Of a stretch of 64,000 nucleotides of DNA, positions 1 to 64,000 are shown one piece after another. Under the pieces are notes generated by a model. That model worked only from the letters and a program-made list of their open reading frames with translations, was not told the origin of the DNA and did no database searches. Every line of letters starts with the position of its first letter. Position 1 is the first letter of the stretch. The stretch is taken from positions 124,001 through 188,000 of the forward strand of contig NZ_CP054587.1 in NCBI RefSeq assembly GCF_002025255.2, read 5' to 3'. Position numbers and translations under genes: made by a program. This stretch comes from Halolamina sp. CBA1230. Lineage in GTDB: Archaea > Halobacteriota > Halobacteria > Halobacteriales > Haloferacaceae.

Positions 1-39
1 CTCGATCTCGTCTTGGGTCTGCTCGTAGAGATTCGCCAT
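1..39 (-). CDS. N-terminus of unidentified protein, cut by window edge
   Basis: Only 13 codons are visible, reading MANLYEQTQDEIE from an ATG at 39. The gene follows the CHAT gene on the same strand after a 90-nt gap, so it is probably the next member of that operon. No family can be named from this fragment. The start is inferred from the position and from the acidic, haloarchaeal-looking sequence. Confidence 0.4.
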   Translation of the reverse strand, partial: MANLYEQTQDEIE

Positions 40-129
40 CGATTCAGGGAGGAACACTTCACGACGGAAAAGCCGTACGAAAACGCGACCCCTCCTCCCG
101 ACCAGTCGTGAGAGACAGCCCTCGAGGGG

Positions 130-2184
130 TCAGGGGAAGCGGTCGTAGGTGTCCGTCCACTGGAGCCCCTCGTCGACGAGGAGGGGCGCGCGCTCGTTTT
201 CGAACGTCTCCGCGAACTCCTCCCTGCTGAGCGTGTAGCTACCGAGCTCCCCGACCGTGATCCGCTGTTTCCCCCCGTCGGAGGCGTACGTTCTGCCGAT
301 CGAGCCGATGTCGTACGCCCGAGTGGGGTACACCGTACAGTCGAACGAGATCGAATCCTCGTCCACGTCGGTCACCTCGTATATGTACAGCGCGCCGGCG
401 TCGGACTGTGAGACCGTCACCCGGCCGTCGCCGACGACGACGTAGTTCTGTCGCGAGATCCGTATCCGCCGGATCACGTCGAGCGCGCCGTGGAAGTCGA
501 AGCCGATGTCGAGCAGCTGTGCCAGATGCCGGCCGGTCTCCGTGGCTTTCGCGTTGCTCACGCTGGTGAGCGTTACCACCCCACCGAACGCGCCGGCGTC
601 GACCAGCGCCTGCCCCTGCTCGTAGGAGGTACAGCCGTTGAGCAGGAACGCGTCCACCCCCGTCCCCGAGAGCGTCCGCAGATCGAGGTAGCCGTCCGCA
701 CACTGCACCCCCTCGTCCTCGACGTGGCCGACGTAGTGGAGGAAGCTCGTCTCCTCACGCAGGACCTCCCGGAGTTCGGCCGTCGTCAGGTCGTGGTGGC
801 TCCGGATCTCGAACCGGAGCATATCGAAGAACCCGTACAGCCCCTCGTCCATCTCTTCGAGCATCTCCTCGTCGTTGCAGACGAGCGTCACCGTCGTCGT
901 GCTGTCGTCGGCCGGCTGGCGGTCCAGCCGTCGCTCGTACGCCTCCACGGTCGGCTTCGACGCACCCATCGGGAACTGCTCGCCCACCCAGACGTGGCCG
1001 TACGTCTCGGTGTCGATCGGGGAGCGCACCGACTCGCCGAGCGCGTCGGCGTTCTGGGTGGTCCGGGTCGACCGGAGCAGCCCCCGTGGCTCGTCGGTTC
1101 GGAAGAACTCCTCGAGCTCGTCGGGTTCGGCCGGCGCGTCCCCCCGGTCGGCGATCGGCGTCGGCGACCGAACGATCGCGAGGTCGTCGACGACGAACGG
1201 GAGTATCTCCGCGTTCCGGGCGGTCGGCTCGACGTCCGCGGTGAGATGCCACTCCAACAGGTCGTCGGTGGCGTCCCGCGGCACCGAGAGGTACGCCGCC
1301 GTCCGGCGGTCAACGGGCATCTCGTACCAGCGCTCGGGGGCGATCGCCGTCCGCTCGGCCAGCAGCTCACGTTCGTGGAGTTGGACGGAGTAGAGCCCTT
1401 CCGTTCGGGTGACGCAGTCGAGCAGGAGGCAGTGCGTTAGCGTGTCGGCGGTGGCCTCGCGCAGGTCGCCCGAAAGCGGGAACGACTCGCCGTCGGCGAC
1501 CAGGTGTGGCGTCTCGGCGCCGGTGTGGACGGCAGCACCCAGGTAGTACGACAGCGGCGCGACGGTGAACACGCTGCTGTACTCCTCGGGGACGTGGATC
1601 TCGATCCCCGTCGCCGGCCGTTCGAGCCCGTCGGCGTCGAACGTGTCGCCGAACTCGAGCAGGGGTGGGTGGCCACGGAGCGTGGGGAACGCTCGCTCGG
1701 GCGAGGTGGTCTTGAGCGCCGACGCGAACAGCGAGACCCCCCGTGCGACGCCGGCCGGGGTCTCCGGGACGGTGACGGTGCCGGCCGGCTGCTGGTGGAG
1801 CGAACGGGCACCGACGACGACTGACGACCCCTCCTCGACGCTGATCCGGGTACCGTGCTTGGCCTCCGTGATCGTCGCGGGCCCGTCGAAGCGGAGGTAG
1901 AGCTTCATCGGGGTGTTGGTCGCCTCGAGAACCGTGCTCCCGGTCACCGACTGCTCGTCGCCCGCCATCAGCTGTCGCTCCCCGTCCTTTCGGAGGTGGT
2001 AGTCGATCACCGTCGGGAGGTAGAGCCGGCCGGCCCGGATCCGTGCGGCGTCGTCGACGGGCACGGGGAACGGCTCGATCGACGCCGGCTCGGGAGTGAC
2101 GGGGGCGGCCTCGACGACGTACTCGACCTCCTCGATCGTGTCGACCACGCGGAGTCCGCGGTCGACGGCGTCGAACTCGATCAC
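130..2184 (-). CDS. CHAT-domain (caspase-like) protein
   Basis: This 684-residue protein has a C-terminal CHAT domain. The catalytic-type histidine is His487 in LHYVGH and the cysteine is Cys518 in LNGCTS, the spacing and motifs expected for a caspase-fold peptidase. The N-terminal 450 residues match nothing I recognise and may be a sensor or regulatory part. The start is a GTG at 2184 that overlaps the stop of a 54-codon upstream ORF as GTGA, which suggests translational coupling. CHAT proteins in bacteria act as proteases switched on by partner proteins; in haloarchaea their role is largely unknown. The peptidase assignment rests on motifs only, and the substrate is unknown. Confidence 0.75.
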   Translation of the reverse strand: MIEFDAVDRGLRVVDTIEEVEYVVEAAPVTPEPASIEPFPVPVDDAARIRAGRLYLPTVIDYHLRKDGERQLMAGDEQSVTGSTVLEATNTPMKLYLRFDGPATITEAKHGTRISVEEGSSVVVGARSLHQQPAGTVTVPETPAGVARGVSLFASALKTTSPERAFPTLRGHPPLLEFGDTFDADGLERPATGIEIHVPEEYSSVFTVAPLSYYLGAAVHTGAETPHLVADGESFPLSGDLREATADTLTHCLLLDCVTRTEGLYSVQLHERELLAERTAIAPERWYEMPVDRRTAAYLSVPRDATDDLLEWHLTADVEPTARNAEILPFVVDDLAIVRSPTPIADRGDAPAEPDELEEFFRTDEPRGLLRSTRTTQNADALGESVRSPIDTETYGHVWVGEQFPMGASKPTVEAYERRLDRQPADDSTTTVTLVCNDEEMLEEMDEGLYGFFDMLRFEIRSHHDLTTAELREVLREETSFLHYVGHVEDEGVQCADGYLDLRTLSGTGVDAFLLNGCTSYEQGQALVDAGAFGGVVTLTSVSNAKATETGRHLAQLLDIGFDFHGALDVIRRIRISRQNYVVVGDGRVTVSQSDAGALYIYEVTDVDEDSISFDCTVYPTRAYDIGSIGRTYASDGGKQRITVGELGSYTLSREEFAETFENERAPLLVDEGLQWTDTYDRFP

Positions 2185-2345
2185 GGCTCACCGAACCTGA
2201 GTTGGTTCGTGGGGATCGCTCCCGGGAGGTCTGCCCCGTTTCCCGCGTCGACAGCGCGAACGTCGCCGGTCGCACTCCCGCGGCCCTGCCGCTCGTCGCT
2301 CGTCGGATCGCCGTCGTGACGGCGCGATGCGACCGAACTACTCAT
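2181..2345 (-). CDS. Small acidic/disordered ORF coupled to the CHAT gene
   Basis: A 54-codon ORF starts at an ATG at 2345 and begins MSSSVASRRHDGD. Its TGA overlaps the GTG start of the CHAT gene by the GTGA arrangement common in haloarchaeal operons. The sequence is rich in Asp, Gly, Arg and Ser, has no membrane segment and no recognised domain, and looks disordered. A T-rich stretch near 2367-2376 on the minus strand would place a transcript start at or near the ATG. It may be a partner or regulator of the CHAT protein, or only a translated leader. The evidence for a real gene is the overlap and position, not homology. Confidence 0.4.
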   Translation of the reverse strand: MSSSVASRRHDGDPTSDERQGRGSATGDVRAVDAGNGADLPGAIPTNQLRFGEP

Positions 2346-2432
2346 GAATTCCAGTGGAATCTCTCCGATGAAAAAACTTCGCGGTGGAACCGTTCCCGAA
2401 CCGGTGGCGGTATGTTCCCGCCCCGATTCCCG

Positions 2433-3143
2433 ATGAGTATGAGTTGGGTGAGCCTGTTCTCCGGCGGCAAGGACTCCTCGTGGGCGCTGTACCGCGCCCA
2501 GCAGGAGGGGCTGGACGTCGGCCGACTGCTGACCGTCCACCCGGCGGGGGACTCGTACATGTACCACACGCCCGCGACCCGCCTCGCGCGGCTGGCCGCC
2601 GAGAGCGTCGGCCTGCCGTTGACCGAGATCGAGCCGGACGACTTCGGCGCCGACGACGTCGAGGACGCGGGCGCACAGGGGGACGCCGAGATCGAACCGC
2701 TGGAGGCCGCGCTGGCCGACATCGCGGCCGACGCCGACCTGACGGGCGTCACCGCCGGCGCCGTCGAGAGCGAGTACCAGACCTCCCGGATCGAGGCGCT
2801 CTGTGACCGCCTCGAGATCGACCTGTTCGCGCCGCTGTGGCAGCGCGACCCCGAGACCCTCGCGACCGAGATGCTCGATGCGGGGTTCGAGATCACGATC
2901 GTCCAGGTCGCGGCCGCCGGCCTCGACGAGTCCTGGCTCGGCCGCACGCTCGACGCCGACGCGCTCGCGGAGCTTCAGGAACTCCACGACGAGTACGGCG
3001 TCCACGTGCTAGGTGAGGGCGGCGAGTTCGAGACGTTCGTGGTCGACGGCCCCCACATGGACCGCCGGATCGATCTGGCCCTCAGCACTCGCTGGGAGGG
3101 GACTCGAGGTCACGTCGTGGTCGACGACGCGTCACTGGAGTGA
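2433..3143 (+). CDS. Dph6-type adenine-nucleotide alpha hydrolase (diphthine-ammonia ligase family)
   Basis: A 236-residue PP-loop ATPase. The SGGKDS pyrophosphate-binding loop is at residues 10-15 and the GEGGEFETFV motif typical of the Dph6/MJ0570 family lies near residue 193. Eukaryotic Dph6 makes the final amidation of diphthamide on elongation factor 2; archaeal members of this length are placed in the same family, but some have not been tested. I chose the ATG at 2433 because the SGGKDS loop then sits at the usual distance from the N-terminus; an in-frame ATG at 2412 is possible. It is divergent from the CHAT operon. Confidence 0.8.
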   Translation: MSMSWVSLFSGGKDSSWALYRAQQEGLDVGRLLTVHPAGDSYMYHTPATRLARLAAESVGLPLTEIEPDDFGADDVEDAGAQGDAEIEPLEAALADIAADADLTGVTAGAVESEYQTSRIEALCDRLEIDLFAPLWQRDPETLATEMLDAGFEITIVQVAAAGLDESWLGRTLDADALAELQELHDEYGVHVLGEGGEFETFVVDGPHMDRRIDLALSTRWEGTRGHVVVDDASLE

Positions 3144-3213
3144 ACGGATCGGCCGATTCACTGCTTTTACTACCGGGTTATCACTCCCGAACGCCACTCT
3201 CGGTACCGGAGGG

Positions 3214-3220
3214 TTTATAG
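3214..3220 (+). promoter_or_regulatory. TATA-like box upstream of nhaC
   Basis: TTTATAG stands out in GC-rich DNA between the Dph6-like gene and nhaC. Transcription from it would start near 3240-3245 and leave a leader of about 115 nt before the ATG at 3359, unusually long for a haloarchaeal gene. Confidence 0.4.
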
Positions 3221-3358
3221 TGGCTTACTCGTCAGAGACTATTCGTCGCGGTGGAAGGTAACACATGACACTACCGTCATCCTCGACAGTCGACGTCCGA
3301 GCCGGGTATCGTTCCAGAGCCAGCCGTCCACGTGTGGGTTACCGAGGTGGTGAGCGCG

Positions 3359-5005
3359 ATGCTTGAACTCGGCGCGGTAGCCCTACCGCTTCAGGCCGAG
3401 ACCTCCGAGTTCGGGATGCTCTCGCTGCTTCCGCCGCTACTGGCCATCTTCCTGGCGATGATCACCCGCCGGGCCATCCTCTCGCTGTTCCTGGGGGTCT
3501 GGTCCGGGGCGGTCATCTACACCGGGGGCCACGGGTTCGTCACGACGCTGACCTGGACCGCCCAGTCCATCGGCGAGAGCCTGTTCAACGCGAAGATCCT
3601 GATGATCGTGATGTTCTTGGGGGCAGGGGTCGCCATGATCTGGCGGCTCGGGGGGGCGCTCGCGATCGCCAACGCCGCCACGTCGCGGCTCGACTCACAG
3701 CGGAAGGTCGGGCTGGCGACGTGGATTTTCGGGATGCTGTGGTTCTTCGGGGACTACTCCAACACCGCCATCGTCGGCACGACGATGCGCGACATGGCCG
3801 ACGAGATGCGGATGTCCCGGGAGAAGCTCTCGTACATCATCGACTCCACCGCCGCGCCGGTGGCGACGTTCGGCATCTCCAGTTGGGTGGTGTACCAGCT
3901 GAGTATGATCGATCAGGGGTACGAGGCCGCGGGCATCACGGGCGAAGTACCCGGATCGTTCACCATCTTCCTCCAGAGCATCCCGTTCAACATGTACTGC
4001 ATCTTCGCGGTCGTGATGGTCGGGATCATCGTCCTCACCCAGCGTGACTTCGGCGAGATGCTCGATGCCGAACACCGCTCGTGGAAGGAGGGGAAGGTGC
4101 TCCGCGACAACGCGACGCCGATGCAGAGCGCCGAGGACAGTCTGGGCGACGTCGTGACCGACACGCCCAGCCTGCGTTTCTTCCTCATCCCCGTCGGCTC
4201 GCTGATCACCGTCGTGTTCGTGGGTGCGGCGTTCACCGGCTACACCGGCGCGGGTGCGGGCGCCTCGTTCATCGACATCGTCGACAACGCGGCGTTCGTC
4301 GACGCGCTGCTGTGGGGCTCGTTCACGATGGTCTCGATGGGGATCATCTCGGGCACCATCGCGGGCCTGATGGACTTAGAGGAGGCGATGGAGACGGTGA
4401 TCGACGGGTTCGGGATGATGCTGACCGCCGCGTCGATCCTGATCATGGCGTGGACCATCGGCGGCGTCACGACAACCCTGGAGACGGGGCTCTACGTGAC
4501 GAACACCGCCCAGGCGTTCATCAGTCCGACGCTGCTGCCCATCGTGATCCTGTTCGCCGCGGCGGTGATCGCGTTCTCCACCGGTACCTCGTGGGGGACG
4601 ATGGCGATCGTGACGCCGATCGCGATCCCGCTGGCCTGGAACATCGGCGGCTCGACGCCGGAGCTCCTGCCGGTCGCGGTCGGGACGGTGTTCAGCGGCG
4701 CCATCTTCGGCGACCACTGCTCGCCCATCTCGGACACGACGATCCTCTCCTCGACGTTCACGGGGGCGGATCACATCGACCACGTCCGGACCCAGATCTA
4801 CTACGCGATGACGGTGATCACCGTCGCCGCGGTGATGCTGCTGGTCTGGGGCGCGACCCGGATCACGCCGCTGATCCTGCTCCCGATCGGCGTGGGCCTG
4901 CTGTACGGCGTCGTCTACGCGCTCTCGGAGTGGGACTCCAGCCGGAAGGGGATCGAACCGAAGGCATCGACGACCGAACAGACAGTAGCGCCGTCGGACG
5001 ACTGA
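3359..5005 (+). CDS. nhaC: Na+/H+ antiporter, NhaC family
   Basis: A 548-residue polytopic membrane protein of the NhaC family (Na_H_antiporter). It has about twelve hydrophobic segments. Conserved stretches are FGDYSNTAIVG around residue 136 and GDHCSPISDTTILSS around residue 448, both hallmarks of the family. It would exchange cytoplasmic Na+ for protons, important in hypersaline medium; some family members carry organic substrates. I chose the ATG at 3359, preceded by GGTGAG, over an in-frame GTG at 3332. A run of six T at 5059-5064 follows the gene. Confidence 0.85.
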   Translation: MLELGAVALPLQAETSEFGMLSLLPPLLAIFLAMITRRAILSLFLGVWSGAVIYTGGHGFVTTLTWTAQSIGESLFNAKILMIVMFLGAGVAMIWRLGGALAIANAATSRLDSQRKVGLATWIFGMLWFFGDYSNTAIVGTTMRDMADEMRMSREKLSYIIDSTAAPVATFGISSWVVYQLSMIDQGYEAAGITGEVPGSFTIFLQSIPFNMYCIFAVVMVGIIVLTQRDFGEMLDAEHRSWKEGKVLRDNATPMQSAEDSLGDVVTDTPSLRFFLIPVGSLITVVFVGAAFTGYTGAGAGASFIDIVDNAAFVDALLWGSFTMVSMGIISGTIAGLMDLEEAMETVIDGFGMMLTAASILIMAWTIGGVTTTLETGLYVTNTAQAFISPTLLPIVILFAAAVIAFSTGTSWGTMAIVTPIAIPLAWNIGGSTPELLPVAVGTVFSGAIFGDHCSPISDTTILSSTFTGADHIDHVRTQIYYAMTVITVAAVMLLVWGATRITPLILLPIGVGLLYGVVYALSEWDSSRKGIEPKASTTEQTVAPSDD

Positions 5006-5058
5006 GGTGCGACGACGGTCAGTCGCACCTCTGTGACGACTGATCGACTCGGCCGTCC

Positions 5059-5064
5059 TTTTTT
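5059..5064 (+). terminator. Oligo-T transcription terminator after nhaC
   Basis: Six T residues lie 54 bases after the nhaC stop in otherwise GC-rich DNA. Archaeal RNA polymerase stops at such T-tracts without needing a hairpin. Confidence 0.45.
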
Positions 5065-5110
5065 CAGTCGACTTCCTTTTCCGGCGTTGTGCGGGGACGT
5101 TTCGGTGGTT

Positions 5111-5450
5111 CTCTCGTCGACTACTGGAACCGCGACAGCAACCGCATCTCGATGCCTGACCACTTGCGACTGCAGTGCACCGGACACGGTGACGCAGCAC
5201 TCCCCACACCTCGCGGGTCGCTTGCGAGACTGCAGCGTCCACCGCCACTGCACCGCTGTGGCTGTCGGCGCGAAGCGCTCGCGGCTCCGTCCGCGAGCCA
5301 AGCGCGAGGGACGACTGACCGAGTGAAACGAGGGAAGGAGTCGGTTGGGGAGGTTCGTGGGCTGTGCGGGGCAGTGCGGTCACAAGTGGCCAACGATCGG
5401 GATGCCGTTGCTGTCAGGGGAGCGGACGACTGAGAGCTGCCGTTGCTGTC
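5111..5450. repeat. Extragenic element with long imperfect inverted repeats
   Basis: The gene-free stretch 5006-5523 holds this element. A 41-nt arm at 5134-5174 starts with GACAGCAAC. It recurs inverted at 5375-5415 with 33 of 41 bases identical, and weaker similarity extends outward to about 5111 and 5436. A 13-nt piece, TGCCGTTGCTGTC, occurs twice as a direct repeat (5403-5415 and 5438-5450). An 8-bp perfect stem (5277-5284 with 5291-5298, 6-nt loop) lies inside. Open frames across it are short, have no family match and cover it on both strands, so I do not call a gene. It could be a non-autonomous mobile element or a large structured extragenic repeat. Confidence 0.6.
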
Positions 5451-5523
5451 GAGGTCCTCAGAAACGGCAGGAAAAGCTACCCGTCACTCCCGGTAAACGG
5501 ACGGGAGACCACCGAACACCCGA

Positions 5524-5763
5524 CTACCCGTCCGAGTCGCTCTGATACAGCGGCGACCCCGTATCGGTACACTCCGAACTACCACAGACGCCCGCCTCGT
5601 CGCCCGCGCGTTCGACGCCGTCGGCGAGCGAGCCGACCGCCCACGTCGGGTCGTGGCCGGTTTCGACGCGGTGCTGTTTGACGAGCTCGCGGGCTGCCCC
5701 TAGCGAGTCGAACGACTCGGACAGCGCACACGCCGGACAGGAGACGGTCACGTCGCCGGCCAT
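5524..5763 (-). CDS. Small C2H2-like zinc-finger protein
   Basis: A 79-residue protein with Cys9-x2-Cys12-x18-His31-x5-His37, the spacing of a single C2H2 zinc finger, followed by an acidic tail with a second cysteine pair (CGSSEC). Its ATG at 5763 overlaps the stop of the sugar nucleotidyltransferase gene (TGATG), so the two are translationally coupled. Small C2H2 proteins of this size are frequent in haloarchaea and few are characterised. Zinc binding is predicted from spacing only; a nucleic-acid or protein partner is not known. Confidence 0.7.
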   Translation of the reverse strand: MAGDVTVSCPACALSESFDSLGAARELVKQHRVETGHDPTWAVGSLADGVERAGDEAGVCGSSECTDTGSPLYQSDSDG

Positions 5764-6731
5764 CACTCCCCGCAGTCGTTGATCTCGGAGTGGGCGCCGA
5801 TCAGCGCGCCCGAGAGGTCCAGCCCCGCGACGTAGCTCGACGTGTCGACGATGGAGTCCTCGAGACAGGAGTCCACGATCGCGGCGTCCTCGAAGACGAC
5901 GCTCCGGTCGAGGTGGCTGTTCTCGACGGTCGCGCCCGACATCACGTGGACGTTCTCCCCGAGCTCGGCGTCGACGGTCGCGTCGTCGGCGATGATGTTC
6001 TCGCCGTCGAGCTTCCACTCGACGGCGTCGAGGTAGCTCTCGGGCGTGCCGATGTCGAACCACGCGCCGTCGAACGTGAACGCGTGGACGGGCTCGCGGG
6101 ACTGGAGCCACTGGAGGAACCACCCCGGCTCGTCGGGGTTGTTCTCGCCGGCGAGGTACTCGTCGAACTTCGGCAGCGTCTCCTCGGGGAACGCGTAGCA
6201 GGCGATGGAGACCAGCGTGCTGTTGGGCTGATCGGGCTTCTCCTGGAAGTCGACGATGCGGTCACCGTCCAGCTCCACGAGCCCGTACGAACTGGCCCGT
6301 TCCTTCGACCCCACGTCGTAGGCGGCCAGACAGGGCGTCCCCTTCCCCTCGAAGAAGTCGCCGAACTCCGCGAGGTCGAACGAGATGAGGTTGTCGCCGG
6401 CGACCACGAGCAGGTCGTCGTCGATCCCCTCGCGGTCGATCAGTTGGGCCAGCGCGCCCACGACGCCGAACTTCTCCTCCTCGTCGACGGTCTCCTCGAC
6501 GGAGACGACGGGTTTCTCGAACTCGCTGTCAGCGAGGTACTCGTGGAAGTCGTCGGCGAAGCGCTCGTTGGTCGAGACGTACACCTCCTCGACGCGGTCG
6601 TCGGCCTCCAGATCCGCGAACACGTCGTCGATGACCGTCCCGTCCCCGACGGGGAGGAACATCTTCGGTCGGTTACGGGTGATCGGCCAGAGCCGGGTGG
6701 CGTAGCCGCCCGCGAGAACGATAGCCTTCAT
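5763..6731 (-). CDS. NDP-sugar pyrophosphorylase (glucose-1-phosphate nucleotidyltransferase family)
   Basis: A 322-residue enzyme that would join a sugar 1-phosphate to an NTP to give an activated NDP-sugar. The N-terminal nucleotide-binding signature is LAGGYATRLWP at residues 6-16, followed by the KMFLPV lysine motif. The catalytic core continues to about residue 230. The last 80 residues have short hexapeptide-like repeats (VMSGATVENSHLDRSVV) expected of a left-handed beta-helix. I placed the start at the ATG at 6731, directly before the signature, and ignored a longer upstream frame. NDP-sugars of this type feed surface glycans; the actual sugar and NTP cannot be read from the sequence. 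Confidence 0.85.
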   Translation of the reverse strand: MKAIVLAGGYATRLWPITRNRPKMFLPVGDGTVIDDVFADLEADDRVEEVYVSTNERFADDFHEYLADSEFEKPVVSVEETVDEEEKFGVVGALAQLIDREGIDDDLLVVAGDNLISFDLAEFGDFFEGKGTPCLAAYDVGSKERASSYGLVELDGDRIVDFQEKPDQPNSTLVSIACYAFPEETLPKFDEYLAGENNPDEPGWFLQWLQSREPVHAFTFDGAWFDIGTPESYLDAVEWKLDGENIIADDATVDAELGENVHVMSGATVENSHLDRSVVFEDAAIVDSCLEDSIVDTSSYVAGLDLSGALIGAHSEINDCGE

Positions 6732-6825
6732 GACACCGTGGTCGGGGGGGAGACGGTAAACGCTTTTTCCATTTCCCCCGCCAGAAAGCGGAAAGGCGTT
6801 TGTTCCTGTCCGTCGATGGAGACCT

Positions 6826-7122
6826 ATGGAGGAGACGACCACCCGCCAGCGGATCGTCGACGCGCTCCGCGAGGAACCGGCGACGCCGCGGGAGCTCTCG
6901 AAGCGAGTCGGCGTCCCCACGAGCGTCGTGTACGACCACGCACGGCACGTCGCGAAGAGCCTGGAGAACGACGACGAACGGCTGCTCGTCGCGCCGCCGG
7001 AGTGCAAGGAGTGTGGGTTCGCCGGGTTCGACGACCCGCTTTCGGCGCCGAGTCGGTGTCCGAAGTGTAACTGCGAGCGGATCACCGAGCCCCAGCTGGT
7101 GGTGGAACCGGCGGAGCGCTGA
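6826..7122 (+). CDS. Winged-helix transcriptional regulator with zinc ribbon
   Basis: A 98-residue protein. Residues 1-55 form a predicted winged helix-turn-helix (RELSKRVGVPTSVVYDHARHV is the recognition region). Residues 60-90 carry two CxxC pairs, CKEC and CPKC, that make a rubredoxin-like zinc ribbon. This HTH plus zinc-ribbon architecture is an archaeal family of predicted transcription regulators. It is divergent from the nucleotidyltransferase gene across a 94-base gap and might control it, but no operator is evident. Confidence 0.75.
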   Translation: MEETTTRQRIVDALREEPATPRELSKRVGVPTSVVYDHARHVAKSLENDDERLLVAPPECKECGFAGFDDPLSAPSRCPKCNCERITEPQLVVEPAER

Positions 7123-7185
7123 GCGTCTCGCCGCCCGTCACCTCGGGACGGTAAGGCTTTCCCGCACTCACCTACTGCCACAGAT

Positions 7186-8691
7186 ATGGTCACCCGGCTG
7201 GTGCTGGGCTGTGGCGCGGTCGGCTTCGACCTCCTCCAACAGCTACCCGATGGGGATACGACCGTCGTCACCGACGACGAACCCCGTGCCGAGAGCCTCC
7301 GCGAGGCCAGCATCGCCGCCGTCGAGGGCGACCCCACCGACCCGGCGACACACGCCCCCGACGCCGACGTCGTGCTCGTCGCCAGCGACGACCCCGAGCG
7401 CAACCGCACGGTCGCCGCGGCGGCCCGGGAGACGTTCCCCGACGCGATGCTGGTCGCCTACGCCGGCGAGGGCGCACTGCCCGAGACCGTCGACGCGATC
7501 CGCGAGACGGTCGACCGCCTGATCGATCCGACCGAGGTGCTGGCCGACAACGTACTCGACCGCGCGGCCGGCTTCGAGAGCGAGCGCGCCCGCGGGCTCC
7601 ACCGCGCGCTACGGGCCGCCGAGGAGCCGATCGCCGTCGTCGCCCACGACAACCCCGACCCCGACGCGATCGCGAGCGCGGTCGCGCTCTGTCGGCTGGC
7701 CGACCGGATCGGCGTCGAGGCCGAAGCCTGCTACTACGGCGAGATCAGCCACCAGGAGAACCGCGCGCTGGTGAACCTGCTCGACCTGCCGTTGGTCCGG
7801 CTCGAACCCGGGGAGATCGAGGAGTACGGCGGCGTCGCGCTGGTCGATCACTCCCGCCCGGGCGTCAACGACAGCCTGCCTGAAGACACGGAGATCGACG
7901 TCGTGATCGACCACCACCCGCCGCGGGGCGCGGTCGACGGGGAGTTCGTCGATCTCCGCAGCGGCGTCGGCGCGACGAGCACGCTGCTGACGGAGTATCT
8001 CGACCGGTTCGACGTCCCCGCGGACACCACGACCGCGACCGCGCTGCTGTACGGTATCCAGATCGACACCAAGGAGTTCACCCGCGAGGTGTCGAAAGCC
8101 GACTTCGCGGCCGCCGCGTCGCTGATCCCCGACGTCGACGCCGACACGCTCTCGCGGGTGGAGTCGCCCAGCCTCTCGATCGAGACGGTGTCGGTGCTCG
8201 CGTCGGCGATCGAGAACCGCACCGTCCGGGACGGCGCGCTCTCGACCTGTGTCGGGGAGATCCGGGACCGCGACGCGCTGGCACAGGCCGCCGAGCGCCT
8301 GCTGGACATGGAGGGGGTCCAGATCACGCTCGCCTACGGGTTCATGGACGACACGATCTACGTCTCGGGCCGGGCCCGGGGGTCGGAGCTCGATCTCGGA
8401 GAGACGCTGCGGGACGCGTTCGGCGCCATCGGCGACGCCGGCGGCCACGCCGACATGGCGGGCGCCCAGATACCGCTCGGAATCCTCGGGGAGACCGGCT
8501 CGGAACAGGCCGGCTCGCTGGCCGAGATCGTCCGGGAGGTCGTCGAGGAGCGGTTCTTCGACGCGCTCTCGGACGCGCCCGACGCCCCCTCGCCCGACGA
8601 CGGGCTCGAGTACGAGTACGCGCCGGAGGGCGCGGCGTCGATGGCCCACCCCTACGAGTCGGGGCGGGACGACACCGAGGACGACGCCTGA
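7186..8691 (+). CDS. TrkA-N / DHH phosphoesterase fusion protein
   Basis: A 501-residue protein with an N-terminal Rossmann fold of TrkA-N type (LGCGAVG near residue 6) over about residues 1-115. A DHH phosphoesterase follows: DNPDPDA near residue 155, DHSRP near 223 and DHHPP near 244 supply the metal ligands. The DHHA1 part ends with GGHADMAG near 421. DHH enzymes of this kind degrade short oligonucleotides, cyclic dinucleotides or pAp. The nucleotide-sensing N-domain suggests control by a bound nucleotide. A stretch of T follows at 8701. Substrate is not predictable from sequence. Confidence 0.8.
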   Translation: MVTRLVLGCGAVGFDLLQQLPDGDTTVVTDDEPRAESLREASIAAVEGDPTDPATHAPDADVVLVASDDPERNRTVAAAARETFPDAMLVAYAGEGALPETVDAIRETVDRLIDPTEVLADNVLDRAAGFESERARGLHRALRAAEEPIAVVAHDNPDPDAIASAVALCRLADRIGVEAEACYYGEISHQENRALVNLLDLPLVRLEPGEIEEYGGVALVDHSRPGVNDSLPEDTEIDVVIDHHPPRGAVDGEFVDLRSGVGATSTLLTEYLDRFDVPADTTTATALLYGIQIDTKEFTREVSKADFAAAASLIPDVDADTLSRVESPSLSIETVSVLASAIENRTVRDGALSTCVGEIRDRDALAQAAERLLDMEGVQITLAYGFMDDTIYVSGRARGSELDLGETLRDAFGAIGDAGGHADMAGAQIPLGILGETGSEQAGSLAEIVREVVEERFFDALSDAPDAPSPDDGLEYEYAPEGAASMAHPYESGRDDTEDDA

Positions 8692-8700
8692 GCCTGTCCC

Positions 8701-8705
8701 TTTTT
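8701..8705 (+). terminator. Oligo-T terminator
   Basis: Five T residues lie 10 bases after the DHH gene stop and before the next start at 8731. It may end or attenuate transcription. Confidence 0.3.
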
Positions 8706-8730
8706 CGTTGGCGGGCCCCAACGGCGAACG

Positions 8731-9528
8731 ATGAGTACGAGAGCGCGGGTCAAGGAGTACATGACCCGGGACGTGGCGACGGTCGACGCCGACGACACGG
8801 TCGCCGACGTGGCCCGACGGATCGCCGAGAGCGACCACAACGGGTTCCCGGTGACCGACGGCCGGAAAGTCGAGGGGTTCGTCTCCGCGCGGGATCTCCT
8901 CCTGGCGGACGAGGACGCCCCAGTCTTCACCGTGATGGTCGAGGACATCGTCGTCGCCCATCCCGAGATGGACGTGATCGACGCCGCGCGGGTGATCCTG
9001 CGTTCGGGGATCCAGAAGCTCCCGGTCGTCGACGACGCGGGCAACCTCACGGGGATCATCTCCAACACCGACGTGGTGCGCAGCCAGATCGAGCGCGCCA
9101 CCCCCGAGAAGGTAGGCGAACTGATGGAGACCCTGCAGCACATCCACGACGTGGAGGTCCACGAGGAGCGCCGGCAGGTCCGCCTCGACGACCTCGTCCC
9201 CACGCAGGGCCGGGTGTACGCCGACGAGCTCGAGGGCCGGCGCTACGAACTCGAACACGGGCTGGCCGAGCCGCTAGTCGTGATCGCCAACGCGACCGGC
9301 GACAAGGAGCTGCTCCTGCTGACCGACGGCCACCACCGCGCGCTGGCGGCCGACCGCCTGGATATCGAGGAGATGGACGCCTACGTCATCGTCGTCGAGG
9401 CCGACGAGCCGGTGACGCTGGGGATGGAGCGAACCGCCGAGAAGGAGGGGCTCGCCTCCATCGACGACGTGGCGGTCGTCGACTACGCCCGCCACCCGCT
9501 GATCGAGACGACCAAACGGCTGCAGTGA
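8731..9528 (+). CDS. CBS-domain protein with ParB/sulfiredoxin-like domain
   Basis: A 265-residue protein. Two CBS motifs occupy about residues 8-60 and 70-125; pairs of such motifs bind adenosyl ligands. The C-terminal half (about 145-265) has LLLTDGHHRALAADRL near residue 200, the GHHR motif of ParB/Srx-like nucleotide-binding domains. The CBS pair probably senses an adenine nucleotide and controls the ParB-like part. It is co-oriented with the DHH gene upstream and the peptidase gene downstream. This combination occurs in haloarchaea, but I know no established function. Confidence 0.75.
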   Translation: MSTRARVKEYMTRDVATVDADDTVADVARRIAESDHNGFPVTDGRKVEGFVSARDLLLADEDAPVFTVMVEDIVVAHPEMDVIDAARVILRSGIQKLPVVDDAGNLTGIISNTDVVRSQIERATPEKVGELMETLQHIHDVEVHEERRQVRLDDLVPTQGRVYADELEGRRYELEHGLAEPLVVIANATGDKELLLLTDGHHRALAADRLDIEEMDAYVIVVEADEPVTLGMERTAEKEGLASIDDVAVVDYARHPLIETTKRLQ

Positions 9529-9585
9529 TCGGGGCGCTGCGTCCCAGCCGGCAGCTATTCCTCCCCGCCGGCGTACCCTGCCCAC

Positions 9586-10704
9586 GTGACTACCGACGTC
9601 GACACCTTCCGCCGCCGGACCAGCGACGCCCAGCAGCGGCTCCGCGAGCGCGGCAGCGACGGCCTCGTCCTGTTCCCCAGCCGGAACCTCCGCTACCTCG
9701 CGGGCTACTCGGAGGAGCCCGGCGAGCGCCACTTCCTGCTGTTCGTCCCCGCCGAGGGCGAGGCGGTCTTTTTCGTCCCCGCGCTCTCGGGCGACCAGAT
9801 CCGCGAGGCGTCGTGGGTCGACGACGTGCGGACGTGGAACGACGCCGAGGACCCGGTGCCGCGGATCGCCGACATCGCCGCCGAACTCGACCTCGCGGCG
9901 GGCCATCTGCTCGTCGACGACACGATGTGGGCGCTGTTCACCCAGGACCTCCGGGACGCACTGCCCGACGCGACGTTCGGCCTCGCGAGCGAGGTGCTGG
10001 GCGACCTGCGGGTCCGGAAGGACGACGCCGAACTCGACGCAATGCGCCGGGCTGGCGCGGTCGCCGACGAGACGGTCCGTGACCTCCGGGCGATGGGCGA
10101 GGAAGCGCTCGGGCTGAGCGAGGCCGAACTCGCCGCCGAGATCGAGGAACTGCTGGAGTCGAACGGCGGCACCGGCGTCGCCTTCGAGACGATCGTCGGC
10201 GCGGGGCCGAACGGCGCGAAACCGCACCACCACCACGGCGACCGCGAGATCACGCCCGGCGAGCCGGTCGTGCTCGACTTCGGCACGCGGGTGGACGGCT
10301 ACCCTTCCGACCAGACGCGGACGCTCGTGTTCGGCGGCGAGCCGAGCGAGCGGTTCCGCGAAGTTCACGAGATCGTCCGGGAGGCCCAGCAGGCCGGCGT
10401 GGATGCGGTGGAACCCGGGGTGACCGCGGAGTCCGTCGACGACGCCACCCGAGAGGTGATCGAGGACGCGGGCTACGGCGACGAGTTCATCCACCGCACG
10501 GGCCACGGCGTCGGCCTCGACGTCCACGAGGAGCCGTACATCGTCGAGGGGAACGAGCGCGAACTCCAGCCGGGGATGGTGTTCAGCGTCGAGCCTGGGA
10601 TCTACCTCCTCGGGGAGTTCGGCGTCCGGATCGAGGATCTGGTGGTCGTTACCGAGGAGGGCTGTGAGCGGCTGAACGACACCGACCGCGGTTGGGCGTG
10701 CTGA
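9586..10704 (+). CDS. pepQ: Xaa-Pro dipeptidase (M24 family)
   Basis: A 372-residue M24 metallopeptidase that would cleave dipeptides or peptides before proline. The N-terminal creatinase-type domain covers about residues 1-130. The five metal ligands are in place: two Asp in VLDFGTRVDGYPSDQT, His in HRTGHGVGLDVHEEP, Glu in FSVEPGIY and Glu in RIEDLVVV. The start is a GTG at 9586. A second M24 gene lies at 37636. Confidence 0.85.
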   Translation: MTTDVDTFRRRTSDAQQRLRERGSDGLVLFPSRNLRYLAGYSEEPGERHFLLFVPAEGEAVFFVPALSGDQIREASWVDDVRTWNDAEDPVPRIADIAAELDLAAGHLLVDDTMWALFTQDLRDALPDATFGLASEVLGDLRVRKDDAELDAMRRAGAVADETVRDLRAMGEEALGLSEAELAAEIEELLESNGGTGVAFETIVGAGPNGAKPHHHHGDREITPGEPVVLDFGTRVDGYPSDQTRTLVFGGEPSERFREVHEIVREAQQAGVDAVEPGVTAESVDDATREVIEDAGYGDEFIHRTGHGVGLDVHEEPYIVEGNERELQPGMVFSVEPGIYLLGEFGVRIEDLVVVTEEGCERLNDTDRGWAC

Positions 10705-10705
10705 G

Positions 10706-10984
10706 CTAGATCAGGTCGTCGGGGTCGTGCTGGGCGGCCATGCGCTCGGCCTCGTCGGCGTACTGCTCGCGTTTCTCGTCGTCGGTTCGCCCGAGGTTCC
10801 CGGGATCGGCGTCGATGGCTGCGGTCGTGTCTCGCTCGTCACCGAAGGAAGTGAGCGCGCGCTCCTTCCGGAGGTAGCGCTCGCCGTCGGGCGTCGCGTA
10901 GACGAGGATGACGATGTTCTGCTCGTCGTCGGAGTAGGTTCGTTCGACGAGCCAGACGCGAACCTCGTCGCTCTCGGTGGGCAT
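10706..10984 (-). CDS. Conserved haloarchaeal protein, function unknown
   Basis: A 92-residue acidic, soluble protein beginning MPTESDEVRVWLVERTY. The first 50 residues look like a small beta-rich domain, and the tail is charged and helical. I chose the ATG at 10984 rather than an in-frame GTG at 10996. It converges on the peptidase gene with one base between the stops. No motif allows a functional call. Confidence 0.55.
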   Translation of the reverse strand: MPTESDEVRVWLVERTYSDDEQNIVILVYATPDGERYLRKERALTSFGDERDTTAAIDADPGNLGRTDDEKREQYADEAERMAAQHDPDDLI

Positions 10985-11043
10985 GATCGACTCCACGGTG
11001 GGTGGGGTGAAAACGCTTCAGGCCACGCGTGGGACGCGGGCGA

Positions 11044-11910
11044 CTACTCCTCGTCGACGGGCTCCCGCGGGACGATCGTGGGTCCTTCCGGACCGAACCC
11101 GACCTCGGCCTCGACGCCGAACACGTCCTCCAGTAGCTCCGGCGTGACCACCTCGTCGGGCGGCCCCCACTCGTAGGGTGTGCCCTCCTTGAGCGCGATG
11201 AGGTTGTCCGCGAAGCGGGCGGCCTGCCCGATGTCGTGGAGCACGACACAGACCGTGACGCCGCGCTCCTCGTTGAGTTCGCGGGCCGCACGCAGCACCC
11301 GGAGCTGGTGGTGGAGGTCGAGGAACGTCGTCGGCTCGTCGAGCAACAGCGCGTCGGTCTCCTGGGCGAACGTCATCGCGAGCCAGGCGAGCTGTTGCTG
11401 CCCGCCCGAGAGCCCGCCGACCTGCCGGTCCGCGAGGTGGGAGACGCCGACGCGTTCGAGCGCGCGGTCGATCGCCCGGTGGTCTTCCTCGCTCAACGAC
11501 TCGAAGAACCCGCGATGGGGGTAGCGCCCGTGGGCCGCGAGCTCGCGTACCGTCGTCGACGCCGGCGCGGAGTTCTGCTGGGAGAGCAGCCCCAGCTTCC
11601 GGGCGAGTTCGGTGGTGTCGTACCCCTCGACGTCGCGTCCGTCGAAGTACACCGTCCCCTGCTCCGGCGGGAGTTCGGCGTTCATCGACTTCAGCAGCGT
11701 CGACTTCCCGCTGCCGTTCGGGCCGACCAGCGCGGTCACCTCGCCGGCGGGCACGGTCAGCCGGTCGAGTTCGACCACCGGCTCGCCCGGCTCGTAGGCG
11801 AGGCTGAGATCGTTCGCCTCGATCCCGGGCGGCGTTTCGTCGCCGTCGGGAGTCGTCTCACCGCTCGGTCCGACAGTGCTGTCCGCGTCCGCGGTGTCGT
11901 GTTTGCTCAT
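11044..11910 (-). CDS. ABC transporter ATPase (iron-chelate/cobalamin type)
   Basis: A 288-residue ATPase. Walker A is GPNGSGKST at residues 63-71, the signature is LSGGQQQ, and Walker B runs LLLDEPTTFLD. It is closest in type to FecE/BtuD partners of FecCD permeases. A 30-residue acidic N-terminal extension precedes the domain. The ATG at 11910 overlaps the permease stop by ATGA, so both are made together. The pair lacks a solute-binding gene; the lipoprotein at 56097 is a candidate partner. Ferric chelate, heme and cobalamin cannot be told apart by sequence. Confidence 0.85.
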   Translation of the reverse strand: MSKHDTADADSTVGPSGETTPDGDETPPGIEANDLSLAYEPGEPVVELDRLTVPAGEVTALVGPNGSGKSTLLKSMNAELPPEQGTVYFDGRDVEGYDTTELARKLGLLSQQNSAPASTTVRELAAHGRYPHRGFFESLSEEDHRAIDRALERVGVSHLADRQVGGLSGGQQQLAWLAMTFAQETDALLLDEPTTFLDLHHQLRVLRAARELNEERGVTVCVVLHDIGQAARFADNLIALKEGTPYEWGPPDEVVTPELLEDVFGVEAEVGFGPEGPTIVPREPVDEE

Positions 11911-13061
11911 AGTTGACCGACCTCCGTGCGGCGCATCAGGTAGAGGAAGTACGGGCCGCCGACCAGCCCCGTGACGATCCCCACGGGGAGCTGAGTGCCC
12001 GGTATCGCCAGCCGCGCGCCCACGTCGGCGACGACGACCAGCGCGGGCCCGGCGAACGTGCTGCCAAGCACCACGCGCTTGTAGTCCGAGCCCACCAGCT
12101 GGCGGACCATGTGCGGGACGATCAGGCCGACGAAGCTCACGATCCCCGCGACGGCGATGGCGGTCCCCGCAGCGAGCACGGCGACCCCCGAGAGCAGGAA
12201 CCGCACGCGCTCGACGGACATCCCCAGCGACCGCGCGGTGCGCTCGCCGAGCAGCAGGACGTTCAGCTGGCGCGCGCCGGCGAGCGTGATCGGCACCGTC
12301 GCGATCGTCCACGGGAGCGCGATCCGGACCTGCTCCCAGTCGACGCCGGTCAGCGAGCCGGTCGTCCAGGAGATCGCCGACTGGACGACGCCGAGATCCT
12401 CCGTGAAGAAGAACAGTCCCGTCTGGAGCGAGCCGAACACCGTCGAGACGATCACGCCCGCGAGCACCAGCCGGACGGGGTTCGTGCCGCCTTTCCACGC
12501 GATGGCGTAGACGAGGCCGAACGCGACCGCGCCACCGCCGGCCGCGATCAGCGGGAGGAACGGCGCGAGCCCGGCGAACACGACCAGCGTGAGCAGGATC
12601 GCCAGCCCCGCGCCCGCGGAGACGCCGAGGATGAACGGCGAGGCGAGTTCGTTGCGCGTGACCGCCTGGAACACCGCCCCCGAGATCGCGAGGTTCGTGC
12701 CGACCAGCACTGCCACGAGCACCCGCGGCAGGCGGATCCCCCAGACGATCAGCGTCTCCCGGCCGAGATCGACCTCGGCGGTGGAGAACCCGAACGCCTC
12801 CGCGGCCCGGGTCCCCAGCCCGTCGCCGAGCAGCAGTCGGAGCGGGTACTGGGGGTTGGTCCAGACCGCCGGATCGAACACGGCACGCCACGCGTCGAGG
12901 ATCGACATCGTGTACGTCCCGAAACTCACCTGCACCAGCCCGCCGGCGGCAACGATCGCACAGCTCCCGAACACCAGCGCCGCCAGCCGGGCGTCGACCC
13001 ACGAGACCGCGGCGCGGAGCTCCGGGACGATCTCCCCCGTCTCACTCGCCACCGCGATCAC
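11907..13061 (-). CDS. ABC transporter permease (FecCD/BtuC family)
   Basis: A 384-residue membrane protein with about ten hydrophobic segments. Family features include RLPRVLVAVLVG near residue 110, GAVFQAVTRNELASP near residue 128, and FVGLIVPHMVRQLVG near 304. It is the channel of an iron-siderophore, heme or cobalamin importer working with the ATPase encoded next. The start is a GTG at 13061, six bases or so from the transcript start predicted by the TATA-like box at 13091-13096. A DtxR-type palindrome overlaps that box, so transcription should fall when metal is plentiful. Confidence 0.85.
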   Translation of the reverse strand: MIAVASETGEIVPELRAAVSWVDARLAALVFGSCAIVAAGGLVQVSFGTYTMSILDAWRAVFDPAVWTNPQYPLRLLLGDGLGTRAAEAFGFSTAEVDLGRETLIVWGIRLPRVLVAVLVGTNLAISGAVFQAVTRNELASPFILGVSAGAGLAILLTLVVFAGLAPFLPLIAAGGGAVAFGLVYAIAWKGGTNPVRLVLAGVIVSTVFGSLQTGLFFFTEDLGVVQSAISWTTGSLTGVDWEQVRIALPWTIATVPITLAGARQLNVLLLGERTARSLGMSVERVRFLLSGVAVLAAGTAIAVAGIVSFVGLIVPHMVRQLVGSDYKRVVLGSTFAGPALVVVADVGARLAIPGTQLPVGIVTGLVGGPYFLYLMRRTEVGQL

Positions 13062-13078
13062 CCGCGCGTTGCATAGGC

Positions 13079-13094
13079 TTTAGGCAGCCCTAAA
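13079..13094. promoter_or_regulatory. DtxR-type operator overlapping the ABC permease promoter
   Basis: TTTAGGCAGCCCTAAA has 6-bp inverted arms and resembles the TTAGG/CCTAA half-sites of DtxR-family iron repressors (established for bacterial DtxR). On the minus strand it overlaps the TATA-like TATTTA at 13091-13096, about 28 bases before the permease start. A bound repressor would block the promoter. Related sites precede the gene at 56097. Confidence 0.6.
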
Positions 13095-13133
13095 TACTGA
13101 TAAGGGTAGCGGTCCGTGACTGTCGGCCGACGA

Positions 13134-13613
13134 CTACTCGGTGAACTCGACGACTTCCCCGTCGGTCACTTCACGGAGGCGCTCGGGGTCGATCTCCCAC
13201 ACCGACGTGGGCGTCCCCGCGGCGGCCCAGACGGAGTCGTACGCGCCCAGCGCGGGGTCGAACAGCGTCGGGAGCTCCTGCTCGTGGCAGATCGGCGGGA
13301 CGCCGCCGATGGCCCACCCCGTCGCCTCCCGGACGAGGTCGGGCGACGCCATCGAGACGGCGTCCTCGTCCACGCCAGCCCACTCCGCGATGGCGGCCTC
13401 GTCGGCGTGTTCCGCGCCGGAGGTAAGACAGAGGACGGGGTCGTCATCCACCGAAAAAACCAGGCTCTTCACGATCTGTCCGACCTCGCAGCCGACCGCG
13501 TCGGCGGCGTCTTCCGCGGTCGGCGTCCCCGCCTCGGGGAACTCCACCGGCTCGACCGCCAGTCCGTAGCGATCCTGGGCGACCTCCGCGAACTCCGTGG
13601 CGCGTGCGTGCAT
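13134..13613 (-). CDS. YbaK/prolyl-tRNA deacylase-type protein
   Basis: A 159-residue single-domain protein of the YbaK/ProX family that removes wrongly attached amino acids from tRNA. Family features are the lysine in VGQIVKSLVF and IGGVPPICHE, the GGxPP motif near residue 112. I placed the start at the ATG at 13613, before HARATEF, where the domain begins; the longer frame upstream adds non-conserved residues. Whether it edits prolyl- or another aminoacyl-tRNA is not predictable. Confidence 0.8.
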   Translation of the reverse strand: MHARATEFAEVAQDRYGLAVEPVEFPEAGTPTAEDAADAVGCEVGQIVKSLVFSVDDDPVLCLTSGAEHADEAAIAEWAGVDEDAVSMASPDLVREATGWAIGGVPPICHEQELPTLFDPALGAYDSVWAAAGTPTSVWEIDPERLREVTDGEVVEFTE

Positions 13614-13698
13614 ACACCGTGGCTTGCCCCCGTGGTGTATGTGTCTGTCGGGTGATCCGCCGGTAGATTGATAATCGTGTGCATTGTTAATGAGGAAC

Positions 13699-14151
13699 AT
13701 GGAACGATCGGTGGACAACCCGACCGACCAGCGGCTGAGCGCCCTCGAACACGCCTGTCGGGGCGTCGTCGGCGACCGACTCCGGAGCGTCAGCGTCGAC
13801 GGCCCCGAGTACAGCGGGACGCTCTACCGCCGGAGCGATCTCGCGCCCGGCGTCGACGGGCCGGTCCACGAGGCGATGGCGGCGGGCGCCTCGTGTGAGG
13901 TGTTCGCCGACGGCGGCAGATCGGTGTCGCCGTCCGATGAAGCCGACGGCGGCCGGCCCGAAGCGGCGGACGGTCGATCGTCGCCGCCGACCGCCGCTGC
14001 CGACGGCCGTCGGACGGTCTGTGCGTTCGACCGCGGCTACGTCACGCGGATCCGGGTCGGCGACACCAGCGTCGTCGCCACCAGCGACGGGATCAAGATG
14101 GATCGGGACACGGAGCTCTCGACGGCGGTGCGGCGCGTGATCGGCGAGTAA
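13699..14151 (+). CDS. Haloarchaeal protein of unknown function
   Basis: About 150 residues, with an N-terminal part of roughly 70 residues (RSVSVDGPEYSGTLYRR), a polar insert rich in Asp, Gly and Ser, and a conserved-looking C-terminal part containing FDRGYVTRIRVGDTSVVATSDG. It has no membrane segment or catalytic motif. ATG codons at 13690 and 13699 are both possible starts; I prefer 13699 because AGG precedes it. An AT-rich GATTGATAATCG just upstream at 13667 may hold the promoter. It converges with the nuo operon. Confidence 0.55.
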   Translation: MERSVDNPTDQRLSALEHACRGVVGDRLRSVSVDGPEYSGTLYRRSDLAPGVDGPVHEAMAAGASCEVFADGGRSVSPSDEADGGRPEAADGRSSPPTAAADGRRTVCAFDRGYVTRIRVGDTSVVATSDGIKMDRDTELSTAVRRVIGE

Positions 14152-14164
14152 AAGGGCGGCGCGG

Positions 14165-15645
14165 TCAGACGAACAGCGCCGTCGCGGCTTCCTGTGCGGT
14201 CTCGATCACCGGCCCGAACCCGGGCAGCAGCAGCACCGTCCCGATCAGCGCGATCGCCAGCGCGGCGTACAGCGCGTTCGGGGTGGCGCCGAGGTCGTGC
14301 TCGCCCTCCTCGAACCACATCGCCCGCACGACGCGGGAGTAGTAGTACAGCGAGAGCGAGCTGTTGATCACCGCGATCACGACCAGCCACCAGAGGCCGG
14401 CCTCGACAGCGCCCGCAAAGAGGAACAGCTTCGAGAAGAAGCCCCCCAGCGGCGGGACGCCCGCCAGCGAGAACAGGAACGCCGTCATCGCCACCGCGGC
14501 GAACGGCTTCTCGGCGCCCAACCCGTTGTAATCCTCGAACCGGCGGCCGACGCCCCAGTTCTCGGCCAGCGCCACGAACAGGAACGCGCCCGTGTTCATG
14601 AAGCCGTAGACGAACAGGTGGGCCATCGCGGCGCCCATCACGTCGCCGTTCGTGGTCGCCTCCGCCGAGACGGCGGCGAGGCCGATCAGCACGTAGCCGG
14701 CGTGCCCGATCGAGGAGTACGCCAGCATGCGCTTGACTTTCTCCTGGGTGGCCGCGGCGAAGTTACCGAGCACCATCGTCGCCACCGCGAGCACCTGGAA
14801 CAGCAGCGCCCAGTCGATGCCGGCGCCCGTCGCAGCCCCGATCGGGAAGCCGACCACGAACACGCGAAAGGCGAGCGCGAAGCCGGCGGCCTTCGAGGCC
14901 GAGGAGAGGTACGCCGAGACGGGCGCGGGTGCGCCCTCGTACGCCTCGGGCGCCCAGAAGTGGAACGGCACCGAGGCCGTCTTGAACGCGAACCCGCCGG
15001 CGACCATCAGCACGCCGACGCCGGCGATGCCCGCACGGCCGCCGAGGCCGGCCTCGAACGCCGCCGCGACGTCGGGCAGCAGTAGCGAGCCCGTGGCGCC
15101 GTAGATCAGCGAGACGCCGAACACGAAGATCGCCGAGGAGAGCGCGCCGATCAGGAAGTACTTCAGGCCGGCCTCGCTGCTCCCGCGGTTGTCTTTCAGG
15201 AACGCGACCAGCGCGTACGACGGGAGGCTGACCAGTTCCAACGCGACGAACGCGGTCGCCAGCGAGTTCGCGCTCGCCATCAGCGACATCCCCGTCGTCG
15301 CCAGCAGCACCAGCCCGTACAGCTCGCCGCGGTTGCCGCCGTCGAAGTAGTCGTACGAGGCGAGCGCGACCAGGACCGTCACCGCGGCGAACAGTGCGGT
15401 GAAGAACAGCGACATCCCGTCGACGACGATCGCGTCGGCGTACAGCGAGACGCCGTCGGTCGCCATCCCGGTGCCGGCAGTGAGGAACCAGCCCGCGGCC
15501 CCCAGCGACGCCAGCGAGCCGACGACGGAGATCCCCGTCAGGACGCTCGCGTCGCTGGATTCGGGCCACACGCTGTCGTAGAGCAACACCGCAAGCGCCG
15601 TGAGCCCCAGCAGGAAGGTCGGCGTCAGCGGCGGTGCCGTCACCA

Positions 15646-15646
<1 letters not shown>
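14165..15646 (-). CDS. nuoN: Complex I subunit N
   Basis: A 493-residue antiporter-like membrane subunit, last gene of the nuo operon. It has about 14 predicted membrane helices. The conserved ALELVSLPSYALVAFLKD and KYFLIGALSSAIFVFG (lysine and glutamate residues in the proton channel) match NuoN. It pumps protons or Na+ in the membrane arm. Its ATG overlaps the stop of nuoM as TGATG. Confidence 0.9.
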
Positions 15647-17175
<1,529 letters not shown>

Positions 17176-19260
17176 TCAGAACCACCCTCCGTAGATCGCG
17201 AACCCGACGAGTAGCACGGTCAGCCCGAGGGTGAGCATCGCGGCGTAGTGGGTAACGAGCCCGTCCTGGATCCGCTTGATCCGGGAGCCGCCGAACAGGC
17301 TCACGCTGGAGACGCCGTCGACCACGCCGTCGACGACCGCCTGGTCGAACGTGTCGGCGGCCTTCGACAGCGGGACCACGACGCGCTCGGCGAGCCAGAC
17401 CTGGTACTCGTCCTGGTAGTAGTTGTTGTACAGCACCTCACGCAGGCTCCCCAGCTTCTCGGTGTGGGGCTCGGGGTCGTCCCCGCCGTAGAGCACGTAC
17501 GCCGAGCCGGCGCCGAACAGCGCCAGCGCCAGCGACAGCAGGCCGACGAGATACGACGGCAGGTCCGCCGCCGCCATGCCGGCGCCGTAGTCGGCGAACA
17601 GCAGGTGGTGGTAGTGGTAGCCGCTGGTGCCGAGCGTCTCGGCCCAGCCGGCGCCCTCGGTCCCGTAGAGCCACTTGTGCAGGAAGTCGATATCCCGACC
17701 GGTCAGATCCTTCACCGGGACCATGTTGACGAACCCGACGGTCGTCGCCAGGATCCCGAGCACGGTCAGCGGGAGCTTCACGTTCCAGCCGGGCTCCGTG
17801 GCCTCGCGGGCCGTCTCGGTGCGTGGCTCACCGTGGAAGGTGAGCATCACCATCCGGAACGTGTAGAACCCGGTGAACAGCACCGCGATCAGCCCCATGC
17901 CGTAGGCGACCAGCAGCGCGGTGCCCAGCCCGCTCGTCGTGCCCAGGCCGTGGACGAGCGCCTCGTACAGCACCTCGTCCTTCGACCAGAAGCCGGCGAA
18001 CGGGACGATGCCCGCGAGCGCGAGCGAGCCCGCGAGGAACGTGTAGTAGGTGACGGGCATCTTCTCCTTCAGCCCGCCCATCTCCCACATGTCCTCCTCG
18101 TGGTGCATCGCGATGATCACCGAGCCGGCGCCGAGGAACAGCAGCGCCTTGAAGAAGGCGTGGGTGAGCAGGTGGAACGTGCCGGCGACGTAGCCGCCGG
18201 CGCCCAGCCCCAGCATGATGTAGCCGTACTGGGAGATGGTGGAGTACGCGAGCACCTGCTTGATCTCGTTTTTCACCAGCCCCATCGTCGCCGCGAACAG
18301 GGCGGTGAACGCGCCGACCAGCGCGACCACCGCGAGCGCGGTCGGCGAGAGCGCGTAGAACCCGTACATCCGGGCGACGAGGTAGACGCCGGCCGCGACC
18401 ATCGTCGCCGCGTGGATCAGCGCCGAGACGGGAGTGGGGCCCTCCATCGCGTCGGGCAGCCACGTGTGCAGCGGGAACTGGGCGGACTTGCCGATCACGC
18501 CACCCAGCACCAGCAGCCCGATGACGGTGAACCACGCCGTCGGCTCGAGGCCGAGGAACGTGTTTACCGTCGCCTCGCCGTTGATCGCCTGTTCGGCGAG
18601 GCGGGGGAAGCTCCCCTCGCCCGCGAACTGTGCGGTGCCGAACGTCGCGAACGTCGCGACGACGCCGATCAGGAAGAAGTAGTCACCGAATCGGGTGACC
18701 AGGAACGCCTTCTTCGCGGCGCTGGGCGGGCCGGCCTGGCGGAACCAGAAGCCGATCAGGAGGTACGAGCAGAGCCCGACCAGTTCGAAGAACATGAACG
18801 CCATCAGGAGGTTGTCGGCGACGACAAACCCCAGCATGGAGGCGGTGAACAGGCCCAGCCCGGCGTAGTAGCGGGGGAGGCCCGTCTCGCCCTCGTCGTT
18901 CATGTAGCCGAGTGAGAACACGTGGACCAGCAGCGCGACCAGCGAGACGATGAGCAGCATCATCGCCGACAGCGGATCGAGCAGCAGGCCGAACGTGAGT
19001 TCGAGCGGCTGGCTCAGGCTACCGGTCGCCTCGGTGCCCGCGGCCCACGTGTAGATCGTCTCGTTGTACGTCTCGCCGCGGCTGACGGTGAGGAACACCC
19101 ACGCGGAGAGCAGCAGCGAGCCGGCTGTCGCCGCGATCCCCGGGAGGGCGCCGCCTTTCGGCAGCAGGTCCCGCCCGGAGAGGGCGACACCGACCGCGAG
19201 ACAGAACGAGAGGAACGGTAGCAGTACGATCGCCGGTGCGTAGTCGAATGCTCCTACCAT
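17176..19260 (-). CDS. nuoL: Complex I subunit L
   Basis: A 694-residue antiporter-like subunit, the largest of the operon, with about 16 helices and a C-terminal extension for the long lateral helix. AFMFFELVGLCSYLLIGFWF and SAQFPLHTWLPDAMEGPTPV match NuoL. It sits at the distal end of the membrane arm. The start is an ATG at 19260, one base after the stop of nuoK on the minus strand. Confidence 0.92.
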   Translation of the reverse strand: MVGAFDYAPAIVLLPFLSFCLAVGVALSGRDLLPKGGALPGIAATAGSLLLSAWVFLTVSRGETYNETIYTWAAGTEATGSLSQPLELTFGLLLDPLSAMMLLIVSLVALLVHVFSLGYMNDEGETGLPRYYAGLGLFTASMLGFVVADNLLMAFMFFELVGLCSYLLIGFWFRQAGPPSAAKKAFLVTRFGDYFFLIGVVATFATFGTAQFAGEGSFPRLAEQAINGEATVNTFLGLEPTAWFTVIGLLVLGGVIGKSAQFPLHTWLPDAMEGPTPVSALIHAATMVAAGVYLVARMYGFYALSPTALAVVALVGAFTALFAATMGLVKNEIKQVLAYSTISQYGYIMLGLGAGGYVAGTFHLLTHAFFKALLFLGAGSVIIAMHHEEDMWEMGGLKEKMPVTYYTFLAGSLALAGIVPFAGFWSKDEVLYEALVHGLGTTSGLGTALLVAYGMGLIAVLFTGFYTFRMVMLTFHGEPRTETAREATEPGWNVKLPLTVLGILATTVGFVNMVPVKDLTGRDIDFLHKWLYGTEGAGWAETLGTSGYHYHHLLFADYGAGMAAADLPSYLVGLLSLALALFGAGSAYVLYGGDDPEPHTEKLGSLREVLYNNYYQDEYQVWLAERVVVPLSKAADTFDQAVVDGVVDGVSSVSLFGGSRIKRIQDGLVTHYAAMLTLGLTVLLVGFAIYGGWF

Positions 19261-19261
19261 C

Positions 19262-19564
19262 TTACCACCTCATCGACTGCGGAACAGTCACGTCGACGTC
19301 CTGGAAGTTGCGGTACAGCACGAGGATGATGCCGATGCCGACGGCCACTTCGGCCGCCGCCAGGCCGATGACGAACAGGCTCATCACCTGGCCGGTGAGG
19401 TTCCCCCACTGGAGGCTGAACGCCACGAAGTTGATGTTCGCGGCGTTGAGCATCAGCTCGACCGACATCAGGAACAGCAGGGCGTTCTCGCGGGTCAGCA
19501 GGCCGTAGAGGCCGATGGAGAACACGGCCGCCGAGAGCACGAGGTAGTACTCGATCGGGACCAT
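19262..19564 (-). CDS. nuoK: Complex I subunit K
   Basis: A 100-residue subunit with three membrane helices. The two conserved glutamates occur in LMSVELMLNAANINF and AAAEVAVGIGI. It links NuoJ and the antiporter-like subunits. Its ATG at 19564 overlaps the last base of nuoJ2. Confidence 0.92.
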   Translation of the reverse strand: MVPIEYYLVLSAAVFSIGLYGLLTRENALLFLMSVELMLNAANINFVAFSLQWGNLTGQVMSLFVIGLAAAEVAVGIGIILVLYRNFQDVDVTVPQSMRW

Positions 19565-19917
19565 CAGTCCTCCACCTCCTCACTGCTTTCCCCGCTCCCA
19601 CCGTCGGTGAGTGCGGTCACGTACGAGCCCTCGGTCTCCCGACTGGCCAGCGTCACCGCGGCGACGGTCGCGACCACCAGCACGAGGCCGGCGATCTCGA
19701 ACGTCATCAGGAACCCCTCGACGGCGACCGCCGACGCGCTCTGTAAGTCCATCAGCGCGTAGCCGATCCCCGCGACCAGCGAGGCGTCCTCGGCGAAGCC
19801 GGCGGGCTCGCCGAAACTCGACGTGAGGAACACCGCGACGAGTACGACGAACAGCACCGACGCCGCCAGCCCGTTGACGTAGTTGGCGTCCTCCTTCAGT
19901 TCTGGTCGCGTGACCAT
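19564..19917 (-). CDS. nuoJ2: Complex I subunit J, C-terminal part
   Basis: A 117-residue protein with two membrane helices that corresponds to the C-terminal half of bacterial NuoJ (FEIAGLVLVVATVAAVTLASR is the last helix). In haloarchaea NuoJ is made from two genes, and this is the second. The ATG at 19917 adjoins the nuoJ1 stop. The acidic C-terminal tail is typical of the group. Confidence 0.88.
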   Translation of the reverse strand: MVTRPELKEDANYVNGLAASVLFVVLVAVFLTSSFGEPAGFAEDASLVAGIGYALMDLQSASAVAVEGFLMTFEIAGLVLVVATVAAVTLASRETEGSYVTALTDGGSGESSEEVED

Positions 19918-20181
19918 CTAGCTGTACACCTCCGATTTCGGCTGTTCGGTTCGCGTGAGCATGACGGCGAACGTGATCAGCACGAGCACGCCCCCGACGT
20001 AGACGAGGATCTGCATCGTCGCCGGGAACGTGGCCTGTAACATCACGTAGTGGACCGCCAGGCTCGACAGTGCGCCGCCGAGCAGGAGGGCTGCGTGCCA
20101 GGGATCCTTCACGAGGACGACCCCCAGCGCACACCCCACCGTCACGGCGGCGAACAGCGCGAACGTGATTGTCTCGATCAT
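19918..20181 (-). CDS. nuoJ1: Complex I subunit J, N-terminal part
   Basis: An 87-residue protein with three membrane helices equal to the N-terminal half of NuoJ (DPWHAALLLGGALSSLAVHY and QILVYVGGVLVLITFAVML, which includes the conserved tyrosine region). I chose the ATG at 20181. Together with NuoJ2 it forms the membrane subunit next to NuoA and NuoK. Confidence 0.88.
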   Translation of the reverse strand: MIETITFALFAAVTVGCALGVVLVKDPWHAALLLGGALSSLAVHYVMLQATFPATMQILVYVGGVLVLITFAVMLTRTEQPKSEVYS

Positions 20182-20186
20182 TGTGT

Positions 20187-20648
20187 TTACTGGTAGTCGA
20201 CCTCGCCCGCCCCCTCGCCGACCCACGCGGATCGGTCGGGATTGCGGGCTTCGAGGGGGTCGCTCCCCTTGTACCACGGCACGTTCTTCAACTGTTCCTT
20301 GTTGTAGACGAGCTCGTCTTTGGTGTCCGCCGTGAACTCGAAGTTCTGGGTCAGGATGATTGCGTCGGTCGGGCAGACCTCCTCACACAGCCGGCAGTAG
20401 ATACACTGGCCGACGTGGAGGTTGTACTCCTCCCCGTTGCGCTGGTCGTCCATCACGATCTGGATCGTGTCGTTCGGACAGACGTTCTCACACTGCCGAC
20501 ACCAGATACAGCGCTCCTGACTGAACTTGTGGACCCCGCGGAACCGCGGGCTGACTTCCGGCGCCACCTCCGGGTACTCCACCGTGAAGGTGTTGCCGTC
20601 CAGTGCGTGCTTCATCGTCGTCGCCATGCCTTTCAGAATTCCGATCAT
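20187..20648 (-). CDS. nuoI: Complex I subunit I (two 4Fe-4S clusters)
   Basis: A 153-residue ferredoxin-like subunit. Cysteines 47, 50, 53, 57 and 82, 85, 88, 92 (CIWCRQCENVCP and CIYCRLCEEVCP) bind two 4Fe-4S clusters. It passes electrons to the N2 cluster in NuoB. The ATG at 20648 overlaps the nuoH stop by four bases. In the absence of NuoEFG it is the likely docking point for the electron donor. Confidence 0.92.
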   Translation of the reverse strand: MIGILKGMATTMKHALDGNTFTVEYPEVAPEVSPRFRGVHKFSQERCIWCRQCENVCPNDTIQIVMDDQRNGEEYNLHVGQCIYCRLCEEVCPTDAIILTQNFEFTADTKDELVYNKEQLKNVPWYKGSDPLEARNPDRSAWVGEGAGEVDYQ

Positions 20649-21709
20649 ACAACCACCCCCACGATCAGGGCCGTGAGCACCAGGTTCAGGAAGGAGAGTT
20701 CGAGCATCCCCTTCCAACCGATCTCGATCAGCTGGTCGATACGCAGGCGCGGCGCCGCCGAGCGCAGCCACTGGGTGAACAGGAAGAAGCCCCAGATCTT
20801 CACCACGAACCAGAGGAAGCCGATGCTCTCCGGGCCGGGGCCGGCCGCGCCGCCGAGGAACAGCACCGCGGTGATGGCGCCGCCGAGGAAGATATGCAGG
20901 AACTCACCCAGGTACAGCAGCACGAAGTACACCGAGGAGTACTCGGTCTGGAACCCCGCGACGATCTCCGTCGGCGCCTCCGGGATGTCGAACGGGTTCC
21001 GTCCGACCTCCGCCACGTTCGCGGCGACGAACAGGACGAAGGCGAACGGATTGACGATCGCGAACCACGACGGGATCGCGACGCCGCCGAGCGTCACCAG
21101 CGTCTCCTGCTGGACGGCGACGATCTCGCTCATCCGGAGCGACCCCGTGAACAGCACTACCGAGAGCCCCGTCACGACGAGGGGGATCTCGTAGGCGAGG
21201 TTCTGGGCGACCGCGCGCAGCGCACCAAGCATCGAGTACTTGTTGTTCGACGCGTACCCCGCCATCACCAGCCCGAGGCTGGCGATCGAGGCGACGGCGA
21301 ACACGTACGCCAGGCCGACCTCGGGGTCGGCGAGCTGGATGCCGCTCCCCATCGGGATCACCGCGAAGCCGAGCATCGCCGAGCCGGCGACGATCAGCGG
21401 CGCGATGTCCCACGCCGGGCGGTCCGCGCCCTCCGGAACGATCAGCTCCTTCGCCAGCAGCCGGACCGCGTCCGCGGGGATCGTCCCGATCCCGGCGGGG
21501 CCGATCCGGTTGGCGGCGATGCGGTCGGTGAACTTCGCCGTGATCTTTCGCTTCGCCCACGGGCCGGCGACGCCGGTCATCGCGAGCATCACGTTGCCGA
21601 CGAGGAACGCCGCGATCAGCGCGGCGACGAACTCGCCGACGACGCCGAAGCCGCCGAGCCCGAGCAGGTTCGCGAGCAGGTCCGGGAGCGGGCTCTCGGC
21701 CTGCAGCAT
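20645..21709 (-). CDS. nuoH: Complex I subunit H
   Basis: A 354-residue subunit with eight membrane helices that forms the quinone-entry chamber with NuoB and NuoD. DRIAANRIGPAGIGTIPADAVRLLAKE and NRNPFDIPEAPTEIVAGF-like segments (here VGRNPFDIPEAPTEIVAG) are diagnostic. The start is an ATG at 21709 overlapping the nuoCD stop (TGATG); a GTG one codon earlier gives GTGA and is also possible. Confidence 0.92.
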   Translation of the reverse strand: MLQAESPLPDLLANLLGLGGFGVVGEFVAALIAAFLVGNVMLAMTGVAGPWAKRKITAKFTDRIAANRIGPAGIGTIPADAVRLLAKELIVPEGADRPAWDIAPLIVAGSAMLGFAVIPMGSGIQLADPEVGLAYVFAVASIASLGLVMAGYASNNKYSMLGALRAVAQNLAYEIPLVVTGLSVVLFTGSLRMSEIVAVQQETLVTLGGVAIPSWFAIVNPFAFVLFVAANVAEVGRNPFDIPEAPTEIVAGFQTEYSSVYFVLLYLGEFLHIFLGGAITAVLFLGGAAGPGPESIGFLWFVVKIWGFFLFTQWLRSAAPRLRIDQLIEIGWKGMLELSFLNLVLTALIVGVVV

Positions 21710-23367
21710 CACCGGTCCACCTCCCCGAGCACGATGTCGAGGCTACCCAGCGCGGCGATCATGTCGGGGATGTACTCCCCGTTGCTCATCTCCGGCAGGG
21801 TCTGGAGGTTCGAGAAGCACGGGCTCCGGATCTTGAACCGGGCGGGCTTCTCGGTGCCGTCGGCGCGGATGTACACGCCGAGTTCGCCCTTCGCGCCCTC
21901 GACGGTGCGGTAGATCTCCTTGTCGTCCTCCGGGCGCAGCGTCCGCGGGACGTTAGCCTGGATGTTCCGCTCGTCCTCGGGCCAGTCCTCGAGGATGTCG
22001 ACACACTGCTCGATGATCTTCGCGGACTCCTCGACCTCGCGCAGGCGGACGAGCAGGCGGCTGAAGTTGTCACAGCCGTCCTCGACGGGCACCTCCCAGT
22101 CGAGTTCGTCGTAGTAGCCGTACGGGTCGTCACGGCGCAGGTCGTAGTCGATGCCGGAGCCGCGGGCGACGGGTCCGGTCGCGCCGTAGTTCTTCGCGAC
22201 CTCCGTCGGCAGGACCCCCGTGTCGACGGTCCGCATCTGGAGGATCTCGTTGCCCGTGATGAGGTCGTGGTACTCCTCGAGCAGGTCGGGCAGCTCGTCG
22301 ACGAACTCGCGGGTCTTCTGGAAGAACTCGTCGCGGGGCTCGGGCAGGTCCCAGACGACCCCGCCGAGCCGGAAGTAGTTGAACATCAGCCGCTGGCCCG
22401 TCAGGTCCTCGAGGATGTTCTGGGCCTTCTCGCGGTCCCGGATCGCGTACATGAAGATCGCGGTGAAGTCGCCGTAGATGTCGAGCGCGAACGTCCCGAC
22501 GGCGAGCATGTGGGCCGCGATCCGGCAGAGCTCCGCGCCCATGGTGCGGATGACCTGTGCGTACTCGGGCACCTGGATGTCCGCGAGGTCCTCGGCTGCG
22601 CGGGCGTACGCCCACTCGTTGAGCAGCCCCGCCGAGATGTAGTCCCAGCGGTCGGGGTACGGCATGATCTGGTGACGGTACGTGCCGTTCTGGGCCATCT
22701 GCTCCTCGTTACGGTGGAGGTAGCCGATGTCCGGCTCCACGTCGATCACCTGCTCGCCGTCGAGCGTGGTCTCGAGGTGGAGCACCCCGTGGGTCGCCGG
22801 GTGGTGCGGACCGATGTTGACGAACATCGTGTCCGAGTCGGCGTCGGAGCGCTGGTCCTCCTGCAGGGGGTTGGCGTGCTCCCGCAGCGGGACCATCTGT
22901 GGCCGGTCCTGATCGTAGTCACGGCTCATCGGGTGGCCCTGCCACGTCTCCGGCAGGAGGATCCGGCGCAGGTCCGGGTGGTCGTCGTACTCGATCCCCA
23001 CCAGGTCGTACGCCTCGCGCTCGTGCCAGTCGGCGGTCCGGAACACCGGCTCCGCCGACTCGCTGACGGGGTTCTCCGCGTCGGTCGGAACGACGACGCT
23101 GACCTCGTCGGTCGGGTCGTCGAACTTCTTCAGGTGGTAGATCGACTCGTAGCGGTCGGGGTACTCCTCGGCGGTCACCAGCGAGAGGTGGTCGTACCCC
23201 GCCTCGTTCTTGAGCCGGCCGAGCGTCTCCTGCACCGAGTCGGGCCGGATCACGAACGCCGGCGCATTCATGTGGTCGTCGCGGTCGACGACGAGGTCGT
23301 CGAGCAGCGCCTCGAGCTCGCTCTCGTCGGCCTCGATCTCCGGCGTCTCCTCCTCCTGCAGGCTCAT
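21709..23367 (-). CDS. nuoCD: Complex I fused subunit CD
   Basis: A 552-residue fusion. Residues about 30-170 are NuoC (WHEREAYDLVGIEYDDHPD and PETWQGHPMSRDY). Residues about 180-552 are the 49-kDa NuoD subunit (NIGPHHPATHGVLHLETTLD; C-terminal PDMIAALGSLDIVLGEVDR). NuoD builds the quinone site with NuoB. Fusion of the two is usual in haloarchaea. It overlaps nuoB by ATGA. Confidence 0.93.
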   Translation of the reverse strand: MSLQEEETPEIEADESELEALLDDLVVDRDDHMNAPAFVIRPDSVQETLGRLKNEAGYDHLSLVTAEEYPDRYESIYHLKKFDDPTDEVSVVVPTDAENPVSESAEPVFRTADWHEREAYDLVGIEYDDHPDLRRILLPETWQGHPMSRDYDQDRPQMVPLREHANPLQEDQRSDADSDTMFVNIGPHHPATHGVLHLETTLDGEQVIDVEPDIGYLHRNEEQMAQNGTYRHQIMPYPDRWDYISAGLLNEWAYARAAEDLADIQVPEYAQVIRTMGAELCRIAAHMLAVGTFALDIYGDFTAIFMYAIRDREKAQNILEDLTGQRLMFNYFRLGGVVWDLPEPRDEFFQKTREFVDELPDLLEEYHDLITGNEILQMRTVDTGVLPTEVAKNYGATGPVARGSGIDYDLRRDDPYGYYDELDWEVPVEDGCDNFSRLLVRLREVEESAKIIEQCVDILEDWPEDERNIQANVPRTLRPEDDKEIYRTVEGAKGELGVYIRADGTEKPARFKIRSPCFSNLQTLPEMSNGEYIPDMIAALGSLDIVLGEVDR

Positions 23368-24065
23368 GGTGAATCAGCCCAGTTGTACCGCATCACGAGA
23401 TCCTCCTCGTCGATCTCGGAGGCGAGCTCGTCCACGATCTCGTCGCGTTCGAGGTCGCCGAACTGTTCGAGCTCGTACGGCTTCACCGTCACCGGCGACG
23501 CCTCGCCGTTGGCGATCCGCTCCTGGAGCTTCGCGACGCCGTACACCAGCGCCTCGGGGCGGGGCGGGCAGCCCGGGACGTGGATGTCGACCGGGATGAC
23601 CTCCTCGGCGCCCTTGATCACGTTGTACCCCTCCTGGAACGGGCCGCCGGAGATGGTACAGGAGCCCATCCCGACAACGAACTTGGGCTCGGGCATCTGG
23701 TCGTACACGCGCTTCATCCGCGGGGCGAACTTCGAGACGATCGTCCCCGGGACGATCATCACGTCGGCCTGCCGGGGCGATGCCCGCGGAACGCCGGCGT
23801 GGAAGCGGTCGAGGTCGTGCTTGACCGCGTACGTGTGCATCATCTCGATGCTGCAGCAGGCGATCCCGAACTGCAGCATGAACATCGACGAGCCCCGCAC
23901 CCAGTTCATGAACTTGTCGAACTTCGTGAGGATGAACGGCGAGGAGCCGAACGCCTCGCGAAGCTTGGAGTTGAACCGGTCGCCCTGCCCGCTCATGCGG
24001 GCGTCGCGGGTGTCGGTCTGTACTTTCGCGTCGTCGGTTCGGAATAGTTCTCGTTCGCTGCTCAT
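23364..24065 (-). CDS. nuoB: Complex I subunit B (N2 cluster)
   Basis: A 233-residue subunit carrying the N2 4Fe-4S cluster. The ligands are the tandem Cys70-Cys71 in FGIACCSIEMM, Cys136 in GSCTISGG and Cys166 in PGCPPRP. It hands electrons to quinone. I took the ATG at 24065, which overlaps the nuoA stop (ATGA). A hydrophilic N-terminal extension of about 40 residues precedes the core. Confidence 0.93.
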   Translation of the reverse strand: MSSERELFRTDDAKVQTDTRDARMSGQGDRFNSKLREAFGSSPFILTKFDKFMNWVRGSSMFMLQFGIACCSIEMMHTYAVKHDLDRFHAGVPRASPRQADVMIVPGTIVSKFAPRMKRVYDQMPEPKFVVGMGSCTISGGPFQEGYNVIKGAEEVIPVDIHVPGCPPRPEALVYGVAKLQERIANGEASPVTVKPYELEQFGDLERDEIVDELASEIDEEDLVMRYNWADSP

Positions 24066-24475
24066 TGGTTGGCCTCCGTCTTCTCTTCGAGCGCGCGCGG
24101 GCTGGACACCCACTGCACGGCGCCCTGCCGCCACGCCCAGACGAGCCCGACGACCAGCACGGCGATGAACACGAGCATCGGCGCGAGCACCTCCATCATG
24201 GTGGCGCCCCCTTCGAGTGCCGGTCGGTAGATGACCGTCCACGGGAAGATGAGGACGGTCTCGATGTCGAAGACGACGAACAGCAGCGCAACCATGTAGT
24301 ACTGGATGTTGAACCGGATGCGCGTCGTCCCCGTCGGGATCTCGCCGCTCTCGTAGACGGCGCTTTTCCCCTGTTCGGGCACGCTGGGACGAAGCAGCGC
24401 CGACACCACCATCATACCGATGGGGATGCCGACAGCCACGAGCGCCAGCGCGCCGATAGCTATCCATGGATTCAT
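24062..24475 (-). CDS. nuoA: Complex I subunit A
   Basis: A 137-residue subunit with three membrane helices; ALLFVVFDIETVLIFPW is the signature loop. It is the first gene of the eleven-gene operon. No nuoEFG homologue lies in the operon, so NADH is not the evident donor; known haloarchaeal complexes of this type are thought to use ferredoxin or F420H2-like donors. Confidence 0.92.
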   Translation of the reverse strand: MNPWIAIGALALVAVGIPIGMMVVSALLRPSVPEQGKSAVYESGEIPTGTTRIRFNIQYYMVALLFVVFDIETVLIFPWTVIYRPALEGGATMMEVLAPMLVFIAVLVVGLVWAWRQGAVQWVSSPRALEEKTEANQ

Positions 24476-24516
24476 ATCGGGTTCTCCGTAACGTTAGCGA
24501 GGTTCGACCCCACGGC

Positions 24517-24523
24517 TCTTAAG
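24517..24523 (-). promoter_or_regulatory. Possible TATA-like box of the nuo operon
   Basis: CTTAAG lies about 45 bases before the nuoA start on the minus strand, the only AT-rich hexamer in the 119-base gap to purE. A transcript from it would have a leader of about 20 nt. The match to a TATA consensus is weak. Confidence 0.3.
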
Positions 24524-24594
24524 CGTTCATTTCCCCGCGCGGGCGAGCGTGTGGTTTCGTACCGCGGTAGCGGGGGTCTCGAACGGGGGGCCGA

Positions 24595-25206
24595 CTACCG
24601 CTGTCGGAACTTCTCGACGCCCAGATCGTGCAACGCGGCGGACACGTCGCCGACGCCCTCCCGTCGTTCGTCGTGTAGGTCCACCAGCCGGTCCCGAATT
24701 TTGGGGTACTCACGCGCCAGGATCTGCGCGGCCGAGAGCGCGGCGTTGTACGATTTCCCGGCGTCGACGGCGGTGATCGGCGCGCCCGTGGGCATCCCGA
24801 TCACGGAGTCGACGGACTTCTCCTGGACGGGCACGCCGATCACGGGCAGCGGGAACGCGATCGAGGCGGTCATGTTCGGCAGGTCCGCCGACTTCCCGCC
24901 CGCGCCCGCGATCACCACGTCCAGCCCGCGATCCTCGGCAGTCTCGGCGTAGGCGTACATGAGATCCGGCGTTCGATGAGCCGAGACGACGTAGGACTCG
25001 TAGCTGAACCGCCCCTCCGGGGGATCGGCGTGGTCGGTCTGCTCCGCGAAGTCCAGCGCGTCGAGCGCGTCGAACGCGCCCTGCATCGTGTCGAGGTCGG
25101 AGTCCGACCCCATGATGATCCCCACGTCGGGGGTCGTTTCGGCCGGCCGGTCGGCGGCGGCGTCCGATTCGAGGCGGTCGATCAGGTCGGTGACTGAAGC
25201 CATCAT
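24595..25206 (-). CDS. purE: N5-carboxyaminoimidazole ribonucleotide mutase
   Basis: A 203-residue PurE that turns N5-CAIR into CAIR in purine synthesis. GSDSD at residues 33-37 and SAHRTP are the substrate-binding motifs of class I PurE, and AGGKSADLPNMTAS is the following active-site stretch. A 25-residue N-terminal extension is present. It directly follows purK (the purK stop overlaps the purE start), the usual pairing. Confidence 0.92.
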   Translation of the reverse strand: MMASVTDLIDRLESDAAADRPAETTPDVGIIMGSDSDLDTMQGAFDALDALDFAEQTDHADPPEGRFSYESYVVSAHRTPDLMYAYAETAEDRGLDVVIAGAGGKSADLPNMTASIAFPLPVIGVPVQEKSVDSVIGMPTGAPITAVDAGKSYNAALSAAQILAREYPKIRDRLVDLHDERREGVGDVSAALHDLGVEKFRQR

Positions 25207-26366
25207 TACTGGAAGGTGAGTGAGTCGCGGAGCTGTTCGGCGGTCTCGAGCGCGCGTTCGGCGTTTTCGTCCGGACCGTTGGCCTCGGAGTCGACCACGG
25301 TCACGTGGCCCATCTTCCGCAGCGGCCGCGCCTCGCGCTTGCCGTACCAGTGGAGGCTGGCGTCCGGCGCATCGAGCACGGTCTCGACGCCCGAGAGGGT
25401 CGCCTCCTCGGGCGCCTGCACGTCACCCAGCACGTTCGACGACGCGGTCGGCGCGGCGCGCTCGACGGGGCCGAGCGGCCAGCCGAGCACGGCGCGGACG
25501 TGCTGCTCGAACTGCGAGGTCGCGGCGCCCTCGATCGTCCAGTGGCCCGAGTTGTGGGGACGCGGCGCGATCTCGTTGACGAGGATCTCCCCGTCCACGT
25601 CGAACAGTTCGACGCCGAACACGCCGCGGCCGTCGAGTTCGGCCAGCACGTCCGTGACGACGTCGCGGGCGCGCTCCCGCGTCGCGTCGTCGACACGCGG
25701 CGGCGACACCGTCCCGCGCAGGATCTCCTCGCGGTGGATCGTCTCCGTGATCGGGAACACGCGGGTCTCGTCGTCCGTCCCGCGAACGCCGATCGCGGCG
25801 AGCTCGCGGTCGAAGTCGAGCAGCTCCTCCGCGACCGCGTCGCCGCCGACGGTCGCCAGCGTTCGCTCGGCGGCGTCCGGGTCGGTCACTGGCTCGTTCC
25901 CGCGGCCGTCGTAGCCGCCCTCGCGGGCTTTCAGCATCGTCCCGCCGAAGCGGTCGACGGCGTTCTCGGCGGCGGCCGGACTGCCTGCAGGGACGAACTC
26001 CGGCACGGGGATGTCCGCGCCCGCGAGCATCTCCTTCTCCCGGAGCTTGTCGCCCGTGACCGCCAGCGTCTCGGGGTCGGGGTGAACGGGCGTCCCGGTC
26101 TCGGCGCGGACCTCCGCGAGCAGCTCGGGGTCGGCGGTCTCGATCTCGAAGGTGAGCACGTCCGCGCGTTCGGCGAGCTCGCGGACCGCGTCGGGGTCGT
26201 CGAGCTCGCCCTCGATCTGGTCGGCGACCCGCGCGGCCGGGCAGTCGGGTGTCGGGTCGAGCACGACCACGTCGACGCCCAGCGGCGACGCGGCCTCGGC
26301 GAGCATCCGGCCGAGCTGGCCGCCGCCGACGACGCCGAGCGTGGGTCCGGGCAGCGTGACGCTCAT
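25206..26366 (-). CDS. purK: N5-carboxyaminoimidazole ribonucleotide synthase
   Basis: A 386-residue ATP-grasp enzyme that carboxylates AIR with bicarbonate and ATP, giving the PurE substrate. GGGQLGRML at residues 14-22 is the N-terminal signature, and EIAPRPHNSGHWTIE lies at the C-terminal active site. I chose the ATG at 26366 over a longer frame. A TATAAG box at 26391-26396 (minus-strand CTTATA) centres 27 bases before this ATG, so the message should be leaderless. Confidence 0.92.
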   Translation of the reverse strand: MSVTLPGPTLGVVGGGQLGRMLAEAASPLGVDVVVLDPTPDCPAARVADQIEGELDDPDAVRELAERADVLTFEIETADPELLAEVRAETGTPVHPDPETLAVTGDKLREKEMLAGADIPVPEFVPAGSPAAAENAVDRFGGTMLKAREGGYDGRGNEPVTDPDAAERTLATVGGDAVAEELLDFDRELAAIGVRGTDDETRVFPITETIHREEILRGTVSPPRVDDATRERARDVVTDVLAELDGRGVFGVELFDVDGEILVNEIAPRPHNSGHWTIEGAATSQFEQHVRAVLGWPLGPVERAAPTASSNVLGDVQAPEEATLSGVETVLDAPDASLHWYGKREARPLRKMGHVTVVDSEANGPDENAERALETAEQLRDSLTFQ

Positions 26367-26390
26367 GCGCGACGCTTCCGGACGAGTGTG

Positions 26391-26396
26391 TATAAG
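26391..26396 (-). promoter_or_regulatory. TATA box for leaderless purK-purE transcript
   Basis: CTTATA on the minus strand is centred 27 bases before the purK ATG, the spacing expected for a haloarchaeal TATA element with transcription starting at the initiation codon. Confidence 0.6.
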
Positions 26397-26433
26397 GATT
26401 GCTGCATCGTGCTCGAGATAGACACGTTCGTGC

Positions 26434-28242
26434 TCACACGCTCGCCAGCGCGTCACGGTCGAGGAACACGACGATATCCTCGCCCCAGAGCTTGAAGCGG
26501 TGTTCGCGGACCGTATACCCGTCGAGCTCGGCCGCGACCTCGTTCCGTGCGTCGTCGTGGGCGATCACGACCGGCGGCGCGTCGGCGAGCGCCTCCTCAG
26601 GCGCCGTGTCCGGGTGGCTGGAACTGACGTTCGCGTCGGCGCGTTCGAGGTACCACGGGAGCGGCAGTCGGGAGTGCCAGGACGGCCCGCCCGGCGGCGG
26701 CTGGTCGAGGCTCGACTCGTTCGCGACGTGGAACTGCACCGCGCTCCCCGAGCCAGTGCCGTAGAACAGCACGTCCGTCCCCTCGTTCTCGGCGGCGATG
26801 GCAGCCACGTCGTCGACCGTATGCTGGAGGTCGTTCCCGGGCTGGGCCCACTGGAGCACCTGCTTGTCCTCCTGGTTCGCGCTGTTCCAGTAGTCGGCGT
26901 TCAGGCCGACCACGCCGACGCTGCCCGCCGAAAGCAGCAGCACCGCGACCAGCGCGGTCGTTCCCAGTTGGAGGCGTTCACCCCCGGCGACGCGTCCGAG
27001 CGCGTCGACGACCGACTCGTCTCGCGTGGTCAGCCCCCGTTCGACAGCGCCCACGAGTGCCGCAGTGCCGACCGCGGCCGGCACCGTCAGCGGCAGCACC
27101 GCGTGGGTGACGGCCCACGGCGCCTGGATGTCGGTCGCGATCGGGTAGCCGACGACGCTGGCGGCGGCCCAGTACAGACAGAACGAGACGAGCAGGCGAC
27201 GGCGCGGTTCGTCGCGGTCCGTGAAGACGCCGTAGCCCTCCGCGAGCACGCCGATCACGGCGAAGGCGAGCACGACCGGCGCGCCGAACGCCAGCGTCTC
27301 CAGCGTGTCGTGGAAGAAGGCGAGGTAGGAGCGGTCGCCGCCGTCGCGCTCGAACCACGTCTCCACCAGTTCGGTCGCGGTGTCGACCAGCGCGGCGTCG
27401 AGCACGCCGAACAGGCTCCCGACCGACGAGAGCGCGCCCCAGATCTCGGGCCGTGGCGCGTACATCACCACCGTTACGGCGAGGAACGTCCCCGCAAGCG
27501 CCGCGAGCGCGCCCCCGAACCAGACGACAACCGGGAGCTCGCCCGAGCGGCGGTCGACCCACGCCTCGACCGCGGCGAGATCGGATCGAACGCGGCTCCA
27601 CCCTCGCGATCCGTCGTCGGTCGCCGCGCGCACGAGTCGGTGGTCGTAGCACACCGCGGCGGCGCCGCCGAAGCAGGCCACGTAGAGGATCGCGTTCTCC
27701 TTGCTCGCGAACCCGAGCGCGAGCGCGGCGCTCGCGGCGACCGCGGGCGCGAGCCGGCGGGTGTCGAACGCCCGCACGAGCAGCGCGAACGCCGCGAACG
27801 CGAACGCGCCCACGAGCATGTCCGAGCGCATGAACCGCGAGTAGTAGAGCAGCAGCGGCTGGACGGTCAGCAGCGCGCCGAGCGCGACCATCTCGCGGTC
27901 GTCGAGGTGGCGCCGGAGCAGCCACGCCGTGAGGGGGAGCGCCGCGGTGACGACCGCGACGGGCACCCGCGCCCAGAAGTCGGTCGCCGGAACGACGTGG
28001 AACAGGAGCGCGTCGGCGTGCTGGACGAACGGGCCGTGGATGATCGGCCGGTAGTGGAACTGCCCGGTCTCGTGGTAGCGCAGGATCCAGTAGCCGACCC
28101 GGCCCTCGTCCCAGTGGAAGATCCGGCCGCCGAGATCGAACAGGCGGAGCGCGAGCGAGAGGGCGGCGAGAACGACAAGCGCGCCGAGCGTGCGACGACT
28201 CGCGCGGTCGGACTGGCTCGACCCCCGCGCCGTCGGTGACAT
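26434..28242 (-). CDS. Flippase activity-associated protein Agl23-like (GT-C type membrane protein)
   Basis: A 602-residue membrane protein with about twelve predicted helices and a soluble C-terminal part from about residue 470. HWDEGRVGYWILRYHETGQF near residue 43 resembles the D/E loop of GT-C glycosyltransferases. The whole fits the TIGR03663 family annotated as associated with Agl flippase activity in lipid-linked glycan transfer. Direct sugar transfer is not shown. It is upstream of purK on the same strand with a 67-base gap and is not clearly in its operon. Confidence 0.75.
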   Translation of the reverse strand: MSPTARGSSQSDRASRRTLGALVVLAALSLALRLFDLGGRIFHWDEGRVGYWILRYHETGQFHYRPIIHGPFVQHADALLFHVVPATDFWARVPVAVVTAALPLTAWLLRRHLDDREMVALGALLTVQPLLLYYSRFMRSDMLVGAFAFAAFALLVRAFDTRRLAPAVAASAALALGFASKENAILYVACFGGAAAVCYDHRLVRAATDDGSRGWSRVRSDLAAVEAWVDRRSGELPVVVWFGGALAALAGTFLAVTVVMYAPRPEIWGALSSVGSLFGVLDAALVDTATELVETWFERDGGDRSYLAFFHDTLETLAFGAPVVLAFAVIGVLAEGYGVFTDRDEPRRRLLVSFCLYWAAASVVGYPIATDIQAPWAVTHAVLPLTVPAAVGTAALVGAVERGLTTRDESVVDALGRVAGGERLQLGTTALVAVLLLSAGSVGVVGLNADYWNSANQEDKQVLQWAQPGNDLQHTVDDVAAIAAENEGTDVLFYGTGSGSAVQFHVANESSLDQPPPGGPSWHSRLPLPWYLERADANVSSSHPDTAPEEALADAPPVVIAHDDARNEVAAELDGYTVREHRFKLWGEDIVVFLDRDALASV

Positions 28243-28311
28243 GGCCGGGCGTTCCGCGGCGAGGTTTGAAGCTCTGTGGGTTTCAGGCCCAGCCGGTCGT
28301 GACTTCTCGGC

Positions 28312-29163
28312 TCAGTTGTCGCCCACCGTGATCACGGGCACCTCCGCCTGCCGGACGGTCTTCTCGGCGACGCTACCCAGCAGCACGCGGTCGAGCCCGT
28401 GGCGGCCGGTCGTCCCCATCACGACCGCGTCCAGCGCCTCCCGTTCGACGGTGCCGAGGATCTCGTCGTCGGGGTCGCCGGTCTCGACGTGAGTGGTTAC
28501 GTTCTCGATCCCGCGTCGTTCGGCAGCTTCGACAACCTCGTCGACGGCTTCGCTCGAACTCGCCTCCTCGCCGCCGTCGAACGCGTCGGCGAGCAGCGAG
28601 TCGTCGGTCACCGTGAGGACGTGCACGTCGGCGTCGAGTTCAGCGGCGAAGTCGAGACCGTGTCGGGCCGCCCGGAGCGCCTCGTCGCTCCCGTCCGTGG
28701 GGAGCAGCATCCCCTCGTACGGGAACTCGAACCCCTCCTCCTCCAACGGGGCGGTGAGCACGGGCATCGGCGCCAGCCGGACCACCTTCCCGGTGACGCT
28801 GCCCAGCAGGTACCGGGAGAGCCCCTCGCGGCCGTGGGTCGGCATCGCGATCAAATCGTGGTCCTCGTGTTCGGCGTAGTCGACGATGGTCTTCGCGGGC
28901 GATCCCTGCTGGACGCTCGTGTCGTACTCGACACCCAGCGAGTCGAGCACGCCCGAGGCCTCGTCGACCACGTCCTCCCCCTCCCGGACCAGCGCATCGA
29001 CCACGTCTCCCTCGCCGGAAACCGTCACGCTGTCCCGGCCGGTGTCCGCGACGTACAGCAGTTCGATGGTCGCGTCGTCCCAGTTGGCGAGCTCGGCGGC
29101 GTGGTAGAGCAGGCTGCTCTCGACGGCAGCCTCGTCGACGGGCAGGAGGATACTGTCGTACAT
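28312..29163 (-). CDS. Universal stress protein, two Usp domains
   Basis: A 283-residue tandem Usp protein, domains about 1-140 and 147-283. Both keep the ATP-binding motif G-x2-G-x9-G(S): HGREGLSRYLLGSVTG in the first and GRHGLDRVLLGSV in the second. Such proteins bind ATP and help survival under stress; the target is unknown. It stands alone between two gaps of about 50-70 bases. Confidence 0.88.
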   Translation of the reverse strand: MYDSILLPVDEAAVESSLLYHAAELANWDDATIELLYVADTGRDSVTVSGEGDVVDALVREGEDVVDEASGVLDSLGVEYDTSVQQGSPAKTIVDYAEHEDHDLIAMPTHGREGLSRYLLGSVTGKVVRLAPMPVLTAPLEEEGFEFPYEGMLLPTDGSDEALRAARHGLDFAAELDADVHVLTVTDDSLLADAFDGGEEASSSEAVDEVVEAAERRGIENVTTHVETGDPDDEILGTVEREALDAVVMGTTGRHGLDRVLLGSVAEKTVRQAEVPVITVGDN

Positions 29164-29211
29164 GTCCCGGCGTTGGGGCGGGGGGTAAGTAAGCGCTGTT
29201 GCGGACGCCGG

Positions 29212-30060
29212 TCAGCCGTGACTCACGCCCTCGCGCTCGTCGGCGTCCTTCCGCCGGATCGCAGCCTGGGCGTTGCTGGCGTCGTAGCCGAAGAACACGT
29301 CGTTCCCGTAGCGCTCCGCGACCTCCGTCGCGTGGATCAGGTCGTCGACGTCCACCTCGACGGCGTACAGTTCGATCGAGAACGGCGTGCCGGCCTCGGG
29401 CGTCTCGGGCGACCAGCCCAGCAGGTCCTGAAAGCCCGAGGCGATCGTCTCCAGCCAGTACGTCGTCGCGTAGTGGATGTCGTACAGCGGGACGACGTAC
29501 TCGTCGACGTACGCCGAGAGCATCGAGAGATCCAGCCCGGCCCGTTCGAACAGGTGGCCGGGATAGGGGTCGGGGTAGAGCGTGAGGTACGTTTTCCCGG
29601 GGATGCGCTCGCTCGCCTCGGCGACGAACTCGGTGATCACGCTCGCGCGCCAGTCGAACCGGTCGTCGTACTCGCTCTCTTCGAACAGCCGCTCACACCG
29701 ATCGCACCGACAGTACTCCGCCCGCGGGAAGCCGACGTCGTCGAGGCGGACGTCCTCGTTGGCCGCGGCGCAGTCCGAAATCGTCTCCAGCAGCCCCTCG
29801 CGGTACTCCTCGTGGGTCGGGCAGATATACCCCCAGTCGAAGTAGGGCTGCTCGCGGGTCGCCTTGTTCCCCTCGTCGTCGACCGGGACGAGTTCGGGGC
29901 TCGACTTCCCGGCGGCGGTGTCGCCGAAACAGGACACCATGTTCACCGCGTTCGACAGCGGTTCGGCCGCCCGGCCGGTCACGTCCTTCACCTCGTAGAA
30001 CCCGCGGTCGAACGCCGGCCACTCCACCTCCTCCTCGTTGCGCGTGACGACCCCGTACAT
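29212..30060 (-). CDS. Uncharacterised haloarchaeal protein, possible TIM-barrel enzyme
   Basis: A 282-residue soluble protein starting MYGVVTRNEEEVEW at an ATG at 30060. EDVRLDDVGFPRAEYC followed by CRCDRCERLF, and several aromatic/Asp segments such as YFDWGYICPTHEEY, look like a glycoside-hydrolase-type barrel with a small Cys cluster that could hold a metal. I recognise no named family. A repeat pair and a small gene lie upstream. The fold suggestion is inference. Confidence 0.55.
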   Translation of the reverse strand: MYGVVTRNEEEVEWPAFDRGFYEVKDVTGRAAEPLSNAVNMVSCFGDTAAGKSSPELVPVDDEGNKATREQPYFDWGYICPTHEEYREGLLETISDCAAANEDVRLDDVGFPRAEYCRCDRCERLFEESEYDDRFDWRASVITEFVAEASERIPGKTYLTLYPDPYPGHLFERAGLDLSMLSAYVDEYVVPLYDIHYATTYWLETIASGFQDLLGWSPETPEAGTPFSIELYAVEVDVDDLIHATEVAERYGNDVFFGYDASNAQAAIRRKDADEREGVSHG

Positions 30061-30132
30061 GGTGGGAAAGAGGGCGCGGCGGCGGGTAAGTGGTTCGCTC
30101 CCGCCGGCCGCTCGTTTCGAAAAAGGCAGGTT

Positions 30133-30280
30133 ACACGACCGCGGCATCACGTTCCGTGGCCGAGACACGGCGGTCTCGGCAGGTCACGCGCCGCGGTCGG
30201 CGTACAACACGATCGCGGCATCACGCTCCGTCGCCGAGGCACGGAGGCCTCGGCAGGTCACGCGCCGCGATCGGTGTTAC
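30133..30280. repeat. Tandem pair of nested-hairpin extragenic elements
   Basis: Two copies with a period of 74 bases. Copy 1: outer stem 30136-30145 with 30190-30199, inner stem 30159-30166 with 30173-30180. Copy 2: outer stem 30210-30219 with 30264-30273, inner stem 30233-30240 with 30247-30254. All stems are perfect and the loops are 6 nt. Copy 2 ends three bases from the TAA of the 36-residue peptide gene (30277-30387, minus strand). A related pair is at 53029-53155. Confidence 0.75.
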
Positions 30281-30387
30281 TCCTCGGACTCGACTTCCAC
30301 TTCGACGGGCTCTGCCTCGCTCCCGACGAGGAAGTAGACGAGCGTCACGAACGCGAGCACCAACAGCAGTTTGGCTTTCGTGGACAT
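30277..30387 (-). CDS. 36-residue single-pass membrane peptide
   Basis: An ATG at 30387 opens MSTKAKLLLVLAFVTLVYFL, followed by VGSEAEPVEVEVESEE and TAA. The residues KLLLVLAFVTLVYFLVG form one membrane helix, with a basic N-terminus inside and an acidic tail outside or in the opposite order. It is too short for usual gene finders. Good third-position GC and a frame that ends precisely at the repeat support it. It lies 45 bases downstream of the DICT gene's stop on the same strand and may be its operon partner. Function is unknown. Confidence 0.65.
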   Translation of the reverse strand: MSTKAKLLLVLAFVTLVYFLVGSEAEPVEVEVESEE

Positions 30388-30432
30388 ACGCGACCGTTCG
30401 GGCGTCCGCGACATAAAGCCGCCGACCCCGAT

Positions 30433-31209
30433 TCAGAGCGATCGCCGGACGTAGTCGTCGACCGCCAGCGCCTCCTCGGGGCCGGAGGTGAAGAACCCGT
30501 CCCAGACGCCGTCGTCGTCCTGCACCGCGAGCAGCGCGAACGGGTCGGGTGTGCCGGGCTGCTCGGCCTCGGGGGGCCGGTAGATCACGAACCACGAGTC
30601 GCGGTAGTCCGGGGACTCGCCGGTGTGGACGGTCACCTCGAGCTCCGCCGACCAGTCGACGTCGCCGTCGTCGACGCCGTAGACGTGGGTGTCGACGTCG
30701 CTCTCGCCCAGGCGGCGGTAGACACGCTGGGTCCCCTGTTCGTCCACGATGCGGGAGAGTCGCTGGAACGAGGCGCGGTGGGTGCCGTCGTCGTGCGCCC
30801 ACGCGGTCCGTTCGATCTGCCGGGAGACGGCGATCAACAGCAGCTTCTCCTTGTGGGAGCGTGGGAACCCCCGGAGCCGGAAGTTGACCCCTTCCAGTCC
30901 GCTGATCACGTCCGGGAGCTCGATCTCGTCGAGGCCGGTCGAGCCGGTGATGAACGCGTCGGAGTTGGTGAACAGCAGCGACGCCGAGACCGCGTCGAGC
31001 GGCGAGCGGGCGACCACGCTCCCCGTCCCGTCCAGCAGCAGCACGGTGTCGTCCGGGACGCCCTCGACGACGGCCTCGTCGACGCGCACCGACTGTCGCT
31101 CGAACACCCCCGCGAGCATCGACCGGAGCTGTTCGGGCTGACTCCGGTTCGCGAGCACGAGCGCCCGTTCGGCGCCCTCGTACCCGTCGACGAACCGCCG
31201 CAGCGACAT
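30433..31209 (-). CDS. DICT-domain sensory protein
   Basis: A 258-residue soluble protein that resembles the DICT sensory domain found near histidine kinases and cyclases. Key stretches are LPDVISGLEGVNFRLRGFPRSHKEKLLL in the middle (20-base limit prevents full display) and WFVIYRPPE near the end. The start is an ATG at 31209 with a TATAT box at 31238-31242. DICT domains are thought to sense light or small ligands, but the ligand is not known. An IS element sits 54 bases upstream. Confidence 0.65.
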   Translation of the reverse strand: MSLRRFVDGYEGAERALVLANRSQPEQLRSMLAGVFERQSVRVDEAVVEGVPDDTVLLLDGTGSVVARSPLDAVSASLLFTNSDAFITGSTGLDEIELPDVISGLEGVNFRLRGFPRSHKEKLLLIAVSRQIERTAWAHDDGTHRASFQRLSRIVDEQGTQRVYRRLGESDVDTHVYGVDDGDVDWSAELEVTVHTGESPDYRDSWFVIYRPPEAEQPGTPDPFALLAVQDDDGVWDGFFTSGPEEALAVDDYVRRSL

Positions 31210-31237
31210 GTTGGTTCCAGCGTTCGACGGTCGACAG

Positions 31238-31242
31238 TATAT
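31238..31242 (-). promoter_or_regulatory. TATA-like box of the DICT gene
   Basis: ATATA on the minus strand is about 30 bases before the DICT gene ATG at 31209. It lies 21 bases from the left end of the insertion sequence, so the promoter survived the insertion. Confidence 0.45.
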
Positions 31243-31253
31243 GCTCTTCGGCG

Positions 31254-31262
31254 GATCACTCC
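31254..31262. repeat. Target-site duplication, left copy
   Basis: GATCACTCC lies directly before the left end of the IS and recurs directly after its right end at 31960-31968. IS6-family elements normally give 8 bp; here the symmetrical reading gives 9. Confidence 0.7.
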
Positions 31263-31959
31263 GGTAGTGTTCAGATAAGCTGGTTCCATGCGAAGGCGAA
31301 CGCTTGAAGCCAATTTTCGACGGTGTTTGGTTCGGCGTGACTGAAACAGTTTGAGAACTGGTTGGTTCGTCGTTTTAGTTCTCGGAAGACACGTTCGACG
31401 CTGTTCCGATTACCGTGTTTCTCGTATCTGTAATCGAGGCCGTGTCGATGGAGTGCAGCTTTCAACCAGGCTGCAGAATCGACGAGAAAGAGTGCGTCAT
31501 CAACGAGATGTTTGTCGCGGAGTTCAGCGAGGAACATCTCGGTAATCGCTTGATTTCTCGTCGGAGAGAGCTTGACGTGCAGCAAGCGGTTCGTTGCAGG
31601 ATCGACTGCTGCGTACAGCCAGAACCGTTCGTCGTTGAGTTGGATCACGGTTTCGTCAACCGCGACGTGATCCGGGTTCGCACCGTCGAGGGGCTGTAGA
31701 TCGGCCTTCTGCACCCAGTTGTGAACGGTCGTGCGACACCGTTCGACACCCAACATATCGAGAACCGAGATGGTATCCGAAAGTGATAGTCCAGCCAGAT
31801 GGAGCCGGATACCGAGCTTCATCGCGGGCTCGGGTGTCGCCTCTCGCTCCAGAAAATCTAACTCGAAGCAGTCGCTACCTCCGTTGAGGCGGGCGATTTC
31901 GAGCATGAACCACTCAAAGATCGTCCCGCCTCACTCTTCATCCTTATCTGAACACCGCC
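31263..31959. mobile_element. IS6-family insertion sequence (697 bp), apparently intact
   Basis: The ends form 17-bp inverted repeats: left GGTAGTGTTCAGATAAG (31263-31279) and right the inverse of GGCGGTGTTCAGATAAG (31943-31959), with two mismatches. A 9-bp direct repeat flanks both ends. One transposase gene fills it. Size and TIR sequence fit the halobacterial IS6 group (ISH14/ISH15 type). It lies between two divergent genes. Confidence 0.9.
31271..31906 (-). CDS. IS6-family transposase
   Basis: A 211-residue DDE transposase of normal length for the haloarchaeal IS6 group. The catalytic residues are Asp in HVAVDETVI, Asp in LFLVDSAAWL and Glu in NSVERVFRELKRR. The N-terminal half contains the DNA-binding region (CRTTVHNWVQKADLQP). 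No stop or frameshift interrupts it, so the element may be active. Its stop lies eight bases inside the left end of the element. Confidence 0.92.
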   Translation of the reverse strand: MLEIARLNGGSDCFELDFLEREATPEPAMKLGIRLHLAGLSLSDTISVLDMLGVERCRTTVHNWVQKADLQPLDGANPDHVAVDETVIQLNDERFWLYAAVDPATNRLLHVKLSPTRNQAITEMFLAELRDKHLVDDALFLVDSAAWLKAALHRHGLDYRYEKHGNRNSVERVFRELKRRTNQFSNCFSHAEPNTVENWLQAFAFAWNQLI

Positions 31960-31968
31960 GATCACTCC
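31960..31968. repeat. Target-site duplication, right copy
   Basis: GATCACTCC, identical to 31254-31262, directly follows the IS right end. Perfect identity suggests a recent insertion. Confidence 0.7.
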
Positions 31969-32008
31969 CGGGGCAAACGACTTGTCGACCGCCGCACGAA
32001 CGACGGGT

Positions 32009-32320
32009 ATGGCCCTCCAGCCGAACGCGTACACGGACGTTCTCCTCGGTCGTATCACCCTCGGCGTGTTCGCCGTGACGGGCGCGGCCGTCGCGCTCGC
32101 GGAGTGGGGGGTCCTCCCCCGGGAAGCGCTGCTCGTCGGCGCGCCCGCCATCGCCGCCGCGCTGCTGCTCGACACGTTCCTCTACAACGAGTTCCTGCTC
32201 GCCGGCGGCCCGCCGTGGCTCTGGGTCGAGATATACGCGTTCCTCTACGTGCAGGCGGTCGTCGTCGGTGCGGTCGGTCGCGGGCTCCGCATCTACTGGT
32301 CCGAGCCCGTGGAAGGCTGA
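32009..32320 (+). CDS. Small membrane protein, unknown function
   Basis: A 103-residue protein starting MALQPNAYTDVLLGRITLGV at 32009 with about three predicted membrane helices. LLLDTFLYNEFLLAGGPPW is the loop before the last helix. No family recognised. The IS element ends 50 bases before the start, and no TATA-like box is visible in those 50 bases, so the insertion may have separated the gene from its promoter. Confidence 0.6.
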   Translation: MALQPNAYTDVLLGRITLGVFAVTGAAVALAEWGVLPREALLVGAPAIAAALLLDTFLYNEFLLAGGPPWLWVEIYAFLYVQAVVVGAVGRGLRIYWSEPVEG

Positions 32321-32360
32321 CTCCGATCGATCCGTCCTGCGACGGTCGGCTCCGCCGCGC

Positions 32361-33689
32361 TCACTCCGCCTCCAGCGCCGCGAGTATCGGCTCGAACTTC
32401 ATCACGACCTCCTCCCACTCGGCCGCGGGGTCGCTGTCGGCGACGATGCCGTTGCCCCCGAACAGCGTCGCGCGTCGCCCCCCCGCGACGGCCGCCCGGA
32501 TGGCGACCGCGAACTCCCCGTCGCCGTCGGCGTCGAACCACCCGACGGGGGAGGCGTACCACCCGCGTTCGAACGTCTCGGTCTCCCGGATCACGCGCTC
32601 CGCCGTCTCCGGCGGCATCCCACCCACGGCGGGCGTTGGGTGCAGCGCCTCGACGAGGTCGAGCACGTGTCGGTCGTCGTCGAGGTCGGCCTCGATCGGC
32701 GTGTGGAGATGCTGGACGGTCGCCAGCTTCCGGACGCCCTGTTCGCCGACGGACACCGCCCCCATCGGCGCGAGGTGGTCCTCGATCGCTTCCGCGACGA
32801 GCGCCTGCTCGTGCTGGAGCTTCTCGCTCGAACGCAGCGAGTCCGCGAGCGCGGCGTCCTCCTCGGGCGTCTCCCCGCGGGCGACCGTGCCCGCGAGCGC
32901 CTCCGTCCGGGCGTGCCGGCCGTCGAGGCGGACCAGCCGCTCGGGCGGGACGCCGAAGAAGCCCGCCTCGTCGGTCGGCTGGACCAGGAAGCGGAAGCAG
33001 TCGGGGTAGGAGCGCCGCAGCCGTTCGAGCGTGTCCGGGATGGTGACCGCCTCCTCCAGCGTGACCGCGAGCGCGACCGCCAGCACCACCTTCCGTAGCT
33101 CGCCGGCCTCGATGCGCTCGACCGCCGCCTCGATGCTTTCGGTCCACTCGGCCTCCGTCGTCGTCCGGCGGCTCGCGACCACGCCCGGCGGATCGCCCAC
33201 GGGGCGCATCGCCGGCAGATCGGCGATATCCTCGGCGATACGGCCGATATCGTGTTCGAGCGCGTCCCTGTCGCCGTCGGCGCGGACGACCGTGAGCTGG
33301 GTGGCGTCGTCGGTGCGGACCAACTGTACTCGCGGGAGCACGAACGTCGCCGGCGGGAACCCCTCCCACGGCGACGCGGGCTCGTGGTCGTCGTGGAACG
33401 CGGCGCCGCCGAAGAAGCGGGGCCTGGCGGCGCCGTCGGGTATCGGCGCGTCGCCGAACGTCGCCTCGGCGGCGTCACGGACCGTCCCGAACCGTTCGCT
33501 TCCGTCGCCGTTCAGTCGGACGGCCTCGCCAGCGCCGACCACTTCCAGCCCGTCCGGGGCGGCCCAGTGGACACGGGGCGCTTCCCGACCGGCGAGGAAC
33601 GCGCGGAACGAGGCGTCCGGCACCTCCCGGCTCTCGGCGACGAGCGTCGTCTCGGCCGGGTCGATGCCGGCCTGCCGCGGTGACTCCAT
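32361..33689 (-). CDS. menF: Isochorismate synthase
   Basis: A 442-residue chorismate-binding enzyme converting chorismate to isochorismate for menaquinone. Motifs include LAGTVARGETPEED, SEKLQHEQALVAEAI, LHPTPAVGGMPPETA and the C-terminal LFGGNGIVADSDP with Mg-binding residues. The start is the ATG at 33689. No other men genes are in the window. The alternative, salicylate or siderophore isochorismate synthase, cannot be excluded, but menaquinone is the haloarchaeal quinone. Confidence 0.85.
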   Translation of the reverse strand: MESPRQAGIDPAETTLVAESREVPDASFRAFLAGREAPRVHWAAPDGLEVVGAGEAVRLNGDGSERFGTVRDAAEATFGDAPIPDGAARPRFFGGAAFHDDHEPASPWEGFPPATFVLPRVQLVRTDDATQLTVVRADGDRDALEHDIGRIAEDIADLPAMRPVGDPPGVVASRRTTTEAEWTESIEAAVERIEAGELRKVVLAVALAVTLEEAVTIPDTLERLRRSYPDCFRFLVQPTDEAGFFGVPPERLVRLDGRHARTEALAGTVARGETPEEDAALADSLRSSEKLQHEQALVAEAIEDHLAPMGAVSVGEQGVRKLATVQHLHTPIEADLDDDRHVLDLVEALHPTPAVGGMPPETAERVIRETETFERGWYASPVGWFDADGDGEFAVAIRAAVAGGRRATLFGGNGIVADSDPAAEWEEVVMKFEPILAALEAE

Positions 33690-33715
33690 CTGGCTCCCTT
33701 TCTCCCGGGTCGTCC

Positions 33716-34306
33716 CTAACTGTACCGCTCCTCGTTCCACGGGTTCGCGGAGTCGGAGTACCCCCGCTTCTCCCAGTAGCCCAGTTCGGGCTCGGTGAGG
33801 AACTCGACACCCTTCACCCACTTCGCGCCCTTGTAGGCGTACTTGTGCGGCGTGACTACCCGGAGGGGCCCGCCGTGCTCGGCGGGCAGGGGCTCGCCGT
33901 CGAACGCCCACGCGAACAGCACCTCTCGGCGGTTACAGTCCGCGAGCGGGAGGTCGGTCGTGTAGCCGTCGTGGGCGTGGAACATGACGTGCTCGGCCTC
34001 GTCCCGGACGCCGACCGCGTCGGCGAGTTCGGGGAACGGGAGCCCGGTGAACTCGCAGTCGAACTTCGACCAGCCGGTGACGCAGTGGAAGTCCTGGAGC
34101 TGGGTCTCGGGCGCGATGTCTTTGAACTCCGCGGCCGAGAACTCCCGCTCCGCCTCGACGGCGCCCGTGACGGTGAACGTCCAGTCGTCGTCGACGGCTG
34201 GCGTCTCCCCCTTCGAGAGCACCGGGAAGCTCTCGGTTTGCCGCTGGCCCGGCGGGAGGCGTTCGCCGCCGAACTCCTCGTGCAGCGCCGTCACGTCCGT
34301 AGGCAT
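33716..34306 (-). CDS. Sulfite-oxidase-type molybdopterin oxidoreductase
   Basis: A 196-residue protein with the Oxidored_molyb fold. The Mo-ligand cysteine is Cys75 in DFHCVTGWSKFDC, and EHGGPLRVVTPHKYAYKGAKWVKGVEFL holds the conserved second half. There is no dimerisation domain, Tat signal or heme, so it is a cytoplasmic minimal form like YedY/MsrP-type proteins. The electron donor and substrate are unknown. The gene lies 26 bases upstream of menF's start on the same strand. Confidence 0.8.
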   Translation of the reverse strand: MPTDVTALHEEFGGERLPPGQRQTESFPVLSKGETPAVDDDWTFTVTGAVEAEREFSAAEFKDIAPETQLQDFHCVTGWSKFDCEFTGLPFPELADAVGVRDEAEHVMFHAHDGYTTDLPLADCNRREVLFAWAFDGEPLPAEHGGPLRVVTPHKYAYKGAKWVKGVEFLTEPELGYWEKRGYSDSANPWNEERYS

Positions 34307-34429
34307 AGTCGAACACAGTGGACCCGTTCACCTATGGCTATCGGAATCGACGGGTCGCCGGCGATCGGACCCCCGCTCGGGAAACGGCTCGACGACACGT
34401 TCTCGCCGGGTGGCCCTCCGCCAACGAGC

Positions 34430-34436
34430 TTAAATA
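34430..34436 (+). promoter_or_regulatory. TATA box upstream of the ribbon-helix-helix gene
   Basis: TTAAATA is centred about 30 bases before the ATG at 34463, giving a nearly leaderless message. Confidence 0.55.
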
Positions 34437-34462
34437 CCCGCTCGGCCAAGCTCCTCTGACAG

Positions 34463-34675
34463 ATGCCGAAGGTCGACCTCACCGTCCCCGAGCACCTCGA
34501 GATGCAGATCGCACAGCTCGTCGAGCAGGGCGAGTTCGTGGACCGAAACGAGGCCGTCGAGGAGCTGCTCTCGACGGGACTGAAAGCGTACAAGACCAGT
34601 GGCCCGATGGACGACGAGGAGCCCGAGTACGAGGAGGAGGGCATGATGGGCCACGAGGACGAGTACGTCTTCTAA
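34463..34675 (+). CDS. Ribbon-helix-helix (CopG-like) regulator
   Basis: A 70-residue protein. MPKVDLTVPEHLEMQIAQLV starts the beta strand and first helix of a ribbon-helix-helix fold, and FVDRNEAVEELLSTGLKAY gives the second helix. A disordered acidic tail ends it. Such proteins dimerise on DNA. No toxin gene is adjacent, so a general regulator is more likely than an antitoxin. A run of five T at 34681-34685 follows. Confidence 0.8.
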   Translation: MPKVDLTVPEHLEMQIAQLVEQGEFVDRNEAVEELLSTGLKAYKTSGPMDDEEPEYEEEGMMGHEDEYVF

Positions 34676-34680
34676 CCTCC

Positions 34681-34685
34681 TTTTT
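34681..34685 (+). terminator. Oligo-T terminator
   Basis: Five T residues begin six bases after the ribbon-helix-helix gene stop, in GC-rich DNA, as expected for archaeal termination. Confidence 0.4.
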
Positions 34686-34788
34686 ACGAGGCACGCCCGC
34701 ACCGGGGAGCCGTGGCTGTCGCGTTCGCCCCGGTCCGTGTGAGGGATTCCCCAATAACGTTTAACCGCCGGAACCGCGTGGTTCGGGT

Positions 34789-35067
34789 ATGCACAAGGAC
34801 GAACTGCTCGAACTCCACGAACAGATGGTCATCATCATGGAGAACTTCCGGGATCGGGAGGACGTCGAGGACGGTACGTTCGACGAGTACGACCAGCTGG
34901 ACGTCGACCCCTCCCACGTCCACAAATCCAAGAGCGAGCACAAACACGCCGTGTTCGTGCTGGGCAACGCGCTCGCGAGCGCGATGAGCGACGACGAGTT
35001 CTCCTCGGCCGGCCGGATCGGCAAGCGCATGCAGGAGCTCGCCGACGACGCCGAGAGCCGGCTGTAG
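34789..35067 (+). CDS. UPF0058 family protein
   Basis: A 92-residue, mainly helical protein. MHKDELLELHEQMVIIMENF and HKSKSEHKHAVFVLGNALA match the archaeal UPF0058 family. Function is unknown. An AT-rich CGTTTAACCG lies about 30 bases upstream. The next gene starts directly at its stop (35068), so the two are probably co-transcribed. Confidence 0.85.
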   Translation: MHKDELLELHEQMVIIMENFRDREDVEDGTFDEYDQLDVDPSHVHKSKSEHKHAVFVLGNALASAMSDDEFSSAGRIGKRMQELADDAESRL

Positions 35068-35403
35068 ATGGCCGAGCCGGCCCGGCTGGCTCGGGCCCGC
35101 GCGATTGCGGAGCTGCTGGACGCCGCGTTCACGCTCCCGATCGTCGGCGAGATCGGGTTCGACGGGATCGTCGGCCTCCTCCCGGTGGCCGGCGACTGGC
35201 TGATCGTCCTCCCGTCGACGTACATCGTCTACCAGGGGTACCGGCTGGGGGTGCCCAAACGTGTCTGCCTCTGGATGCTGCTGCTCGTCGCCGCCGAGGC
35301 CGTTCTCGGGAGCGTCCCGATCCTCGGCGACCTGTTCGACATCGCGTTCAAAGCCAACCGCCGGAACGTCGCCCGGATCGAACGGTACGTCGACGCCGAC
35401 TGA
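35068..35403 (+). CDS. DUF4112 membrane protein
   Basis: A 111-residue protein with two membrane helices around residues 40-55 and 65-85. FDGIVGLLPVAGDWLIVLPS and PILGDLFDIAFKANRRNVA match DUF4112. Function unknown. It starts at the stop of the UPF0058 gene. A longer DUF4112 paralogue lies at 42278. Confidence 0.85.
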   Translation: MAEPARLARARAIAELLDAAFTLPIVGEIGFDGIVGLLPVAGDWLIVLPSTYIVYQGYRLGVPKRVCLWMLLLVAAEAVLGSVPILGDLFDIAFKANRRNVARIERYVDAD

Positions 35404-35469
35404 CCGCGGGACGGCAGGCGTTCACCCTCGAGAGGAACGTTTTTGCGAGTGAGGGGCGATCCGCGAGCC

Positions 35470-37014
35470 ATGTCCTCACGCCGTGCCGGCCTCCGCGTCG
35501 CCCTCAACCGTCCCAGGGTTCTCGGCGTCGTCGCCGCGGCGTTCCTGCTCGAAGCGCTCCTCAGAGCGCCGCTGGCTGTCGTGAACCCGATCCTCGCGGT
35601 CGTCTGTCCACCGATCGCCGCCGTCCCGTTGCTCGGCGCCGCTGCACCCGCGTTCCGCATGGCGGTCGACGACCTCGAGACAGTCCCGGATTTACACCCC
35701 GAAACCCTCCGCGAACGGTTCGATCGACGCCTGCTCGCCGCGGCGGTCGTCGGCCACGCCGTCGCGCTTGCGCTCGGCGTCGCCGGCTTTCTGCTGATCG
35801 ACACCCCGGTCCGCGCGACGGTGTACGCGCTCGGCGGCTCGGTCCCGCCGTTCGTCGTTCTGCTCGCGCCGCTACCCGGCGTCGCGGCCGCGATGATCGT
35901 CGCGTGGGGGCTGCTCGTGCCGGCGCTGTCGCGGCTGGCTGCCGGGGCGTCGACGGGGACAGCAGTTCGCGCGCCCTTGCGTGCGCTCGCTTCCCCCCGC
36001 GACCTCCTCGGATCGCTCTCGCTCCACGCCGCCTGTGGCCTGCTCGGCGCGGGCGTGTTCCTGACCGCGATGGTTCCTGTCACGAGACTCGTCGTCCAGC
36101 AGACGCCCGGGCATCCGGCCCCCGCGTTCGCGCTGACCGCGGGGCTGCTGACCGTGACTGCCGTGTTGCTGGGTGCGGTCGCGTACCCGGTTCAGGTCGC
36201 GCGGGCCGGATGGACTGCCTCCGTCGGCCCAGTGCCAGTCCGGCGGGTCGCACTCGCCGCGCTCGTCGTCTCCGGGCTCGTCGTCGGTGCGAGCGCGGTT
36301 CGTCTGACGGAGACGCGACCGACGCCCGACGCGGGCGTCGCCGACAACGCGGTCGATCTGCCCGCGGACGCGACGGCTGCCTACGCGACCGCCGTCGAGC
36401 GCACCAGCGCGGGCGACAGCCGCGTGGTCGCGGCGTACGACTCCGGGTTCCGTGCCGTCGCCGCGATCGACCGGGAGGAGCGTGCGTACCGGACGACCAT
36501 CGACGACGCGGCAGGGAGAACCCACACCGCGTACGTCGACGCCGGCGTCGACTACTCCGCCGGCGTCAGGTGGGAACTGTACGCCCTCGGCGGGCGCGAA
36601 GTCGAGGAGCGATCCGTCCGCGCGGTGCCGGTGTACTGGCGCGTCGCCCCGGGGTACGACGTCAGCGGGGGGTTCGCCCCCCGCGTCCCCGCGACGACCG
36701 ACGGGTGGCGGACCGTCGAGCGTGGGGACGGGACGATGACGGTCGAACTGACCGGCGGCGACGCCATCGCCCGCGCGACGGGGCTGCCACCCGCCGAGAA
36801 CGGCAGCTACGAGGCGGCCTGGACGCGGATGCGGATCGACACTGACGAGGGGGTGCTGCTCGGCGGCGAGACACGGCTGAACGCGACCGGCGAGCGAGCG
36901 ATCGACCGGCACGTCCGGTACGAGGTCCAGACCGGCGACGTGCGCGTCGAGCGCCCGGACGAGCTCGGTGACCGAACCCTCGGCGAGTGGCTCTGGACGC
37001 TGTTCGCGTACTGA
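35470..37014 (+). CDS. Polytopic membrane protein with C-terminal exported domain, unknown
   Basis: A 514-residue protein. Residues 1-290 hold about seven membrane helices, with an Ala/Leu/Val-rich GC-rich composition. Residues about 300-514 are soluble and probably outside the cell, beginning with TETRPTPDAGVADNAVDLPA. I recognise no family. The start is the ATG at 35470. The soluble part may be a binding domain. Confidence 0.6.
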   Translation: MSSRRAGLRVALNRPRVLGVVAAAFLLEALLRAPLAVVNPILAVVCPPIAAVPLLGAAAPAFRMAVDDLETVPDLHPETLRERFDRRLLAAAVVGHAVALALGVAGFLLIDTPVRATVYALGGSVPPFVVLLAPLPGVAAAMIVAWGLLVPALSRLAAGASTGTAVRAPLRALASPRDLLGSLSLHAACGLLGAGVFLTAMVPVTRLVVQQTPGHPAPAFALTAGLLTVTAVLLGAVAYPVQVARAGWTASVGPVPVRRVALAALVVSGLVVGASAVRLTETRPTPDAGVADNAVDLPADATAAYATAVERTSAGDSRVVAAYDSGFRAVAAIDREERAYRTTIDDAAGRTHTAYVDAGVDYSAGVRWELYALGGREVEERSVRAVPVYWRVAPGYDVSGGFAPRVPATTDGWRTVERGDGTMTVELTGGDAIARATGLPPAENGSYEAAWTRMRIDTDEGVLLGGETRLNATGERAIDRHVRYEVQTGDVRVERPDELGDRTLGEWLWTLFAY

Positions 37015-37033
37015 CGGCCCCGCAGTCGACCGA

Positions 37034-37039
37034 TTTATG
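37034..37039 (+). promoter_or_regulatory. TATA-like box
   Basis: TTTATG is centred about 27 bases before the ATG at 37064, suggesting a leaderless message for the membrane protein that follows. Confidence 0.45.
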
Positions 37040-37063
37040 CCGGGGCACTCGCAACCGCCGCGC

Positions 37064-37480
37064 ATGTCCTCCACCGGCGACCAACCGAGCGAACAGTTCC
37101 TCACGATGCTGGGTGTTGGCTCGGGCGTGATGCAGATCGTCGTGTTCACCGCGGTCGGCGTGATGACGCTCGACAGCGTCCCGTACGGTGTCGCGATCGG
37201 CGGCCTCTCCGGCCTCGGCACGTTCCTCTTCCTCCCGTGGTTCCTGAGTCTCTCGGCCGCCCAGGAGGAGGACGACGACGGGTTCGGCCCGGCGATGGAA
37301 CGGATCTCCCGTGATACCGGCCCCGGCGTGTTCGGCCTGGGGCTGGAGATGGGGGCGATCGTCATGCTCGCCGTCGGGTTCGCCCGCGGGCCCGACCTCC
37401 TGCTGGGCGTCGCGATCGCCCTCGCGGTCGCCGTCGGCGTGTATCTGGTCGGCTCGTTCGTACTCGGCCGGCAGTCGTGA
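37064..37480 (+). CDS. Membrane protein, unknown, probably ended early by a frameshift
   Basis: A 138-residue protein with about four membrane helices, starting MSSTGDQPSEQFLTMLGVGS. QEEDDDGFGPAMERISRDTG is a central acidic loop. It stops at 37480, but good coding sequence continues at once in another frame to 37586 with one more helix (VSLIVAGMLLALPLSLILSA), and this has no start codon of its own. A one-base change near 37474-37480 would join them into a protein of about 174 residues. It may be a real mutation or a sequencing error. Confidence 0.6.
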   Translation: MSSTGDQPSEQFLTMLGVGSGVMQIVVFTAVGVMTLDSVPYGVAIGGLSGLGTFLFLPWFLSLSAAQEEDDDGFGPAMERISRDTGPGVFGLGLEMGAIVMLAVGFARGPDLLLGVAIALAVAVGVYLVGSFVLGRQS

Positions 37481-37586
37481 CGGCGACATCGACGAGTACG
37501 AGCGCCGCGTCAAACGAACGGGGGTCTCGCTGATCGTGGCCGGGATGCTGCTCGCGCTCCCGCTGTCGCTGATACTCTCCGCGTGA
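37476..37586 (+). pseudogene. Coding segment without own start, probable 3' end of the gene at 37064
   Basis: This frame encodes RDGDIDEYERRVKRTGVSL and a membrane helix up to a TGA at 37586, with strong GC at third positions. No ATG, GTG or TTG lies near its 5' edge. The best reading is that it is the C-terminal part of the preceding membrane protein, separated by a frameshift. Confidence 0.6.
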
Positions 37587-37635
37587 AGTGATCTCGCTCC
37601 CCCGAAGCTAAACCCTCCCCGCGACAGGGACGACT

Positions 37636-38793
37636 ATGGACGCCGCCCTCGTCAGCGAGAAAGTCGATCAGGCTCGCGCCGCCGTCGCCGACAGCGACGC
37701 CGACGCGTGGGTGATCTTCTGCCGGGAGACGACCGAGACCCGGGAGCCATCGCTCCCGTACGTGCTGGGGTTCGACGTCGTCTGGCCGACCGCGGTCGTG
37801 ATCGGCCCCGAGGAGTCGACCGTGATCCTCGGCCGGCACGACGCCCCGACCGCGGAGGATCTCGGGGTCCACGAGGTCCGCCCGTACGACGAGTCGATCC
37901 GCGAGGACCTGCGGGACACGATCTCCCGGATGGACGCCGACCGGCTCGCGCTGAACTTCGACCGCGACGACCCCGTCGCCGACGGCCTGAGCCACGGGCT
38001 GTTCCTGAAGCTCGACGACCTGCTCCCGGACCGGGAGTTCGTCAGCGCGAGCGGGGTCGTCGCCGACGTGCGCGGGATCAAGTCCGAAACCGAGCACCGA
38101 CGGATCGAGACAGCCGCGGACACGACGCTCGACCTCCTCCACGACGCCGCGGCGGAGTGGACCCCCGAGACGACCGAAGCCGAGCTGGCCGACTTCCTCC
38201 ACGAACGGATGCGCGAGGCTGGATACGACAGCGCGTGGTCGTGGGAGTACTGCCCGACGGTCCACGCCGGCGGCGACGCCGAGGTGGGCCACACGCTCCC
38301 GGGCGACCGAACCGTCCCCGAGGGCGAACTGCTCCACGTCGACTTCGGCGTCGTCCGAAACGAGTACGCTGCGGATCTCCAGCGCGTCTGGGTTCGGGGC
38401 GAGCCGGCCGATGGGCTCGTCGAGGCGTTCGAGGACGTGCGCGCGGCCATCGACGCCGGGCGTGACGTGCTCGAACCCGGCGTCGTCGGCCACCGTGTCG
38501 ACGCCCGCGCTCGCGCGGAACTGGTCGCGCGCGACCGTGACCTGTTCGACCACGCGCTCGGCCACCAGGTCGGCCGAACCGCCCACGACGGCGGTACGCT
38601 GCTGGGTCCCGAGTGGGACCGCTACGGCGAGGCCGTCGAGGGCGAGGTCCGCCCGGGCGAGGTGTACACGCTCGAACTCGGCCTCGACACCGAGTTGGGG
38701 TACGTCGGGCAGGAGGAGATGGTGCGCGTGACCGAGGACGGCACCGAGTTCGTGGTCGAGCCACAGACCGATCTCTGGCGACTGGACGAGTAG
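37636..38793 (+). CDS. M24 family metallopeptidase (Xaa-Pro peptidase-like)
   Basis: A 385-residue protein with an N-terminal creatinase-type domain (about 1-160) and an M24 domain. Metal ligands are Asp in HVDFG, Asp in NEYAADLQRVW, His in ALGHQVGRTAHDGG, Glu in YTLELGL and Glu in GQEEMVRV. The second ligand motif is slightly unlike canonical Xaa-Pro dipeptidases, so the substrate may differ. It is a paralogue of the gene at 9586. Confidence 0.82.
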   Translation: MDAALVSEKVDQARAAVADSDADAWVIFCRETTETREPSLPYVLGFDVVWPTAVVIGPEESTVILGRHDAPTAEDLGVHEVRPYDESIREDLRDTISRMDADRLALNFDRDDPVADGLSHGLFLKLDDLLPDREFVSASGVVADVRGIKSETEHRRIETAADTTLDLLHDAAAEWTPETTEAELADFLHERMREAGYDSAWSWEYCPTVHAGGDAEVGHTLPGDRTVPEGELLHVDFGVVRNEYAADLQRVWVRGEPADGLVEAFEDVRAAIDAGRDVLEPGVVGHRVDARARAELVARDRDLFDHALGHQVGRTAHDGGTLLGPEWDRYGEAVEGEVRPGEVYTLELGLDTELGYVGQEEMVRVTEDGTEFVVEPQTDLWRLDE

Positions 38794-38852
38794 AGACCGT
38801 CGCCCACGCCGATGGGCGAGCTTTCAAGTCCGGTGACGGCAGTACTACGCCC

Positions 38853-40571
38853 ATGCCCGTCTCGCCCGCCTTCCAGTTCGGAGCAGTGCCGTGGGGACTG
38901 CTCCAGCGCGCGTTCGTCGTCGTCGCGCTGCTGGGCGGCGCCGCAGTCGCACTCTGGCTCGACGACGGCCGTCTCCCGGCCCGCCTCCGCGATCGGTTCG
39001 TGCTCGGCGTGCCGTGGGGCACCGCCGTCACCGTCCTCGGCGTGCTCGCGGTGTACCTGTTCGTTCAGGGCGGCTACGCACACTGGTACCGGCCGGTCGT
39101 CATCCCGTTCCGCGCGTGGTCGTACTTCGAACCGCTGGGGATGCTCGTCGCGGGGTTCGCCCACGCCGGCCCGGGCCACCTGCTGGGGAACCTCTTCGGC
39201 GCGCTCACGCTCGCACCGATCGTGGAGTACGCCGTCGGTCACTACCCGCACGGTGCGGACCACCCCGGGGATCCCCAGCCGTCCACGCTCCGTGAACGAC
39301 TCGCCGCACTCTGCCGGAGCCCCATCGCCCGCGCGTTTCTGCTGTTCCCGCTCGCGGTCGCCGTCGTCGGCGTCGTCCTCACGCTGTTCACGATCGGCGC
39401 CGTCATCGGGTTCTCGGGGGTCGTGTTCGCGTTCGCGGGGTTCGCGCTCGTGCGCTACCCGCTGGGGACGGTGCTGGCGCTGGTGGCGTCGGATCTGCTG
39501 AACCTCCTCTACAACGCGCTCCAGAACCCAACGATCACGGCCTCGGGGCGCTCGCGGTTCGTCACGCCCTGGTTCGCGGATATCGCGATCCAGGGGCACG
39601 CGATCGGCCTGCTCGTGGGCGTCGTGCTGAGCGCGCTACTACTGCGCCGCCGTAGCGGCGACCCCCCGTCGCCGGCACGGCTGTTCGCCGGCGCGCTCCT
39701 GCTCGCCAGCGCCCAGTCGCTCTGGGCGGTGTACTGGTACCGCGGCGGCACCGACTACGTGCTCTACCGCGCGGTCGGCCTCGGTCTCGTCGCGCTGTCG
39801 GCGACGCTGATCGTCGTCGCCGCCGCCGGGCCGGACCGCCGTCCGTTCGCGGGGGACGACGCAGGCGGCGACGACTCCTGGCGCGCGGCGCTCGCGTCGC
39901 TGTCGGTGCGCCAGGTCGCGATCGCCGCGATCGTGGTCGTGGCCGCCGCGTTCTCCGGCCCCGCGGTCGCGGTCAACCTCGTCTCCACCGAGGGCGACCT
40001 GCCGGGCGAGCCCGCGACCGTCCGCGGCTACGAGATCACCTACGCCGAGGGGGTCGAGAACGAGATGGTGTCGGCGGTCCCCGTCACCCTGTTCGGCGAG
40101 ACCACACAGGTCACCACCTCGGGGGTGATCGTCTCGAACCCCGACAGGAAGATCTGGCTGTCGGTGGTCCCGCGGGGGCGACTCGCCGCCAACGGCCGGT
40201 CGACCGTCATCGTCGGCGGGGTCGGCTGGCGGGAGACGGTGACTGCGGTCCGGCGCGGGTGGAGCGCGGTCGGCGGTGGCACCGCCTACACCGTCGCGCT
40301 CGACGACGGCGGCGAGCGTCGGACCGTGTTCAGCTCCGCTCCCGCACACGCGGAGCCGAGGATCGCGAACCAGAACGTCTCCGTCGCCGCGGGCAACGAG
40401 TCGTTCCACCTCCTCGTGAGCGAGGGGAACGACACTATCCGGCGGCCGCTGCCGGCGACCAACGAGTCGGTGACCGTGCAGAACGTGACGTTTTACGGAC
40501 AGAACGACCGCATCGTCGCGGTCCACGACGGGACTCGCGTGACGGTGCTGGAGGCAGAGACGTACAACTGA
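38853..40571 (+). CDS. Rhomboid family intramembrane serine protease
   Basis: A 572-residue protein. Residues about 15-330 are a rhomboid membrane core: GHLLGNLFGALTLAP with the HxxxN motif, GFSGVVFAFAG with the catalytic serine in GxSG, and QGHAIGLLVG with the catalytic histidine. After several more helices, residues about 390-572 form an exported beta-rich domain with N-glycosylation-type sites (NVSV, NESF, NESV). It would cleave membrane-bound proteins. The start is the ATG at 38853. Confidence 0.82.
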   Translation: MPVSPAFQFGAVPWGLLQRAFVVVALLGGAAVALWLDDGRLPARLRDRFVLGVPWGTAVTVLGVLAVYLFVQGGYAHWYRPVVIPFRAWSYFEPLGMLVAGFAHAGPGHLLGNLFGALTLAPIVEYAVGHYPHGADHPGDPQPSTLRERLAALCRSPIARAFLLFPLAVAVVGVVLTLFTIGAVIGFSGVVFAFAGFALVRYPLGTVLALVASDLLNLLYNALQNPTITASGRSRFVTPWFADIAIQGHAIGLLVGVVLSALLLRRRSGDPPSPARLFAGALLLASAQSLWAVYWYRGGTDYVLYRAVGLGLVALSATLIVVAAAGPDRRPFAGDDAGGDDSWRAALASLSVRQVAIAAIVVVAAAFSGPAVAVNLVSTEGDLPGEPATVRGYEITYAEGVENEMVSAVPVTLFGETTQVTTSGVIVSNPDRKIWLSVVPRGRLAANGRSTVIVGGVGWRETVTAVRRGWSAVGGGTAYTVALDDGGERRTVFSSAPAHAEPRIANQNVSVAAGNESFHLLVSEGNDTIRRPLPATNESVTVQNVTFYGQNDRIVAVHDGTRVTVLEAETYN

Positions 40572-40575
40572 CCGA

Positions 40576-41367
40576 CTACTCGGCGTACAGCGCCGCCAGT
40601 TCGTCGAGGCGGTCGTGGCGTTCGACGGAGTGAGGCGCCGTCAGCGGCGAGACGCTGATCTCGCCGTCGACGACCGCGCGGCGGTCGGTGCCGTTCTCGT
40701 CGGGGATCTCGCCGGTCTGCATCCGCTGCCAGATGTTGTCCTCGAGCCGGATCGTCTCGCCGTCGAACTCGGCGCTCATCGCGTACAGCGGCGAGGGTTC
40801 GGTGACGGTCATCGGCGGCCGGCCGTCGTGCGCGTCGGGCGCGGGGGCGTTGACGTTGAGGTAGTCCGCCTCCGCGAACACGCCGGAGTCGAGCGACTCC
40901 TCGACCAGGTACGCCGCGGCGTCGCAGGCGTCGGTGTACGCCTCTTTCGGGGGCGAGATGCTCTCGAACTCCTCGCCGTCGGTGGTCGGAACGTACTGGG
41001 AGACGGCGATCGCCGGCACGTCGAAGAAGGTCGCCTCGACGGCCGCCGAGACGGTCCCGGACCGGCCCATCACGTACGAGCCGAGGTTCGCCCCCTTGTT
41101 GCAGCCGGCGACGACCACGTCCACGTCCGGGCAGAGCGCCTCGACGCCCGCGATCACGCAGTCGACGGGCGTCCCCTCGACGGCGTAGCCGAGTTCGTAC
41201 TCGTGAACCGTCGCCTCGAACGACCGGGCGCGGCCGACGGCGCTCTGGTTCGAGTACGGCGCGACCGCGACCGGATCACCGACCGCCTCGAGCGCCTCGT
41301 ACAGTGCCCGGAACCCCGGGCTCTCGATCCCGTCGTCGTTGGTCACCAGAATACGTGGCTCGCTCAT
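40576..41367 (-). CDS. surE: 5'/3'-nucleotidase SurE
   Basis: A 263-residue SurE that dephosphorylates nucleoside monophosphates. Metal-binding TNDDGIESPGF is at residues 9-19, SNQSAVG near 39, and VVAGCNKGANLG near 84 (the usual GxNxGxNLG). The tail of the gene converges with the rhomboid gene with four bases between the stops. Confidence 0.92.
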   Translation of the reverse strand: MSEPRILVTNDDGIESPGFRALYEALEAVGDPVAVAPYSNQSAVGRARSFEATVHEYELGYAVEGTPVDCVIAGVEALCPDVDVVVAGCNKGANLGSYVMGRSGTVSAAVEATFFDVPAIAVSQYVPTTDGEEFESISPPKEAYTDACDAAAYLVEESLDSGVFAEADYLNVNAPAPDAHDGRPPMTVTEPSPLYAMSAEFDGETIRLEDNIWQRMQTGEIPDENGTDRRAVVDGEISVSPLTAPHSVERHDRLDELAALYAE

Positions 41368-41412
41368 GTCCGGCGATGCGGCGGAACCGCGGTTAAGCGG
41401 TTCGACTCCGAC

Positions 41413-42234
41413 TCAGCCGTACCGTGATGCGTCCCCCTCGAGCACGGCGTCGATCCCCGAGAGGTCGTCGACGACGTGATCCGGCGTCACGGAGGAGCGC
41501 TCGATCCGCGCGTCGTCGGTCACGCCCGAGCGCACGAGCACGGTCGTCATCCCCGCGTCGGCGCCCAGCGCGATGTCGGTGTCCAGCCGGTCGCCGATCA
41601 CCAGACAGTCCGCCGCGTCGCAGTCGAGCCGATCCAACGCCAACTCCCGGGTGATCGCGTGGGGTTTGCCGAGCACGGCCTCGGCCTCGCGCTCGACAGT
41701 GCCGGTGACGGCGGCGATCATCGCGCCCGACCCCGGCACGTCGCCCTCGGCGGCGGGGATCACCGCGTCGGGGTCGCTGCCGACGATCGGGAGCGCCTCG
41801 CTCCGGACCGTCCGCGCGGCGGTCGTGAGCGTGTCGTAGTCGAACTCCCGGTCGATCGAGACGACCGCCACGTCGACGCCGCGCTCGGGGTTGCCGTGTT
41901 TGCCCGCGACGACCACGTCGAACCCCGCGTTCTCCAGCTGTTCGCGCAGCCCGCGCTCGCCCACGAGATACACCGTCTCGCCGGCGTGGTGCCGGCCGAG
42001 GTAGGCGACCGTGCTCGCGCCGGCCGTGAGGATCTCGTCGGGTTCGGCGTCGATGCCCGCACGCCGGAGCGTCTCGGCGTACGCTGCGGGCGGTCTGGTG
42101 GGGTTGTTGGAGACGAACAGTCGGCGAACCCCCCGGGCGTCGAGGGTAGCGAGGCCGACGTCGGCGCCGGGGAGGGGCTCCTCGCCGCGGAGAATTGTGC
42201 CGTCCACGTCGAGGATGGCGCCGTGGTAGCTCAT
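41413..42234 (-). CDS. HAD-superfamily phosphatase, NagD-like
   Basis: A 273-residue HAD hydrolase. DVDGT at residues 9-13 is motif I, VSNNPTRPP is motif II, KPHAI holds the lysine, and VIGDRLDTDIALGADAGMTTV is motif III/IV. The cap is the C2 type of NagD/4-nitrophenylphosphatases. Substrate uncertain; phosphoglycolate or another small phosphate ester is plausible. Confidence 0.85.
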   Translation of the reverse strand: MSYHGAILDVDGTILRGEEPLPGADVGLATLDARGVRRLFVSNNPTRPPAAYAETLRRAGIDAEPDEILTAGASTVAYLGRHHAGETVYLVGERGLREQLENAGFDVVVAGKHGNPERGVDVAVVSIDREFDYDTLTTAARTVRSEALPIVGSDPDAVIPAAEGDVPGSGAMIAAVTGTVEREAEAVLGKPHAITRELALDRLDCDAADCLVIGDRLDTDIALGADAGMTTVLVRSGVTDDARIERSSVTPDHVVDDLSGIDAVLEGDASRYG

Positions 42235-42277
42235 AGGGGGCAGAAGGGACGGCGGGGTCGAAAAGGCGCTGCTCGCG

Positions 42278-42721
42278 TTACTCCGGCTTCGTGACCGGGA
42301 TCGTCACCGCGTCGTCGTCGGGCTCTTCCTCACCGAACAGATCGTCCATCGCGGCCTCGACGTTCCACTTGTTCGCCTTGAACACGGCGTCGAACGCCGG
42401 GCCGACGATCGGGATCGACCCACCGGCCATGTCGACGGTGATCCGGGCGAGCATCCCCAGCAGCGTGGTGAAGCTGACGCCCAGCCGGGCGGACTCGACG
42501 ACGATGTACAGCGAGATCCCGGCGCTGAGCGCGTCGCCGACCCCGGGGATCATCGAGAGCAGCGGGTCGACACCGATCCGGTACTCGATCACGGGGATCT
42601 CGATCGACTCGTCGAGCACCATCGCGACGGTGCGCATCCGCTCCAGCGCCGCACGGTCGACCGATTCCGGAACGTCCTCCGGGTCGATGCCGTCGAACGC
42701 CGCCGCGATCTCGTCACTCAT
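42278..42721 (-). CDS. DUF4112 protein
   Basis: A 147-residue protein with two membrane helices. DPLLSMIPGVGDALSAGISL and SIPIVGPAFDAVFKANKWNV are the two DUF4112 motifs. It has a 45-residue soluble N-terminal part and an acidic C-terminus that the paralogue at 35068 lacks. Function unknown. The start is the ATG at 42721. Confidence 0.85.
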   Translation of the reverse strand: MSDEIAAAFDGIDPEDVPESVDRAALERMRTVAMVLDESIEIPVIEYRIGVDPLLSMIPGVGDALSAGISLYIVVESARLGVSFTTLLGMLARITVDMAGGSIPIVGPAFDAVFKANKWNVEAAMDDLFGEEEPDDDAVTIPVTKPE

Positions 42722-42807
42722 ACTGTGTGGTTGGGTCCAGACGAGTGTAAGCCCTGCGGCGCTCCGGTGCCGCCGAGAGTTAAGCATCGTGAGAGCCAAC
42801 GGGAGGT

Positions 42808-43467
42808 ATGGCCACGCTCGACGTCGTCGATCGCTGGGAGGGCGGCATCAGCTGGACGCTCGCCGAGGAGGTCGACGAAATGCACCGCACCAGCCACGCG
42901 ATCGAGACCGAGGCCGGGATCTGGGTGATCGACCCCGTCGACGCTCCCGGGCTCGACGACGAACTCGCGGCGTTGGGCGACGTGGCGGGGGTGACGCTCC
43001 TGCTCGACCGGCACAAACGCGACGCCGCTGCCGTGGCCGAGCGCCACGATGTCCCGGTGTCGCTGCCCGAACGGCTGTCGGGAGTTGCGGACGACCTCGA
43101 CGCTGAGACCGAGGTGTACAGCCGCGCGCTGCCGGACACGGCGTTCCGAACGATCACGGTGATCGACAACCGCTTCTGGCACGAGGTGGCGCTGTACGAC
43201 CGCGATCGTGGCACGCTGATCGTTCCCGAGGCCGTCGGCACGGTCGGCTTCTTCACCACCGACGTGGAGCGACTCGGCGTCCACCCGGCGCTGCGGCTGT
43301 TCCCGCCGCGGAAGGCGCTCGGTGATCTCTCCCCGGATCGCGTGCTCGTCGGCCACGGGGCGGGCGTGTTCGACGACGCCGCGAACGCGCTCCGGGTCGC
43401 GCTGGCCCGCTCCCGCAAGAGCGCGCCGAAGTACTACGCGGGGCTGCTCCGGACCGCACTGACGTAG
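42808..43467 (+). CDS. MBL-fold-like protein, probably lacking metal-site motif
   Basis: A 219-residue protein. The pattern of strands (WVIDPVDAPGLDDEL, LLLDRHKRDAAAVAERHDVPV) and the late RVLVGHGAGVFDDA resemble the metallo-beta-lactamase fold. The canonical HxHxDH motif is replaced by DRHKRDA, so metal catalysis is doubtful. It may be a non-catalytic or changed member. AGTTAAGC at 42778-42785 is a weak promoter element. Confidence 0.55.
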   Translation: MATLDVVDRWEGGISWTLAEEVDEMHRTSHAIETEAGIWVIDPVDAPGLDDELAALGDVAGVTLLLDRHKRDAAAVAERHDVPVSLPERLSGVADDLDAETEVYSRALPDTAFRTITVIDNRFWHEVALYDRDRGTLIVPEAVGTVGFFTTDVERLGVHPALRLFPPRKALGDLSPDRVLVGHGAGVFDDAANALRVALARSRKSAPKYYAGLLRTALT

Positions 43468-43525
43468 CGTCTCGCATTCGGGAATACCAAACTACAACTG
43501 CCACAGCCAACCTACCTCGGGTACC

Positions 43526-44284
43526 GTGACTCGCCCGCAGCTCACCCACATCCAGATCGACAACTACGGCCCGTGGACCGTCGAGCCCGAACCGCGTCGG
43601 GAGATGGACCTTCAGACGCTGCAGTCCCGGCTGTTCGCGGACATCGCCCAGTTCGTCGGCTCCCGGGACGGGTACGCCTTCTTCACCCGGTTCGACAACA
43701 TGGTCGCCGTGACGAACGGCCTCGACCGAGCCGATCACGAGCTCCTCCAGGAGTCGATCGGCAACCGCTACCCCATCTCGGTCAGCCTCGGGACCGCGAT
43801 CGACCCCGTGCCGATCGAGGCGCTGGAGGGCGCGACCGAGCGCGTCCAGGATGCCGGCAGCGCACAGGACCGCGCGCGACGCGAGGTGCTCGGCGGCGAG
43901 TACCGCCCGCCCGAGGCCGAGGACGTATCGATCGCCCACTTCGACGTGAACGACGCCACCGGGAAGTACACCGACCGACTCAACGAGTTCGACTCGTTCA
44001 TCCGGATCGAGCAGGCGTACGCCAGCCTGATGCGGTACATGCGGGAGGCCCACGGCGCGCTCTCCTTCTTCGTCGGCGGCGACAACGTGATCTCGGTCGT
44101 CCCGAAGATGTCCGAGGCGGAGTACGAGGCGGCGATCACCCACGTCAGCGACGACGCCGACGTGGAGCTCAAAGTCGGCGTCGGCAACGGCCCTACCCCC
44201 CACGACGCGGGGATCGACGCCAAACACGCGCTGGAGGACTGCCGCTACGACGGCACCCGCGTGGAGTTCGCCGGCGAGGACTGA
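43526..44284 (+). CDS. GTP cyclohydrolase III
   Basis: A 252-residue archaeal GTP cyclohydrolase III that converts GTP to FAPy-type pyrimidine for riboflavin and F420 synthesis. MTRPQLTHIQIDNYGPWTVE starts it, TRFDNMVAVTNGL follows, and FFVGGDNVISVVP is the GGDEF-like metal site of the enzyme. The start is a GTG at 43526. It provides the entry reaction of the archaeal riboflavin/deazaflavin route; no other such genes are in the window. Confidence 0.9.
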   Translation: MTRPQLTHIQIDNYGPWTVEPEPRREMDLQTLQSRLFADIAQFVGSRDGYAFFTRFDNMVAVTNGLDRADHELLQESIGNRYPISVSLGTAIDPVPIEALEGATERVQDAGSAQDRARREVLGGEYRPPEAEDVSIAHFDVNDATGKYTDRLNEFDSFIRIEQAYASLMRYMREAHGALSFFVGGDNVISVVPKMSEAEYEAAITHVSDDADVELKVGVGNGPTPHDAGIDAKHALEDCRYDGTRVEFAGED

Positions 44285-44309
44285 CCCGCCGCGTCGGGAT
44301 CGGGGCTCG

Positions 44310-44492
44310 TCACATCCGAGTCAACAGCAGATACCCCACCACCGCCAGCCCGAGCAGCAGCCCCACCAGATACGCAACGAACCCCCGGTTCTCGCCGCCG
44401 AGCGCCGCGTCGAGCAGCACGCTGGCCGCCCCCCAGACCGCGAGGACGACGCCGACGAGCAGGACCGTTTCGGCGGGGCTGCCGTGGATCAC
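44310..44492 (-). CDS. Two-helix membrane protein, unknown
   Basis: A 60-residue protein starting from the GTG at 44492 as MIHGSPAETVLLVGVVLAVW, with a second helix FVAYLVGLLLGLAVVGYLLL. The start is chosen because a TATA-like CTAAAC at 44517-44521 (minus strand) centres 27 bases before it; a longer reading to 44546 adds 18 unlikely residues. Function unknown. Confidence 0.6.
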   Translation of the reverse strand: MIHGSPAETVLLVGVVLAVWGAASVLLDAALGGENRGFVAYLVGLLLGLAVVGYLLLTRM

Positions 44493-44516
44493 GTCCGAGA
44501 GAGCGGGCCGCCGGGG

Positions 44517-44521
44517 TTTAG
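44517..44521 (-). promoter_or_regulatory. TATA-like box of the two-helix protein gene
   Basis: CTAAAC on the minus strand is 27 bases before the GTG at 44492. It fixes the start of this small gene. Confidence 0.45.
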
Positions 44522-44578
44522 CGGTTGTGGCGCACCCCTTCCGCAACCGCTTTTTCCGTCGGCCCCGTCGGACTGGTA

Positions 44579-45487
44579 ATGACCGAGCCGGTACCCGTCG
44601 CGGTTCCCCGGAAGGGGCGACCGCTGGAGGCGGTGCTGGAGCGGGTCGCCACCGTCGCCGACGGCGCCGATGCCGAGGAGACGGTCGATCAGGTGACCTC
44701 CGTACTCCGGTACGAGAAGGCGATCACGAAAGACGAACAGCGCGCCGAGAAGGGGAGCTACGAGCGGCTGCTCGAGTACTCCGCGCCCGCCGGCCCCACT
44801 GGGCCGGAGTTCACACTACTGCGGGACGACCGTGAGGGGAAACCCCGCCGGATCGTGTTCGACAGCCTCACCGTCGACCTCGACGGGACGCCGGTGCATC
44901 TGGTCGGTCGCGAGGAGCCGTTCCGCGCACTTCGCACCCACGAGTTCGCGCTGGGCTTCGACGCCGCCGACCTGGTGCTGGAGGAGGTCGTCTCTCTCGG
45001 CCCCGAGGGGGTCGACAACCTCGCCGCCGTGAACGAACGCATCGACCCAACGGAGTCCGACGTGCGCGTCGTCACCGGGCTCGGGGATACGGTGTACCAC
45101 ACACTACTCGGCACGCCGGCAGTCGCCCCCTCGGGTGACGACCTCGACCGCGAGTTCCTCGACAACTACGGGGGGCCGCTCTGTATCTCGCCGCGCTACG
45201 AGCGACTTGTGGAGGCGGTGCTGGGGATGGACGCCGTCGAGGACGTCGAGTTCGTCTACCCCGAGAACGGGCAGGAGGAGGAGGCCGCGATCGAGGAGGC
45301 TGGGCTCGGCGTCTACCTCACCGTCACCGGGAACACTGCCCGCGACCACGGGCTCGTACTGGGCGAACAGCTGTTCCCCAGCGAGACCGTGCTGCTCGAG
45401 AACACCGCCGAGATCGACGCCGAGATCGCGGCCGTCCGGTCGATCGTCACCGGCGGGCTCCGTGAGGAGACCGAACTCTGGGCGTAG
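44579..45487 (+). CDS. Uncharacterised protein, distantly HisG-like
   Basis: A 302-residue protein. MTEPVPVAVPRKGRPLEAVL resembles the start of ATP phosphoribosyltransferase HisG, and DAADLVLEEVVSLGPEGVDN resembles a periplasmic-binding-protein type II fold. It lacks the GTD-like phosphoribosyl-binding motif of true HisG. I therefore call no enzyme activity. A TTTTT run at 44551 lies upstream as a possible promoter element. The start is the ATG at 44579. Confidence 0.5.
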   Translation: MTEPVPVAVPRKGRPLEAVLERVATVADGADAEETVDQVTSVLRYEKAITKDEQRAEKGSYERLLEYSAPAGPTGPEFTLLRDDREGKPRRIVFDSLTVDLDGTPVHLVGREEPFRALRTHEFALGFDAADLVLEEVVSLGPEGVDNLAAVNERIDPTESDVRVVTGLGDTVYHTLLGTPAVAPSGDDLDREFLDNYGGPLCISPRYERLVEAVLGMDAVEDVEFVYPENGQEEEAAIEEAGLGVYLTVTGNTARDHGLVLGEQLFPSETVLLENTAEIDAEIAAVRSIVTGGLREETELWA

Positions 45488-45552
45488 TCCGACAGCGCTG
45501 TTCTCCCGTCCCGAGTCGTCAGAGCTTACACCGCCCGAGCCGACTCCCGACC

Positions 45553-46371
45553 ATGGATCTCGAAGCCACGTTCGGCCGACAGCAGCCGATAGTCGGGATG
45601 GTCCACCTCGACCCCCTGCCGGGTGCGCCGAAGTTCGACGGCGACCGCGACGCCGTGATCGAGCACGCACGTGCCGACGCCCGGGCGCTGGAAGCCGGCG
45701 GCGTCGACGCGGTGATGGTCGAGAACTTCGGGGACGCGCCGTTCTACCCCGACGACGTTCCGAAGCACGTCGTCGCCTCGGTGACCCACGCCGCGGGCGC
45801 GGTCGTCGACGAGGTCGACCTGCCGGTGGGCGTGAACGTGCTCCGGAACGATGCCGCCGCGGATCTCGCGGTCGCGCAGGCCGTCGGCGCCGAGTTCATG
45901 CGCGTGAACGTCCACACCGGCGCACGGGTAGCCGATCAGGGCATCATCGAGGGGAAGGCCTACGAGACGATGCGGGAGCGCGACCGGCTCGGGACCGACG
46001 TGGCGGTGTTCGCCGACCACGACGTGAAGCACTCCGCCCCGATCGCGTCCGAGGATTTCACCGCCGAATCGTTCGCCGACAACGTCGAGCGCGGGCTGGC
46101 CGACGCGGCGGTCGTCTCGGGGATGGGGACCGGCCACGCGGTCGACCGGGAGGAACTCCAGCGCGCCGCCGACCGCCGGGAGGAGTTCGGGCTGGACGTG
46201 CCGCTGTTCGTGGGCAGCGGCGTCACCACCGACACGGTCGGCGAGATCCTCTCGATCGCCGACGGCGTCATCGTCGGCACCGCGCTCAAGTCGGGGTCGG
46301 CCTCGGGCGACCCCGTGAGCGAGGAGCGAACCCGGGAGCTCGTCGCCGCCGCCGACGAGATCCGGGAGTAG
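45553..46371 (+). CDS. BtpA/SgcQ family protein
   Basis: A 272-residue TIM-barrel protein of the BtpA family: QQPIVGMVHLDPLPGAPKF at the start, AGGVDAVMVENFGDAPF, and SGVTTDTVGEILSIADGVIVGTALK at the end (phosphate-binding region). BtpA is needed for photosystem I stability in cyanobacteria, but in archaea the role is unknown and a sugar- or nucleotide-phosphate substrate is likely. Confidence 0.85.
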   Translation: MDLEATFGRQQPIVGMVHLDPLPGAPKFDGDRDAVIEHARADARALEAGGVDAVMVENFGDAPFYPDDVPKHVVASVTHAAGAVVDEVDLPVGVNVLRNDAAADLAVAQAVGAEFMRVNVHTGARVADQGIIEGKAYETMRERDRLGTDVAVFADHDVKHSAPIASEDFTAESFADNVERGLADAAVVSGMGTGHAVDREELQRAADRREEFGLDVPLFVGSGVTTDTVGEILSIADGVIVGTALKSGSASGDPVSEERTRELVAAADEIRE

Positions 46372-46527
46372 ACCGTCGCCGTCGACGTGGGCACTGCTGC
46401 CGGAGCGTAGCGAACAGGCGACCGCCGCGTCCCCGAGGCGTGTGGTCGCACACCCGCTGACGCCCCGGGGTAGTTCTCAACGCATCGACGGCTCTGGTCG
46501 CGTTCTCGGTCAAAAGGGTTCGCCCGC

Positions 46528-47196
46528 TCAGTCGAGGAGTTCGTCGAGAGCGTCGCGGACCCACTCCATCTCGTCCTCGTTCACCTGATGGCCGAGCCTC
46601 TCGTAGAGCCGCATCGTCACGTCGGCGCCGCGCTCGCGGTAGGCGTCGGTGGACTCGCGGACCCGGAACGCGGGGACGTGGGGGTCGTCCTCGTCGCAGC
46701 CGAAGAAGGCGGGCGTGCCGTCGAGGCTTTCCTCGGCGGCGTCAGGCCAGGTCGTGCCCTCGGGCCCGATCAGGCCACCGCTGAGTGCGGCCAGCCCGCC
46801 GTAGCGCTCGGGGTTCCGGTAGACGTACTCGCTGGCGAGACAGCCCCCCTGTGAGAAGCCGAGTACGATCACCTTCTCCCGCGGAACGCCGGCGTCGAGG
46901 GCCAGTTCGACGGCGTCGTCCACGGCGCGGAGCGCGGAGTCGAGGTGGGGCTGGTTCACCTCGCGTTCGGCCATGAACGAGTGTGGGAACCAGGTGTTGT
47001 GGTACGCTTCCGGCGCGATGTGGGTCACGCCGGAGTAGCCGAGTTCGTCGGCGAGGTCGAGCACGGTTCCGGGGCGAGCGCCGCGGCCGTGGAGGAGGAC
47101 GAGCGCCGCCTCGGCAGCCGCTTTCGGTGCGCCGGCGGTCAGGATCGGCTGGCCCGCGTGGGGGCCGTCACCGCCGACGGTCGGCCCGGTGGTCAT
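46528..47196 (-). CDS. Alpha/beta hydrolase, MhqD-like carboxylesterase
   Basis: A 222-residue alpha/beta hydrolase of the phospholipase/carboxylesterase family. VLLHGRGARP near residue 32 is the oxyanion loop, GFSQGG has the nucleophile serine, and Asp and His (RLGHQVNEDE) complete the triad. Its ATG overlaps the stop of the dioxygenase gene by ATGA. In Bacillus the MhqD hydrolase and MhqO dioxygenase are co-regulated in quinone resistance; the same pairing here suggests a shared role. Confidence 0.82.
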   Translation of the reverse strand: MTTGPTVGGDGPHAGQPILTAGAPKAAAEAALVLLHGRGARPGTVLDLADELGYSGVTHIAPEAYHNTWFPHSFMAEREVNQPHLDSALRAVDDAVELALDAGVPREKVIVLGFSQGGCLASEYVYRNPERYGGLAALSGGLIGPEGTTWPDAAEESLDGTPAFFGCDEDDPHVPAFRVRESTDAYRERGADVTMRLYERLGHQVNEDEMEWVRDALDELLD

Positions 47197-48335
47197 CGGT
47201 GTTCGTCCGGCACGTCTGCCGAATCGGTTTCTCGCGTGGCGTCGTCGCCGTCGTGACGTACCGGCTCGTCGAGCGGCGGGAGCTGCTGGCGGAGCATCGC
47301 CTCGTCATCCTGCAGCCACGGCGGCAGTCGGAGATCACTTCCGAGTTCGTCCGTAGGTTCGTCCCGAGCCAGTCCGGGCCCGTCGGTCGCGAGTTCGAAC
47401 AGCACGCCGCCCGGGTCGCGGACGTACACCGAGTCGAAGTAGTAGCGCTCCCGGGGCCGAGAGGGGGAGAGCCCGGCGTCGACCAATCGGTCGTGCCACG
47501 CGTCGAGCGCCGCGCGGTCGGGCACCCGGAGCGCGACGTGGTGGCCCGTTCCGGCACCCTCCTTCCCCCACGGCTCCTCGCGAGCGTAGAGGTCGACGAC
47601 GGTCCCAGGTGTGGGTGTTCGGGCGAGTTCGGTCGTGTCGGCGTCCAGACCCTCCGTCTCGACGCCGTCGGCGCCAGCGACGTAGCGAACGCGGTCGTCC
47701 TCCTGCCCGACGAGCCCGAACCCGAACAGCTCCAGCACGCGGCCGGTGACGTACGGGCTGTTCGAGCGCAGCGTGACCGAGTGGACGCCGCGGATCGCGC
47801 GTTCGGCCGGGAGTTCCTCGTCCCACGGGTCGACGGCGAGTTCGTCCGTCGCGAGGACGCCGGCCGACTCGCTCTCGACTAGCGCGAGGTCGAGGCCGTC
47901 CGGATCGGTGAACGTGAGGACGGGTTCGCCGAAGCGTTCACTCGGTTCGTCGACGGTGACGTCGTGGTCGGCGAGGCGGCTCTGCCAGTCGTCGAGCGTT
48001 CCGGGCGGGACCGCGAACACGGTCTCGCTGGGCTGGCCCGCACCGCGGCGCCCGCCGGGGTCGAGCGGGTAGGGGAACGCCGTGAACGTCGTTCCCGGCG
48101 TGCCCGCGCCGTCGCCGAAGTAGAGGTGGTGGACCGCCGGCTCGTCGTGGTTGACGGTGCGCTTGACGAGGCGGAGCCCCAGCACGTCGCGGTAGAACGT
48201 CAGCGTGCCGTGGGGATCGCCCGAGACGACGGAGACGTGGTGGATGCCGGGCGTGTCAGGAGCCTCGGAGTCCGGTTCGGTCCTGCCGTCGACGTCCGGC
48301 GCCAGCGTGTCGAGTTCGGGCTCCCGCTCGCTCAC
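47193..48335 (-). CDS. Ring-cleaving dioxygenase, MhqO-like (VOC)
   Basis: A 380-residue VOC-superfamily protein with two halves. IHHVSVVSGDPHGTLTFYRD near residue 31 begins the first module and HHVALRVPDRAALDAW near residue 268 the second. Metal ligands are histidines and a glutamate of these modules. It resembles hydroquinone-type ring-cleaving dioxygenases (MhqO/MhqA). The start overlaps the next VOC gene (ATGA). Substrate is inferred from family and gene pairing only. Confidence 0.82.
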   Translation of the reverse strand: MSEREPELDTLAPDVDGRTEPDSEAPDTPGIHHVSVVSGDPHGTLTFYRDVLGLRLVKRTVNHDEPAVHHLYFGDGAGTPGTTFTAFPYPLDPGGRRGAGQPSETVFAVPPGTLDDWQSRLADHDVTVDEPSERFGEPVLTFTDPDGLDLALVESESAGVLATDELAVDPWDEELPAERAIRGVHSVTLRSNSPYVTGRVLELFGFGLVGQEDDRVRYVAGADGVETEGLDADTTELARTPTPGTVVDLYAREEPWGKEGAGTGHHVALRVPDRAALDAWHDRLVDAGLSPSRPRERYYFDSVYVRDPGGVLFELATDGPGLARDEPTDELGSDLRLPPWLQDDEAMLRQQLPPLDEPVRHDGDDATRETDSADVPDEHR

Positions 48336-48973
48336 AGTCCCCCCGCCCCGGAGGACGCCGTCGTGGGGATCTCGATCTCCTCGATCGGGATCTCGAGCTC
48401 CTCCAGCGCGGCGCGCATGTGCTCGTCTTTCACGTACTCGGCGCCCTCGTTCACGCGGCGAGCGTGGGCGCGAGCCAGCACCTCGCCCCGGCGGTCGTCC
48501 GGGATCTCGAACTTGTCCGCCGCGAGTTCGATCGTCAGGCCGTTGTGGTCCCGGGTGTACAGCGAGTGGAACGCGCCGCGGTCGAACTCGTTGTAGCCGT
48601 AGCCGGCGTCCTCAAGCCCTTCCGCGATCTCGGCGAGGCGCTCGCCGTCGACGCTGAACGCGAGGTGGTGGACCCCACCCATCCCGACACGCTTCGGTCG
48701 GTCGTCCGATTGGCGGTCGTCCTTCACGAAGAACGTGATGATCCGGCCGTCGCCGGCGTCGAAAAAGAGGTGCGTGGCCTCGGGATCGTCGAGGTTCGGT
48801 TGGCGCAGCACCAGCGGCATCCCGAGGATGTCGCGGTAGTACTCCACGGTGTCCTCCTCGTTGCTGCCGATCAGCGTGATGTGGTCGACGCCGCTGACCC
48901 CGACGGGGCTGTCGGGCTTCTCGGCGGTCACGGGGATGTCGCTCTCGTCGGCCTGGGTGGGTGCGTCGGACAT
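48332..48973 (-). CDS. VOC family protein
   Basis: A 213-residue glyoxalase/dioxygenase-like protein, first gene of the quinone-type operon. VSGVDHITLIGSNEEDTVEYY and VHHLAFSVDGERLAEIAE supply two histidines of a VOC metal site, and GLTIELAADKF the glutamate. A CTTTAGG sequence near 49007 may be its promoter. A separate substrate from the larger dioxygenase is possible. Confidence 0.8.
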   Translation of the reverse strand: MSDAPTQADESDIPVTAEKPDSPVGVSGVDHITLIGSNEEDTVEYYRDILGMPLVLRQPNLDDPEATHLFFDAGDGRIITFFVKDDRQSDDRPKRVGMGGVHHLAFSVDGERLAEIAEGLEDAGYGYNEFDRGAFHSLYTRDHNGLTIELAADKFEIPDDRRGEVLARAHARRVNEGAEYVKDEHMRAALEELEIPIEEIEIPTTASSGAGGL

Positions 48974-49080
48974 GGTTGTCTCGTGTTACTGGCTTGTCGC
49001 CCCGCCCCTAAAGCCGTTCGTGGACGCACACACCACCCGGTGACGCAAGTGTTAGTCGTGGACGACGAGGTGTCGAGGAG

Positions 49081-49680
49081 TCAGACCCCGAGCCAGTCGT
49101 CGTTTCGGATCTCGTGGCCGTGCTTCCGGGCGATCTTCGCGCCCTGCCGGCGCACGTCGCGGGAACGGGGGAGTTTGCCCTTCTCCTCGATGCGGTCGAC
49201 GACCCACTCCCGGAGCGCGCGGACGCCGCTGTCCTCGTCGTCGGCGTCGATCGCCGCCATCGCCCGGAGGCTCTTCTCGTAGGCGTCCCGGGTCTTCGCG
49301 GGGAACTCGACGTTGGGGATCGTCTCGGCGGCCTCCACGACCTGCTTCATCGCCGACGCCACGCGTGGCCGACGCACCCGAACACGAACGATCTCGGGGC
49401 GCTCGAACCGCTCCACGTCGCTCTCGGCGATCAGCGCCTTGACCGCGTACCGATCCCCGCCGGCGGCGACCGATCGGTCACCGATCGCGTCGACGACGTC
49501 GGCGCCCGTCGCGGGGAACGGGACGTCCTCGAGCGCCGCGTCGATCCCGTCCAGGTCCGCCTCGTCGACCGGCGGTTCGGGCTCGTTCCGGCGCTCCAGC
49601 TCCGTCCGGAGCTCGCGTTCCCGCTGCCGCCGCTCGGCGTCGTGGGCCTGCTTGTCGCGACCCTGTTTGTCGTCAGCCAT
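49081..49680 (-). CDS. DUF5789-like haloarchaeal protein
   Basis: A 199-residue, highly charged protein. The N-terminal part, DKQGRDKQAHDAERRQRERE, is a basic helix followed by IDAALEDVPFPATGADVVDA, which resembles the DUF5789 pattern. The remaining 120 residues are helical with no recognised domain. Function unknown; small DUF5789 proteins are abundant in haloarchaea. Confidence 0.55.
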   Translation of the reverse strand: MADDKQGRDKQAHDAERRQRERELRTELERRNEPEPPVDEADLDGIDAALEDVPFPATGADVVDAIGDRSVAAGGDRYAVKALIAESDVERFERPEIVRVRVRRPRVASAMKQVVEAAETIPNVEFPAKTRDAYEKSLRAMAAIDADDEDSGVRALREWVVDRIEEKGKLPRSRDVRRQGAKIARKHGHEIRNDDWLGV

Positions 49681-49721
49681 ACACGCCCGTAGCGGACCGA
49701 GCCGAATAACGCTTCGCCGCG

Positions 49722-50678
49722 TCAGGCCCGAGCCGCGAGAAACGCCCGGACCGCCTCTTGGTCGGCGAGACCGCCGCGTGCCCCTTCGGCACGGCAGTTG
49801 AGTGCTGATGCGGCTGCCGCGAACCGGCCAGCTTGCTCGGCCTCGGCGTCCCCGAGGAGCCAGCGTTCGGCCAGCGCCGCGGTGAACGCGTCGCCCGCAC
49901 CCGTCGTGTCCGTCGGGTCGACGTCGAACGCGGGGACCTGGGTCCGGTCGTCGCCGTCGAACAGCGTCGCGCCCTCGGTGCCGAACGTGACCGCGCCCCG
50001 GGAGCAGCCCCGGTCGCGGAGCGCGTCGACGGCCTCGTCGGCGGGGCAGTCGAGGTACGACTCCGCGGCCACTTCGGCGGTGACGAACAGCTCCGCGACC
50101 TCGACGACGCGGTCGATTGTCGGCCGTTCGGTGCCGCGGCCCCGGAGCTCCTCGATCGCCCCCGAGAGGTCGAACGCGAGCGCGGGGCCGTCGGGCTCGG
50201 CGGCGATATCGACGATCTCACGCGTTACGGGGTCGGGCGCGTACGCGGTGACGAACACGACGTCTGCGGCCCGCAGCACCGTGCGGTCGGTGTCGTCGAG
50301 GCGGAGTCGCACCGTCGAGTCGCCCGCGGTGACGATCATTCGTTCGCCCTCGGGGCCGCGGAGGATCACGCAGTGGGTCGTCGTGCCCGGGCCGCGCCGG
50401 ATCAGCGCGGTCGAGACTGGGCCGGCTTCCAGATCCGCGAGCACGCGGTCGCCCACGTCGTCGTTCCCGAGCCGTCCGAGCAGGGCGGTGTCGCGCCCCA
50501 GCCGTGCGAGCCCCGTCGCGACGTTGGCACCGACGCCGCCGAAGCGCTCGGTGACCTCGCGGGCGAACGCGCCGCCGTCCGGCGTGGGGAGGTTCGTCAC
50601 GTCGTGGAACCGATCGACCGTCGCGGCGCCGACGGCCACGACGTCGGGGGAGGGCGCGGAGTCGGGTGAGTCGGCCAT
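49722..50678 (-). CDS. PfkB family sugar/nucleoside kinase
   Basis: A 318-residue ribokinase-type kinase. DPTDTTGAGDAFTAALAERW near residue 257 has the catalytic Asp and anion hole, and GGVGANVATGLARLG near residue 47 is the N-terminal signature. Substrate may be a sugar, nucleoside or phosphosugar; no operon neighbour helps. Confidence 0.85.
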   Translation of the reverse strand: MADSPDSAPSPDVVAVGAATVDRFHDVTNLPTPDGGAFAREVTERFGGVGANVATGLARLGRDTALLGRLGNDDVGDRVLADLEAGPVSTALIRRGPGTTTHCVILRGPEGERMIVTAGDSTVRLRLDDTDRTVLRAADVVFVTAYAPDPVTREIVDIAAEPDGPALAFDLSGAIEELRGRGTERPTIDRVVEVAELFVTAEVAAESYLDCPADEAVDALRDRGCSRGAVTFGTEGATLFDGDDRTQVPAFDVDPTDTTGAGDAFTAALAERWLLGDAEAEQAGRFAAAASALNCRAEGARGGLADQEAVRAFLAARA

Positions 50679-50851
50679 ACCCCGACTGGGTCGTGTCGGG
50701 GCATAAGTCCACGGCGCTCCGGGCGGCGTGTTCGCACCGAACTGACGGCGGGATGAACGGGACTAAGTCCGTGTCCCACTCAGTTCGACGCCATGAACGA
50801 CGACGCGATCCGACGCGGGAGCCCGAATCGATCCGTCACCGAGGTGGGGCG

Positions 50852-52072
50852 ATGACGGTCTCGCTCGACGACGTGCACGCGGCGCGGGAGCGTCTCGCCG
50901 CCGCCGAGGGGATCCGCGAGACGCCGGTGATGCACAACGAGACGCTGAGTGAGCGGGTCGGCGCGGACGTCTGGCTCAAACTGGAGCAGTTCCAGAAAAC
51001 CGGCTCGTTCAAGCCACGCGGCGCGTACAACCGGATCAGCGAACTCGCCGAGGCGGGCGACGCCGAGAGAGTCGTCGCCGCGAGCGCGGGCAACCACGCA
51101 CAGGGGGTCGCCTACGCCGCGGCCGAACGCGGCCTCGACTCGCTGGTGTTCATGCCCGAGACGGCGCCGCAGGCGAAGATCGACGCCACCGAAGGGTACG
51201 GCGCGACGGTCGAACTCCGGGGCGAGACGTTCGCGGAAGCGATGGCGGCCGCCCAGAACCGCGCGGACGACCCCGGCACCGCGTTCGTCCACGCCTACGA
51301 CGATCCGGCCGTGATCGCCGGCCAGGGGACGCTCGGCCTCGAACTGCTGGAGCAGGTGCCCGACATCGACACCGTCGTCGTCCCGATCGGCGGCGGCGGG
51401 CTGGTCTCCGGCGTCGCGACGGCGATGCAGGCCGCGAAGCAGGACGTCCGCGTCGTCGGCGTGCAGGCCGAGGACGCCGCGACGGCGCCACAGAGCCTGC
51501 GGAAGGGTGAGCCCGTCGAGAACGAGAGTCCGGACACGATCGCCGACGGGATCGCGACGGGCAGCCTCTCGGATCGCACCTTCGAGATCATCGAGGAGCG
51601 CGTCGACGAGGTGGTGACCGTGAGCGACACCGAGATCGCCGCCGCGACGCTGTGGTTACTCGAACGAACGAAACAGCTCACGGAGGGCGCGGCCGCGGCC
51701 TCGGTCGCGCCGCTGCTCTCGGAGACCATCGAGGTCGAGGGCACGGTCGTCCCGCTGCTCTGTGGCGGCAACATCGACATCGCGACGCTACAGGACGTGC
51801 TCACCCGCGCGCTGGTCGACCGTCGCCAGTTCGTCACGCTCCGGGTCCGGATCGACGACCAGCCGGGGGTGCTCGGCGAACTCGCCTCGCTGATCGGCGA
51901 GCACGACACCAACATCCGCAGCGTGCGCCACGACCGCTCCGAGGAGGGGCTGCCCGTCGGCGAGGCGGATCTGGTGATCCGGCTGACGACGCCCGGCCAG
52001 GCCGCGATCGAAGGGATCATCGAGGAGATCGAGGCGGCGGGCTACCGTGTCCGGGACGTGGTTCCCTCGTAG
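50852..52072 (+). CDS. ilvA: Threonine ammonia-lyase with ACT domain
   Basis: A 406-residue PLP enzyme that deaminates threonine to 2-oxobutanoate for isoleucine. The PLP lysine is Lys54 in GSFKPRGAYN, ASAGNHAQG follows and LLCGGNID lies in the core. Residues from about 325 form an ACT domain (VRIDDQPGVLGELASLIGEH) for feedback control. I chose the ATG at 50852, preceded by GAGGTGGGG. Confidence 0.88.
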   Translation: MTVSLDDVHAARERLAAAEGIRETPVMHNETLSERVGADVWLKLEQFQKTGSFKPRGAYNRISELAEAGDAERVVAASAGNHAQGVAYAAAERGLDSLVFMPETAPQAKIDATEGYGATVELRGETFAEAMAAAQNRADDPGTAFVHAYDDPAVIAGQGTLGLELLEQVPDIDTVVVPIGGGGLVSGVATAMQAAKQDVRVVGVQAEDAATAPQSLRKGEPVENESPDTIADGIATGSLSDRTFEIIEERVDEVVTVSDTEIAAATLWLLERTKQLTEGAAAASVAPLLSETIEVEGTVVPLLCGGNIDIATLQDVLTRALVDRRQFVTLRVRIDDQPGVLGELASLIGEHDTNIRSVRHDRSEEGLPVGEADLVIRLTTPGQAAIEGIIEEIEAAGYRVRDVVPS

Positions 52073-52120
52073 CCCGGGTGTCGTGACTCGCCGGACCGAG
52101 ACAGTTACTGTCGCAGTAGC

Positions 52121-52128
52121 TATATATC
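52121..52128 (+). promoter_or_regulatory. TATA box of the DUF3267 gene
   Basis: TATATATC is centred about 27 bases before the ATG at 52151, the clearest TATA box in the window and consistent with a leaderless message. Confidence 0.65.
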
Positions 52129-52150
52129 GGCGCGCTGTGAGTTACCGGGT

Positions 52151-53023
52151 ATGACCGACGAAGACGTCGTTTTGGGCGATCTCGAACTGACCCGGTCGCT
52201 GACGATCCAGATGAGCGCGATCGGGACGCTCGGCTTCGTCGTCGCGGCGTCGCTGTTCGCGGTCCTGTTCCAGACGGTCACCGGCGCGCCACCGACGTTC
52301 CGGTTTGCACCCGACGTGGGCTGGTGGACTGGGGCGTTGAACGCTGTCCTGTTGATCGTACTGAGTACCGCGTTCGTGATCCCCCACGAACTGCTCCACG
52401 GGCTGGCGATCCGCTACTACGGCGGGAAGCCCCGCTACGGCGTCGGCGTCGCGCACTTCATCCTCCCCTACGCCTACGCGACGGCCGACGAGGAGTTCAC
52501 CCGGAACCAGTTCGTCGTGATCCTGCTGACGCCGTTGGTGGTGCTCACCGCCGTCGGCGTGCCGCTGATGCTCGCACTGGAGTGGGGCTGGCTGCTCGTC
52601 CCGCTGGCGGCCAACGCCGCCGGCGCCGTCGCCGACGTGTGGATGACGCTGACGCTGTTGGGCTACCCCAAGCACGTTCGGATCGAGGACCACGAAACCG
52701 GCGTTCGCCTGATCGGCAAGGAGAGCGACCGCCCGCGCCCGCTCTCGGTGACCTCGTTGGTGTGGGACGCGCTCGCCGGCGCGGCGGTGTCGGCGTTCGG
52801 CGTGTTGGTGGTGCTAGCGGTCGCCGGACCGCTCGTGCTGTCAGCGATGGGGGTGGAGTCGATCACGATCGGCACCGAAGGAACGATCACCTACCTGTTC
52901 TCCTTCACGGAGACGGCCACCGAGATCTCGATGGGCGTCGGTCCGGCGGTACTGGTCGTCGGCGCGCTGTTGGGGCTGCTGTACGCGCTGATCCGGAGCT
53001 ACTTCCGGGTCGTGCGGGCCTGA
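52151..53023 (+). CDS. DUF3267 putative membrane zinc metallopeptidase
   Basis: A 290-residue membrane protein. VIPHELLHGLAIRYYGGKPRYG near residue 80 contains the HExxH-type motif (HELLH) inside a predicted helix, a site-2-protease-like arrangement, and AADVW-type helices follow. It has about six membrane segments. Family members are predicted zincin-type membrane proteases; substrates are unknown. Its stop leads directly into the nested-hairpin repeat pair. Confidence 0.75.
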   Translation: MTDEDVVLGDLELTRSLTIQMSAIGTLGFVVAASLFAVLFQTVTGAPPTFRFAPDVGWWTGALNAVLLIVLSTAFVIPHELLHGLAIRYYGGKPRYGVGVAHFILPYAYATADEEFTRNQFVVILLTPLVVLTAVGVPLMLALEWGWLLVPLAANAAGAVADVWMTLTLLGYPKHVRIEDHETGVRLIGKESDRPRPLSVTSLVWDALAGAAVSAFGVLVVLAVAGPLVLSAMGVESITIGTEGTITYLFSFTETATEISMGVGPAVLVVGALLGLLYALIRSYFRVVRA

Positions 53024-53028
53024 GTCGT

Positions 53029-53155
53029 CGTTCGGAATCCGCTCCGGCACGGCGGCCGGAGCAGGTCACGAGCCGTATTCGGGGACACACGATCACGGCA
53101 ACAGGCTCCGAGGCGCCGACAGTCGTCGGCGCCCGGTCACGAGCCGTGATCGGTT
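53029..53155. repeat. Second tandem pair of nested-hairpin elements
   Basis: Two copies with a 71-base period, homologous to 30133-30280. The right copy has outer stem 53090-53099 with 53143-53152 and inner stem 53112-53120 with 53125-53133, all perfect, loop 4 nt. The left copy has a perfect inner stem, 53041-53047 with 53056-53062, but a decayed outer stem. The shared core GGTCACGAGCCG is at 53064 and 53135. The right copy ends one base from the TAA of the pirin gene. Confidence 0.75.
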
Positions 53156-53891
53156 ACAGCACGAACGGCCCGCGCTGATCGATCGGCTCGTCGTGTGGCT
53201 CGCCCGCGACGGCGACGAGGCGGAGGTCCTCGCCTTCGACGGTGACACCGTCGGCGTCGGCCGACGGCAGCACGTCGCCCTCCCCGAACGCGTCGCCGTC
53301 GACGGTCCCCTCGCCCGAGACGCCGAAGAGGAACCCCGCCCAGCCCTCGGGTGCGGTCCACTCCCACGAGCCATCGACGCGCACGTCGTGGTACGTCATC
53401 GGCGTGTGCAGCGAGAGCGGCGACCCCTCGCCGACGACGGTGGTGATCGTCGCGCCCTCCACCTCCTCGGTCGGCAGTTCTCCACTGTCGGCGTCGGCGT
53501 AGTCGGCCTCTATCTCCTTCTGCTCCCGGGGGAGGTTCACCCAGAGCTGGAGGCCGTTACAGCCCGCGCCGTCGGCGGGCATCTCGGAGTGTTCGATTCC
53601 CTCGCCGGCCGTGATCCGCATCGCGTCGCCCGGGTAGGCGGTGTGGGTCACGCCCAGCGAGTCGCCGTGCTCCATCCCACCCTCCAGCATGTAGGAGACG
53701 ATCTCGAACCCGCGGTGGGGGTGGGTCGGGAACCCGTCGTCCGGTTCGATGTAGAACCGCTCGAACAGCACGAACGGGTCGAGGTTGTGGGGGTAGCCGT
53801 CGGTGGGAAACGCGCGGGTGGAGTTGACGCCGGTCCCGTGGCGAACCGTCTCGCCGGGGACGGGGGCGTTTACCGCCTGGTCGAAAGACAT
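53154..53891 (-). CDS. Pirin-like cupin protein
   Basis: A 245-residue bicupin. FPTHPHRGFEIVSYMLEG near residue 53 and AGEGIEHSEMP near residue 93 supply the histidines and glutamate of the metal site. Bacterial pirins can be quercetin dioxygenases or redox regulators; which applies is unknown. The start is the ATG at 53891. It is divergent from the superoxide dismutase gene, and its stop abuts the hairpin repeat. Confidence 0.85.
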   Translation of the reverse strand: MSFDQAVNAPVPGETVRHGTGVNSTRAFPTDGYPHNLDPFVLFERFYIEPDDGFPTHPHRGFEIVSYMLEGGMEHGDSLGVTHTAYPGDAMRITAGEGIEHSEMPADGAGCNGLQLWVNLPREQKEIEADYADADSGELPTEEVEGATITTVVGEGSPLSLHTPMTYHDVRVDGSWEWTAPEGWAGFLFGVSGEGTVDGDAFGEGDVLPSADADGVTVEGEDLRLVAVAGEPHDEPIDQRGPFVL

Positions 53892-54090
53892 GGTTCGTCG
53901 CAGTCGGCGGGGACGGTTAACGGTCACGACGGCGGAGCGGTGGAACGTTCTCCTTCTCGATATATCTATACCGTAGATGCGTATTCGGGGCGATGAACGT
54001 ATTTTCACTCCTGAATCGCACCTCTCTGATCCCGGACTTGAATCGGTTTCAGGGAACGCTCTTACCGCCCCCGACCGTATGGTTCAGTGC

Positions 54091-54693
54091 ATGTCTGATT
54101 ACGAACTGCCGCCGCTTCCGTACGAGTACGACGCGCTGGAACCGCATATCTCCGAACAGGTGCTGACGTGGCATCACGACACGCACCACCAGGGGTACGT
54201 CAACGGCTGGAACAGCGCCGAGGAGACGCTGGCGGAGAACCGCGAGAACGGCGAGTTCGGCGACTCGCCGGGCGCGATCGGCGACGTGACCCACAACGGG
54301 TCGGGGCATATCCTGCACGACCTGTTCTGGCAGTCGATGAGCCCCGAGGGCGGCGACGAGCCGTCGGGTGCGCTCGCGGACCGCATCGCGGAGGACTTCG
54401 GCTCCTACGACGCCTGGAAGGGCGAGTTCGAGGCCGCTGCCGGCGCTGCCGGCGGCTGGGCGCTGCTGGTGTACGACTCCTACAGCAACCAACTGCGTAA
54501 CGTCGTGGTCGACAAGCACGACCAGGGCGCGCTCTGGGGGAGCCACCCCATCCTGGCGCTGGACGTCTGGGAGCACTCCTACTACTACGACTACGGTCCC
54601 GCGCGTGGTGACTTCATCGACGCGTTCTTCGAGGTCGTCGACTGGGAGGAGCCCGCTGCCCGCTACGAGCAGGCCGTCGAACTGTTCGAGTAA
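54091..54693 (+). CDS. sod: Superoxide dismutase (Mn/Fe type)
   Basis: A 200-residue superoxide dismutase. Metal ligands are His28 in TWHHDTHHQGY, His in HILHDLFWQSM, and Asp and His in LDVWEHSYYYDY. GGWALLVYDSYSNQL is the usual dimer region. Mn rather than Fe is usual in haloarchaea. I chose the ATG at 54091 over in-frame upstream ATGs such as 54079. A strong hairpin follows at 54718. Confidence 0.92.
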   Translation: MSDYELPPLPYEYDALEPHISEQVLTWHHDTHHQGYVNGWNSAEETLAENRENGEFGDSPGAIGDVTHNGSGHILHDLFWQSMSPEGGDEPSGALADRIAEDFGSYDAWKGEFEAAAGAAGGWALLVYDSYSNQLRNVVVDKHDQGALWGSHPILALDVWEHSYYYDYGPARGDFIDAFFEVVDWEEPAARYEQAVELFE

Positions 54694-54717
54694 ACCAGTC
54701 ACGTCGACGAGTGACCG

Positions 54718-54739
54718 GCAGCAGTCCTTGGACTGCTGC
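54718..54739 (+). terminator. Strong hairpin 25 bases after the SOD gene
   Basis: GCAGCAGTCC pairs perfectly with GGACTGCTGC over 10 bp, with only two bases (TT) between. The stem is unusually tight and may protect the SOD mRNA or stop transcription; no T-tract follows it. Confidence 0.4.
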
Positions 54740-54926
54740 TCGGAACTCGGCGCTGCGATTGGCCCGCCCGCTTCGGCCCTCTCCGCGTTGCCCGGATCGA
54801 CCCCCGGACGACGCGGGCACTCTCGACGCGCCTCGTGCGGCGAGGCGAACGACGGTTGGCACCCTCTCGCCGCCGGACGCGTCCTTCGTGGTATCGAGCT
54901 AGCTACCCGATCTTCCTGCGAGAGAG

Positions 54927-55207
54927 TTAATCGTCCGCCGTGTACGCGCCGCTCCGGTGTTCGATGTGGTGGATCTCGAGAACGTGGTCGTCGTGATCGA
55001 GGGTGCAGGCGAGTCGATACTGCCCGACCCGGAGCTTCTCGAACGGCCCGCCCGCGAGCGGTTCGAGGTAGTCCGTGGCTCGCGCCACTGGTCGTCGACG
55101 ATCTCGTCCAGTTTCGAGACGATCCGGTCCTGAACGTGGTACTCCTGCTTCTCGAACTGCTCGGCGGCTCGCGGCGTGAACTTCCAGATCCAGCCCTCAC
55201 TCCCCAT
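54927..55207 (-). pseudogene. RelE-type toxin with a frameshift
   Basis: An ATG at 55207 opens a RelE-like toxin (MGSEGWIWKFTPRAAEQFEK, KLDEIVDDQWREP). After Pro at about 55075 the frame is lost, but the other frame goes on with the RelE second half: TDYLEPLAGGPFEKLRVGQY, RLACTLDHDDHVLEIHHIEH, then TAA at 54927. One added base at GAGCC/ACGG would join both into 93 residues, the usual RelE size. Toxin activity is probably lost. It overlaps the antitoxin by 11 bases. Confidence 0.75.
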
Positions 55208-55484
55208 CGTCGTCCATCATCGCGAGAACGTCCTCGCGGGAGACGAGTTCGGCCTCACCCGACCGGAGCTCGTGCTCGCTGGCCGCGATCTGCTTCCACC
55301 CCTCACGCGAGAATTCGGGATGCTTGACGGCATCACGGGCCGCGTACCGCAGGAACTCGCTTCGGGAGTTGAACCCCTGTTCCTTCCACGTCGTGTCGAT
55401 GTCGTTGAGGAACGCTTCGGTGAGCCGGAGGTTCACCTGGACCGTCTCGGGTTCGTCGTCGGTGGGAGTATCCGCTTCGGACAT
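55197..55484 (-). CDS. Ribbon-helix-helix antitoxin
   Basis: A 95-residue protein. VQVNLRLTEAFLNDIDTTWK and SRSEFLRYAARDAVKHPEFS are the ribbon-helix-helix DNA-binding region, followed by a C-terminal toxin-neutralising tail (GEAELVSREDVLAMMDDDG). It would repress the operon and hold the RelE-type toxin encoded next. The toxin is frameshifted here, so the antitoxin may remain as a regulator or as protection against other RelE toxins. The start is the ATG at 55484. Confidence 0.8.
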   Translation of the reverse strand: MSEADTPTDDEPETVQVNLRLTEAFLNDIDTTWKEQGFNSRSEFLRYAARDAVKHPEFSREGWKQIAASEHELRSGEAELVSREDVLAMMDDDGE

Positions 55485-55546
55485 ATGTGTCTGCTTTACG
55501 CACGTATCCCAATAACCGTTTTCCCGGAGTCGGCTCCGATTTCGTG

Positions 55547-55963
55547 CTAGAACGAGAGATGTGAGGTCGAACTCGGTCCCTCGTCGTCGTCCAGTCCGCC
55601 GTCCTGCAGGTAGGTGTAGCCGTCGTCGACGAGGAACACGTCGCCGTCCTCGACCGCGACCTCGACCGGACGGAGCGACGAGCCCGCAGCGGGGCCGTTG
55701 CTGCAGTCGCCTTCGCAGGCGTCGAACAGCGACCCGTGTTTCGGGCAGATGATCTCGCCGGCGCGCAGCGCCGCGCCGTCGCCGCGGTCGAACCGCTGGT
55801 CCTCGTGGGGGCAGTTGTTGAGCCACGCCTCGACGCCGGGGTCGTCGTCGCAGGGCACGAGGATCGCCTCGCGCTCGTTGGTGAACGCGTCCTCGACGCT
55901 GAACAGGTACGAGCCGTTCTCGGGGATCGAATCCACGGACGTGACACGCGCTCCGTCGCTCAT
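55547..55963 (-). CDS. Rieske 2Fe-2S protein
   Basis: A 138-residue soluble Rieske protein. NCPHEDQRF and ICPKHGSLFD supply the Cys-x-His and Cys-x2-His ligands of a 2Fe-2S cluster. There is no membrane anchor, so it is a ferredoxin-like electron carrier, not a bc-complex subunit. I chose the ATG at 55963 instead of 55996. It is divergent from the solute-binding protein gene. Confidence 0.82.
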   Translation of the reverse strand: MSDGARVTSVDSIPENGSYLFSVEDAFTNEREAILVPCDDDPGVEAWLNNCPHEDQRFDRGDGAALRAGEIICPKHGSLFDACEGDCSNGPAAGSSLRPVEVAVEDGDVFLVDDGYTYLQDGGLDDDEGPSSTSHLSF

Positions 55964-56049
55964 CGAGGAGGGGTCGCGGCGGTCGGCCAAAAGCATGGCG
56001 TCGTCGGACTCGATCGAGCCTCGCCGCCGAGGGTGATCGACCGTGATGG

Positions 56050-56065
56050 TTTAGGCCGACCGAAA
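56050..56065. promoter_or_regulatory. DtxR-type operator, distal site
   Basis: TTTAGGCCGACCGAAA is an imperfect palindrome (5 of 7 arm pairs). It lies just upstream of the AT-rich AAGAATATG at 56064-56072, the likely TATA element of the gene at 56097. Confidence 0.45.
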
Positions 56066-56077
56066 AGAATATGATTG

Positions 56078-56093
56078 TTTAGGCGAGCCAAAA
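56078..56093. promoter_or_regulatory. DtxR-type operator, proximal site
   Basis: TTTAGGCGAGCCAAAA is a palindrome (6 of 7 arm pairs) ending four bases before the ATG at 56097. It is 28 bp from the distal site, and matches the operator at 13079 in its left half exactly (TTTAGGC). Confidence 0.6.
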
Positions 56094-56096
56094 ACC

Positions 56097-57296
56097 ATGG
56101 TACGTCAACGGCCGACGAGGCGGGAGTACTTGACGATGGGCGGGGCAGTCACCGTCAGTGGACTACTCGCGGGCTGTAGCGGCGGCGACTCGACGCCGAC
56201 CGGGGATGGCTCGTCCAGTGAAACGACGACCGGAACGGCGACGGCGGGGAGTGACGGGAGCTACACCGTGTCGATGGCGCCGATGGGTGCGGTCACCTTC
56301 GACGCCGTCCCGGAGACGGTGTTCACCCGGCTGACCCACCTCGCCGGCATGGCGTTCGCGCTCGGGAAAGGGAACGACGTGACTGCGATGCACGCACCGG
56401 GGTACTACGACGCGCTGTGGAACCAGTTCACCCCGCAGCTGCCGGGCGTGAAGCTCGACTGGTCGGGTAGGTACTCCTCGTGGGAACCCAGCAAGGAGAA
56501 GCTCTACGAGCTCGACAGCGACGTCCATCTCGCCGATCCGGCGAGCGTCGCGGCGACAGGCTGGAGCCGCGACGACCTCGAGGAGGTGGCGACGAACGTC
56601 GGCCCGTGGTTCGGCAACCAGTACAGCGACACCCACGCGACGCCGCCTGACGGCTGGGCCGACCAGTACGAGTACTACGACCTCTGGACGATGTTCGAGA
56701 AGGTCGCCGCCGTCTTCCGGGAGGAGGCACGCTACGAGTCGCTCGCTGCGATCCACGACGACCTGCTCGGGACGATCGAGGACGGGCTCCCCTCGTCGAG
56801 CCGGCGGCCGACCGTGACGCTCGCAGGGATGACCGACGTCGAAGCACCGTACGTCTACAAAACCGATCAGCCGGGGATCCTCTCCTCGCACGTTCGCCCG
56901 CTGGGTGCGCGCGGGGCGTTCGGCGACGACACCGAATCCGGCGCGCAGGTCGACCTCGAAGCGATGCTCGAAGCCGACCCGGACGTGATCCTCGCGCTGG
57001 GCGGGATGCATCCCGACACCGACGTCGTCGCGATCAGGGAGAACCTCGCGGAACACCCTGTTGGAGCCGAACTCACGGCCGTCCAGAACGACCGAGTGTA
57101 CGCACAGGGCGCGCGCTATCAAGGGCCGATCCTGAACCTCTTCCAGCTGGAGATGACTGCGAAACAGATCTACCCCGAGGTGTTCGGCGAGTGGCCGACG
57201 TACGAGTCCGGGTCGTACCCCGAGATCCCCCGGGACGAACAGCTGTTCGACCGCGAGCAGGTCGCATCGGTTATCGTCGACGGCGCGGACGCGTAA
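56097..57296 (+). CDS. ABC transporter solute-binding lipoprotein (iron-chelate/cobalamin type), Tat-exported
   Basis: A 399-residue protein. The twin-arginine signal TRREYLTMGG is at residues 7-16 and the lipobox LLAGC ends at Cys27. A Ser/Thr/Gly linker leads to the binding domain. The domain is of the periplasmic-binding type III class used for siderophores, heme or cobalamin (MLEADPDVILALGGMHPDTD; VQNDRVYAQGARYQGPILNL). No permease gene is next to it; the permease/ATPase at 11044-13061 share its operator. The ligand is not known. Confidence 0.82.
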   Translation: MVRQRPTRREYLTMGGAVTVSGLLAGCSGGDSTPTGDGSSSETTTGTATAGSDGSYTVSMAPMGAVTFDAVPETVFTRLTHLAGMAFALGKGNDVTAMHAPGYYDALWNQFTPQLPGVKLDWSGRYSSWEPSKEKLYELDSDVHLADPASVAATGWSRDDLEEVATNVGPWFGNQYSDTHATPPDGWADQYEYYDLWTMFEKVAAVFREEARYESLAAIHDDLLGTIEDGLPSSSRRPTVTLAGMTDVEAPYVYKTDQPGILSSHVRPLGARGAFGDDTESGAQVDLEAMLEADPDVILALGGMHPDTDVVAIRENLAEHPVGAELTAVQNDRVYAQGARYQGPILNLFQLEMTAKQIYPEVFGEWPTYESGSYPEIPRDEQLFDREQVASVIVDGADA

Positions 57297-57395
57297 CGCC
57301 CGATCCGGAACTGCCGATGCGTTCGCCGTCGGTATCGCCCCCGACCACCGTCGCCGTTCCGCTTTTCCCTCCCTTGACCGTACAGTAAACCACCG

Positions 57396-58883
57396 ATGAC
57401 CGAGTTCTCCATCGACGCCGACTGGGCGACGCAGTACATCGATGGCGAGTTCGTCCCGAGCGAGAGCGGCGAGACGATCGACGTCGAGGACCCCTCGACC
57501 CGCGAGACCGTCACCGAGGTCCCCGCCGGCGTCGAGGCCGACGTCGACGCCGCCTACGAGGCCGCCGCCGAAGCGCAGGAGTCGTGGGCCGAACAGCCGC
57601 CCGCGCGGCGCGAGGAGGTGGTTCGGAACCTTCTCGACGCCATCGAGAACCACGAGGAGGAGATCACGTCGCTGCTGAGCCACGAGGTCGGCGGCTCGCC
57701 CGCGATGGGCCACACGTCGATCCAGATCGCCACCGACCACGCGAGCGAGGCGGCGACGCTCCCCCGGCGGATGAAGGGCGAGACCGCCGAGTCGAACGTC
57801 CCGGGGAAGGAGAACCGCCTCTACCGCGAGCCCGAGGGCGTGGTGACGGTGATCTCGCCGTGGAACTTCCCGCTGAACCTCTCGATGCGGGCGGTCGCGC
57901 CCGCCATCGCCGCCGGCAACAGCGTCGTGCTGAAACCCTCGACGAACTCCCCGATCACGGGCGGACTGCTGTTCGCGAAACTGTTCGAGGCGGCCGGCCT
58001 GCCCGAGGGCGTGCTGAACGTCGTCGTCGGCCGGGGGAGCGAGATCGGCGACCGCGTCGCCAGCCACCCCGAGAGCGACGTGGTGGCGTTCACCGGTTCG
58101 ACCGAGGTTGGCCGCCACGTCGCCAGTCTCGCGGGCGAGAACCTCGCGGTGCCGGCGATGGAGTTGGGGGGCAACAACGCCCACGTCGTCACGGGCGACG
58201 CCGACCTCGACCGCGCGATCGACAGCGCGACCTTCGGCAGCTTCGTCCACCAGGGCCAGGTGTGTATCTCGATCAACCGCCACATGGTCCACGAGAGCAT
58301 CTACGACGAGTACGTCGAGCGCCTGACCGAGCGCGCCGAGGAGCTGCCGGTCGGGAGCGCACACGAGGAAGACACCGTCGTCGGCCCGATCATCGACGAG
58401 TCCCAGCGCGAGGAGATGCTCGACTACGTCGAGCGGACTGTCGAGGCCGGGGCAACCCTCGAGACCGGCGGCGAGACAGTCGACATCGAGGGTGTCGACG
58501 ACTCGCTGGTCGTCGCGCCGACGGTGCTCTCGGACGTGGAGAACGGGATGGCCGCGGCGTGTAACGAGCACTTCGGCCCCATCGCGCCCGTGATCCCGTT
58601 CTCGGACGTGGAGGAGGCGATCGAACTCGCGAACGACACGGAGTACGGGCTCTCGGGCTCGGTCCACGCCGGCGACCTCGCGGTCGCCGAGGAGATCGCT
58701 CACGGGATGGAGACCGGCAACGTCCACATCAACGACCAGCCGATCAACGACGAGGCCCACGTCCCCTTCAGCGGGATCGGCGCCTCCGGCGTCGGCGACT
58801 ACAACAGCGACGCGTTCCTCGACGAGGTCACCCAGACGAAGTGGATCTCCGTCCAGAAGGAGCCCCGCGACTACCCGTTCTGA
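57396..58883 (+). CDS. Aldehyde dehydrogenase
   Basis: A 495-residue NAD(P)-dependent aldehyde dehydrogenase. Catalytic Cys290 is in GQVCISINRHM and Glu256 in MELGGNNAHVV; GSTEVG lies before. The sequence is of the aromatic/vanillin-type or general aldehyde group. It lies 99 bases after the solute-binding gene but has a different role. The reaction is aldehyde to acid; the substrate is unknown. Confidence 0.88.
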   Translation: MTEFSIDADWATQYIDGEFVPSESGETIDVEDPSTRETVTEVPAGVEADVDAAYEAAAEAQESWAEQPPARREEVVRNLLDAIENHEEEITSLLSHEVGGSPAMGHTSIQIATDHASEAATLPRRMKGETAESNVPGKENRLYREPEGVVTVISPWNFPLNLSMRAVAPAIAAGNSVVLKPSTNSPITGGLLFAKLFEAAGLPEGVLNVVVGRGSEIGDRVASHPESDVVAFTGSTEVGRHVASLAGENLAVPAMELGGNNAHVVTGDADLDRAIDSATFGSFVHQGQVCISINRHMVHESIYDEYVERLTERAEELPVGSAHEEDTVVGPIIDESQREEMLDYVERTVEAGATLETGGETVDIEGVDDSLVVAPTVLSDVENGMAAACNEHFGPIAPVIPFSDVEEAIELANDTEYGLSGSVHAGDLAVAEEIAHGMETGNVHINDQPINDEAHVPFSGIGASGVGDYNSDAFLDEVTQTKWISVQKEPRDYPF

Positions 58884-58936
58884 GGTCGGGGACGCGAAGC
58901 GTTCGGTAGCGTCGACGACCACCCGACTCTCGCCGC

Positions 58937-59160
58937 TAGAGAGGGAGAGGGACCACTGTTTCCGGTGCTCTCGCTCTCGTGGAGTGGACGGGCCGAGTCG
59001 ACGGCGCGGTTCGCGCCCCGACTCAGGAAGGAAGACTGCCGTACGGACTTCCCGACCACACCCCTGATCAATCCGTCCGTATCCAACGGCCGTTCGCGCC
59101 GACATCCCCACCGCCCGCGGCGGGAAAGCACTGGAAACGCTGGTGTCTCTCTCCTCTCTC
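58937..59160. repeat. MITE-like element with 39-bp imperfect inverted repeats
   Basis: The gene-free stretch 58884-59247 holds this 224-bp element. Left arm 58937-58974 and the inverse of right arm 59122-59160 match in 30 of 39 columns with one gap, sharing GTTTCC and GTGCT blocks flanked by GA-rich runs. The interior (about 150 bp) has no credible gene. No clear target duplication is seen. It could be a non-autonomous mobile element or an extragenic structured repeat. Nothing else is evident in the gap. Confidence 0.5.
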
Positions 59161-59247
59161 GCGACGGACTAACACCGTCTCTCCGTCTCGCTGGCTGAAC
59201 CTCTCACACCGCCAACGTAATGGTGGGGCCGCCGTACTCTCCCGTCG

Positions 59248-60201
<954 letters not shown>

Positions 60202-61818
60202 TCAGCGCGCGAGCGCCAGGCTCGCGAGCACCGCCACACCGATCGCGGCGAACAGCGCGAGCACGGCCGCCGTCTCGGCCGCCAGCGACACCGACGGGGT
60301 CCTCGACGTCGCGGCGAGCGCGGCGGCGACGGTCACCCCGCCGATCAGGGCGGCCGTGAGCGCCCGGACGAACTGCACGGCCAGCGACGGCGCCCGGCGC
60401 CCCACGTCCCGGCCGAGATCGACGCCGAACCCGCCGAGATCCCAGACGACGACGGCGCCGACGACGGCGCCCAGCGCCGGGAGCAGCGGCGCGCCGACGG
60501 CGGCCGCGAACCCGCCGGTCACGAGCAGGCCCGCGGCCGCGAGCGCGTGGCCGGTGTGCCGGCCGGGAACGACCCGGAACGCCATCCCGAGGCGGAGCAG
60601 CCCCAGCGTTATCACCGCGGCCACGCCGCCGAGCGCGATCAGCCCGACCGCGACGACCTCGCCGGAGTAGTAGTCGATAACCGTCCCAGCCTGTTCGAGG
60701 ACGGTCGACGCGACCGAGGCGGGGAGGGTAGCCTCCAGGCGGCCGAGCACGACGTTCAGGATCGTCTCGTGAGCGACCCAGCCGACAGCGAGCGCCGCGC
60801 CGCCGCCGACAAGCGGCGCGACCCGGCTCAGATAGCGGCGAACGCCGGAGCGGTGGAGGCGGCGAAGCAGTTTCACCGCGACGACGACGGCGACACTCAC
60901 GGCGATCAGTCGGAGCGAGAGCCGGCGGACGACCTCCGCGGTCGCGAACAGGCCCAGCAGGTCGGCCGCGACGGGCGGGAGCCGTCCCCAGAGCTCCGTC
61001 CACGCCGATCCGAGCAAGCGACGCGCGCCGAGGAGGACGATCCCGACGACGACGCCGATCTGGGCGGCGTTCAGCGCGGCGAGCAGGCGCTCGAACAACC
61101 GCAGTGCGATCTCGTCGTCGTCGCTCCGGTCGTCGAGCAGTTCGGCGATCGGGAGCGCGGTCAGGGCGGCCCGCAGCGCGAGCAGCGACAGCGAGCCGAT
61201 CAGGAGAACCGTCCCCAGGGGCGGCGTCAGCGCGGTCTCGGGGAACAGCGACGGGAGCTCCTCGGGCAGCGGCAGCGCCGAGAGCGGCTCGAGCTCCTCC
61301 TCCTTCCGCACCGTGTTCCCCACGAGACCGCCGGCGACGACGACGAGCAGCAGCACGCCGACGGAGCTGCTCCGGGCGGCCGTCGTGACGCTCCCGCGGT
61401 CGACCGCGTCGCCCGGGATCGCGGCCGCGCCGAACGCCGCGAGCGCGACGCCGAGCCCGACGAACACCGCACCCTGCGGCGCGAAGCCGGCGAACTGCGC
61501 GACGCCGACGTAGCCGAGCCCGGCGACCAGCAGCACGCCGGAGAACGGGGCGACGACGACGCTCGCCAGCGTCCAAACCGGCGTGAACCGCTCACGGGTC
61601 GCCAGCCAGATCACGCCCGCGAAGCCGGCGGCGCCGACAGCGGCGATCGAGAGCGCGTCGAGCGAGCCGAGCGCGTCCGCGAGCAGCCAGCAGCCGACGG
61701 CGACGATCAGCACCGCGAGCGTGGCGCCGGCCCGGGGCGGCCGCCAGTTGCTCGCCGGCGGCGCGGCCGCCCACTCCTCCTCGACGGACGGCTCGTCGGC
61801 GTCGGAATCGACCGCCAT
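60202..61818 (-). CDS. Polytopic membrane protein, DUF7519-like
   Basis: A 538-residue protein with about 14 predicted membrane helices and an acidic N-terminus (VDSDADEPSVEEEWAAAPPA). It follows the DUF58 gene, sharing its stop as TGATG, and ends beside the moxR stop. The position fits the large membrane subunit often seen in haloarchaeal MoxR/DUF58 clusters. I took the ATG at 61818; a GTG one codon earlier is possible. Confidence 0.7.
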   Translation of the reverse strand: MAVDSDADEPSVEEEWAAAPPASNWRPPRAGATLAVLIVAVGCWLLADALGSLDALSIAAVGAAGFAGVIWLATRERFTPVWTLASVVVAPFSGVLLVAGLGYVGVAQFAGFAPQGAVFVGLGVALAAFGAAAIPGDAVDRGSVTTAARSSSVGVLLLVVVAGGLVGNTVRKEEELEPLSALPLPEELPSLFPETALTPPLGTVLLIGSLSLLALRAALTALPIAELLDDRSDDDEIALRLFERLLAALNAAQIGVVVGIVLLGARRLLGSAWTELWGRLPPVAADLLGLFATAEVVRRLSLRLIAVSVAVVVAVKLLRRLHRSGVRRYLSRVAPLVGGGAALAVGWVAHETILNVVLGRLEATLPASVASTVLEQAGTVIDYYSGEVVAVGLIALGGVAAVITLGLLRLGMAFRVVPGRHTGHALAAAGLLVTGGFAAAVGAPLLPALGAVVGAVVVWDLGGFGVDLGRDVGRRAPSLAVQFVRALTAALIGGVTVAAALAATSRTPSVSLAAETAAVLALFAAIGVAVLASLALAR

Positions 61819-63290
61819 CACCGGCCACCTCTCTCGATCGCGGCGGCGACGGCCGACAGCGACCGATCCGCCGGCCAGTCGATCACCCGATCACAGACGC
61901 CGCGGGCCTCCCTGAGCCGCGTCCGCCGGCGCGCGCCGGCGAGCCGACCGCCCGCACTCCCGTCGCCAGTCGGGTCCGGCGAGAGCAGCGTCGGCCCGTT
62001 GCCGAGCACTGCTGCGCGTTCGGCGTACGAGAGCGGGACGCGATCCACGAGCGGCGACACGACCAGTAGCTCCGCCCGTTCAGGGAACTGCGCGATCAGC
62101 GACGACACGGTCCGGTCGTCCACTTCGCTCTCGCCCTCGATCAGCGACTGTCGCCACGCGCGATCAGCTGCGGTCCGCTCCGCGGCCGTCTCGGCGGCGG
62201 CCTCGAACACGGCGTCGGCGGCGCGGCGCCCGGCCTCCGCCGCGGTGTTCTCGACCCAGATCGCGTCGCCGGCGGTCCGGACCGACACGTCCACGTGGCT
62301 CCCGTCGACGCCCAGCACTGCGAGTGAGACACGGTGGCCCAGCGCGCGGTAACGCTCCACCGCTGCCTCGGCCGCGTACGCCGCGTACTCCGCGCCCGTG
62401 GGGTGGGTCGGCGCCGCCGAGCGCCGCGTCGGCGGGCGGACGTCGAGCAGGACGACCTCCCGGGCCGCGCGCTCCTGGCGGAACTCGGTGGTGACGAGGT
62501 CGCCGGATTTGGCGTACTGGCGCCAGTTCACCCGGTTGCGGGCGTCGCCGGCCCGGTACTCGCGGGTGGAGTGGAACTCCAGCCCCTCGCCCGCCTGGTC
62601 GCTCGTCGTCACACCGGTCCGGAGTCGGGTCGCCCGATCCAGTCCGGCGAGCGCGGCCGGATCGGTGCAGTCGACCGAGTCCGCCCCGCCGACCGTCGCG
62701 GAGAGGGACGCGATGTCGGTGCCGAGCAGCGAGCGCGCGAGCAGGCGAGCGTCGCCGAACGCGAAGTCCCCGCGCTTGGCGACGACGGTGTAGGAGAACT
62801 CGGTGGTCGACCCCGGGCGGAGCGCCACCGACGCGCGGGGGGAGCCGTCGGTCACGGCCAGTTCTTCGGGCACGCCGTCGACGATCCGGAGGTCCGGCAG
62901 CACCGAGTCGCCGGTGTTCGTGACCGACACCGTCACCTCGACGGGGTCGCCCGGGGTGAGCCGGTGGTCGTCGACGCGGCGTTCCACGTCGACCGAGAGA
63001 TCGCTCGGGAGGGTGGAGAGCGCCGCGTAGCCGACGTAGGCGAACGGGGCGGTCGCGGCGGCGACCAGCGCGGGGTCGGCGTAGAACAGCCCCAGCGCGA
63101 GCAGGAAAAAGCCGGCGAGCAGCCAGACGCTCCAGCGCGAGGCGCGGCCGACCCGGTGGCGGAGCGTGAGCGTGGAGTGGCTCGCCGTCTCCTCATCTGG
63201 CGACTCCGTGGCCGGTTCCGTTTCAGCCCCGGCGCGCTCGCCCCCGTCTGCCTCCGTCCCGTCGGCCGACCGCTCGGCTGCCTCACTCAT
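61818..63290 (-). CDS. DUF58 domain protein
   Basis: A 490-residue protein with two N-terminal membrane helices (VWLLAGFFLLALGLFYADPA), a beta-rich region resembling DUF58-associated immunoglobulin-like repeats, and the DUF58 core (GEGLEFHSTREYRAGDARNR, VNWRQYAKSGDLVTTEFRQE) near residues 245-280, plus a vWA-like part. It acts with MoxR in assembly of surface proteins. It overlaps the DUF7269 gene start by eight bases. Confidence 0.85.
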   Translation of the reverse strand: MSEAAERSADGTEADGGERAGAETEPATESPDEETASHSTLTLRHRVGRASRWSVWLLAGFFLLALGLFYADPALVAAATAPFAYVGYAALSTLPSDLSVDVERRVDDHRLTPGDPVEVTVSVTNTGDSVLPDLRIVDGVPEELAVTDGSPRASVALRPGSTTEFSYTVVAKRGDFAFGDARLLARSLLGTDIASLSATVGGADSVDCTDPAALAGLDRATRLRTGVTTSDQAGEGLEFHSTREYRAGDARNRVNWRQYAKSGDLVTTEFRQERAAREVVLLDVRPPTRRSAAPTHPTGAEYAAYAAEAAVERYRALGHRVSLAVLGVDGSHVDVSVRTAGDAIWVENTAAEAGRRAADAVFEAAAETAAERTAADRAWRQSLIEGESEVDDRTVSSLIAQFPERAELLVVSPLVDRVPLSYAERAAVLGNGPTLLSPDPTGDGSAGGRLAGARRRTRLREARGVCDRVIDWPADRSLSAVAAAIERGGR

Positions 63291-63939
63291 CGTTGCCCTC
63301 CGTCGTCGTTTGGACGGCCTGTTCCGGCGCCGACGCCAGTTCGGCGACGGCGTCGACGCTCCGGCGCAGTCGGCGGCGCCCCTCCGCGCCCTCGTCGAGC
63401 CAGCCGCGTAGGCGGGCAAGCAGCGGAATCGGCGCTGCATCGCCGAGGAAGCCGGCCGCCAGGTCGTCGTCGGTCCACTCGCCCTGCTTGACTCGCTGTC
63501 GGGCGTCCTCGTGGCTCTCGCCGGCGACCCGGAGCGCGTCGACCGCGGTCTTTCGCAGGTCGTGCCGCAGGTCCCGCGCGCCGTCGAGCGACGCCACGTC
63601 ACCGATGGATCGGTCGGCAGTGTACCCCGAGATGGTCGCGGGGTCGACGTTGGTCGCCTCCGGCGGACGCTCGTCGGCACCGACCAGTTCGGGCGCGCGG
63701 TCGCTGCTCGACTCCGCCCGGATCGCGACCACCAGCGCTGCGACCGCGGCGACCAGTCCGACGGCGAACAGGAGGAGCTGGTCGGTCTCGAACGACTCGA
63801 CTACCTCGTAGACAGGCACGAGTGCTGCCTCCGCCGGCGCGAGCAGCTCCGGAGCCACCACCAGCGCGGCGGCGCCGGCCAGCACGGCAAGCAGCAGGGT
63901 ACTGATCAGCCCGCGCCAGAGCAGGCGTCGCGTTCTCAC
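63283..63939 (-). CDS. DUF7269-like membrane-anchored protein
   Basis: A 218-residue protein with one or two N-terminal membrane helices (LLAVLAGAAALVVAPELLA and LLLFAVGLVAAVAALVVAI) and a soluble helical tail (TAVDALRVAGESHEDARQRV). It is in the MoxR-type operon and overlaps its neighbours at both ends. Start GTG at 63939. Function unknown. Confidence 0.65.
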   Translation of the reverse strand: MRTRRLLWRGLISTLLLAVLAGAAALVVAPELLAPAEAALVPVYEVVESFETDQLLLFAVGLVAAVAALVVAIRAESSSDRAPELVGADERPPEATNVDPATISGYTADRSIGDVASLDGARDLRHDLRKTAVDALRVAGESHEDARQRVKQGEWTDDDLAAGFLGDAAPIPLLARLRGWLDEGAEGRRRLRRSVDAVAELASAPEQAVQTTTEGNDE

Positions 63940-64000
63940 GCCGACTCACCCCCGTCGCCGGCCTCGCTCCTCTCACGTTCGAGCGAGTCGACCGCCTCCT
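63936..64000 (-). CDS. C-terminus of upstream operon gene, cut by window edge
   Basis: The last 20 residues (EAVDSLERERSEAGDGGESA) of the gene upstream of the DUF7269 gene, overlapping its start by GTGA. By operon context it is likely the DUF4129 or transglutaminase-type member of the MoxR cluster, but the visible part shows only a charged tail. Confidence 0.55.
   Translation of the reverse strand, partial: EAVDSLERERSEAGDGGESA

Follow-up and report, generated by a model that had tools for sequence, protein, structure and literature searches.

A key question at the 3' end of the pirin gene of Halolamina sp. CBA1230 is what kind of element stands there, folded into two nested hairpins in tandem directly behind the stop codon. 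In bacteria, palindromic repeats next to stop codons are familiar elements, but how they arose and what they do is a matter of continuing debate. In the window, which is the whole 64,000-nucleotide stretch analyzed here (contig NZ_CP054587.1, positions 124,001 to 188,000), two related 71-nt units lie in tandem at 53011-53159 (locus 2), and GGTCACGAGCCG is found at 53064 and again at 53135, which gives the 71-nt period noted in the preliminary description. That description placed the pair correctly but, with an extent of 53029-53155, missed the 5' tag and the edges of the units. The site is made up of the following features.

53157-53897, minus strand: pirin gene (PF02678/PF05726; start codon provisional), the host gene of the array
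53154-53156, minus strand: pirin stop codon TAA, 1 nt ahead of the outer stem
53083-53159, minus strand: right copy, the intact unit and the first after the pirin stop (75.4 bits with covariance model R1)
53143-53152, minus strand: sense 5' arm of its outer stem, CGATCACGGC on the minus strand (from sequence and fold)
53090-53099, minus strand: sense 3' arm of its outer stem, in perfect 10-bp pairing with 53143-53152
53125-53133, minus strand: sense 5' arm of its inner stem, 9 bp with 53112-53120 around a loop at 53121-53124
53112-53120, minus strand: sense 3' arm of its inner stem, perfectly paired with 53125-53133
53011-53088, minus strand: left copy, the decayed second unit (nhmmer, 21.8 bits; covariance-model fragment, 17.2 bits, E 0.048)
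52151-53023, plus strand: convergent gene of a DUF3267 zincin-like protein (PF11667), whose 3' end lies within the decayed unit

Both stems of the right copy are fully paired, as had been stated, and its folding as RNA beats 200 of 200 shuffles (z -6.1); folding as single-stranded DNA is also far above that of shuffles. The outer stem of the left copy, rightly called decayed, is broken and overlaps the DUF3267 stop (53021-53023, plus strand), and its 8-bp inner stem is intact (53041-53048 with 53055-53062).

A sequence-similarity search of the genome provided a 31-copy alignment (A1) and, from it, model R1, with which 71 copies are found in this genome (G000). Homologues, whose absence had been named as a refuting outcome, are thus numerous, and the conserved pairing looked for with them is present and includes two-sided changes. 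The covariance model also upholds the proposed kinship of locus 2 with locus 1 (75.4 and 93.4 bits, respectively). Loci 1 and 2 had both been recognized, but a third locus in the window had not.

30203-30280, minus strand: first unit of locus 1 (93.4 bits), directly 3' of a TAA that, judged by eye, ends a short minus-strand frame
30129-30206, minus strand: second unit of locus 1 (89.1 bits)
54689-54768, plus strand: third locus, a degenerate unit 2 nt past a superoxide dismutase stop at 54691-54693 (28.5 bits, E 9.5e-5)

The two superoxide dismutase paralogues of the genome each bear a unit right after the stop, at 54689-54768 of the window and at C1:2832336-2832412. Together with one further nhmmer copy, the 71 copies form 37 clusters, within which the units run head-to-tail. 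Arrays of one unit (15 arrays), two (12), three (8), four (1) and five (1) occur, and the idea of insertion as pairs is not supported. Only one copy lies off the main chromosome, the largest contig with 84% of the genome; this copy (C2:173738-173814) has a Y1 transposase gene some 155 bp away, and among the five TnpA loci scanned it is the only unit nearby.

Read in the sense orientation, the unit is a nested hairpin of 68-74 nt that consists of an outer stem, an internal loop, an inner stem and a terminal loop. Its 5' edge has the consensus TARCC (T-A-[AG]-C-C). The outer stem of 10 bp ends in CGGC/GCCG, the left internal loop is approximately KMGYGACC, and the right one is approximately ACGGAGCGTGTT or a shorter variant, followed by a closing GTG. 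The inner stem has 7-11 bp in most units. The loops are conserved in sequence, whereas the stems vary freely and yet stay paired: the terminal loop is CTCCGT in 115 and CGCCGT in 23 of 306 units, while the same 306 units have 231 distinct inner 5' arms. In A1, columns 22-23 (GA) and 53-54 (GA) are invariant and the pair 24-52 covaries. A kink-turn might be read into this GA/GA arrangement, but no C-helix abuts the bulge and we do not claim one. A pseudoknot between the terminal loop CTCCGT and ACGGAG of the internal loop, complementary in consensus, was rejected, as its covariation is nil (paired fraction equal to that of shuffled pairs). An H/ACA guide RNA was also rejected, as the upper stem has no K-turn and degenerate copies are too numerous.

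A variable stem, an unpaired internal loop and a location after a stop codon are also the anatomy of attC sites, so that the unit might be pictured as a strand-specific hairpin with a variable terminal stem that serves a tyrosine recombinase. The likeness, drawn from anatomy alone, is general. The hosts, however, are core genes that keep their places and not cassettes, tandem units have no genes between them, and attC core boxes are not apparent at the unit edges; a recombination site of this kind is extremely unlikely.

The preliminary description was right that the array adjoins the pirin stop, but it overlooked what defines the family, namely that its arrays adjoin a stop and do so in a single orientation. 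Array-starting units were tested for a stop within 9 nt that closes, in frame, a long reading frame with codon bias; of the 175 such units from seven genomes, 121 have one 1-6 nt ahead of the outer stem, most often at a distance of 1 nt (70), 2 nt (24) or 3 nt (21), compared with 1.3% of random places and 4 of 175 mirror images. The resulting 69% is a lower bound, because in several exceptions (such as L074 and L162) extra hairpins split the stem base from the stop. The host genes include those for pirin, two superoxide dismutases, a proteasome subunit, ribosomal protein L15e, pyrophosphatase, lipoyl synthase and a universal stress protein, and further host genes were named by eye from their translations. 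One of the hosts, an MCM-like gene at C1:1600238, has an apparent intein, likewise seen by eye in its translation.

The strict sense orientation and the spacing of 1-3 nt past the stop exceed a plain preference for a DNA target and could reflect selection for an RNA function. In that case the unit would be a cis-regulatory RNA of the 3' UTR, under selection at the transcript level, through which housekeeping genes have their translation termination, ribosome recycling or mRNA decay controlled. The housekeeping nature of the hosts and the combination of conserved loops with free stems are in line with such a role. So is a T-rich, terminator-like stretch that lies beyond the unit of one superoxide dismutase gene (SOD-b) and would place this unit within the 3' UTR. 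Against it, arrays at two of the conserved sites are found not at a sense stop but close to the start side of adjoining genes.

The stops ahead of arrays are TAA (61), TAG (37) and TGA (23); those of the 42 window genes are TAA (4), TAG (9) and TGA (29). TAR is found in the 5' tag of 49% of the non-first units, compared with 16% expected from composition, and is either part of the element or copied from the host stop. In units without a following unit, the 3' flank resembles the last codon plus stop of the host above shuffled pairs (z 3.4), which is a weak sign that the edge copies the host stop. Based on these edges, a conventional MITE or PATE could be proposed, with the outer stem, which amounts to an inverted repeat, as terminal inverted repeats, a transposase acting in trans, insertion at TAR triplets and the flank resemblance as a possible target duplication. 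The stop triplet itself, however, is matched no more often than in shuffled pairs (9 of 53 flanks, compared with 9.4). The units also keep a single orientation, no parent transposon with these ends was found among the Y1 loci, and a transposase that reads terminal letters would not allow the compensated variation of the arms. We consider this origin very unlikely.

All seven Halolamina genomes examined carry copies, 15-96 per genome by model searches, where the copies outside G000, G001 and G006 are a sample of better-scoring matches. They are the only carriers among 119 genomes of the family Haloferacaceae: no copy was found in its 27 other genera at E 1e-8, nor in 65 other genera of an order-wide sample at E 1e-4 (1 of 66 genera positive), both scans being run with stricter filters that may miss weak relatives. 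An exact-pattern search gave a match in Halolamina pelagica. As far as sampled, the repeat family is confined to the genus Halolamina. A search of Rfam 15 gave no matching family for the unit, which counts against a known class of regulatory RNA.

Between species, single sites are filled or empty. At the pirin site, arrays are found in G000, G002, G004 and G006 and none in G001 and G005, and both superoxide dismutase genes are likewise filled or empty depending on the species. At the site of the UspA gene, about 10 nt separate two convergent stops in G002, G003 and G004; a full unit and a cut one are present in G000, G001 and G006 have decayed units, and in G005 the unit is enlarged by three extra hairpins. 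Such empty sites may be either ancestral or the result of loss, and the absence of the element from many orthologous genes is a further point against a cis-regulatory RNA. In a partial sample, 30 of 59 host-gene groups have arrays in more than one genome (two to five), and that a site can persist, its loops conserved, in as many as five species also suggests a function. Identical inner hairpins amount to 10% within an array and to 0.2% between arrays of one genome; pairs of units therefore look like local tandem duplications of single units.

The stems themselves bear on how they are maintained. In the pair counts on A1, 90% of the cells are paired, compared with 74% after shuffling and at most 52% after sliding, and 102 cells are two-sided, compared with 32 shuffled; the covariation score is 0.480, whereas shuffling gives 0.193 and sliding no more than 0.133. 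When orthologous units are compared, 47% of the inner pairs are different, and the differences comprise 324 two-sided changes from one Watson-Crick pair to another, 13 to or from G.U, 9 A.C and 22 other non-Watson-Crick differences, counts that treat species pairs as independent and carry no tree correction. Covarying pairs and two-sided changes at orthologous sites would also be expected of a regulatory RNA. Selection at the RNA level, however, should make G.U dominate, and among the non-Watson-Crick interior pairs of all units G.U (99) is barely above A.C (66), with 129 others. The few G.U intermediates and the small excess of G.U over A.C point to maintenance of the stems at the DNA level rather than to strong RNA-level selection, although the small sense-strand excess leaves room for the latter. 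Taken with the points above, control by a 3'-UTR RNA appears somewhat unlikely. The pattern fits either a requirement for a perfect DNA hairpin or arm-to-arm copying during replication; template switching, in which one arm is copied onto the other, has been proposed to keep RNA hairpins (PMC8794818). Template switching should also leave inverted loops behind; none was noticed among the common loop sequences, and the loops, at any rate, thus appear constrained.

Of the known kinds of element, the bacterial REP is nearest, and the Halolamina family resembles REPs near stop codons. Both are dispersed extragenic palindromes in tens of copies and in arrays near gene 3' ends. In both the edge is able to supply a stop, as GTAG-tagged REP termini often do with TAG (PMC3733652) and TARCC can do in Halolamina. 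Both also occur within 15 nt of the stop, a distance at which REPs stall ribosomes in Escherichia coli (PMC12306157). The Halolamina unit differs from REPs in being a nested double hairpin of 68-74 nt instead of a single palindrome of 20-40 nt, in its edge TARCC instead of a GTAG or CGTC tag, and in being archaeal, head-to-tail and in one orientation relative to the gene. Several Halolamina species have no RAYT-type gene: the Y1 transposase domain (PF01797), the candidate driver of spread, has no match in G001 and G003 and only broken fragments in G006. Membership of the REP-RAYT system was rejected, as two of the seven genomes lack the domain and it is missing even where copies abound. Because its size, edge and transposase relations differ from those of REPs, the family is filed as REP-like and not as REP.

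Among haloarchaea, the SMRs and PATEs of Haloquadratum, which lend some plausibility to a MITE or PATE, are likewise short, transposase-free repeats in up to 54 copies (PMC3119063). In the parts of that account compared here, SMRs have inverted terminal repeats and PATEs near-terminal palindromes; SMR-A, unlike the Halolamina unit, is about 110 bp and has as its targets the near-terminal palindromes that other mobile elements carry, PATEs show a relationship to IS605-type ends, and the descriptions give no stop-codon anchoring (PMC3119063). Mitochondrial repetitive and double hairpin elements are also small, dispersed, intergenic and at times doubled or tandem, but in sponge mitochondria the stems are conserved and the loops vary (PMC2800124), the reverse of the situation in Halolamina.

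Based on these comparisons, we consider it fairly probable that the family is a non-autonomous, REP-like, genus-specific archaeal palindromic DNA repeat, whose function and spread we infer. A protein would recognize the fold together with the letters of the terminal and internal loops, which would leave the stem letters free; arrays would grow through local tandem duplication; and stem pairing would be kept mostly at the DNA level, either through copying of arms by template switching or because a perfect DNA hairpin is required. New copies may establish at TA(A/G) stops, where they would do least harm to the gene and the TARCC edge can supply the stop. As the transcribed hairpin would start where the terminating ribosome stands, it probably affects translation termination or the stability of mRNA 3' ends. 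This role, drawn from position only and the weakest of our inferences, is proposed because REP elements act so in E. coli when the stop is no more than 15 nt away. A point against this reading is that Y1 offers no driver for the family, since about 65 copies are present in each of G003 and G006 despite the absence of the domain from the former and its fragmentation in the latter. A bolder version, which we regard as distinctly unlikely, is that the family is a genus-wide punctuation of stop codons, in which a protein reads the loops of the folded strand, the stems are template-switched and the element marks the ends of housekeeping transcripts; if true, it would control termination or decay of those transcripts.

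The family is an archaeal, stop-anchored palindromic one, and its filled and empty sites can be compared across seven related genomes. It provides a clean set of natural data on how pairing persists in hairpins whose letters change, whether in two steps via G.U or in one step by template switching, and it bears on whether a structure 1 nt past the stop alters translation termination in archaea.

A few arrays are placed differently. One conserved in five species (L053/L040, L095, L206, L227 and L213) is not at a sense stop; in these species it immediately precedes the start side of a divergent gene, apparently for an Obg-like GTPase. An RNA gene upstream of the L053/L206 array was considered and rejected, as Rfam and tRNA searches gave no match and the region is the start side of the apparent GTPase gene. 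At L013 and L245, an inverted array lies near the stop of an apparent translation initiation factor 1A gene, beside a divergent gene start. Some units elsewhere, including those at L074, L162, L182, L174 and L289 (the UspA site of G005), and none in the window, contain additional hairpin modules, perfectly paired and variable in their stems, which are nested so that they separate the base of the outer stem from the stop. These modules, CCAGAA..TTCTGG, ACGAGAG..CTCTCGT and GTCAGAAG..CTTCTGAC, occur in 38, 28 and 8 distinct contexts, respectively, counted on both strands, so that the true sites are fewer.
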